In this document: positions 1 through 35,865 of the stretch, in pieces
Position numbering within the stretch: the stretch's first letter is position 1
Layout: each line of letters starts with the position of its first letter
Assembly (NCBI GenBank): GCA_012520995.1
Contig: JAAYNI010000031.1
Location: 1-35,865 of the forward strand
From: Candidatus Rifleibacteriota bacterium
GTDB lineage: Bacteria > Muiribacteriota > Ozemobacteria > Ozemobacterales > Ozemobacteraceae
Direction: 5' to 3'
DNA length: 35,865 bases
Made by a program: the position numbers and the translations under genes
The notes under the pieces: generated by a model
The model's input: the letters and a program-made list of their open reading frames with translations, nothing else
What the model was told of the DNA's origin: nothing
The model's database searches: none

Positions 1-32
1 AAAGTTCGTTATCGGGTACATTTATTTATATC

Positions 33-60
33 CACAGATGGACACAGATTCACACAGATG
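33..60. repeat. 10-bp tandem repeat, CACAGATxxA type
   Basis: The sequence CACAGATGGA, CACAGATTCA, CACAGATG runs head to tail, giving about 2.8 copies of a 10-bp unit. A 10-bp period places each copy on the same face of the helix. From memory, similar CACAGAT-rich strings occur in intergenic DNA of many environmental bacteria. Its role here is unknown. Confidence 0.6.
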
Positions 61-71
61 AGGGCAAAATT

Positions 72-116
72 GGGCAAAAATTGCATTCTGCTACCGCATA
101 ATCACAATTTTTGCCC
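72..116. repeat. 12-bp inverted repeat (hairpin)
   Basis: GGGCAAAAATTG at 72-83 is perfectly complementary to CAATTTTTGCCC at 105-116, with a 21-nt loop. A second copy of the left arm (AGGGCAAAA, 61-69) could pair with the same right arm, so two mutually exclusive stems are possible. It may be a terminator for a gene left of the window; no long T-run follows on the + strand. Confidence 0.5.
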
Positions 117-337
117 TAGCCTCTGATAAAGCAGTTGTTGACTGTAATGTTGAGTTAAAAAAGTATTTCACTACTCCCTATACCCTAACCTCTATCCCCT
201 CTAGTGCGCCTGCTGCATCAAAGAGCCAGAAAAAGATTCTTATCTTGGATAGGATCAAACGTAACTTTTAGATGTTACACAGCACTAGTCACTGCTTGCT
301 TGGCTTTATTAATGATTATATGTTAGTATTCGCATCT

Positions 338-1660
338 ATGGAGAATGAAAGCAAAAAATATCTTTTAAACGTCTTCGGTTGTCAAATGAACCTTTCTGAT
401 GCTCAACGCATGAGAGGTATACTTAATGCAGAGGGCTATTCAGAAACCTTTGTGGAGGAAGAGGCGGATTTAATCCTCTTCAACACTTGCAGCGTCAGAC
501 AAAATGCAGAACAGCGTCTTATAGGACGAGTCGAAGCCCTTTCCTCTCTGAAACGGAAAAATCCTGCCTTGATTATTGGAGTCGGTGGCTGTGTCGGGCA
601 AAACAAAAAATCAGAGTTGCTTCAACAACTTCCAATGTTGGACTTGGTTTTTGGTCCTAATGATATAGAAACTTTGCCCTCTTTGCTTAAAGCTGCAGCC
701 AAGAAACCAGTCTCGGGCGCCTTTCGTGGTGAAGGACACTTTGACGGTGAAATGGCAGACGGAATTGTCCTGGAAAGACCATTCTCGGCCATGGTCAGTA
801 TTATCAGAGGCTGCACCAATTTCTGTGCTTATTGCATCGTTCCATATGTCAGAGGTCCAGAGGTCAGCCGCAAAAAAGATGAATTGCTGGCTTTTATAAA
901 AGATTTGGCTGATCGCGGAGTAAAAGAAATTACATTGCTTGGGCAGAACGTCAATGTTTACGGTAAAGATTTGGGCTATAAAGAGGGTTTTGTTTCTCTC
1001 TTGGAAGAGATAGAAGAAATTTCCGGTATTAAATGGGTTCGGTTTCTCACTTCTCATCCTCGAGATTTTACAGAAGAAGCTGTTAAACGTATAGCTCAGC
1101 TTTCAAAAGTCGGAAAAAATTTTCATTTGCCTGTTCAGGCAGGAGCTGACAGAGTTTTACGCATGATGAACCGCGGCTATACGAGGGAAAAATATCTTAA
1201 ACTCATAGAAATTGTAAAAAAACATATTCAAGATGTTTCTGTAACCACAGATATCATCTGTGGTTTTCCGACAGAAACAGAAAAAGAATTCCAAGAAACT
1301 TTATCTTTGGTTAAACAGGTCAGGTATGAGTCAGCTTTCATGTATTATTATTCTCCGAGGCCTGGAACAAAAGCGGCTGAAATGGACGGACATCTTTCAG
1401 ATGAGGAGAAAAAAGAGCGTTTGGCAAGACTTATTGAAGTTCAAAATGTTATTTCAAAAGAAGAAAGCGCCAAGCAGATAGGCAAAGTTGTGGAAGTTTT
1501 GGTCGACAGCAAAGCGGCAAGAGGCGATAATCATGTGGCTGGAAGAAACTTGGCAAACCGGACTGTTAATTTCGAAGGCAATGAATCTATGGTGGGCACT
1601 TTTCAGCAGGTTGAAATAACTGAAGCTCGCAACTGGACTCTTTCAGGAAGGCTTATATGA
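338..1660 (+). CDS. miaB: tRNA-2-methylthio-N6-dimethylallyladenosine synthase MiaB
   Basis: A radical-SAM methylthiotransferase that converts i6A37 to ms2i6A37 in tRNAs reading UNN codons; it acts in the cytoplasm with two [4Fe-4S] clusters. In 440-residue numbering, the N-terminal UPF0004 domain has its three cluster cysteines at about C15 (FGCQMN), C51 (NTCSVR) and C85 (GGCVGQ). The radical-SAM CxxxCxxC motif is at C159/C163/C166 (GCTNFCAYC). A TRAM RNA-binding domain forms the last 65 residues. The length is normal for the family. I chose ATG 338 because it puts the first conserved block (KKYLLNVFGCQMN) at the usual distance from the N-terminus; in-frame starts at 272 and 320 add residues not typical of the family, and none of the three has a strong ribosome-binding site. 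The stop overlaps the queH start (ATGA), implying coupling of two anticodon-loop modification genes. Confidence 0.95.
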   Translation: MENESKKYLLNVFGCQMNLSDAQRMRGILNAEGYSETFVEEEADLILFNTCSVRQNAEQRLIGRVEALSSLKRKNPALIIGVGGCVGQNKKSELLQQLPMLDLVFGPNDIETLPSLLKAAAKKPVSGAFRGEGHFDGEMADGIVLERPFSAMVSIIRGCTNFCAYCIVPYVRGPEVSRKKDELLAFIKDLADRGVKEITLLGQNVNVYGKDLGYKEGFVSLLEEIEEISGIKWVRFLTSHPRDFTEEAVKRIAQLSKVGKNFHLPVQAGADRVLRMMNRGYTREKYLKLIEIVKKHIQDVSVTTDIICGFPTETEKEFQETLSLVKQVRYESAFMYYYSPRPGTKAAEMDGHLSDEEKKERLARLIEVQNVISKEESAKQIGKVVEVLVDSKAARGDNHVAGRNLANRTVNFEGNESMVGTFQQVEITEARNWTLSGRLI

Positions 1661-2253
1661 AAATCCTTCTTCATTCTTGTTGTGGTCCTTGTCTTTCCGG
1701 TTCATACCCGATTTTAGTTGAAGATTTTCCCGAAGCTTTTATAACAGCCTTTTGGCATAATCCAAATATTCATCCGTATATTGAGTATTTGGAACGTTTC
1801 AAATCATTTCTAAAAACCGCGAAAATTCTCAACTTATCAGTCTTGAGCGGAGATACTGCTTATGGGCTTGGGATTTATATTAAAGCCTTGGAAGGAGATT
1901 ATTCAAGAAAGCGTTGCGCCAAGTGTTATGAGATGAGACTTATGGCAACTGCTAAAGCAGCTGTAGCTCATGGTTTTGATGCTTTTACGACTACTTTGCT
2001 TATAAGCCCTTACCAAAATCATAAGCTTATTCATGAAGTTGGCGATAAAATAGCCAAGGAACATAATCTTAAATATATAGCTGCGGATTTTTCTTCCGGG
2101 TTTTCTCATTCAAAAGACTTCGCTTTAGAGCATGATATCTACAGGCAAAAATATTGCGGATGTATTTTTAGCGAACACGACCGCTATTCTATGAGCAAAA
2201 AGCACAAGGTTCCTATGCAATCTGATGCTTTATTGGAGGCCAGTGAATTTTGA
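1657..2253 (+). CDS. queH: Epoxyqueuosine reductase QueH (DUF208)
   Basis: Catalyses the last step of queuosine synthesis, reducing epoxyqueuosine to queuosine in the wobble position of GUN tRNAs. It is the non-orthologous replacement of cobalamin-dependent QueG. The 198-residue protein shows the full cysteine pattern of the family: CCGPC at residues 8-12, CAKC at 87-90 and YCGC at 166-169, expected to hold the Fe-S cluster and a diiron site. Its ATG overlaps the miaB stop by 4 bases (ATGA), so it is probably translationally coupled to miaB. No other queuosine gene is in the window, so salvage versus de novo synthesis cannot be judged. Confidence 0.93.
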   Translation: MKILLHSCCGPCLSGSYPILVEDFPEAFITAFWHNPNIHPYIEYLERFKSFLKTAKILNLSVLSGDTAYGLGIYIKALEGDYSRKRCAKCYEMRLMATAKAAVAHGFDAFTTTLLISPYQNHKLIHEVGDKIAKEHNLKYIAADFSSGFSHSKDFALEHDIYRQKYCGCIFSEHDRYSMSKKHKVPMQSDALLEASEF

Positions 2254-3638
2254 ACCGAGTATTTTCGCTTGGAAAACTTGCTGCTTTTAAGCTGTTTTTT
2301 GTTGTTTTTTTTCTTCTTGTTTGCCAGTCTTCTTATTTATATGCCAAAAACAAGAAAGCAGAGCCTATTTTTAAAATAAAGTTGGGCGATAAACATGACA
2401 AGATAAAAATAGTTCTTCCTGATGGCGGGCGCGTTCTGGATGCTTCAGGAAAGCGGGTTCAAGGTTTTCGCAAGAGAGGAGTCTTTGAGCGAAATCTGAA
2501 GAATCACAGAGGAAGACAAAGAACTCCTTTGAATTTTATTTCTAATAATGGTCTAGTTGAATTTAACGGTAAGACCTATAGAGGTTCTTTGACAGCTCAC
2601 TTTAAAAAAGACCATGTTGTTATTGTGAATAATGTCGCTGTTGAAGATTATTTGCGAGGTGTTGTTGGCGGAGAAATGAGTTCTCTTGCACCTTTGGAAT
2701 CCTTGAAAAGCCAAGCTGTAATAGCCAGAACCTATGCTTTTGCTGGCAGACATAGGCATAAAGACGAAAATGCGGAGCTTTGCGATTCAACTCATTGCCA
2801 AGTTTATTTTGGAATTGAGGCGGAAAGAAAAAGTGTGGATTTGGCTGTGGCTGCTACACGTTCTATTACAATGTTATATGATGGCAATCATGCGGAAACT
2901 CTTTACCATTCTACTTGCGGCGGGGAAACTTCAGATTCTTCAAGTGTTTTTGGCGGCACATTCAAGCCTTGGCTTCGAAGAGTCCAATGCTCTTTTTGTG
3001 AAAATGCGCCTAACTACCGGTGGAGCAAAGTTATTTCGCTTGATATGATGAGAAAAGTTTTGACAAACGAAAAAATCAATTTTGATGCAGTGACGGACAT
3101 AGAGATTGTTTCTCCATCGTACATGGATATAGTCGAAAAGATTGTGTTTAAAACGCCGACTTCTAATCATGAGATAAAGGGCTCGCGTTTTCGCTCTCTT
3201 TTCAAGTTGCCCAGCATGACGTTTGTAATAGCTGATAAAGATCGAAGAAGACAGATGCTGGCTGATTCTTTGTCCGATATGGAATCCTCTGAAGCGTGGC
3301 GTGTCAATTTGCAAAGAAACACGCTTTTGAGCAGACAGCTGTTTGTTCAGAGTGCAGAAGGCTTGCATAGAGCTTCAGAACCATTGGGAGGCTGGGGCGT
3401 TCTAAGCGTGCAAAAAATACTTAAAACTTCTCCAAAACCTCAACTTCAGGATTCTTTCAAAAGTTCTGTTATGAGCCAGTCATCCTTGGATAAAATTTCA
3501 CTTTTCGGGAGAGGATATGGCCATCAGGTCGGTCTTTGTCAGTCAGGAGCTATTGAGCTAGGCAAAAGAGGCTGGAATTATCGTCAAATTCTTTCTTACT
3601 ATTATTCAGATGTTTCTTTGGCAAGTCTTGCCTATTAG
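2250..3638 (+). CDS. SpoIID/LytB-domain secreted protein
   Basis: A predicted periplasmic peptidoglycan-acting protein. A signal peptide or anchor occupies about residues 9-32 (hydrophobic run ending YLYA). The SpoIID domain follows, with the VVGGEM block whose glutamate (about E142) aligns with the catalytic Glu of SpoIID lytic transglycosylase. It then has LKSQAVIARTYA, cysteines C178 and C183 before QVYFG, the HSTCGGET block and the terminal GRGYGHQVGLCQSGA block. The family cuts glycan strands lacking stem peptides in endospore formers and acts as an amidase enhancer (LytB) elsewhere. The start is TTG at 2250, overlapping the queH stop (TTGA), with GGAGG at 2235-2239 ten bases ahead. Residues about 325-415 contain an insert between conserved blocks. 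No sporulation genes are nearby, so a general cell-wall role is more likely. Confidence 0.85.
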   Translation: MNRVFSLGKLAAFKLFFVVFFLLVCQSSYLYAKNKKAEPIFKIKLGDKHDKIKIVLPDGGRVLDASGKRVQGFRKRGVFERNLKNHRGRQRTPLNFISNNGLVEFNGKTYRGSLTAHFKKDHVVIVNNVAVEDYLRGVVGGEMSSLAPLESLKSQAVIARTYAFAGRHRHKDENAELCDSTHCQVYFGIEAERKSVDLAVAATRSITMLYDGNHAETLYHSTCGGETSDSSSVFGGTFKPWLRRVQCSFCENAPNYRWSKVISLDMMRKVLTNEKINFDAVTDIEIVSPSYMDIVEKIVFKTPTSNHEIKGSRFRSLFKLPSMTFVIADKDRRRQMLADSLSDMESSEAWRVNLQRNTLLSRQLFVQSAEGLHRASEPLGGWGVLSVQKILKTSPKPQLQDSFKSSVMSQSSLDKISLFGRGYGHQVGLCQSGAIELGKRGWNYRQILSYYYSDVSLASLAY

Positions 3639-3681
3639 TGCAAATAATTAATATAATTAGTACAGAAGTTTATTTCTTAGT

Positions 3682-3708
3682 TAACTATATCTGAACATCT
3701 GCCGATAA
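3682..3708 (+). promoter_or_regulatory. Sigma-28 (FliA/SigD)-type promoter of pilM operon
   Basis: A TAA-starting -35 box (TAACTATA, 3682-3689) is separated by 11 bases from a perfect -10 octamer GCCGATAA (3701-3708). This is the geometry of the sigma-28 consensus TAAAGTTT-N11-GCCGATAA. A matching element stands before pilQ at 6763-6789 with identical spacing. The expected transcript start is near 3716, about 60 bases before the pilM ATG. The -35 agrees at only about half its positions; the -10 agrees fully. Confidence 0.7.
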
Positions 3709-3735
3709 GTTGGAAAAGTCGCAATATTCTATACA

Positions 3736-3754
3736 CTTGAAGCTGCGCTTCAGG
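3736..3754 (+). promoter_or_regulatory. Small hairpin in pilM 5' leader
   Basis: TGAAGC (3738-3743) and GCTTCA (3747-3752) form a 6-bp stem around a TGC triloop, extendable by two pairs. It lies between the inferred transcript start and the pilM ribosome-binding site (TGGAGGAAGG, 3764-3773). A function in translation or mRNA stability is possible but unproven. Confidence 0.4.
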
Positions 3755-3776
3755 TAATTTCTTTGGAGGAAGGCTT

Positions 3777-4874
3777 ATGAGTTTTATTGGTTCTGACAAT
3801 ACGGCCTTGGGGATAGATATAGGCTCCAACAGCGTCAAGATTGTTCAGATAAAAAAAGCGGGAATGGGCAGGGAGCTGGAAAAATTCGCCATGGCTCCTC
3901 TGCCTCCTAACGTATTCGGTCCAGGTGGCGAAATGACCGATGTTTCTTCGGTTTCGGCCATAATCAAGGATCTTTTAAAGGCACATAAGTTCCAGAAGAG
4001 CAACGTCTTCGCGAGTATATCCAGCCAGAATGTCATCATGAGATTCCTTAAAATTCCGCCTATGGAAGAAAGCGAAATAGCAAGCACTCTTGAGTTCCAG
4101 TCCAGCAGTTATCTTCCTTACGAATTGGATCAGTGCAGCATGGCTCACCAAGTTCTTGCTCATGTTGATGGCGGCGGTGACGGCGGAGCTGGAGAACTTC
4201 TTGTTCTTATGGTAGCTGTTAAGAAGCTTATAGTCGAGTCTTATACTGCAGCTCTGAAAGGGGCAGGTGTTGCTCCCCGAGTCATGGAAGTTGACACCAC
4301 TGCTTTGCTAAATGCTGTGGAAGCTGCATCTGGCGGTTTCGGCGGCGATGGCGGTGGCGGAGAGGTTGTAGCTGTGATTGACGTAGGCGCTTCTACCAGC
4401 AGCATATCTGTGCTTATAGGCGGGGTTTTGCACTTTACCCGTAATATTTTGGTCGCAGGCAACAGCATTACAGACAAGATTGCTGAAAATATGCAGGTTC
4501 CATTTGAGCAAGCTGAAGAAATGAAAGTACATGAAGGCTCTATAGATCTTTATGGTTCTGAAAGCCCTGACAGCATTCCCGGATTGGTTCGTATGGTTCT
4601 TGATGACTTGGCAATGGAACTTAGACGTTCTTTCGACTTCTTTAAAGCTCAGACTCGCGAACCTCAAATCGACAGAATAATATTTACCGGCGGAACCGGT
4701 AAAATGCAGAACTTTTCTGGCTTCCTTTCTAACGAGCTCTCAGTTTCAGCAATGGAATTTAATCCGATAGATATTCTTTCGGTAACAGCTCCAGACGGTG
4801 AGTCTTTCCCATCCGACGTGCTTCAGTACTCTGTTGCGATCGGACTTGCTCTTGGAGGTTTGGAGGATAAATAA
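3777..4874 (+). CDS. pilM: Type IV pilus assembly ATPase-fold protein PilM
   Basis: An actin-like cytoplasmic protein that binds ATP and the N-terminal tail of PilN, docking the inner-membrane pilus alignment complex. The 365 residues show the actin-fold motifs: phosphate-1 loop IDIGSNSVK (about 13-21), phosphate-2 loop IDVGAS (201-206) and adenosine motif FTGGTGK (303-309). Two glycine-rich insertions stand out, DGGGDGGAG (131-139) and GGFGGDGGGG (186-195), the second immediately before the phosphate-2 strand. The ATG at 3777 follows a strong ribosome-binding site (GGAGGAAGG). It is the first gene of pilM-N-O-P, transcribed from the sigma-28-like promoter at 3682-3708. Confidence 0.93.
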   Translation: MSFIGSDNTALGIDIGSNSVKIVQIKKAGMGRELEKFAMAPLPPNVFGPGGEMTDVSSVSAIIKDLLKAHKFQKSNVFASISSQNVIMRFLKIPPMEESEIASTLEFQSSSYLPYELDQCSMAHQVLAHVDGGGDGGAGELLVLMVAVKKLIVESYTAALKGAGVAPRVMEVDTTALLNAVEAASGGFGGDGGGGEVVAVIDVGASTSSISVLIGGVLHFTRNILVAGNSITDKIAENMQVPFEQAEEMKVHEGSIDLYGSESPDSIPGLVRMVLDDLAMELRRSFDFFKAQTREPQIDRIIFTGGTGKMQNFSGFLSNELSVSAMEFNPIDILSVTAPDGESFPSDVLQYSVAIGLALGGLEDK

Positions 4875-5513
4875 ATGATTAAGATTAACCTACTTACCAA
4901 AAAAGCTCGTAAGCCTATACCCTTGCAAGCTATCCTCTCTGTCGGCATAGTTATTTTGGGAGCTGCTGCTGCTATTTTCGCTTTCATATATGCTAAGGGC
5001 TATTTCGAGCACTATAATGATGATGAAAAAGCCCATCTTAAGACTCTCAAAACTGAATATGCCGGATTGAAAAGATACACTGATGATAAGAGAAAGCTTG
5101 AGAGTACTATCAGAGGCCTAGAAAATGAGATTAGAGATCAAGATGCTGGTGCTGACCCCAGCGGTAAAGCTTGGACTCACGTTTTGTTCGGTCTCTCTCA
5201 GAAGGTTCCCGAAAAGACAGTTTGGCTCCAAACCTTGAGGGTTGATGCTGACAAGCGTATACAAATGTCTGCTATAGCATGCAGTGAGGCTGAATCCTCT
5301 GGCTCTTCAAACAGAAATGCCAGTACAAAGATGACCTCAGGTATCCAAGAATTTCTATTCGCTTTGAATGGAGTTCCCGGGGATAAGAGTGAAACAGGGA
5401 AAAGTTCTCCTAGACAGTTTTCTGCGATTAACTTGCAAAGCGCTTCTCAGATTGAGTTTAAAAACAAAAAAGCTTGGCGTTTTGACTTGAATTGCAAAAT
5501 GAACGAGCAATAA
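4875..5513 (+). CDS. pilN: Type IV pilus inner-membrane protein PilN
   Basis: A bitopic protein whose short cytoplasmic tail binds PilM and whose periplasmic coiled coil and ferredoxin-like domain pairs with PilO. The N-terminus MIKINLLTKKARKPIP matches the conserved IN-L PilM-binding tail (INLLP in well-studied PilN). One membrane segment lies at about residues 18-42, followed by a charged coiled coil (about 50-95) and a periplasmic domain. The ATG directly abuts the pilM stop. The periplasmic part contains a Ser/Asn-rich stretch (residues about 136-150) that looks like a flexible insertion. Overall similarity is by architecture, motif and synteny. Confidence 0.88.
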   Translation: MIKINLLTKKARKPIPLQAILSVGIVILGAAAAIFAFIYAKGYFEHYNDDEKAHLKTLKTEYAGLKRYTDDKRKLESTIRGLENEIRDQDAGADPSGKAWTHVLFGLSQKVPEKTVWLQTLRVDADKRIQMSAIACSEAESSGSSNRNASTKMTSGIQEFLFALNGVPGDKSETGKSSPRQFSAINLQSASQIEFKNKKAWRFDLNCKMNEQ

Positions 5514-6079
5514 GAAAGGAAACCGCCATGTTTATAATTATAGCCTTAGTTATTGTGCTAATGTTCTTTGGCGTATCAGGCGTGCTGGTTCATCAGAAGC
5601 TATATGAACCGGCAAAGAACGAGAAGACTAAGCTTGAAGGCGAGATAAATGTTGAGAAACAAAATATAACAGTAGCTAAAAAAGCCAGAGATGAATTGCC
5701 TAATCTCGAAGCCAGAATTGATGCCTTGCGAGAAGAGCTTGAAAAGAAAAAAAGGCCGACTGTACAAGTCGAAATGGTAATTCCGAAGGTTTTAGCCTCT
5801 ATTGAAGCTATTGCTAAGATGTTTGATGTTGAGTTTAAGGATATAAGAATTGCTCCCATAATGAGAGAAGACAGCTGGAGCGAGTTTCCTGTTGAAATAG
5901 TGATTAACGGTCAATTCAAAAACATTTTCAACTTTCTGTACATAATGGAACAACGCGGTCTGGTAACAATGTCTAGCGGTTCAATCAATATAAGCCGAGC
6001 TGGCGGTCCCAAAGATGCCAAGGCTGATGATAGTCCATTCCTCAATGTTAACATTACCGCTAAAATAGTAGTTAGATGA
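5492..6079 (+). CDS. pilO: Type IV pilus inner-membrane protein PilO
   Basis: The partner of PilN in the alignment complex: one N-terminal membrane segment (FIIIALVIVLMFFGVSGVLV), a periplasmic coiled coil (about residues 40-90) and a C-terminal ferredoxin-like domain. Two starts are possible. ATG 5492 overlaps pilN by 22 bases and supplies a positively charged cytoplasmic tail (RAIRKE) before the membrane helix, as PilO topology requires, but has no ribosome-binding site. ATG 5528 has AGAAAGGA 8-9 bases upstream but leaves no charged tail. I list the longer form; the true start is undecided. Assignment rests on topology and on position between PilN and PilP. Confidence 0.85.
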   Translation: MQNERAIRKETAMFIIIALVIVLMFFGVSGVLVHQKLYEPAKNEKTKLEGEINVEKQNITVAKKARDELPNLEARIDALREELEKKKRPTVQVEMVIPKVLASIEAIAKMFDVEFKDIRIAPIMREDSWSEFPVEIVINGQFKNIFNFLYIMEQRGLVTMSSGSINISRAGGPKDAKADDSPFLNVNITAKIVVR

Positions 6080-6090
6080 GGAGGATAAAT

Positions 6091-6654
6091 ATGATTAAGC
6101 CCAGATTCGGAAAAGTGTTTCTAGCAGGGATTCTATTCTCACTCTTAATGCTATATGCAATGCCTGCAGCCTATGCTCAGATGTCAGAGATTGAGGATGA
6201 GACTCTCAAGAAAAAGTTGGCTGACTGGACTAACGATAGGTTAGACAGAGAAGAACAACTTGCCAAAGAAATTCAATCTCATCTTAATGCCAGTTCCAAC
6301 TCAAACTATAGGACTCAGCTGGATATGTTAAAGGATCCATTTAAGGAGCTTATTCAGGACAGACCTGTTACTAGAACCTTGCCTCCTAAAACAGTTTCCG
6401 TAAAGACGATGGCTCCCAAGCGTGAACAGGTGCCTCCTTTACAGATGACGGTTCAAGGCATAGTAGGCAATGATCAAAAAAGACTTGCAGTAGTAAAGTT
6501 TGAGGGAAAAGAATTTGTAATTTCACAGGGACAACCTGTAGAAGGCAAGTTCAGAGTAGTAGATATTTTCCCTGACAGAGTTGTAGTAACTTCTATTAGA
6601 GATAGCAGTCGCTCGACATTCAGACTGGAAAAAGAAAATCCGAACGTGCGCTGA
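6091..6654 (+). CDS. pilP: PilP-like periplasmic pilus protein
   Basis: Predicted to link the PilNO inner-membrane complex to the PilQ secretin. A Sec signal peptide (hydrophobic run ending AAYA before Gln) is followed by a helical, charged region, a proline-rich linker (about residues 95-120) and a C-terminal beta domain (TVQGIVG...VKFEGKEFVISQGQPV...VVDIFPDRVVV). That last domain resembles the HR domain of PilP/GspC. Classical PilP is a lipoprotein; no lipobox cysteine is seen here, so it is probably soluble or retained by its signal anchor. ATG 6091 is chosen because AGGAGGA (6079-6085) precedes it; an in-frame ATG at 6076 overlaps the pilO stop. The gene is last in the operon, before a strong terminator. 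Confidence 0.82.
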   Translation: MIKPRFGKVFLAGILFSLLMLYAMPAAYAQMSEIEDETLKKKLADWTNDRLDREEQLAKEIQSHLNASSNSNYRTQLDMLKDPFKELIQDRPVTRTLPPKTVSVKTMAPKREQVPPLQMTVQGIVGNDQKRLAVVKFEGKEFVISQGQPVEGKFRVVDIFPDRVVVTSIRDSSRSTFRLEKENPNVR

Positions 6655-6696
6655 CGCGACTTAGCGTATCGTTCTAATAAGCCTTAATCCAATTGT

Positions 6697-6729
6697 AAAG
6701 CGGAGAACTCAGGTTCTCCGCTTTTTTTT
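6697..6729 (+). terminator. Intrinsic terminator after pilP
   Basis: AAAGCGGAGAAC (6697-6708) and GTTCTCCGCTTT (6713-6724) form a perfect 12-bp stem with a TCAG loop, followed by an unbroken T-run to 6729. It separates pilMNOP transcription from pilQ, which then has its own promoter. Confidence 0.92.
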
Positions 6730-6762
6730 GCAAAAAAAATTAAGAAAAAATAAATTATTAGT

Positions 6763-6789
6763 TAAGAAAGAATAAAACAATGCCGATAG
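6763..6789 (+). promoter_or_regulatory. Sigma-28 (FliA/SigD)-type promoter of pilQ
   Basis: TAAGAAAG (6763-6770), 11 bases, then GCCGATAG (6782-6789). Spacing is identical to the element before pilM, and both begin within the longer shared string TTAGTTAA, 23 bases from TGCCGATA (6758/6781 here, 3677/3700 there). The -10 matches the sigma-28 consensus at 7 of 8 positions. The predicted transcript starts near 6797, about 65 bases before the pilQ ATG. Confidence 0.68.
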
Positions 6790-6861
6790 TGGTTCAGAAG
6801 AAGCTACTTTAGAGTATGTGTCGAACTTTTTGAACTTTTATCGTTCGGAGGTAAAAAGAAG

Positions 6862-8244
6862 ATGATGTTTATTTACAGAGACGGAAGGCGAAAACTTCCG
6901 GTAGTAACGGCCCTCTTGCTTGTCGCCGCCTTTCTGCCTGCGATGCTCTGGGCTCAAAGTCAAGAGAATATCTCTCTTAACTTTAAGGACACTGACATTA
7001 GACAGGTCATAGGCGTTATTGCTGAACAGTCAGGAACCAACATTATCGCTGAAAAGAGCGTCAGAGGCAACGTGACTGTAAGCCTTAAGGACGTTTATTA
7101 TGAAGAGGCGATGAACCTTATTGCTAAGACAAACGGATTTGCCGTAAGAAGAATTGGCAATACTTGGATTTTGGCAACAGAAAAGAACTTGGTTGACGCC
7201 TTTGAAAAAGGTTTGAGCATGACAAAACGTTTGCAGTATGCCAAACCTTCAGATGTCAGCAAGATTATAACCGCGACTATTAAAAAAGATGTAAACGTTG
7301 CTGTTGATGACCGCATTAACGGAGTTGTAATATCAGGCGGTAAAGATATTCTTGCTGAAGTTGAAAAGCTGATTGAAACTTTGGACGTTCCGGTTCACCA
7401 GGTTATGATCGAAGCAAAAATCGTTAAGGTTGAAACCAATGCTACCAAAAGACTTGGAGTTAACTGGAAAGCCGGTGTCACAGCTCCTGGTGAAGGCACA
7501 TTTGACCTCTTGTCAGGCACAGAGTTTTTCGCTAAAAATCCTAACTCCCAGCTTTATGATCCTGCTGCATCAGGCGTTGGAAAAATATTCGGATTGGGTG
7601 ACTTCTATAGAGCTCCTCTTAAATATAGTGCTACTATTAACGCTTTGGAAAGTCGCAGTGAGAGCAAGACACTCAGCAATCCCAAAATCTCAGCTATCAA
7701 CGGTGAAGAAGCTTATATTAACGTGGGTGACGTTATTACCTACGGTGGAACAGCTGACCAGCCGCCCAAAGAAAAAGATACTGGTGTTAAACTTAAAGTT
7801 CGCCCTATGATCAACGATGACGGCTATGTGACCGTTTACGCTGAGCCTGAGGTTTCAACTTCCAGAACTGACGGCAGCTATGACTATCCAATTATCAGTA
7901 CTAGCGCAGCTAAAACATCTGTCAGAGTTAAAGACGGCGAAGAGATATTGATCGGCGGAATGATTCAAGACAATGAAAGCACTTCTTCCATGAAGATCCC
8001 TCTTCTTGGCGATATCCCAATCATCAAGTCTCTCTTCAGAAACACTGATAGAAGAACCAATTCGCAAGAACTTATATTCCTCTTGGTTCCTCATATCATA
8101 GCTCAGTCGCTTGAGCCTGTTTCTACCGGATTTGCCGATATGGGTGGTCCCTTGCAGGCTCCTATGTCCAGCTACCAGCCTTCAATGATGCCGATGGGCA
8201 GCATTGACGACTCATTTGACAATGCCTTTGACACTTCCTTCTGA
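6862..8244 (+). CDS. pilQ: Type IV pilus secretin PilQ (short form)
   Basis: The outer-membrane ring through which the pilus passes. The signal peptide ends at LWA (about residue 31). An STN/N0-like domain follows (about 36-105: LNFKDTDIRQVIGVIAEQSGTN). Next is an N1/KH-like domain (about 115-180, ending IETLDVP, the usual lead into the secretin core) and then the secretin beta domain with VMIEAKIVKV, SNPKISAINGEEAYINVG and VKDGEEILIGGMI. The tail (about 430-460) is rich in Met, Pro and Ser. At 460 residues it is far shorter than proteobacterial PilQ (about 700) and lacks the AMIN domains. GGAGG at 6847-6851 precedes the ATG; a second ATG at 6865 is also possible. It is transcribed separately from pilMNOP. 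Confidence 0.93.
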   Translation: MMFIYRDGRRKLPVVTALLLVAAFLPAMLWAQSQENISLNFKDTDIRQVIGVIAEQSGTNIIAEKSVRGNVTVSLKDVYYEEAMNLIAKTNGFAVRRIGNTWILATEKNLVDAFEKGLSMTKRLQYAKPSDVSKIITATIKKDVNVAVDDRINGVVISGGKDILAEVEKLIETLDVPVHQVMIEAKIVKVETNATKRLGVNWKAGVTAPGEGTFDLLSGTEFFAKNPNSQLYDPAASGVGKIFGLGDFYRAPLKYSATINALESRSESKTLSNPKISAINGEEAYINVGDVITYGGTADQPPKEKDTGVKLKVRPMINDDGYVTVYAEPEVSTSRTDGSYDYPIISTSAAKTSVRVKDGEEILIGGMIQDNESTSSMKIPLLGDIPIIKSLFRNTDRRTNSQELIFLLVPHIIAQSLEPVSTGFADMGGPLQAPMSSYQPSMMPMGSIDDSFDNAFDTSF

Positions 8245-8364
8245 AGATAAAATCAAAAAGACACAGGCTCTTTTGACTAAGGGCTTGTGGAAACGTTAGC
8301 TTCCACAAAAGGTTTGCGCTAAGGATTTTCTTGGCGCATTCCTTCTTGTCTTTTTATTTTATCT
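8245..8364. repeat. Multi-branched palindromic structure between convergent genes
   Basis: The outer arms 8245-8263 and 8347-8364 are complementary over 18 bp with a single bulge (AGATAAAATC... / ...ATTTTATCT). They enclose two further hairpins: TTGTGGAA/TTCCACAA (8285-8292/8301-8308) and GCGCTAAG/CTTGGCGC (8316-8323/8330-8337, one G-T pair). The whole 120 bases can fold as a stem closing two arms. It starts directly after the pilQ stop and precedes the dinB stop, so it may end both transcripts. A mobile palindromic element is an alternative. Confidence 0.6.
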
Positions 8365-8369
8365 GTAAG

Positions 8370-8391
8370 TTTTGTATTTGTTTTGTATTTG
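8370..8391. repeat. 11-bp tandem duplication
   Basis: TTTTGTATTTG occurs twice head to tail (8370-8380 and 8381-8391), just beyond the palindromic structure and before the dinB stop codon. Confidence 0.6.
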
Positions 8392-8405
8392 CCGTCTGCT
8401 GTGTA

Positions 8406-9725
8406 CTAATCACTGCTTTTATTAGATGACGGCTGTATTTTGGGAAAACCGGGAGAGCGTTCGCCTTTAGGCATTTTTATATCATCTTGGAAAAGAATCG
8501 CTCGTTTAATGGCATCATTGCCGAACTTGGCTCTAATGCTTTCAACAACGCAAGACAATCGGTCGAGCTTTTCTGCTTCCTCGCGATTTGAAAACAGATC
8601 CCGCTGAATAGGAGAACCTTCAGAAACAAGGTTTATTGCTCGCAAGGTGACGCTTCTTACAGGCAGTTTCCATAGATAGTTCTTTTCAAAAATAGAGAAA
8701 GCGAATTCAGCCACTTCTCTGGGAAATTGAAGGGGCAGAATAGACTGATTTTGCCATTCTTTCACGCCAAAATCTTTGTCTTTTATTGAAATTGCCATAC
8801 CGGAGGCCTTTTTTTTGTGAAGTTTAAGCTTATCGCTTACTTCTTGAGCCAGCTCCAGCATAATCGGCCAAACCTCTTGTGATTTTTCTAAATCCTCTGG
8901 CAGTGTCATTCCCGCGCCGAGACTTTTAGGAGGGGTTGTATATTTGATGGAGGCAACAGGCGAATTATCTTCGCCGTTTGCGAAGGTTTTAAGCTTCAAA
9001 CCATTCTTTCCTAAGAGGCTTTGAATAAAGCTGTCTGGAACGGCAGCGAGTCTGCCAATAGTAGTTATCCCATAAGATGCCAGAAGTTTTGCTGTTTTCT
9101 TGCCTATACCCAGCAAACAGGAAGCAGGCAGATCCCAAATCTGTTCTTTGAAAGATTCCCGTGAAATTTGGGTTATTGCGTCAGGCTTTTTCAAGTCAGA
9201 GGCAAGCTTGGCGAAAATCTTATTGAAGCTCACGCCTGCGGAAACAGTAAGACCTAACTCTGATTTGACTTGTCTGCGTATTTTGTCAGCTATTTCAAAT
9301 CCTGTGCCGAAATGATAGCTTCCTGTAACATCCAACCAGCATTCATCTATGCCAAAAGGTTCGATTTGATCTGTATATTCCTCATATATTTTATGTGCAA
9401 GTTTAGAATAGAACGAATATGTTTTATGGTTCGGAGGCACTACAATAAGATCCGGACACTTTCTTTTGGCTTGTCTGATCGTTTCGCCTGTTAATATGCC
9501 TGTTGCTTTAGCTTTGCCATTTTTGGCCAATACTATTCCGTGTCTGTTTTGCTCAGAGCCGCATACGGCAATAGGCTTATCTTTTAATTCAGGGTTGAGA
9601 AGACATTCGACTGAAGCATAAAAGTTGTTCATGTCGATGTGAAGTATTACGCGATCTTTTTCTATAGTTGTTTGTTGCAAGTAAAACTTCTTTTTTCCAG
9701 AGAGTAGAGATGGAATTTTAGGCAA
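8406..9725 (-). CDS. dinB: Y-family DNA polymerase IV
   Basis: A translesion DNA polymerase. The catalytic motif HIDMNNFYASVE lies near the N-terminus, the second metal-binding block is FGIDECWLDVT (in place of the common YSIDE), and SAGVSFNKIFAKLASDLKKP is the conserved palm block. A helix-hairpin-helix (LLGIGKKTAKLLASYGITTIG) and the little-finger domain (about residues 255-375) follow. The last 60 residues or so run beyond the usual 350-residue core and end in a Pro/Ser/Lys tail. The start is uncertain: the frame opens with TTG at 9725 without a ribosome-binding site, another TTG lies at 9680, and there is no ATG before the conserved core. The gene stands alone between non-coding stretches; no LexA-like box is recognised upstream. 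Confidence 0.9.
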   Translation of the reverse strand: MPKIPSLLSGKKKFYLQQTTIEKDRVILHIDMNNFYASVECLLNPELKDKPIAVCGSEQNRHGIVLAKNGKAKATGILTGETIRQAKRKCPDLIVVPPNHKTYSFYSKLAHKIYEEYTDQIEPFGIDECWLDVTGSYHFGTGFEIADKIRRQVKSELGLTVSAGVSFNKIFAKLASDLKKPDAITQISRESFKEQIWDLPASCLLGIGKKTAKLLASYGITTIGRLAAVPDSFIQSLLGKNGLKLKTFANGEDNSPVASIKYTTPPKSLGAGMTLPEDLEKSQEVWPIMLELAQEVSDKLKLHKKKASGMAISIKDKDFGVKEWQNQSILPLQFPREVAEFAFSIFEKNYLWKLPVRSVTLRAINLVSEGSPIQRDLFSNREEAEKLDRLSCVVESIRAKFGNDAIKRAILFQDDIKMPKGERSPGFPKIQPSSNKSSD

Positions 9726-9978
9726 GCTAAAATCTGGGATCAGGGGATAGCTGGTAGGAGTGGTGAAAATCTAATATTCCACACCCAAACATAGGACACA
9801 ATTATCAAAAAAAGCAAACATTTATTATTAATTTATACTTTATATTTTTTTATCACGCTGCCGCATAAATTCAGTTTTTGGTTATACATTTGAATTAAGG
9901 AATTGATAGAGGAATTTTATTCTGAGACTAAGAATATTGATGTTTTTTTTAGCTTGGAATCATAAAGAGGTTAAAGAC

Positions 9979-10015
9979 AAAAAACAGCAATTATGTAAGA
10001 ACATAACTGCTGTTT
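9979..10015 (-). terminator. Palindromic terminator downstream of the deoC operon
   Basis: AAACAGCA and TTATGT (9982-9996) pair with ACATAA and TGCTGTTT (10001-10015), with one mismatch and an AAGA loop. On the - strand the stem is followed by six T, making it an intrinsic terminator about 120 bases beyond the deoC stop. Its core is nearly identical to the palindrome at 24963-25007, so it is a dispersed repeat. Confidence 0.75.
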
Positions 10016-10106
10016 CAGAATGAACTTTTATATGTTAAACGAGAAGAGTCTGCAATTTTTCTTTAAAGCAGTTAATAGTTTAAGTGTTTTGTTTTGGGAC
10101 AACTTT

Positions 10107-10134
10107 CACTGCCTACTATTCACTGCTCACTATT
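10107..10134. repeat. 14-bp direct repeat
   Basis: CACTGCCTACTATT (10107-10120) is followed immediately by CACTGCTCACTATT (10121-10134), with two differences. It ends two bases before the deoC stop codon. Confidence 0.5.
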
Positions 10135-10136
10135 TC

Positions 10137-11756
10137 TCAGTAGCCTTTGCTGTCGTCAGAGGTTATTCCCTTGACTATGGCGACCGAAGCGCTTGCTCCT
10201 ACTCTTGATGCTCCTGATTTAATCATTTCGAAAGCTGTTTTAGTATCTCTTATTCCGCCGCTTGCTTTTACACCCATTGAGTTTCCGACTGTTTCTCTCA
10301 TAAGCTTAACGTCTTCTGCTGTGGCTCCGCCTGTGCTGAAGCCTGTGGAAGTTTTCACGAAATCGGCGCCGGCGAGTTTTGAAAGTTCACAAGCCTTAAC
10401 TTTTTCTTCATCTGTAAGCAAGGAAGCTTCTATAATAACTTTAACTATATTGCCGCCTGCTGCTTCAACAACGCGTGCAATATCGTTTTTAACAGCTTCG
10501 TAGTTTTTGGACTTCAAAGCGCCGACATTTATTACCATGTCAATTTCTCTGGCTCCGTTAGCCACGGCATCTCTTGTTTCCATTTCTTTTACGAAGGTTG
10601 AGTTTGCGCCTAAGGGGAATCCTATGACGGTACAGACTTTAACAGGGCTGCCAGCAAGAAGCTTGGCTGCTAATGCGACTCTGCCAGGATTTACGCATAC
10701 AGAGGCGAAAGAATACTGTCTAGCTTCTTCACAAAGCTTTGTTATTTCTTCGTCTGTGGCATTGGCTTTTAAAAGAGTATGGTCAATGAATTTTGCCAGT
10801 TGAGCAGGCGGCAAAGCTCCATCAAGACCCTTTTCTATTCTGTCGGCTCCTGCAGATATTACATCCATTACTCTGTTGGTGCAGTTTGCAGCACAGCTTC
10901 CGTATGGGCGTGTGCAATTGTCTTGCAGACAAGCATCCGGTGTTCTTACTCTAAGCTGCGTCTGTTCTTGTATTTCTTGATTTCTTTCAAAATGCGTTTT
11001 TAAGGGTGGAAGCAACTCGCGGAATTTCGAAAGCGGAGCTGTTGCAGGAGCATTTGAGTAAGCAGGTAAAGCTGGCGCATAAGCAGCAGTTTGAGAAGGG
11101 GCGGCTGCGGGATTGCAGGAAATACAATTGTTCTCTGTGCCTGAAATGCAGGTTGTACACTTATGTTGAGGTGTTACGTTAAGCTTGGCGCATCTTTCAA
11201 AAATAACGCCCATTTTTTCCAAGTCGCGTCTGAAAGAGTTAATTTTTTCAGCTAAACCGGCAGGGAAATATCTTGCAGCTTCTATGATTGCAGGGTCAGT
11301 AATAGTTATTCTGACACCTTCGTCAAGGGCATGGCATAAAACTCTGGTTATGAAGGTGTCAGAGATTAGATTGGCAGCCTTTGAGAGTGTGTTAACTGAA
11401 AGTGAAGGAATAATCAGTTTTGAAATGCCTTGCAATGCAACATTGCTGGAGGTGTTTTTATAATTGAGTATTTTACATCCGCTTGCGGCCAGCTTTTGGC
11501 CATAACAATCTTCCACGTAATTGGAAATTATCAGGGTTTCGCCTCTTTGAAGTAAATTGGCTGTTTGTTCAGCGACTTGGTCAATAACCTTGAAGTTTCC
11601 TGTCAATACATATGCTGTCTTGCCAGAAACTGTAGCTTGCGGGTATTGTTGTGAGGCTGAGCTTCTAGGGGGAGTATAAGCCGATCCCCTGTTTGTGTTG
11701 CTGTCTCTGAGTTTCATCATTACTTCCTTAGCTATCTGCTCAACGATAGAATCCAT
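10137..11756 (-). CDS. deoC: Flavoprotein-domain/deoxyribose-5-phosphate aldolase fusion, microcompartment-associated
   Basis: The C-terminal half (about residues 320-535) is a complete class I aldolase cleaving 2-deoxyribose-5-phosphate to glyceraldehyde-3-phosphate and acetaldehyde. It has Asp406 (EIDMVIN), Schiff-base Lys468 (FVKTSTG) and Lys497 (GVKASGG). The first 18 residues ([18 protein letters not shown]) form an amphipathic helix followed by a Ser/Pro-rich linker, the pattern of a microcompartment encapsulation peptide. Residues about 45-190 resemble the PF02441-type flavoprotein fold seen in some microcompartment loci ([19 protein letters not shown]). Between the domains are two cysteine clusters: C200/C203/C211/C214 and C276/C281/C288/C292. 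DeoC alone is usually 220-260 residues; this has 539. AGGAGG lies 8 bases before ATG 11756. Two EutN genes lie directly upstream, matching the aldolase-containing sugar-phosphate microcompartments. The flavin domain's activity is unknown. Confidence 0.88.
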
Positions 11757-11787
11757 TTATGGAGCCTCCTAATATTTGCTGTACTGC

Positions 11788-12087
11788 TTAAAGGGACTTG
11801 TTGAAGGCGTTTTTGCCATCAATTGTGATTGTGTCTATTATTCCTGTTATGGCAGCATCTGTGGGGGCTTTTTTTAAGCCCAGTAAATCGTTGATGGAGC
11901 TGCCTTCTTTATTTACAATAACTATTTCGTTTTCTGCGGATCCGACCAAGTCTATGCAAAGCACTTCTTGTCCTTTCGGTTCCAAGGTTTTAGGGTGCAG
12001 TGGTTGAACCAAGAGCAAAGGTTTTGAAGCGAAGCTCTCGTGTTTGACGGTGGATACAACTTTTTTTACTACTCGTGCAATATCCAT
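11788..12087 (-). CDS. EutN/CcmL-family microcompartment vertex protein (second copy)
   Basis: A BMC-P pentamer predicted to cap the vertices of a protein-shelled microcompartment. The 99 residues keep the family's beginning (MDIARVVKKVVSTVKH), the LLLVQPL strand, CIDLVGSAENEIVIV and the closing DAAITGIIDTI. The G-A-G segment typical of the family is replaced by GSAENE. The ATG at 12087 is preceded by AGAGGAG at 8 bases and lies 4 bases after the upstream eutN stop; the frame extends upstream to 12120, but that would overlap the neighbour and lacks a ribosome-binding site. The differences from the first copy suggest distinct positions in a shell or heteropentamer partners. Confidence 0.9.
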   Translation of the reverse strand: MDIARVVKKVVSTVKHESFASKPLLLVQPLHPKTLEPKGQEVLCIDLVGSAENEIVIVNKEGSSINDLLGLKKAPTDAAITGIIDTITIDGKNAFNKSL

Positions 12088-12091
12088 GGTT

Positions 12092-12376
12092 TTATCTCCT
12101 CTGTTCCAGGTCTTTTTCACCTTCTATGGAATCTATAATTCCTAGAATCGTGGCATCAGATGGGGGCCTCTGAGCGAAGGGATAAGCAGCTTCCATTCCG
12201 CCGCATAAAAAGACTGTTTCGCCGTAACCGGCTCCAGAATAGTCACATGCTACGAATGGTTTGCCAATGTGGTTGCCGTCAGAGTCAATCTTGGTTACCA
12301 AGATGAACTTCAAACCTTCTAATAAGGGGTCTTTGGCAGTGCTGACAACCCTTCCCAATACTTTCCCTATGTACAT
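12092..12376 (-). CDS. EutN/CcmL-family microcompartment vertex protein (first copy)
   Basis: A canonical BMC-P protein of 94 residues: MYIGKVLGRVVSTAKDPLLEG, the FILVTKID strand, VACDYSGAGYGETVFLCGG and DATILGIIDSI. It should form the pentamer that closes microcompartment vertices. It lies 78 bases downstream of pgi and 4 bases before the second eutN, so pgi-eutN-eutN-deoC is probably one transcript. The ribosome-binding site is weak (AAAGAGAT). No hexameric shell gene (BMC-H, PF00936) is found in this window, so hexamers must come from elsewhere if a shell forms. Confidence 0.92.
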   Translation of the reverse strand: MYIGKVLGRVVSTAKDPLLEGLKFILVTKIDSDGNHIGKPFVACDYSGAGYGETVFLCGGMEAAYPFAQRPPSDATILGIIDSIEGEKDLEQRR

Positions 12377-12432
12377 TTAAATTATCTCTTTTTTATGATA
12401 CAAGAAATTTACCGGAATATCCGCATTTCTGC

Positions 12433-12456
12433 AAGTTTTTCAGGGTTGAAAAACTT
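12433..12456 (-). promoter_or_regulatory. 9-bp hairpin at the end of pgi
   Basis: AAGTTTTTC (12433-12441) and GAAAAACTT (12448-12456) form a perfect 9-bp stem around a 6-base loop, overlapping the pgi stop codon. On the - strand it is followed by GCAGAAATGC rather than a T-run. It is therefore not a classical terminator; it might protect the 3' end or set expression of pgi relative to the eutN genes. Confidence 0.45.
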
Positions 12457-14128
12457 ATAATTCAGCATGTTTGGCGAAATATTTCAGAAGACCTTCGGTG
12501 GAAGAATCGTGGTTTTTTAAATTGACCTTTTTGCCTGCGAGCAAATCTTTTTCTTCTTGGAGTATCGTTTTAGCCAGTTTCTTGCCTAATTCAACGCCCC
12601 ATTGGTCAAAGCTGTAGACTTGCCAGATCACGCCTTGGACAAATATTTTCATTTCATATAAGGCTATCAATTGTCCAAGAACGGCAGGAGTCAGTTTTTT
12701 TGCCAGAATAGTTGTGGTGGGCTTGTTTCCTTCAAAAACCTTGTGAGGGAGAAGCATATTTTGCTCTTCTTCTGTCAGATTTTCGTTTTTGAGTTCCTCA
12801 GCAGCTTCTTTGACAGTTTTGCCTTTCATGAGGGCTTCTGTTTGGGCAAAGAAGTTGGCCATAAGTTTTTCATGATGGTCGGAAAGTCTGTTAAGGGTTG
12901 TCGCGAAGCCTATGAAGTCGCAAGGGATGAGCTTGGTGCCCTGATGTATTAGCTGGTAAAAGGCGTGTTGTCCGTTTGTGCCTGGTTCTCCCCAGATTAT
13001 TTGTCCTGTTTCCCAGTTGACTTTTTGTCCGTCTCTGGTAACAGTTTTTCCGTTGCTTTCCATGTCACCTTGTTGGAAATAAGCTGCAAAACGTTTTAAA
13101 TACTGGTCATATGGCAAAATTGCCAAACTGTCGGCTCCGAAAAAGTTGTTGTACCATATTCCCAACAGAGCCATTATGACAGGGGCATTTTTTTCGAATG
13201 GAGTATTTCTGAAGTGCTTGTCCATCTCGTGCGCGCCTGACAAAAACTCGTCAAAACGTTCTGAGCCTATAGAAAGCATGACTGGAAGGCCAATGGCTGA
13301 CCACACAGAATATCTGCCGCCTACCCAGTCCCAAAATTCAAACATATTGGCAGTGTCTATACCGAAAGCGGCAACTTTTTCGGTATTTGTGGAAACTGCA
13401 ACAAAATGTTTCGCTACGGCTTTTTCATCGCCTAATGCTTTAAGAAGCCAATTTTTTGCAGTTTCCGCGTTAGTCATAGTCTCTTGGGTTGTGAATGTCT
13501 TAGACTCTATTATGAAAAGAGTGGTTTCTGGATTCAGCTTTTTAACTGTTTCAGCGAAATCTGTTCCGTCGACATTGGATATGAAATGGAGCTCGGGGCC
13601 ATCAGCATAGTATTTTAGAGCTTCATAAACCATGACTGGGCCAAGATCTGAGCCGCCTATACCTATATTTACGGCATCTGTAATTTTTTTGCCTGTAAAT
13701 CCCTTCCATTCTCCGCTTCTGACTTTTTTGGAAAAATTGCGCATTTTTTCCAAAACTTCATTTACTTTAGGCATTACATCTTCGCCGTCTACTAAAATTG
13801 GGGTATTAGCTTTGTTTCTGAGTGCTGTGTGCAAAACGGCCCTGTTTTCAGTTCTGTTTATTTTTTCTCCTGTAAACATAGCTTCAATGGCTTCTTTGAG
13901 ATTTACGGCTTTGGCAAGATCCAAAAGAAGTTTCATGGTCTGTGCGGTAATTCGATGCTTGGAATAATCAATTAGCATGTCTGGAAGTGAAACAGAGAAC
14001 TCTTCGAATCTGCGAGTATTTTCTCTGAAAAGATCCCTCATATGAACGAGTTTCATTTGTTTTGAATGCTCTTTTAAAAGTTTCCACTCTCGAATTTCTG
14101 TGAGATTACTGGTTGAAGGGAATTTCAT
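12455..14128 (-). CDS. pgi: Glucose-6-phosphate isomerase
   Basis: Interconverts glucose-6-phosphate and fructose-6-phosphate in glycolysis and gluconeogenesis. The 557-residue protein is the long (E. coli/eukaryotic-like) type. Both family signatures are present: [15 protein letters not shown] mid-protein and [13 protein letters not shown] near the end. The phosphate-binding [10 protein letters not shown], the SKTFTTQET block and the catalytic [15 protein letters not shown] block are also present. ATG 14128 is chosen because GAGG stands six bases upstream; the open frame to 14161 lacks support. It is the first gene of a likely operon with two eutN genes and deoC, and its product links sugar phosphates from glycogen breakdown (glgP nearby) to glycolysis. 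Confidence 0.96.
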
Positions 14129-14170
14129 GGTTGTCCTCTTATGATTCTTATAAATTTGCAAGTTAACAGC

Positions 14171-14179
14171 AATATAGCA
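14171..14179 (-). promoter_or_regulatory. Possible extended -10 promoter for pgi operon
   Basis: On the - strand TGC precedes TATATT, forming an extended -10 (TGN-TATATT), about 35-40 bases before the ribosome-binding site of pgi. The -35 region at the proper distance is poor (CAAAAG), so the call is tentative. Confidence 0.3.
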
Positions 14180-14269
14180 TAAAAAGTTGTTTTCTTTTGA
14201 TTTGTATTATAAATTAATGCGGGTCTGTTTTTTTTTCTCTTTGTGAGTCCAAGCTAGAGAGGATTTTAT

Positions 14270-16105
14270 ATGAAGAATTTTTTACGCAAATTTTCAAGTA
14301 GCTGCTTTTTCATTTGTTTTGTGACAACTTGCTTTTTATCCGTTGCTTTTGTTGCTACAGCACAGAATAAAAACTTGAAAGCTTCTTCTGAACATCCTTC
14401 TGAGTCAGTTATACAGCAATTGATGAAAGAAGCTGGAAACTCTAATGGAAATTTGGCCACTCTTACCGGTAAAGCTGTGACTATATCTGAAAAAACCGGT
14501 TCGCCTGATGCGAATGTTTATATAGCGGCTTTAAATAAACTCAATAATTTAGACAGTGAAGCTTTAAGAAGACTCAAAGGTATAAATTACGAAGTTCTTC
14601 ATCCTATGTCCATATTGATAGCTTATACTGTTAAAGCTCAAATGCTTGATTTTTCAGACAGCTTGGAACTTGAGACAGCTTTTAGTTTGGCCTCTGACCT
14701 AAATCTGCCATTTATGTACAAAGAGCAGGTTGCCGCTCTTTCTTTGCCTCTCCCGGCTTATCTTGTTTTTGCTTTGTTGATGGCATTGGCTGCTTTTATT
14801 TTCTTTAAAACCTCTGCCTTTAAAGGCGGAGTCCCTTGGGTGATATTTACATTTTTCTACTTTGCGGGGATTCTGTCTTTTGCTTCGGCAAAGGGCGGAG
14901 ATTATTTTCTTAAGCAACTTATAGGTTTAAACGATCTTAATTTTGAATATTGGCTTGTCAGATTATTCTTCTTGAGCGTCATTTATTTTTTCTTTTGGAT
15001 GATTCCTTACGCATTCTTGTCGCGGCAAATTGGCAAGAAACGGCCTGTTATGAGTTATGAGTTCTATACCTCATACTTTGTGGGGTTTTCTTTTATAATG
15101 CTGGCTGTGGCGGTTTTGAGTTCTTTGGGCGGCAAGCTGATTTTTATTTCAGCAGCTCTCTTCTTGGCAATTTTACTTGTTCACAGTCTTTTATACAAAA
15201 AAAATGCCTCCCAGCCTTATGCTATAAGCCCAGTCTCAACTCCTAAGAGAGGAGTGCAGGTTTTCAGTAAGGCTAAAACTGCATCGGCAGCAGGAAGAGA
15301 AAGAATGTCTCCTCGAGAATTTGATTCCTCCTTTGAGGACTTGATGCGTAAATCTGAATATAAGTCTGCTTTGGTGCTTGCTCAAAGTTTTTTGCTAAAT
15401 GACAGCTCTCATTCAAACTTTTCTTTGGTTTATAAAATAGCTTCTTTTTATTTGCTTATGGATAAAGTTTCTTATGCCAGAGAACTTTGGAATAAATATT
15501 CAGCCAAAAGCAATATGAATGAAAAAGCGGCTAAGCTGAGAGGTTCGCTTTTTGAAATATCTTTAAAAGCTGCTTGCGGCAATTTTAAAGGATACGAGCT
15601 TTTGCTTGCTGATCTAGATCTGAATGCGGTTTCATTGTCTCCATTTGAAAAGTGGAGCTTGAAGATGTCCGAGGGCTATTCCAAGTATGCAAAAAAACAA
15701 TTCGCAGAAGCTTATAATGCTTTTTTCGCTGCTTCAAAATTGCCAGGCGTTTTACCGCTTGAACAATCAAAAGCCTTGACTTGGGCTGCTGAGGCTGTAT
15801 CGAAAACAGATCCTTCTCTTTTGGCTTCTTTGTTTAATCAAGTTTCAAAGATTAAGTGCGGCGACTATGGACTTTCTCACACTTTTGCATTGAGGGCGCT
15901 GACCGACGAAGCTTCCGCTAACCGTGAATCTGCATTGAATAATATAGCTGAATCTATTGTTTTGACTCCCGATAATTTGGTTTCTATTTTAATTTATTCA
16001 AGACTATGGGCGGCAGCGAGGAATTCTGAGAAGGTAATAGAGGCTTCGGCAAAGCTTGATTCTATGAGTTTTGTTAAGACGATTGTGGCGGAAATGCTTG
16101 TCTGA
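14270..16105 (+). CDS. Unrecognised multi-pass membrane protein with helical repeat C-terminus
   Basis: I do not recognise this 611-residue protein. It begins with a signal peptide or anchor (about residues 10-31, ending VATAQ), then a soluble helical part (to about 150). Five likely membrane segments follow between about 158 and 308 (for example LVFALLMALAAFIFF and WVIFTFFYFAGILSF). A basic linker (about 310-345) leads to a long helical C-terminal half with TPR-like spacing of Ala, Tyr and Leu (about 350-600). That layout suggests a scaffold facing the cytoplasm after an odd number of crossings. AGAGAGGA precedes the ATG. It is divergent from pgi and lies 119 bases before glgP, with a small hairpin after the stop. 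No catalytic motif is visible. Confidence 0.75.
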   Translation: MKNFLRKFSSSCFFICFVTTCFLSVAFVATAQNKNLKASSEHPSESVIQQLMKEAGNSNGNLATLTGKAVTISEKTGSPDANVYIAALNKLNNLDSEALRRLKGINYEVLHPMSILIAYTVKAQMLDFSDSLELETAFSLASDLNLPFMYKEQVAALSLPLPAYLVFALLMALAAFIFFKTSAFKGGVPWVIFTFFYFAGILSFASAKGGDYFLKQLIGLNDLNFEYWLVRLFFLSVIYFFFWMIPYAFLSRQIGKKRPVMSYEFYTSYFVGFSFIMLAVAVLSSLGGKLIFISAALFLAILLVHSLLYKKNASQPYAISPVSTPKRGVQVFSKAKTASAAGRERMSPREFDSSFEDLMRKSEYKSALVLAQSFLLNDSSHSNFSLVYKIASFYLLMDKVSYARELWNKYSAKSNMNEKAAKLRGSLFEISLKAACGNFKGYELLLADLDLNAVSLSPFEKWSLKMSEGYSKYAKKQFAEAYNAFFAASKLPGVLPLEQSKALTWAAEAVSKTDPSLLASLFNQVSKIKCGDYGLSHTFALRALTDEASANRESALNNIAESIVLTPDNLVSILIYSRLWAAARNSEKVIEASAKLDSMSFVKTIVAEMLV

Positions 16106-16120
16106 ATCTGCTTCGCAGAT
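16106..16120 (+). repeat. Short hairpin after the membrane-protein gene
   Basis: ATCTGC and GCAGAT flank a TTC triloop immediately after the stop codon at 16103-16105. No T-run follows, so it is a weak terminator at best. The same 6-bp-stem/triloop style recurs at 3738-3752 and 18792-18806. Confidence 0.4.
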
Positions 16121-16222
16121 ATAATTAGGCTTTCTTTAGGTATTTTGGAGAGATTGCTCTTGCGATTTTTGTCGTTTCATTGTATAAATGCGCGAACAAT
16201 AAAATCAGGAGGCCTAATTATA
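16120..16222 (+). promoter_or_regulatory. 11-bp inverted repeat flanking the glgP promoter and start
   Basis: TATAATTAGGC (16120-16130) is perfectly complementary to GCCTAATTATA (16212-16222). The right arm begins at the last base of the glgP ribosome-binding site (AGGAGG, 16207-16212) and ends two bases before the ATG. In a transcript reading through from the upstream gene it could fold and occlude initiation; as DNA it could be a paired operator. Confidence 0.4.
16160..16188 (+). promoter_or_regulatory. Sigma-70-type promoter of glgP
   Basis: TTGCGA (16160-16165), 17-base spacer, TATAAA (16183-16188). The predicted transcript starts near 16195, about 30 bases before the ATG. The -35 matches consensus at 4 of 6 positions and the -10 at 5 of 6. 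Confidence 0.5.
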
Positions 16223-16224
16223 GT

Positions 16225-18783
16225 ATGAAGCCTATTCACACATTTGTAGTAACTCCGACACTTCCCGAATCTCTAAAGCCCTTGGAAGCAATGGCCTACA
16301 ACCTTTGGTGGTGCTGGAACCCGGAAGCCACCTCCCTTTGGCGCAGAATGGCTCCGGAGGCATGGGAAGAGACATATCACAATCCTGTCAAAATGCTTGG
16401 AAGCATTTCGCAGGAATTAATCGTAGAACGTGCCGCTGATCCTGCCTTTATGGCAAATGTGAACAGAGTTTATGCCGACTTCCAAAACTATATGGATGAC
16501 GACCATACTTGGTATGCCAAGAAATATGGTAAAAGCGAACAGCCTGCTGTTGCTTATTTCTCGGCAGAATTTGGTCTTACTGAAAGCGTAAGACTCTACT
16601 CCGGCGGTCTTGGAATGCTTGCCGGTGATCATCTTAAGTCTGCGTCTGACCTGGGTGTTCCTTTGGTTGCAGTTGGACTTCTTTACAGAGTTGGTTATTT
16701 TAAGCAGAAACTTAATGCCGGTGGCTACCAACAAGAACTTTACCCAGAAAACGACTTTTTCAACATGCCAATTAAACCTGTGCTAGATGACGCAGGCAAA
16801 CAAATGAGAGTCAGTGTTGAAATGCCTGGCCGCCTTTTGAAGCTTCTGTTGTGGAAACTTCAGGTCGGCAGAGTTTCTCTCTACCTTTTGGACTCCGATA
16901 CTCCGGAAAATGCCCCTGGTGATCGCTGGATCACTCGCGAGCTTTATGGCGGCGATACTGAAACCCGCATAATGCAGGAAATCGTTCTCGGCATTGGTGG
17001 TCTTAGAGCTCTCCACGCACTTAATCTGCATCCCCGCGTTTATCACATGAACGAAGGTCACTCGGCTTTCTTGGCTATTGAAAGAATAGCTGTTTCTATG
17101 GCGAGACACAACATGAGCTTCCGTGAAGCTCTTGAATTAACCAGAGCAGGCAATATATTTACAACACACACTCCTGTTCCGGCAGGTATTGACGTGTTCA
17201 GCCGTGAACTCATGGAAAAATATTTCACGGATTACTATGGTAAACTGGGTATCAGCTGGCAAGAATTCCTCGATTTGGGCTGGCAGAAAAACACTCCAAA
17301 AGGTGACGGTTTCTCCATGGCAGTTTGTGCTCTCAATCTTTGCTGCGAAGCAAATGGCGTGAGCAAATTGCACGGCGAAGTTTCCAGAAAAATGTGGGCA
17401 GACCTCTATCCTAAAGTTCCTGCACAGGAAATCCCAATTAAATCAGTAACAAACGGTGTTCATACCGCTTCTTACGTTTCCAACGAAATGGCCGCTCTTT
17501 TTGATCGCTATTTGGGTCCGACTTGGCAGAACTGCGGGGAAGATTTCTCAGTTTGGGATGCTATAGAAAAAGTTCCTTCTGAAGAACTTTGGAGAACCCA
17601 CGAAAGAAGAAGAGAACGACTGGTAGCTTTCGCAAGAAAGAGACTGGAACAGCAGCTCAGAGACAGAAATGCTCCAGCTTCTGAAATAGCAAAAGCTCAG
17701 GAAGTTTTAAATCCTGAATGGCTGACAGTAGGTTTTGCCAGAAGATTTGCGACTTATAAACGTGCTACTTTGTTGTTCAAGGACAGAGAGCGCTTGATTA
17801 AGATTCTCTGCAATCCTGAAAGACCTATTCAGCTTGTAATAGCAGGCAAGGCTCACCCCAAAGATGAACCTGGCAAAAACTTCATCAAAGAGATAGTCAA
17901 ATATAGTTCTGACCCCGTATTGAGACGCCACATTGTCTTTATTGAAGACTATGATGTTGTTGTTGCCAGATACTTGGTCCAGGGCGTTGACGTATGGCTT
18001 AATAATCCCAGAAGACCTCAGGAAGCCAGCGGAACTTCAGGCATGAAAGCTTCTGCAAACGGCGTTCTTAATCTCTCCATACTTGACGGTTGGTGGGATG
18101 AAGGTTACAGCCCTGAAATCGGCTGGGCTATCGGCACCAGAGAAGTCTTTGATTCAACTGATTATCAAGACGAAGTGGAAGCCAACTCTCTCTACGAACT
18201 TTTGGAAAAAGAAGTTGCGCCTTTGTTCTACGATTTGTCGACTGACAATTTGCCCCGCAAGTGGATTGGCATGATGAAAGAAGCGATAAGACAAGTAGCT
18301 TCATACTTCAATACCAACCGAATGGTCGGCGAATACACAGATAGATTCTATGTCCCCTGCAATAACCGCTACTCTCATCTTTCTGAAAACAAGAGACAGG
18401 GAGCGAGAGAACTTGCGGCTTGGATTGACAATGTTAAACGTGTCTGGAAAGACGTTTCAATTCTTGAATTCCATGCTAATGGCAAGTCTTCTCATTCGGT
18501 AGGCGACACTGTAGAAGTTACTGCTAAGATCAACCTTTCTGAGCTTAAAGCTAACGATTTGTCAGTAGAGGTCTTCTATGGACCTATTCTTGAGCAGGAA
18601 GATCTTTCGGAAGGTGTAATTCTTCCTCTTAAGTCCGCAGGCGAAAAGAACGGCGTAGCTGTTTATGAAGGCGAGATTAAACTCGTTTCAAGCGGCAAGA
18701 TGGGCTTGGCCTTAAGAGTTGTGCCTCATCATGAAGATACGGTGCATCCTTTGTTGACAGGTCTTATTAAGTGGGCTAAATAA
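16225..18783 (+). CDS. glgP: Alpha-glucan (glycogen/maltodextrin) phosphorylase, DUF3417 type
   Basis: Releases glucose-1-phosphate from alpha-1,4-glucans with inorganic phosphate, using pyridoxal phosphate (family GT35). The 852 residues start with the DUF3417 region (PLEAMAYNLWWCWNPEATSLW) typical of the Thermus/Thermotoga-type enzymes. The PVAYFSAEFGLTESVRLYSGGLGMLAGDHLKSASD block and VYHMNEGHSAF follow. The PLP site EASGTSGMKASANG carries the lysine at about residue 608. The C-terminal 100 residues form an extra beta-rich domain (HSVGDTVEVTAKINLSELKANDLSVEVFYG). ATG 16225 follows AGGAGG at 12 bases; an upstream TTG at 16180 is within the promoter. The gene ends with a strong terminator and stands alone, facing a putative starch-binding esterase. 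Confidence 0.95.
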   Translation: MKPIHTFVVTPTLPESLKPLEAMAYNLWWCWNPEATSLWRRMAPEAWEETYHNPVKMLGSISQELIVERAADPAFMANVNRVYADFQNYMDDDHTWYAKKYGKSEQPAVAYFSAEFGLTESVRLYSGGLGMLAGDHLKSASDLGVPLVAVGLLYRVGYFKQKLNAGGYQQELYPENDFFNMPIKPVLDDAGKQMRVSVEMPGRLLKLLLWKLQVGRVSLYLLDSDTPENAPGDRWITRELYGGDTETRIMQEIVLGIGGLRALHALNLHPRVYHMNEGHSAFLAIERIAVSMARHNMSFREALELTRAGNIFTTHTPVPAGIDVFSRELMEKYFTDYYGKLGISWQEFLDLGWQKNTPKGDGFSMAVCALNLCCEANGVSKLHGEVSRKMWADLYPKVPAQEIPIKSVTNGVHTASYVSNEMAALFDRYLGPTWQNCGEDFSVWDAIEKVPSEELWRTHERRRERLVAFARKRLEQQLRDRNAPASEIAKAQEVLNPEWLTVGFARRFATYKRATLLFKDRERLIKILCNPERPIQLVIAGKAHPKDEPGKNFIKEIVKYSSDPVLRRHIVFIEDYDVVVARYLVQGVDVWLNNPRRPQEASGTSGMKASANGVLNLSILDGWWDEGYSPEIGWAIGTREVFDSTDYQDEVEANSLYELLEKEVAPLFYDLSTDNLPRKWIGMMKEAIRQVASYFNTNRMVGEYTDRFYVPCNNRYSHLSENKRQGARELAAWIDNVKRVWKDVSILEFHANGKSSHSVGDTVEVTAKINLSELKANDLSVEVFYGPILEQEDLSEGVILPLKSAGEKNGVAVYEGEIKLVSSGKMGLALRVVPHHEDTVHPLLTGLIKWAK

Positions 18784-18791
18784 TAGCAGTT

Positions 18792-18806
18792 TGAGCTTTC
18801 AGCTCA
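18792..18806 (+). repeat. Short hairpin after glgP
   Basis: TGAGCT and AGCTCA around a TTC triloop, a few bases after the glgP stop and ahead of the main terminator. It has the same small triloop design as the hairpin at 16106-16120. Confidence 0.4.
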
Positions 18807-18824
18807 GCTTTTAGAGAAAAATAG

Positions 18825-18881
18825 ACGATAACAGTTAAAACCAAGTTTATCGGACGAGATTTTGACTGTTATCGTTTTTTT
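18825..18881 (+). terminator. Intrinsic terminator of glgP
   Basis: ACGATAACAGTTAAAA (18825-18840) pairs with TTTTGACTGTTATCGT (18860-18875) over 16 bp with one G-T pair, followed by seven T. It ends the glgP transcript. Its right arm contains the TTG from which the small membrane-protein frame opens. Confidence 0.9.
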
Positions 18882-19128
18882 AATTTTAGCTTGTTGCTTT
18901 GCTTTTGCCCTTTTCGCTTCACAAGTGTTTTTCTGTAAGAGGCACGGGAGGGCTTTTTGGCGTGGAGCTTTGCCGCCAACGTTGCTAAAAAAATGGTTCC
19001 CTGAGGATAAAATCCTCATGGAACCGTTAGATTATGTTCAAGAATTAGCAGTTATGCTGTTTTTGCTCTCCAGCATGCTGTTGCCTGCAGGAGCTCTTTA
19101 CTTTATTATCAATTCATTCAGCGGCTGA
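18862..19128 (+). CDS. Possible small two-helix membrane protein
   Basis: An 88-codon frame whose product has an N-terminal hydrophobic helix (VIVFLILACCFAFALFASQVFF), a basic loop (CKRHGRAFWRGA) and a second hydrophobic helix near the end (AVMLFLLSSMLLPAGALYFII). Not recognised as a family. Against it: the only start is a TTG inside the glgP terminator, with no clear ribosome-binding site; part of the first helix arises from the T-rich terminator; and an opposite-strand terminator hairpin lies inside it. For it: the second half looks like real protein, and it fills otherwise empty space, ending 15 bases into the convergent esterase gene. Confidence 0.4.
   Translation: MTVIVFLILACCFAFALFASQVFFCKRHGRAFWRGALPPTLLKKWFPEDKILMEPLDYVQELAVMLFLLSSMLLPAGALYFIINSFSG
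18987..19025 (-). terminator. Intrinsic terminator of the htpG-esterase unit
   Basis: GGTTCC and TGAGGAT (18995-19008) pair with ATCCTCA and GGAACC (19012-19025), with one internal mismatch and an AAA loop. On the - strand the stem is followed by A and seven T. It lies about 90 bases beyond the esterase stop and inside the small + strand frame. Confidence 0.8.
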
Positions 19129-20256
19129 GAGAAGTCCGGATTGTTCTTCTTCCTTGCCTAGCAAATAAAGCATAGGTATGTGGAAGCGTTCTGCCCATGC
19201 TGTCTCTGTATGAATGGCCTTTTCGGCAAAATATCCGGCAAGGTTTTCCCCTTCTTCAAAGCCAAAACTTATGAGCAATTCCATCATGTCAAAGTAGGTT
19301 TTGGTAATGACTTCTTCGTATTCGCCTGTATCCAAATAAATTTTGGAATCAAATGGCAAATCTTTTGCATTTTCTTTGACATATTTGAAAACTCTGTCAT
19401 TTCCGCTTCTGGAAAAAGCGGAAGAGAAGCAGGCAGCCTTTTTGAAGTAATCGCTGTATTCCATAGCCATCTGAAATGACATGAGACCGCCCATTGATGA
19501 ACCGGCTATTACTCTGTCTTCAGCTTCTTTGCTGACATTGTAGTTTTTGTTGACATAGGGTATAACCTCGTTGACTATAAACTCTGCGTAAGCTCTGCCT
19601 TCGGAAGTGTAAAGATTCAGTTCTTGCATTCTTAAAGGCGAGTTGGGTATTCCCACTACTATAGTGTTTTTTATTAATCCGGCATTCATCAAGCTGGACA
19701 ATGTTTCATCAACCTTCCAGTCGGTGAGGGTATAGGATGTTTTGGGTTCAAAGAGGTTTTGCCCGTCATGCATATAAATTGTCATGAATGGCTCTGAAGT
19801 TTCAGAGTAGTTGTTTGGAAGCCATACAGCTATTGGACGTTTGTGACGCAGATTTCTGCATTCAAAATTGTCTATGGAGGTCAGTTGGCCTATAACAGGA
19901 TCTGACTCTACAAAGGTTTTATCCAGCCAGTCGTGAATTGTGATTTCTAAGGTTTGGTCATGTGAAAGCTTGAAAATCATGTTTTTGGGAGGCACCTGTC
20001 CAGGTGTTGTAATTGCCTGAGTTTGCCAATTGCCTCTTGTGATCTTCAGCTGTATTGCACTGTTTTTTCTTGCGTTGAACTCGGTGTAATAAGTTCCGTC
20101 AACTGCTTGGGTAAGCTTTTTGCCTGCAGGATCCCATTCTCCGAGCTCAAGAAGATTTCCTGTAAGGTATATTGAGTCCGTTTTTGGGGTGTCAGCGAGC
20201 AAATTTACGGTAAGTTTTACTCTGATTATTCCGCTGTGAATGTTGTGTTTGCTCAT
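19114..20256 (-). CDS. Esterase D-type hydrolase with N-terminal starch-binding-like domain
   Basis: Two domains. Residues about 5-110 resemble a CBM20/CBM48-like carbohydrate-binding fold (VKLTVNL...IYLTGNLLELGEWDPAGKKL...YYTEFNA...IQLKITRGNW). Residues about 125-375 are an alpha/beta hydrolase of the esterase D family (PF00756): PIAVWLPNNYSE, TIYMHDGQNLFE and the nucleophile elbow GSSMGG (Ser about 244). No signal peptide is present, so it is probably cytoplasmic. The substrate is unknown; de-esterification of modified alpha-glucans or sugar esters is a reasonable guess given glgP next door. ATG 20256 has AAGGA upstream; an in-frame GTG at 20277 overlaps the htpG stop. It follows htpG by 13 bases, and ends at the - strand terminator 18987-19025. 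Confidence 0.85.
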   Translation of the reverse strand: MSKHNIHSGIIRVKLTVNLLADTPKTDSIYLTGNLLELGEWDPAGKKLTQAVDGTYYTEFNARKNSAIQLKITRGNWQTQAITTPGQVPPKNMIFKLSHDQTLEITIHDWLDKTFVESDPVIGQLTSIDNFECRNLRHKRPIAVWLPNNYSETSEPFMTIYMHDGQNLFEPKTSYTLTDWKVDETLSSLMNAGLIKNTIVVGIPNSPLRMQELNLYTSEGRAYAEFIVNEVIPYVNKNYNVSKEAEDRVIAGSSMGGLMSFQMAMEYSDYFKKAACFSSAFSRSGNDRVFKYVKENAKDLPFDSKIYLDTGEYEEVITKTYFDMMELLISFGFEEGENLAGYFAEKAIHTETAWAERFHIPMLYLLGKEEEQSGLLSAAE

Positions 20257-20269
20257 TTTTGCTTTTTCC

Positions 20270-22246
20270 TTATTCACCTATGGCCTTTTCCATAAGATCT
20301 GTGACTATTTTGTTGACTTCTGAAGGATTGGATAATGTTCCGCCTTCCGCCAATACAGCCTGAGCATAAATCAGGTTTGAGAAATCTTTGATTCTGGGAT
20401 CTTCAGGATTTTTCTTGTAGAGTTCCAAGAGATTGTTCATTAGAGGATGTTCGGGGTTGAGTTCCAGAGAGCGTTTTGTCGGCTCGACCTTTTGGCCAGC
20501 TGCTTTCATAAGAGCTTCCATTCTAGGAGAAGTCTCATGAGCTGAGAGATTCAGGCAAGCCAAGGATGAAAGCATTTTTCCTGAGACTTTAACTTCTCTG
20601 ACGGAGTCTTTAAGGTTTTCTTGCAAGGCTGTCAGAAGATCTTTCATTTCTGCAGATTTTTCCTTAATTTCTTCTTCACGTTTTTTCTTATCTTCTTCGC
20701 TTCCTGTTTCTATTTCTGTTTTTGCCAAAGAAACCATCGGATGGTTTTTGTAGTTGGTAACATAGGTTGTCCAGACTTCATCGAATGAATCGGTCAGCAG
20801 AAGAACTTCATATCCTTTTTCTTTTGCTTTTTCTATGTGGGGACTGGATTTCAGGGTTTCTATGCTGTCACCGCTGAGATAGTAAATTTCTTTTTGCTCT
20901 TCAGGCATTCTTTCAATGTAAGAGTCCAAATTTGTTGGTTCGTCAACTGATTTGGTGGTATTGAAGAGCCCCAGTCTTAAAAGTTTTTCTTGATTTTCAT
21001 AGTCTCTGGTTATACCTATTTTAAGATTTCTGGAAAAGCTTTTGTAAAACTCATTATAAAGATCGTTTTCTTTTGTGAGCATTTCATAAAGGGTATCCAG
21101 GACTTTTCTTGTAAGAGTTTTTCTGATTACTTGAATATGTCTGTCTTCTTGGAGTATTTCTCTGGAAATGTTCAAAGACATGTCAGCAGAGTCTACAACG
21201 CCTTTTACAAAGTTCAGGTAGTCTGGAATAAGCTCTTTGCAGTCTTCCATTATGAAAACACGTTTTACATAAAGCTGAATTCCGCCTGGAGCATCGGGCA
21301 TGTAAGCCATTAGTCCCTGATGTTTGGGCAAGAAAAGTAAAGCCGAAAATGAGCCGGTGAGGCCTTCTACATTGAATCTGAACCATTTAAGAGGTTCCAT
21401 CCAGTCTGAGCTGATATGCCTGTAGAATTCTTTGTATTCTTCATCGGTGACTTCTGACTCTTTTTTCAGCCAGATTGCTTTCATAGAGTTCAAAGTTTCA
21501 TCATCTACAACAGTTTCGGGTTCAGTGTCTTTTATAACTTTTCCTTCCTCATCAGTTTTGGGATAGGTTCGTGTAGTTTTCATTTTAATGGGATAGGCTA
21601 CAAAGTCAGAGTAGCGTCTTACTATGGATTTTATTTCATATTCGTCTGTGAAATCTATCCAAGTTTCGGCTGAATCCGCATCGTCTTCGTCTTTGCTTTC
21701 GGGTTCACTCTTTAGATAAAGTTTGATGTCTGTGCCATTTGTTTCTTTTTCGGCTTCTTCTATGCTAAATGAATCTCCGCCTTCAGAAGTCCAAAGGTAG
21801 GCTTGTTCTTCTCCAGCTTTTTTTGTGAGGACTTCTACTTTTTTTGCCACCATGAAAGAAGAGTAAAATCCTAAGCCGAATTGTCCTATGAATTGTGATT
21901 TGTCTTCTTGAGAGCTTTTTATGGCTTTTAAGAATTCTTTAGTTCCAGACTTGGCGATGGTACCGAGAAAATCTATCAAATCTTCTTTGTTCATGCCTAT
22001 GCCATTGTCGCTGATAGTCAGTGCTTCATTTTCTTTGTCAGGTGTGAGCCTGATATGCAGATCTTCTGCAAGCGGTCTTAGTTTGTCGTCAGTCAAAGAC
22101 TGAAATCTTAGCTTGTCCAAAGCGTCGGAAGCGTTAGAGATGAGTTCGCGCAAAAATATTTCCTTCTTTGAATAAACTGCATTAACCATTAGATCCAGCA
22201 GCTGCTTTGTTTCAGTTTTGAAAGCGAATTGTGAATTTTTTGTCAT
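20270..22246 (-). CDS. htpG: Chaperone HtpG (Hsp90)
   Basis: A cytoplasmic ATP-dependent chaperone of the GHKL fold. The 658 residues show the nucleotide-binding motifs in order: ELISNASDALDKLRF, DNGIGM, GTIAKSGT and GQFGLGFYSSFMVA. The middle domain has LKWFRFNVEG and the arginine-containing LNISREILQ; the dimerisation domain is at the end. A charged acidic stretch (KSEPESKDEDDADSAE) is inserted between the N-terminal and middle domains, as in some bacterial and eukaryotic homologues. ATG 22246 has AGGAGG at 8 bases; the frame open to 22303 is an artefact of extension. No CIRCE element is seen upstream. The esterase gene follows directly. Confidence 0.96.
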   Translation of the reverse strand: MTKNSQFAFKTETKQLLDLMVNAVYSKKEIFLRELISNASDALDKLRFQSLTDDKLRPLAEDLHIRLTPDKENEALTISDNGIGMNKEDLIDFLGTIAKSGTKEFLKAIKSSQEDKSQFIGQFGLGFYSSFMVAKKVEVLTKKAGEEQAYLWTSEGGDSFSIEEAEKETNGTDIKLYLKSEPESKDEDDADSAETWIDFTDEYEIKSIVRRYSDFVAYPIKMKTTRTYPKTDEEGKVIKDTEPETVVDDETLNSMKAIWLKKESEVTDEEYKEFYRHISSDWMEPLKWFRFNVEGLTGSFSALLFLPKHQGLMAYMPDAPGGIQLYVKRVFIMEDCKELIPDYLNFVKGVVDSADMSLNISREILQEDRHIQVIRKTLTRKVLDTLYEMLTKENDLYNEFYKSFSRNLKIGITRDYENQEKLLRLGLFNTTKSVDEPTNLDSYIERMPEEQKEIYYLSGDSIETLKSSPHIEKAKEKGYEVLLLTDSFDEVWTTYVTNYKNHPMVSLAKTEIETGSEEDKKKREEEIKEKSAEMKDLLTALQENLKDSVREVKVSGKMLSSLACLNLSAHETSPRMEALMKAAGQKVEPTKRSLELNPEHPLMNNLLELYKKNPEDPRIKDFSNLIYAQAVLAEGGTLSNPSEVNKIVTDLMEKAIGE

Positions 22247-22440
22247 AATTTTAGCCTCCTGTTTTGGTTGCAATATTCTAGCCCTACCTTTGAACAAAGA
22301 CAAGCTCTTTTTATTTCCAATTCATGCTCTGAGAAACCAATAGAATATTTTCTCTTTTATAATTTCTTAATCTTTTAAAACTATTTATAAAATCTGTAGT
22401 ATTCTATTAAAACCCCAATATAATAATGAGGTACAACATT

Positions 22441-23433
22441 ATGAGAAAAACCTTGTTTTTAACTGTTGTTTTGGCTCTTGTAGCCATGATTTGTTTTACG
22501 CCTTTGAGCGCTCAAGAAAAAAATTCTGAAGACGCCCCAAATCCATTCGGAGAAGAGGTTAAAGTTACATCGGATGACGACAAAAAAGCTGAAGATAAAG
22601 TAGAAACAGTTGTCATTGCAGAACCTGAAGCTCCTAAGCCGGAAGATAAGAAGGATGACAAAAAAGACGATAAAAAAGATGACAAAAAAGATCTTGTAGC
22701 TGGAAGCAAAGCTAAAATTAAATGCCGTGCTGAAATGACTGTTGCTGCCAGACAAGCTCCTTGGGGCAAAATTCTTAAAAATTTGAAAAATGGTGAAGAA
22801 GTTACTATAGAAGGCAAACAAGGTAATTGGTACAAAACTTCTGCCGGCTGGATACATGCTCACTATCTTGAAGGCGACAAAGTTGCTGATGTCAAGATTA
22901 AAGAATATCCTTGGCATAAACGTATGTTCAAAACAGACCGTGATAAATGGCTCGCCGAGCAGGAGAAAAAACGCCAGGAAGAAGAGAGAAAGAAGCAGGA
23001 AGAGGAAAGAAAATCCGGTGGAGCTGGTTTGACTGCTAAACCTCTCACCCCTATGCCCACCAGAATCAGTTCTCCCTTCGGATATAGAATTCACCCGGTT
23101 ACCGGCAATAGAAAACACCACAATGGTATTGACCTGCCTTGTCCGACCGGTACCAGAGTTAATGCGTTGGGTGACGGTGTGGTGGTTGCATCTGGCTACG
23201 AAAACGGCGGCGGTGCTTATATTAAAATCAAATATGCTAACGGTATGCAGTCTTTCTATTGCCACCTTCAGAAGAATACAGCTCTTAAACCAGGAACCAA
23301 AGTCAAAGCTGGACAGCAGGTTGCAATTGCTGATAATACTGGAGTCTACACCACAGGTGCACACCTCCACTTCGAATTGCGTGATAAAAACGGTGGTCTG
23401 ATAGATCCTGCTAAGACTCTTAAGCTGCCTTAA
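22441..23433 (+). CDS. Secreted SH3b/M23-family peptidoglycan endopeptidase
   Basis: A predicted periplasmic murein hydrolase or divisome activator of the LytM/EnvC/NlpD kind. A signal peptide ends at PLSAQ (about residue 24). Then come an acidic/lysine linker with four DDKK-type repeats (70-84), a bacterial SH3 domain (about 99-153), an EEERKKQ coiled coil (about 165-192) and an M23 LytM domain (about 207-328). The Zn ligands appear intact: H227 and D231 (HHNGID) and H308/H310 (GAHLHFEL), with H285 (YCHL). An active peptidase is therefore likely. ATG 22441 is preceded by GAGGT at 8 bases; an ATG at 22426 overlaps that site. It is divergent from htpG, and the next gene follows after 29 bases. 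Confidence 0.9.
   Translation: MRKTLFLTVVLALVAMICFTPLSAQEKNSEDAPNPFGEEVKVTSDDDKKAEDKVETVVIAEPEAPKPEDKKDDKKDDKKDDKKDLVAGSKAKIKCRAEMTVAARQAPWGKILKNLKNGEEVTIEGKQGNWYKTSAGWIHAHYLEGDKVADVKIKEYPWHKRMFKTDRDKWLAEQEKKRQEEERKKQEEERKSGGAGLTAKPLTPMPTRISSPFGYRIHPVTGNRKHHNGIDLPCPTGTRVNALGDGVVVASGYENGGGAYIKIKYANGMQSFYCHLQKNTALKPGTKVKAGQQVAIADNTGVYTTGAHLHFELRDKNGGLIDPAKTLKLP
22648..22692 (+). repeat. 12-bp coding repeat (DDKK) in the M23 gene
   Basis: The codons for Lys-Lys-Asp-Asp recur with a 12-base period about 3.5 times, with GAT/GAC alternation. The repeat encodes a flexible charged spacer and is a candidate for length variation. Confidence 0.6.
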
Positions 23434-23462
23434 TTATGTTCTGAATCAGGATATTCTCTCAT

Positions 23463-24509
23463 ATGTTAAATATAAAAAAGTATTTGCCGTTCATTCTGAT
23501 TTCGTTAGTTTTCCTCTCCTGTGCTCTCCAAGCCCAGGAGGGGCTTTCTCTTATTAAAGATGTTGATTATAAACATATTAACGGTCTTCGCTATTACAAG
23601 ACTATGTTTAACGCTAAGAAACCGCAGCTTTCTCTGTCTATACCTTTTGGCACTCTCAGAGACTCAGTTGGCGGCGTTAACCAAGATACTGATAGAATGG
23701 GTTCTGGAATCCCCGATTCTATCAAGGCTGATGGCAAGGGAAAAGTCTGGGTTCTGGACTCCCTTAATAAGGCTATAAAGCTCTTCAATGAAAAAGGTAA
23801 AGTTGAGCAGGTCATAAATCTTTCTTCTCTTGATGCTGAGATTTTCTCAGATTTTGATATTTCACAGCACGGCGTTGTTGCAGTTTTGGACAGACAACTG
23901 GGCAGAATTTTTGTGATGTTGGATGGTGAGCTTGTGAGCCGAATGGAAACCTTTAACGATGCCATAGGCTTGAGACTTTCACAAAAAGGCGATGAACTTC
24001 TTGTTGACTTGCCAATAGCGGAAGGAATAGTCCGTCTCAATCTCGATGGAGATCTGTTGGGAATATATCAAAGTCCTGATGGTCTCTCATTGTACGAAAA
24101 GGAACCTGGAAAGCTTTGGGGCTTGAGATTGATGGGGAAAAATGCCCAGCTGTATATAAGAAATTCTTATGCTGCTTCAGATGAAACAATAGTTGCAGAG
24201 TTTCCTTATGGGGCTTACAAAGATGTTGATTATGCAAAAGGAGAAATCATAGGAGTTGACTCCGCTGGCAACGTCCATCTCTCGCTTCTTGCTGTCAACG
24301 ATTATGGCATTATTTATAGAGAGCGTTTGTATAAGTGCTCGCCTCAAGGGGCTATTCTTGATTATGCTGACATTCTCACTGTGCCTGCATTTTCTTTTGT
24401 TCTGACAGCTCCCAGAAACCGTGTTTTGTCTCCTGAGGGTGAAGTTTACGGTTTTTGCGATATGGAAGATTCATATCTGCTTTATAAGTACACTGCTGGC
24501 AAAAGATAA
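23463..24509 (+). CDS. Secreted beta-propeller-like protein of unknown function
   Basis: A 348-residue exported protein. The signal peptide (about residues 7-24) ends LSCALQAQ; the Cys20 context (FLSC) is an imperfect lipobox, so it may be a lipoprotein or be cleaved at LQA. The rest shows repeating beta-strand modules of NHL/six-bladed propeller type (KADGKGKVWVLDSLNKAIKLFNEKGKVEQVI; SPEGEVYGF). No catalytic residues are evident; such proteins often bind ligands or partners at the surface. It follows the M23 gene by 29 bases and may be cotranscribed with it. Family membership is inferred from pattern only. Confidence 0.7.
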   Translation: MLNIKKYLPFILISLVFLSCALQAQEGLSLIKDVDYKHINGLRYYKTMFNAKKPQLSLSIPFGTLRDSVGGVNQDTDRMGSGIPDSIKADGKGKVWVLDSLNKAIKLFNEKGKVEQVINLSSLDAEIFSDFDISQHGVVAVLDRQLGRIFVMLDGELVSRMETFNDAIGLRLSQKGDELLVDLPIAEGIVRLNLDGDLLGIYQSPDGLSLYEKEPGKLWGLRLMGKNAQLYIRNSYAASDETIVAEFPYGAYKDVDYAKGEIIGVDSAGNVHLSLLAVNDYGIIYRERLYKCSPQGAILDYADILTVPAFSFVLTAPRNRVLSPEGEVYGFCDMEDSYLLYKYTAGKR

Positions 24510-24516
24510 AAACATC

Positions 24517-24545
24517 TTGAAAGCTCTGCTTCTTTGTGATACACT
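24517..24545 (+). promoter_or_regulatory. Sigma-70-type promoter of rpsT
   Basis: TTGAAA (24517-24522), 17-base spacer, TACACT (24540-24545). It would give a leader of about 25-30 bases before the rpsT ATG, consistent with the isolated position of the gene. Confidence 0.45.
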
Positions 24546-24578
24546 TGTTGCTCAGTTTAATGAAAGGTAGTAAGTACA

Positions 24579-24869
24579 ATGGCTAATACAAAATCAGCTG
24601 CAAAAAACGCGAGACAGGCTCTTAGAAAGCATGCCAGAAGAGTCTCCGCCGTATCAGAACTTAAAACACTCAAGAAAAAAGTTTTGGCTCTTTCCGCAGA
24701 CAAGAACTGCAATAAAGACGAATTGGAGGCCATGAAAAACATGGTGGTTTCCAAGTTTGCTAAGGCAGGTTCCAAAGGCTATATTAAACCCCAAACTGCA
24801 TCCCGAAAAATCGGCAGATTGGTTAAGGCTATTAATCGTAATCAAGCCACAGAAGGACAAGAAAACTAA
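24579..24869 (+). CDS. rpsT: 30S ribosomal protein S20
   Basis: A small basic protein binding 16S rRNA early in 30S assembly. The 96 residues begin MANTKSAAKNARQ, the family's hallmark (ANxKSAxKR-like), with a three-helix layout and the closing ASRKIGRLVKAINR. GAAAGG stands 11 bases before the ATG. It is a single-gene unit between the propeller-like gene and the convergent clpB, with a shared palindromic terminator downstream. Confidence 0.97.
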   Translation: MANTKSAAKNARQALRKHARRVSAVSELKTLKKKVLALSADKNCNKDELEAMKNMVVSKFAKAGSKGYIKPQTASRKIGRLVKAINRNQATEGQEN

Positions 24870-24962
24870 TTTTTCTTCTCCGATTTATATATTAGCCTAC
24901 TGAATACCAGTGGGTTCTTGGCAGTGGAGAGTAAAGAATATCCGCAGCTTATCTCCCTCTGG

Positions 24963-25007
24963 AACCAAAAACAGCAGTTATGTGTTTCATAACTGCTGTT
25001 TTTGGTT
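24963..25007. terminator. 20-bp perfect palindrome, bidirectional terminator between rpsT and clpB
   Basis: The left arm 24963-24982 and right arm 24988-25007 are perfectly complementary over 20 bp with a TGTTT loop; the arms carry A-runs and T-runs that can act in either direction. The inner sequence (ACAGCAGTTATG / CATAACTGCTGT) matches the terminator at 9979-10015 almost exactly. It lies between convergent genes and probably ends both. Confidence 0.85.
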
Positions 25008-25041
25008 TTAGCTGTTTTGTCTTGTGTCGTGCTTGCTTTTA

Positions 25042-27642
25042 TTATTGCTTTTTGTAAGTTAAATTTCCGTTTTCTTCGCTTATGATAATCTTATCTCCCT
25101 CGGCTATCTTGCCTTCAATTACAGCTCTGGCAAGCATTGTTTCGATTTCTTTTTGCAATAGACGCTTGAGAGGTCTTGCGCCATATTGAGGGCTGTAGCC
25201 TTGTTCGATCAGCCAATCTTTTGCTTTGTCGTCAAGTTTGGCATCTATGCCTTGTTCCAAAAGACGCTTTTGGATCTGTTGCATCTGAAGATCTACGATT
25301 CCTGAAAGCTGTTCTTTTTCCAAAGTCGAGAAGATAACTATATCATCTACTCTGTTTAAAAACTCGGGACGGAAGAAGGCTTTGACTCGTTCCATGACCG
25401 CATTTCGTGTTTCATCTGTTATCTTGCCTTTTTCAGTTATGGCATCAATGAGCAGATCTGCTCCAAGATTGCTTGTCATAAGAACTACAACATTCTTGAA
25501 GTTGACCGTTCTGCCTTGTGAATCGGTAAGTCTGCCATCATCCAAAAGTTGCAACAGAACGTTAAATACATCAGGATGAGCCTTTTCTATCTCGTCGAAT
25601 AGAACGACCGAGTATGGCTTTCGTCTGACGGCTTCTGTCAGTTGTCCGCCTTCATCGTATCCTACGTATCCAGGAGGGGCTCCTATAAGGCGAGAAACCG
25701 CATATTTTTCCATATACTCGCTCATGTCTATCCTTATCATGTTTTCTTCGGTGTCGAAAAGGAACTCCGCCAGAGCCTTTGCGAGCTCGGTTTTTCCTGT
25801 TCCTGTAGGGCCTAGGAATATAAATGAGCCTATTGGTCTTTTAGGGTCTTTCAGGCCGGCTCTGGAGCGTAAGACTGCCTCTGAAATTGCAGTCACGGCT
25901 TCATCTTGTCCTATTACTCTTTCGTGGAGATGTTCGTCTAATTTAAGAAGCTTTTCTTTTTCTCCTTCTACCAGTTTGGTGACAGGTATTCCTGTCCACC
26001 TGCTGACTATTGAGGCTATTTCGTCAGAGGTGACTTCTTCTCTGACCAGCTTTCCTGTTTTTTGCTTTTCTTTTAGCTGTTCCTCAAGTTCTTTCAAGCT
26101 TTGCTGTGCAGCTGGAAGAAGTCCGTGTTTCAGTTCTGCGGCTTTGCCCAAGTCATAGTTTCTTTCAGCTTTTTCGATTTGAGCGTTAAGCTGTTCTATT
26201 TCTTTGCGCTTTTCCTGAACCTTTTGGATAACTTGCTTTTCGCTTTCCCATTGGGTTGTTAAAGCATCGCTTTCAGTTTTGAGATCTGCCAGTTCTTTTT
26301 TAATAGATTCGCGGCGTTTTTTACTGGCCTCATCTTTTTCTTTTCCCAAAGCCGTATCTTCAATTTCGAGTTGCATAATTCGCCTGGTTACCTGATCCAG
26401 CTCGGGAGGCATCGATTCAATATCTGTTCTGATTGAAGCACAGGCTTCATCTATAAGGTCAATGGCCTTGTCTGGCAGAAATCTTTCTGTGATAAACCTG
26501 TCAGAGAGCATTACAGCCGAAATTAATGCACTGTCTTGAATTTTAACGCCGTGGAATACTTCATATCTTTCTTTTAAGCCTCTGAGAATGGCTATTGCAT
26601 CTTCGGGTGTTGGCTGTTCAACTAAGACTGGCTGGAATCTTCTTTCCAAGGCTGCGTCTTTTTCTATGTGCTTTCTGTATTCATCAAGAGTTGTTGCGCC
26701 TATACAGTGCAGTTCGCCCCTGGCTAACATCGGTTTGAGAATGTTGCCTGCGTCCATAGCTCCATCGGTTCGCCCGGCTCCTACTATGGTGTGAATTTCG
26801 TCAATAAAGAGGAGGATTCTGCCGTCGCTTTTCTTTACTTCTGAGAGAACAGCTTTAAGTCTTTCTTCAAATTCTCCTCTGAACTTTGCTCCAGCGATAA
26901 GAGACCCCATGTCCAAAGCGAATACTGTTTTGTCTTTCAAACTCTCGGATACATCCCCTTTTAGAATTCTTTGCGCAAGACCTTCCGCTATGGCAGTTTT
27001 ACCCACGCCAGGCTCGCCTATCAGAACTGGGTTGTTTTTAGTTTTTCTGGAAAGAATTCTTATTACGCGCCTTATTTCATCGTCTCTGCCTATGACGGGA
27101 TCAAGTTTTCCCTGCTTGGCGGCTGTTAAAAGGTCGACTCCGTATTTTTCCAGAGCATTGTAAGTCGCCTCAGGATTGTCTGAAGTAACTCTTTGATTGC
27201 CTCTGGCCTCCATAAGAGCAGCAAGAAACTTTTCTCTGGTGATTGTGAGGCTTTCCAAAATTTTACCAGCATCGCTGTCTGTTGCAAGCATTGCCAAGAA
27301 AATATGCTCAACTGAGAGATATTCGTCTTTAAGGATTTGCATTTCTTTTTCGGCTTGTACAAGAACAAGCGAAAATTCCTTGGTTACATGAAATTGTTCG
27401 GGAGACATGCCTGGACCAGAGACTCTGGGCAGGGAAGATATTGCTCCTTCTAATTTTTCCTTGAGAGTGTCCCCGGAGATATTCATATTATTTAAAACTC
27501 TAGGGATGAGATTGCTTTCATCTGCACATAGAGCAGACAGCATGTGGAGAGATGTTATTTGCTGATGTCCATATTCTACGGCTAAATTTCTTGCGTTTTG
27601 CAAGGCTTCCTGCGATTTCTGTGTGAATTTATTAATATCCAT
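25042..27642 (-). CDS. clpB: ATP-dependent disaggregase ClpB
   Basis: A hexameric AAA+ chaperone that resolubilises aggregates with DnaK. The full 866 residues contain the double Clp-N repeat (1-145), NBD1 with Walker A GEPGVGKT (about 209-216) and [11 protein letters not shown], the long middle coiled coil (about 400-535), and NBD2 with Walker [26 protein letters not shown] and the sensor-2 region GARPLKR. The length and order are normal. AGAGAGGGAC precedes the ATG on the - strand. A 12-bp palindrome lies about 50 bases upstream. It is convergent with rpsT and divergent from rpmH. Confidence 0.97.
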
Positions 27643-27690
27643 GAACTGTCCCTCTCTTTCTGAATATTTATGGCTATTAGCTGCATAAAC

Positions 27691-27702
27691 ATATCATGAT
27701 AT
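27691..27702. promoter_or_regulatory. 12-bp palindrome upstream of clpB
   Basis: ATATCATGATAT is a perfect dyad about 50 bases before the clpB ATG. It could be an operator for a dimeric regulator; no known heat-shock operator matches it. Such AT-rich palindromes can occur by chance. Confidence 0.25.
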
Positions 27703-27879
27703 TGCTCACGTATATAAGATCGCAAATTTTATGCCAAAGAGTTAAAAAGCCTTTCAGATGCTCTTTAGGCCGTTATTTCTGATTTTACTGCTCTTGAAAT
27801 TCTAATTATTTTGTACTTTGCTACGATGCGCAACGTTTCACGGTTCTGTACAATGTTTGGCAAATCTGTTGGGGATATG

Positions 27880-27909
27880 TTGACTTTGCCTTGTGAGCTG
27901 TAGTATAAT
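27880..27909 (+). promoter_or_regulatory. Strong sigma-70-type promoter of the rpmH operon
   Basis: TTGACT (27880-27885), 18-base spacer and perfect TATAAT (27904-27909). The transcript should begin near 27916, about 30 bases before the rpmH ATG. It is the best sigma-70 match seen in the window, as expected for a ribosomal-protein operon. Confidence 0.85.
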
Positions 27910-27946
27910 TCTGTCTTTGAATGCAATTAATACAGGAGATTTAACA

Positions 27947-28090
27947 ATGAGTTTCACCTATAATCCTAATAAAAGAAAAAGAGCCAAAACACACGGTTTT
28001 AGAGCCAGAATGGCTACAAAAGCAGGCAGAAACGTCCTTAAACGCAGAAGAGCCGCAGGCAGAAAAAGACTTACAGTATCTGACGAGTAA
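27947..28090 (+). CDS. rpmH: 50S ribosomal protein L34
   Basis: A very small basic ribosomal protein; 47 residues with the invariant core [20 protein letters not shown] and the Arg/Lys-rich end. AGGAGA precedes ATG 27947 by about 8 bases. A longer frame from 27893 would start inside the promoter and is rejected. It is the first gene of rpmH-rnpA-yidD-yidC-jag-mnmE-mnmG. Confidence 0.97.
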
Positions 28091-28109
28091 TCTGCTCTGA
28101 ACTATCTTC

Positions 28110-28451
28110 ATGTGTGAGACTTTAAGGGCAGCTGCTGACTTTGAGCGCCTCTTTAACTCGAAAAATATGTTTTTTTCGCATGGCGTTCTTGTGAAATTTG
28201 TAAAGAGCAGCTCTCTTGATTTCAAATTTGCTATTGCAGTTCCTAAACGTTTTGGAAAAGCAGTGAAGCGCAATAAGCTTCGCAGACGTTTAAAAGAAAT
28301 TGTCAGGCTGAGTGCAAACAAGCCTGACTTTTCGCATATAGTTTTTTCTATACGCCGCAGTTGCGAAAGCTTTTCGTATTCATTACTCAGAGCTATGTGT
28401 GATGAATCTTTTACACGAATCGGAAAAGCTGCTTTAAACGGGGTATTATAA
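28110..28451 (+). CDS. rnpA: Ribonuclease P protein component
   Basis: The protein subunit that helps the RNase P RNA cleave pre-tRNA 5' leaders. The 113 residues contain the central [21 protein letters not shown] helix with the RNR motif that binds the RNA. No ribosome-binding site is obvious before ATG 28110, and an in-frame stop at 28098 rules out a longer start, so it may rely on coupling with rpmH 19 bases upstream. Its TAA overlaps the yidD ATG by one base. Confidence 0.92.
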
Positions 28452-28693
28452 TGGCAACTTTCATTTCGTCAGTAGCATCATTTCCAGCATCGGCAGGCAA
28501 GAAGATGATTCGCTTCTATCAGAGATTTATTTCGCCAATGCTGCCCCCGGCTTGCATCTACGAGCCGTCATGTTCACAATATACCTATGAAGCTATTGCT
28601 AAATATGGCTTGTTAAAGGGCTCTTTGAAAGGCGCTTGGAGAATATGCAGGTGCAACCCCTTTGCAAAGGGCGGACATGATCCTTTGCTTTAA
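28451..28693 (+). CDS. yidD: Membrane protein insertion efficiency factor YidD
   Basis: A small protein that assists YidC-dependent insertion of membrane proteins at the inner face of the membrane. The 80 residues show the family pattern: [30 protein letters not shown], then [28 protein letters not shown], with its conserved cysteines. It sits between rnpA and yidC as in most bacteria; the start overlaps the rnpA stop (TAATG). Confidence 0.95.
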
Positions 28694-28731
28694 TTTTGCA
28701 GCAAATATTACAATCGGAGTTAAATTTTACG

Positions 28732-30696
28732 ATGCATATTATCGCCACACAGAAGAAACTGGCTGTTAAGAGCTTCTCGGTTTCTCTTCTGTGCATTTTG
28801 TTTTTATTTTTTTTATTGCTATTTTCGCCTCATACTATTGCCGACTTAAAAGCTGAAGAACAAATTGTTGCTTCTGAGCCTAAAAATGCCGCAACTCACG
28901 GAGTTTTGCAGCCAACTCCTAAGGTTTTGGAGCAAACACTTCCCGCAGCTGCTTTGCCAGAGTTGTCACAATCAACATCTTCTCTTGTGACCGATTCTCC
29001 GCAGCTCTCTTCTTCTCCAGCTGCTCAAAAGGCTGTGCTTGGCTTTGATTCAGAGCTTTTTGTGGATAAAAGCTGCAATATAAAAGACCTGACTCCCGCC
29101 GATTCTATGCCTTTGGGCGTGGTTTTGTCTGATGTTAACGGCGATAGCTATGATGATGCCTTCATAAACACAGAGACTGTAGCTGTTGTTCTTTCTTCAA
29201 AAACAGGCGGCATTGAATCTTATTATGTAAAAAACCAAAATTTCAGAGAGTTTCTATTTCCGCCTCATTCAACTATTGCATCAGAAGGCTATCTTATCAG
29301 ATGGAAAGAGCTTGACGGATTTACTTTCGACACTCCTGCTAAAGACTACTCTAAATATCCTTATAAAATTTCTGTAGATGAAAATGCAAAGGATCATTTT
29401 TCTGTAACCTTGACTTCGCTGATCCCAGATGAAGCTCTTATAGGAACAGGTTATGAAGGTATCGCTATTAGCCGAGTTTTCACCTTTCCTATGAACGGAT
29501 ATTTCTTTACTGTGGACAATCGGCTTCATAACAAAACCCAAGCCCTTGTTAAGGTAGGCGGACAGTCAGGCATGTCTCCGACTGCTTCTCAAACTCCCTT
29601 TAAAATGACTTATGCGCCTGGAATATTTCTTAAGTCCAGCATGCTTATGACAAATTTGTTCAGCATGAAAAACGTCACCGATATCAGTGTCAAAAAGCCT
29701 GCGGTTATTACTGAACAAGGCAGTTCGCTTGGAGCATTGAATGGTGTCGGTTTTAAAAATGACTATGTGGCTGCATTTTTGCAAAATAGAGGCAACGACA
29801 GAGTATATGTTTCTGCAGAAGAGAAAATCTTTAAAGACAAAGACAAAGACAAAGACAAAGACAAAGATAAAGCGCTGCCGCTTAGAAATGTGTACAGATT
29901 AGAAACTTCTTTACCCTCGTTTAATCTAGGCGCCAAGGAGACCAGATCTTTTAAGTTCCTATGCTACATGGGTCCGAACCAAAAGGCAGAAATGCAAAAG
30001 ATAAATATAACCGGTCTTGCTTCAGACGAAGGATTTTTGAATGGCGGTCTAAAGTGGATTTTAATTGCTTGCTATAAACTGGTTCCTAATTACGGAGTAG
30101 CTATTATATTGTTGACTCTGATAGTGCGCTTGCTTTTGCATCCTCTTACAAAAAAACAGACCGAGTCGATGAAAAAGAGTCAAGAGCTTGCTCCCAAAAT
30201 GAGGGAAATACAAGAAAGATATCAAAGTGACCCGAAAATGATGAATGAGAAGCTTCAAGAACTTTATTTTAAAGAAGGTGTCAATCCATTCGCAGGTTGC
30301 CTTCCAATGCTTGTTCAGCTCCCGATAATGTTTGCTCTGTTCAAGACAATCAGAACGGCGGTTGAGCTTCGAAATGTTCCTTTTCTTTGGCTTTCAGATC
30401 TTTCCCAACCCGATAAAATGTTGATATTGCCTATAGCTATAACTTTATTGATGGTTGTGCAGCAACGTCAAATGCAAGCTTCTCAAGGAGGAAACTCTCC
30501 CGAAGTGCAACAAGCCAACGCTATGATGAATTTTATGCCCTTGATGATGTTGTTAATAACTTTCCAGCTTCCTTCTGGATTGTTAGTTTACTGGGTTACA
30601 AATAGTTTGCTGGGAATAGCCCAACAAATGTCGGCTCAAGGTCCGACTAAATCTGCCAATTCTGCTGTATCGAACAAGGAGGAATCAAAAAATTGA
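28732..30696 (+). CDS. yidC: Membrane protein insertase YidC
   Basis: Inserts and folds inner-membrane proteins with or without SecYEG. It is the Gram-negative form: an N-terminal membrane helix (about residues 17-36), a Ser/Pro/Ala-rich stretch, a large periplasmic beta domain (to about 420) and the C-terminal 60KD_IMP core with five-helix topology. The core has VPNYGVAIILLTLIVRLLLHP containing the conserved Arg, the cytoplasmic coiled loop, GCLPMLVQLPIMFALF, and LPSGLLVYWVTNSLLGI. A run of six Lys-Asp pairs, encoded by a hexanucleotide repeat, interrupts the periplasmic domain. ATG 28732 gives a normal N-terminus; a TTG at 28696 is less likely. Its stop overlaps the jag start (TTGA). Confidence 0.96.
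   Translation: MHIIATQKKLAVKSFSVSLLCILFLFFLLLFSPHTIADLKAEEQIVASEPKNAATHGVLQPTPKVLEQTLPAAALPELSQSTSSLVTDSPQLSSSPAAQKAVLGFDSELFVDKSCNIKDLTPADSMPLGVVLSDVNGDSYDDAFINTETVAVVLSSKTGGIESYYVKNQNFREFLFPPHSTIASEGYLIRWKELDGFTFDTPAKDYSKYPYKISVDENAKDHFSVTLTSLIPDEALIGTGYEGIAISRVFTFPMNGYFFTVDNRLHNKTQALVKVGGQSGMSPTASQTPFKMTYAPGIFLKSSMLMTNLFSMKNVTDISVKKPAVITEQGSSLGALNGVGFKNDYVAAFLQNRGNDRVYVSAEEKIFKDKDKDKDKDKDKALPLRNVYRLETSLPSFNLGAKETRSFKFLCYMGPNQKAEMQKINITGLASDEGFLNGGLKWILIACYKLVPNYGVAIILLTLIVRLLLHPLTKKQTESMKKSQELAPKMREIQERYQSDPKMMNEKLQELYFKEGVNPFAGCLPMLVQLPIMFALFKTIRTAVELRNVPFLWLSDLSQPDKMLILPIAITLLMVVQQRQMQASQGGNSPEVQQANAMMNFMPLMMLLITFQLPSGLLVYWVTNSLLGIAQQMSAQGPTKSANSAVSNKEESKN
29833..29868 (+). repeat. AAAGAC hexanucleotide microsatellite within yidC
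   Basis: Five perfect AAAGAC units (29833-29862) and one AAAGAT (29863-29868) encode Lys-Asp repeats in the periplasmic domain. Because the unit is six bases, gain or loss would keep the frame and change only the linker length. Confidence 0.85.
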
Positions 30697-31784
30697 CTAA
30701 TATATCAAGAACACTGGAAATCACAGCAAAATCCGAAGAAGAAGCTCTCAACATTGCTGAAAGCGAACTTAATCCCGGTGAAATAATCATTTCATCGGAA
30801 GTTATCTCGGCTCCAGCTAAAGGCCTGTTTGGAATAGTAGGCAAAAAAGAATACAAAATGAAGTTTAATATAGGCGAGGCTCCCGAGGAAGCAGTAGCCG
30901 AAGACTATGAAGAAGATTTTGATTCCGAAGATCTTTTTGATGAGGACGATAACGAAAATGAAGACGATGAGCCTGAAAAGATCTATGAAGCGCCTGCAAG
31001 AACTTCGCGCAACAACTTTCGTAGAGAAGGATATTCTCGCTCCAAGAGAGGCAATAACAATAGAGAAAGAAATGATAGAGGCGATAGGGGACGTTCCAGA
31101 AGAGGCGGCTTCAGAGAGCGTGACAATTTTGCTCAAGAAGAAATAGATATACCTGAACGCCCGAAAGAACCTGTTTCAGAAGAAATCAAACAGCACGAAA
31201 GATATTCTCTGATGTTTGAATTGCTTGAGAGCGTCTCTCAAAACCTAGATCTTCACAATATGTCATGGACTGAATATTATCGCGACGGAGCTTGGGTTAT
31301 TGAAGTGGCTGCCGAGGATGTTTCTCAGCTTATAGGCAAGCGAGGGCACACTCTCGATTCAGTTCAATACCTTCTCAACATCATATTCAACAAAGGTGAA
31401 AAAGAACGTGTAAGAATAATACTGGATGCTGAAGGTTACAGGGAAAAACGCTATAAAAAACTTATGATGCTTGCTACAAGGATGTCTCGCAAGGTTAAAG
31501 CTAGTAGGAGGCCCGTAGAACTGGAAGCTATGACCACTATGGATAGGCGTGTCATACATATGGCTTTGAAAGACAATCCTGATGTCGAAACCTTTTCAAA
31601 AGGACATGAACCCAATAGACGTGTGTTTATAGCTCCTTCCAAAAATCGGAACAAGCAACAGATGGATTTATCAGATGACTTTGATTTCAGCGATGACTTG
31701 ACTGATGAAGACAGCGATTTCGAATTTGCCGATAACAGCACAGGAAAATCAGCTGTTCCTATGTTCCATGAGGAAGATGTTTGA
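30693..31784 (+). CDS. jag: RNA-binding protein Jag/KhpB with extended linker
   Basis: A cytoplasmic RNA-binding protein linked to cell elongation in other bacteria. Domains: Jag_N (about 5-60, LEITAKSEEEALNIAESEL...KGLFGIVGKKEYKMKF); an acidic then Arg/Gly/Asn-rich linker (about 65-150); KH (about 205-245, with the GxxG loop IGKRG); R3H (about 250-315, RRVIHMAL); and an acidic Asp/Ser tail (about 325-345). At 363 residues it is longer than typical Jag (about 200-250) because of linker and tail. TTG 30693 is the start, with AAGGAGG (30676-30682) ten bases ahead; it overlaps the yidC stop. Its stop overlaps the mnmE start by 8 bases. Confidence 0.9.
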   Translation: MTNISRTLEITAKSEEEALNIAESELNPGEIIISSEVISAPAKGLFGIVGKKEYKMKFNIGEAPEEAVAEDYEEDFDSEDLFDEDDNENEDDEPEKIYEAPARTSRNNFRREGYSRSKRGNNNRERNDRGDRGRSRRGGFRERDNFAQEEIDIPERPKEPVSEEIKQHERYSLMFELLESVSQNLDLHNMSWTEYYRDGAWVIEVAAEDVSQLIGKRGHTLDSVQYLLNIIFNKGEKERVRIILDAEGYREKRYKKLMMLATRMSRKVKASRRPVELEAMTTMDRRVIHMALKDNPDVETFSKGHEPNRRVFIAPSKNRNKQQMDLSDDFDFSDDLTDEDSDFEFADNSTGKSAVPMFHEEDV

Positions 31785-33156
31785 CAATTATTCGGATACA
31801 GTAGCCGCTTTATCGACTCCACCAGGAAAAGCGGCTCTGGGTCTGATTAGAGTGTCAGGCCCGGAAACTTTTAAAGTTCTAGAAAAGATATTCAAATACG
31901 AGGGAAAAAGACCTTTCCCTCGTTCTTTCTCTTCATTTTTTGGTTATATAGTCGAATTTGAGACTGGCAAAAAGCTTGATCAAGTTATTCTTTTTACTTA
32001 TGAGGCGCCAAATTCCTATACAGGCGAGGATATGGCAGAGATCAGTCTTCACGGCAACCCTACTATTATAGCTTCAGTTTTGTCTGAGCTTTTTAATCAC
32101 GGAGTGAGGCAAGCTGAAGCTGGGGAATTTACCAAAAGAGCTTTTCTTAACGGCAAGATGGATTTGCTGGAAGTAGAGGCTCTTTCTCAGCTTCTTAATG
32201 CTCCTACAAAAGCTCAAGCAAGTATGGCTTTAAATCAACTTGAGGGGTTGCCTTCCGCGCTTATTAATAAATTGAGAGAAAAGCTGGTAGAGCAGCTTGT
32301 TCAGCTTGATGCATCTCTTAACTTTCCTGAAGAAGACATAGAATCTCTTGATGAAAAGCTTTTGGCTCATGCTTTGTCTGAAACATTGGATGAGTTGCAG
32401 CTTTTCAAGAGAAATTCACAAAATGGCTCTCTGGTTTCAGGCGGATTAAGTATTGTGCTCGCAGGCGCACCCAACTCTGGGAAATCAAGTCTTTTGAATG
32501 CGCTTCTCAACAAAGAAAGAGCTATAGTAACAGATATACCTGGAACAACACGTGATCTTATAGAAGAAAATTTTCAGATCAGAAATATTCCTGTCAGGCT
32601 TACTGATACTGCTGGTATCAGAAAAACAGAAAATCTGGTTGAATCTATCGGAGTTGACAGAGCTAAAGCTGGAATTGAAAACGCTTTTATGATTCTGGCT
32701 TTGTTTGATTCTTCAGAGCCTTTTTCAGCAGAAGATTCAGATTTGATGAATCTCTTGGAAAGCTTTAATAAACCCTTTCTTTGTCTTTTGACTAAATCAG
32801 ATTTGCCTTTCAAAATTGGCGAAGAGCCCTTTAAAAATCATAAGACAATAAAAATATCTTCACAGACAGGGCATGGACTCTTAGAGCTCAAAGATACTCT
32901 TTATGACTTTCTGAAAGAAAAAGGACTCTCTGAATTAGAAAATATGATTGTTCTAGGCGCAAAACAAACAGCTTCATTGAATAAAGCTGTTTATCTGCTG
33001 GAAAGACTCCTTGAATCCATGGCAAAAGGTATTTATCAGGATATGATTTCTATAGATTTAGAAGAAATTGTCAGGGAATTGGGTAAAATTACAGGACAGA
33101 CAGTCGACTTCAACAGTCTGGATCTTATTTTCGAAAGATTTTGTATAGGTAAATAA
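31777..33156 (+). CDS. mnmE: tRNA modification GTPase MnmE (TrmE)
   Basis: With MnmG it installs the (carboxymethyl)aminomethyl group on U34 of tRNAs. Domains: the folate-binding N-terminal domain (about 1-115, SDTVAALSTPPGKAALGLIRVSG), helical domain and inserted G domain with GAPNSGKSS, PGTTRD, DTAG and TKSD. The conserved C-terminal FCIGK carries the cysteine. ATG 31777 gives the family's usual N-terminus; GAGG lies only three bases before it, and ATG 31768 in the same frame is an alternative, so the exact start is uncertain. The start lies inside the end of jag. The gene ends one base into mnmG. Confidence 0.95.
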   Translation: MFDNYSDTVAALSTPPGKAALGLIRVSGPETFKVLEKIFKYEGKRPFPRSFSSFFGYIVEFETGKKLDQVILFTYEAPNSYTGEDMAEISLHGNPTIIASVLSELFNHGVRQAEAGEFTKRAFLNGKMDLLEVEALSQLLNAPTKAQASMALNQLEGLPSALINKLREKLVEQLVQLDASLNFPEEDIESLDEKLLAHALSETLDELQLFKRNSQNGSLVSGGLSIVLAGAPNSGKSSLLNALLNKERAIVTDIPGTTRDLIEENFQIRNIPVRLTDTAGIRKTENLVESIGVDRAKAGIENAFMILALFDSSEPFSAEDSDLMNLLESFNKPFLCLLTKSDLPFKIGEEPFKNHKTIKISSQTGHGLLELKDTLYDFLKEKGLSELENMIVLGAKQTASLNKAVYLLERLLESMAKGIYQDMISIDLEEIVRELGKITGQTVDFNSLDLIFERFCIGK

Positions 33157-35042
33157 TGAAAAATTCTGATTATTTTCCAGTTATAGTTATAGGAGCTGGC
33201 CATGCAGGTTGCGAGGCTGCCTTGGCTTCTGCCAGATTAGGCGTTAAGACCTTGCTCGTCACTATGGATATCAGCACTATAGCTCTGATGCCCTGTAATC
33301 CCAGTATAGGTGGCCCAGGTAAAGGACATTTGGTTCGCGAGATAGGAGCTCTTGGCGGAGAAATGGCTAACTGTGTCGACAAAACGGCCGTACAGATGAA
33401 GTGGCTGAATACTTCAAAAGGCCCTGCTGTTCGTTCCAGACGTGCTCAGTCTGATAAAATTATGTACAGACGAACAATGACAAACACTCTATTTACCCAA
33501 GATAATCTGCAGGTAAGGCAAGGACATGTAACAGAAATACTGATTTCTCATGGAGAGATTGCTGGCATACGCTTGGAAACAGGCTTGGCTTTTTCCTGTT
33601 CAAAGTTGATATTGACTTCAGGCACTTATCTTGAAGCAACTATAGTTTTGGGCAAGTTTAAATGGCCAGGAGGGCCGCAGAACTCCAGAGCGGCTACAGG
33701 CCTCTCAGAATCTCTGATTAAACACGGTGTGGCTTTAAGAAGATTGCAAACTGCAACTCCTCCTCGGATTCTTAAAAGCAGTATAGATATAACTCAGATG
33801 AAAGAATTACCTGGAGATGAAAATTCAGGTGGTTTTTTATGGGAACATAGAACAGATAATTACTCGGAACAGATTCCATGCTATTTGACTTATACAAACG
33901 AAGATACTGTTAAAGCCGTCAAAAAGCATTTGCCTGACAGTCCTCTTTTTTTAGAAAATATAACTGATGAAGGTCCAAAACATTGTCCTTCAATTGATCG
34001 CAAGATTATGAAGTTTCCGGACTTAATTACTCATCAGATATTTGTGGAGCCGGAAGGCCGAGCTTCGCAAGAGCTTTATTTACAAGGCTTGACTACGGGC
34101 ATGCCTCCAAAGGCTCAAGAAGATATTCTTAAAACGGTTCCTGGATTACAGAATGCTGTGATTTTACGTTATGGCTATGCTATTGAATATGATGCTATTG
34201 CTCCCGGACAGTTCAGAAAAACTATGGAAAATCGCGTAATCAAAGGTTTTTATACAGCAGGACAAATTAATGGCACATCAGGCTATGAAGAGGCGGCGGC
34301 TCAAGGTCTTATTGCTGGTATAAATGCAGTTCAGGCATTGAAAAACTGCGAACCTTATTGGCCTTCCAGAACCAGCTCATATATAGGCGTTTTGGTTGAT
34401 GACCTGTCCCTTTGGGATCATAATGAGCCTTATCGCATTACCCCTGGCCATGCGGAGTTCAGATTAAATTTGAGAGATGATTCTGCAGAGCGGCGTTTAA
34501 GCGAAGAGGGGTTTAAGCTTGGTTTGTTGACAAATGAAAGATATAAGCATATCGAGGCTTGGAAACAAAAACTCGATGATGAAATCTCCAAGCTTGAAAA
34601 TACCGTTTTGTCGCCTGCCAAAGAAAATCAGCAGGCTTTACTGGCACTTGGCACTGCTGAAATCAAAAAGCCTGTTAATGGATGTGACCTTCTTCAGCGA
34701 CCAGAGCTGAATTATGAACAAACAGCCAGACTTTTAAATTTTCCCGAAGAAGAGCTTCTCAAAGATTCTCATGACATATTCTGTCTGGAAACAGATATTA
34801 AATATAGAGGATACATAGAAAGAGAAAAAGAGCGGATGAGCATAATAAAACTATTTGAGACTATTTCTTTGCCTCTTGCTTTGTCAGAGACTTCTCCTTT
34901 GAGAAAAGTTTTAACCCCCGGACTTTTATCTGCTATTTCCTCGGACAAATTTGATGACTTGTGGCAGGCTTGCAAACATTTGCATATAACTAAGTCGGAA
35001 ATGACAATTTTAGCAGCCTTTTTCTCAAGAACTTCTTTTTAG
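33156..35042 (+). CDS. mnmG: tRNA uridine-5-carboxymethylaminomethyl modification enzyme MnmG (GidA)
   Basis: The FAD-dependent partner of MnmE in wobble-uridine modification. The 628 residues show the dinucleotide-binding start VIVIGAGHAGCEAALASARLG, the hallmark CNPSIGGPGKGHLVREI, FYTAGQINGTSGYEEAAAQG before the C-terminal helical domain, and TPGHAEFRLNLRDDSAERRL. The length is standard. The ATG overlaps the mnmE stop (TAATG), completing the coupled mnmE-mnmG pair. A hairpin at 35064-35114 follows. Confidence 0.97.
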   Translation: MKNSDYFPVIVIGAGHAGCEAALASARLGVKTLLVTMDISTIALMPCNPSIGGPGKGHLVREIGALGGEMANCVDKTAVQMKWLNTSKGPAVRSRRAQSDKIMYRRTMTNTLFTQDNLQVRQGHVTEILISHGEIAGIRLETGLAFSCSKLILTSGTYLEATIVLGKFKWPGGPQNSRAATGLSESLIKHGVALRRLQTATPPRILKSSIDITQMKELPGDENSGGFLWEHRTDNYSEQIPCYLTYTNEDTVKAVKKHLPDSPLFLENITDEGPKHCPSIDRKIMKFPDLITHQIFVEPEGRASQELYLQGLTTGMPPKAQEDILKTVPGLQNAVILRYGYAIEYDAIAPGQFRKTMENRVIKGFYTAGQINGTSGYEEAAAQGLIAGINAVQALKNCEPYWPSRTSSYIGVLVDDLSLWDHNEPYRITPGHAEFRLNLRDDSAERRLSEEGFKLGLLTNERYKHIEAWKQKLDDEISKLENTVLSPAKENQQALLALGTAEIKKPVNGCDLLQRPELNYEQTARLLNFPEEELLKDSHDIFCLETDIKYRGYIEREKERMSIIKLFETISLPLALSETSPLRKVLTPGLLSAISSDKFDDLWQACKHLHITKSEMTILAAFFSRTSF

Positions 35043-35063
35043 GAAACACAGAAAATCTCATCT

Positions 35064-35114
35064 TCTTAGGATAATAATTATTGCTTTTTGCTTTCTAATA
35101 AAGTTATCCTAAGA
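35064..35114. repeat. 11-bp inverted repeat downstream of mnmG
   Basis: TCTTAGGATAA (35064-35074) pairs perfectly with TTATCCTAAGA (35104-35114) around a 29-nt AT-rich loop. There is no T-run after the right arm, so it is not a classical terminator. It could be a leader structure of the next gene, which starts 28 bases later, or an operator. Confidence 0.5.
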
Positions 35115-35141
35115 TAAGAACAGTGATTTGAGAGGTCAGGA

Positions 35142-35865
35142 GTGAAAACTACTAATAAGCGGAAAGCTTTGCTCATTCAAAATTTAAGTTCCATAGTGCC
35201 AGTTGTCAGGGCTAATTCAATCAGGTTGCTTATGGACTTTCCTTTAGTTTCAGATGAAGAAAAACTTGAGCATCTTTCTGTCATGAAGGGTGAACAGGAC
35301 AGCTGTGTTTTGGCTGCCCTTAAGTCGGCCTTGGCTCAACTAAATGCAGATTCTAAAGCTTTCTTCTCAGGAGCCTATGATCCCAAACCTGATGCTTCCT
35401 CCTCTAAACAGGAAATGACTCCTGAAAACAATCCTTTTCTTAAAGCGGCTATGGAAAATCAAGCTTCGCAAGGGTCTATGGTTAAAGAAGCAGATAATCC
35501 TTTTTTAAAAGCAGCTCTTACTAAAACCCCATTGGGCGCATTAGAGGAAAAGCCCCCCATACCTATTAAACCATTGACATTGCCTGAGGTGACTCCTGCT
35601 CAGCCTGCTCAACCTGCTTCTCAAGGTCAGCCTTTCGGCATGCCTCCCGCTCAACCTGCTTCTCAAGGCCAGCCCTTCGGCATGCCTCCCGCTCAGCCTG
35701 CTCAACCTGCTTCTCAAGGCCAGCCCTTCGGCATGCCTCCCGCTCAGCCTGCTCAACCAGCTTCTCAAGGTCAGCCTTTCGGCATGCCTCCTATGCAGCC
35801 TGCTCAACCTGCTTCTCAAGGCCAGCCCTTCGGCATGCCTCCCGCTCAGCCTGTTCAACCTGCTT
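35142..35865 (+). CDS. Repeat-rich protein of unknown function, truncated by the window edge
   Basis: The frame opens at GTG 35142, with AGAGG (35131-35135) six bases upstream, and runs off the window after 241 codons. The N-terminal 70 residues are helical and HEAT-repeat-like (RKALLIQNLSSIVPVVRANSIRLLMDF...EDKxEHL-like spacing). Next come two copies of a short motif, NPFLKAAM and NPFLKAAL (about residues 97-104 and 118-125). From about residue 150 onward there is a tandem repeat of 17 residues (AQPAQPASQGQPFGMPP). No signal peptide is seen, so it is probably cytoplasmic. The role is unknown; the repeats suggest a flexible arm or low-complexity interaction region. Confidence 0.75.
   Translation, partial: MKTTNKRKALLIQNLSSIVPVVRANSIRLLMDFPLVSDEEKLEHLSVMKGEQDSCVLAALKSALAQLNADSKAFFSGAYDPKPDASSSKQEMTPENNPFLKAAMENQASQGSMVKEADNPFLKAALTKTPLGALEEKPPIPIKPLTLPEVTPAQPAQPASQGQPFGMPPAQPASQGQPFGMPPAQPAQPASQGQPFGMPPAQPAQPASQGQPFGMPPMQPAQPASQGQPFGMPPAQPVQPA
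35591..35865 (+). repeat. 51-bp tandem repeat (17 amino acids)
   Basis: The landmark TTCGGCATGCC recurs at 35634, 35676, 35727, 35778 and 35829, giving spacings of 42, 51, 51 and 51 bases. The short unit lacks one Ala-Gln-Pro triplet. Differences between units are mainly silent (GGT/GGC, CCT/CCC), so selection on the protein sequence or recent expansion is likely. The array continues past the window end. Confidence 0.9.

Follow-up and report, generated by a model that had tools for sequence, protein, structure and literature searches.

Flagellar sigma factors already have some bacterial precedents as regulators of pili; here we describe a probable case in a further lineage. In Rubrobacter, a WhiG-(c-di-GMP)-RsiG system controls type IV pili, and several separate type IV pilus units lie behind a −35 element TAAA and a −10 element GCCGATAA, with transcript starts mapped (PMC8325347). 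In the part of the same paper that cites Kimura 2019, the zoospore pili and the flagella of Actinoplanes missouriensis are both described as transcribed by WhiG-like sigma factors (PMC8325347). FliA of Bdellovibrio drives the Tad (type IVb) pilus operon as well as flagellin genes, as monitored with reporters in E. coli, and the type IVa pilA gene is treated as not FliA-regulated (PMC5430801).

The window, that is the whole stretch of 35,865 nucleotides analyzed here (contig JAAYNI010000031.1 of the Candidatus Rifleibacteriota bacterium assembly GCA_012520995.1), carries a set of pil genes on the forward strand. We located pilM at 3777..4874 (PilM_2, 164.8 bits), pilN at 4875..5513 (PilN, 24.2 bits for a cut-off of 22.8), pilO at 5529..6079 (PilO, 36.8 bits; ATG at 5529 in an open reading frame listed from 5492) and the pilQ secretin gene at 6862..8244 (ATG at 6862; Secretin, 136.7 bits). 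A pilP-like gene with a weak T2SSC match below cut-off lies between pilO and pilQ (6076..6654, the first start of its open reading frame being at 6076). The preliminary description had held that a terminator splits the pilus genes into two transcription units, and a strong intrinsic terminator of 12 pairs followed by a T run does part pilP from the site preceding pilQ (6697..6724, forward strand); pilQ therefore probably requires a promoter of its own.

Ahead of both units, TTAGTTAA (starting at 3677 and 6758) is followed by TGCCGATA (starting at 3700 and 6781) at a distance of exactly 23 bases, as originally noted, and the pattern TAA-N16-GCCGATA occurs twice in the window, both times on the forward strand (3682-3707 and 6763-6788), versus 0.03 occurrences expected from shuffles. 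We delimited two candidate sigma-28-type promoters on this strand, one for pilM at 3681..3708 (−35 TTAA(CTAT) at 3681-3688, −10 GCCGATAA at 3701-3708) and one for pilQ at 6762..6789 (−35 TTAA(GAAA) at 6762-6769, −10 GCCGATAG at 6782-6789). The −10 octamers stand 76 (pilM) and 80 (pilQ) bases before the ATG, in agreement with the distance of about 80 bases first reported. Both sites have TAA with an N11 spacer, as first described, and −10 elements that match GCCGATAA at 8/8 positions at 3701 (pilM) and 7/8 at 6782 (pilQ); the −35 octamers, TAACTATA (pilM) and TAAGAAAG (pilQ), match the enteric consensus TAAAGTTT at only 4/8 and 3/8 positions, respectively. Because of these poor −35 octamers, a search with the full sigma-28 consensus allowing up to 3 mismatches recovered neither the pilM nor the pilQ site.

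A sigma-70-like pair, TTGCCT-N18-TATAAT, is also found upstream of pilM (3628-3657), and none was detected before pilQ. Given that dual promoters are common, the sigma-28 promoters could be real but minor, with pilM transcribed mainly from this upstream pair and sigma-28 adding transcription in motile cells. This interpretation is a variant of the best explanation and compatible with it, but sigma-70-like pairs occur at the level of shuffled sequences (8 found versus 8.6) and the conserved element is the GYCGATA site, so we give it a modest chance. A sigma-54 promoter was also considered: RpoN is present, yet neither the pilM nor the pilQ intergenic region has a −24/−12-like match.

We examined how the predicted sigma-28-type sites are conserved among relatives. 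PilM is present in 36 of the 37 genomes searched, the source genome included, and the DNA upstream of pilM was taken from 31 relatives. Using the pattern T-H-A-N17-[GA][CT]CGAT[AG] located 20-170 bases ahead of the start of the PilM match, a pilM site was found in 20/20 same-family genomes with pilM versus 0.06 expected from shuffles, a figure that gauges conservation and not independent events because the pattern was derived from the same genomes in which it was counted and these genomes share ancestry. The PilM proteins of same-family relatives are 44-48% identical to that of the window. In the aligned pilM sites, strong constraint is restricted to the −35 and −10 columns, which are near-invariant, and the sites of relatives read TYAA-n-(A/T)3 with N12 spacing. 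Outside the family, only two genomes (L079 and L080) have a clear pilM site. Many relatives (L055-L074) carry a second conserved stretch, approximately AACTGA(C/A), just 3′ of the pilM −10 element, which is not seen in the window. The pilQ site was found in two other genera only, g6 with a single member carrying it (L065) and g11 with four (L061, L071, L072 and L073). Matches to GTCGATA before pilQ in many relatives were rejected as apparent V-V-D codons within the putative pilP coding sequence. Joint control of pilM and pilQ from a promoter each, as proposed at first, would be peculiar to the source genome and a small number of genera; no separate pilQ site was recognized in other relatives.

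Searching the source genome (2.84 Mb, 96% complete) for TAA-N16-GCCGATA, as the preliminary description had suggested, gave a count hardly higher than that of a reversed control (15 versus 12), but the placement of the hits was non-random: 7/15 fall in non-coding DNA, 20-160 bases ahead of a gene and in the right direction, whereas such promoter positions make up 2.8% of the sequence (binomial P ~7e-8). The sites are concentrated ahead of genes and not spread at random. We also ran a matrix built only from 22 pilM sites of relatives on 0.87 Mb (31%) of the source genome. The pilM and pilQ sites of the window, at 19.5 bits each, rank 2nd and 3rd in this sample. The matrix found a candidate flagellin promoter, TAAAGTTT-N11-GTCGATAA, with a perfect −35 octamer, as well as sites ahead of flgK (17.8 bits), flaG (17.0), fliK (13.7, heading fliK-flgD-flgE), flgI (13.0), flgB (13.0), flgM (12.4) and a small FlhB-C-terminal-like protein. 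Other pilus genes were among the hits beside the flagellar ones, with sigma-28-like sites ahead of a prepilin gene behind pilT, of a PilB ATPase gene followed by a second pilM (L163:16572, contig C92) and of a PilM/PilN fusion gene (L167:13505, contig C8); the latter two suggest that more pilus-like systems may belong to the same regulon. Prepilin-like N-terminal methylation motifs number 57 in the 2.84 Mb genome (loci L124-L153), which seems unusually many. On the minus strand of C8, tandem sigma-28-like sites (L202:3686 and 3752) precede the gene for a 356-aa outer-membrane-like protein.

With 300 column-permuted matrices as the control, sites of at least 16 bits ahead of genes numbered 6 versus 0.05. 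Some stretches had been picked for holding hits, and the enrichment test was redone on stretches picked otherwise; there, the counts at the same threshold were 2 versus 0.06 (2/3 sites being in promoter positions) and 2 versus 0.03 (0/300 permuted matrices per set). In these unpicked stretches the enrichment persists at 13 bits or more (at most 4/300 permuted matrices) and, below 13 bits, is weak in the larger set, so the flgM site and the other low-scoring sites are no more than suggestive, and we do not lean on weak sites. A chance match of a short motif without function would account for the nearly equal counts of the exact pattern in the genome and its reversed control. It is contradicted, however, by the 20/20 conservation among relatives whose PilM is 44-48% identical, by the placement of sites ahead of genes and by the matrix enrichment, and we consider it very improbable. 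That a matrix trained on pilM sites retrieves the window sites together with flagellar promoters indicates that a single predicted promoter type serves pilM, pilQ and the flagellar genes.

Sites were also found ahead of several genes for secreted or TPR proteins, and several hits precede genes for envelope or secreted proteins without a clear role in motility. The latter hits, along with the sigma-70-like pair at 3628-3657, are what one would expect if the sites bound another conserved regulator of pilus and envelope genes while pilM and pilQ were transcribed from housekeeping promoters. Yet pilQ has no sigma-70-like pair, the sites consist of two half-sites with fixed −35/−10 spacing that are enriched in the sense direction ahead of genes, the flagellin and flgK genes carry the same sites, and these fit the published flagellar-sigma consensus of −35 TAAA and −10 GCCGATAA (PMC8325347), all of which makes a regulator other than a flagellar sigma factor highly unlikely.

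The extent of the putative sigma-28 regulon differs between genomes. The site ahead of the prepilin gene is private to the source genome, being missing in relatives whose pilT and pilin genes stand in the same order, and a shared motif was mostly not found at the best-scoring flagellin genes of relatives, most of those examined having no good site according to the pilM matrix. With the pilin site absent and flagellin sites mostly lacking in relatives, pilM is the conserved core of the predicted regulon and the remainder is variable. The flagellins of relatives (L168-L197) are very long, often in frames of 740-900 aa, with several per genome, mostly without a recognizable sigma-28 site.

A profile search yielded nine sigma-70-region-2 matches in the source genome, which contains one FliA/WhiG (sigma-28) gene (L160:11882-12727, contig 92), a FliA/SigD-like sigma gene such as the proposed promoters call for. 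Its product scores above cut-off with the profiles of both the FliA/WhiG family (TIGR02479, 284.7 bits, cut-off 189.6) and WhiG (NF004935, 357.8 bits, cut-off 343). The best-matching solved structures are entries 6pfv and 6pfj, which carry the label RNA polymerase sigma factor and are known as Streptomyces WhiG; E. coli FliA comes next. Sigma regions 2.4 and 4.2, which read DNA, align with close likeness to the solved relatives, E. coli FliA included. The gene stands in the order cheC-cheD-small membrane protein-FliA/WhiG sigma (L160:10247-12727), which is also that of cheC-cheD-sigD in Bacillus subtilis. Several RpoD-like sigma factors are also encoded in the genome, one of which (L023:826-2178) has a long cysteine-rich N-terminal extension. 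The lack of flagellar genes pointed out earlier is true of the window but only local, because FlhA and flagellar operons (export and hook genes) are present elsewhere in the genome, and the sigma factor is therefore not detached from flagella. The FlgM anti-sigma-28 profile has two matches, of 35.6 bits (C61:20392-20541) and 47.6 bits (C69:86265-86384) for a cut-off of 25, and the two proteins differ from each other. Two FlgM-type proteins are also found in many relatives.

We conclude that the pilM and pilQ sites are very probably promoters for the only FliA/WhiG (sigma-28) factor of the genome, shared with flagellar genes; the sigma gene, the conservation of the pilM site and the sites at flagellar genes support the original reading that an alternative sigma factor linked to flagella drives the pilus units. 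The sites, their conservation, the sigma factor, the FlgM-type proteins and the predicted promoter type common to flagellar genes are all found in the sequence itself. RNA polymerase with the FliA/WhiG sigma factor would read both window sites, and the same sigma factor would transcribe flagellin, flgK, flaG, flgI, fliK-flgD-flgE and flgB, with FlgM-type anti-sigma factors holding it back. The terminator-split pilMNOP (alignment complex) and pilQ (secretin) would be turned on together and would belong to one regulatory class with the flagellum. Binding of the sigma factor to these sites in the cell, control by FlgM, the timing by flagellar assembly and the biological outcome are what we infer. 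Two motility organelles, the pilus and the flagellum, would probably share one switch. Lower-scoring sites are also present at flgB, flgI and fliK; they make it less than certain that the genes form a simple late class of the enteric type, and argue for a hierarchy partly different from that of the FlgM-controlled late flagellar class. More tentatively, and with considerable doubt on our part, the pilus alignment complex and the secretin may be genuine sigma-28/FlgM regulon members in the family, with pilus assembly timed by completion of the flagellum; if true, this timing would be a checkpoint linking the two organelles.

Our observations point to a single sigma factor as the control of both the swimming machinery and the surface pili, the link at pilM being kept across the whole family, and named promoters are now at hand for testing the coupling between pilus and flagellum. 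In Synechocystis and Nostoc, SigF, a group 3 sigma factor, controls pilA and type IV pili, to our knowledge from promoters of another type and in the absence of flagella. As in Rubrobacter, predicted promoters for a sigma factor of the flagellar clade precede separate type IV pilus units, and, as in Bdellovibrio, a sigma factor of the FliA family would drive both pilus and flagellin genes. Unlike Rubrobacter, in which the anti-sigma factor is RsiG, the source genome has FlgM, and flagellar genes share the promoter; a search of stretches making up 31% of the genome gave no match to the RsiG motif E(X)3S(X)2R(X)3Q(X)3D. Whereas Actinoplanes missouriensis is a sporangium-forming actinomycete with several FliA-family sigma factors, a single such factor is present here, in a different lineage. 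The pili also differ from the Tad/Flp pili of Bdellovibrio, as the genes described here make up a type IVa-like pilMNOPQ set. Considered with Rubrobacter, Actinoplanes and Bdellovibrio, these findings suggest that flagellar-type sigma factors control pili repeatedly.
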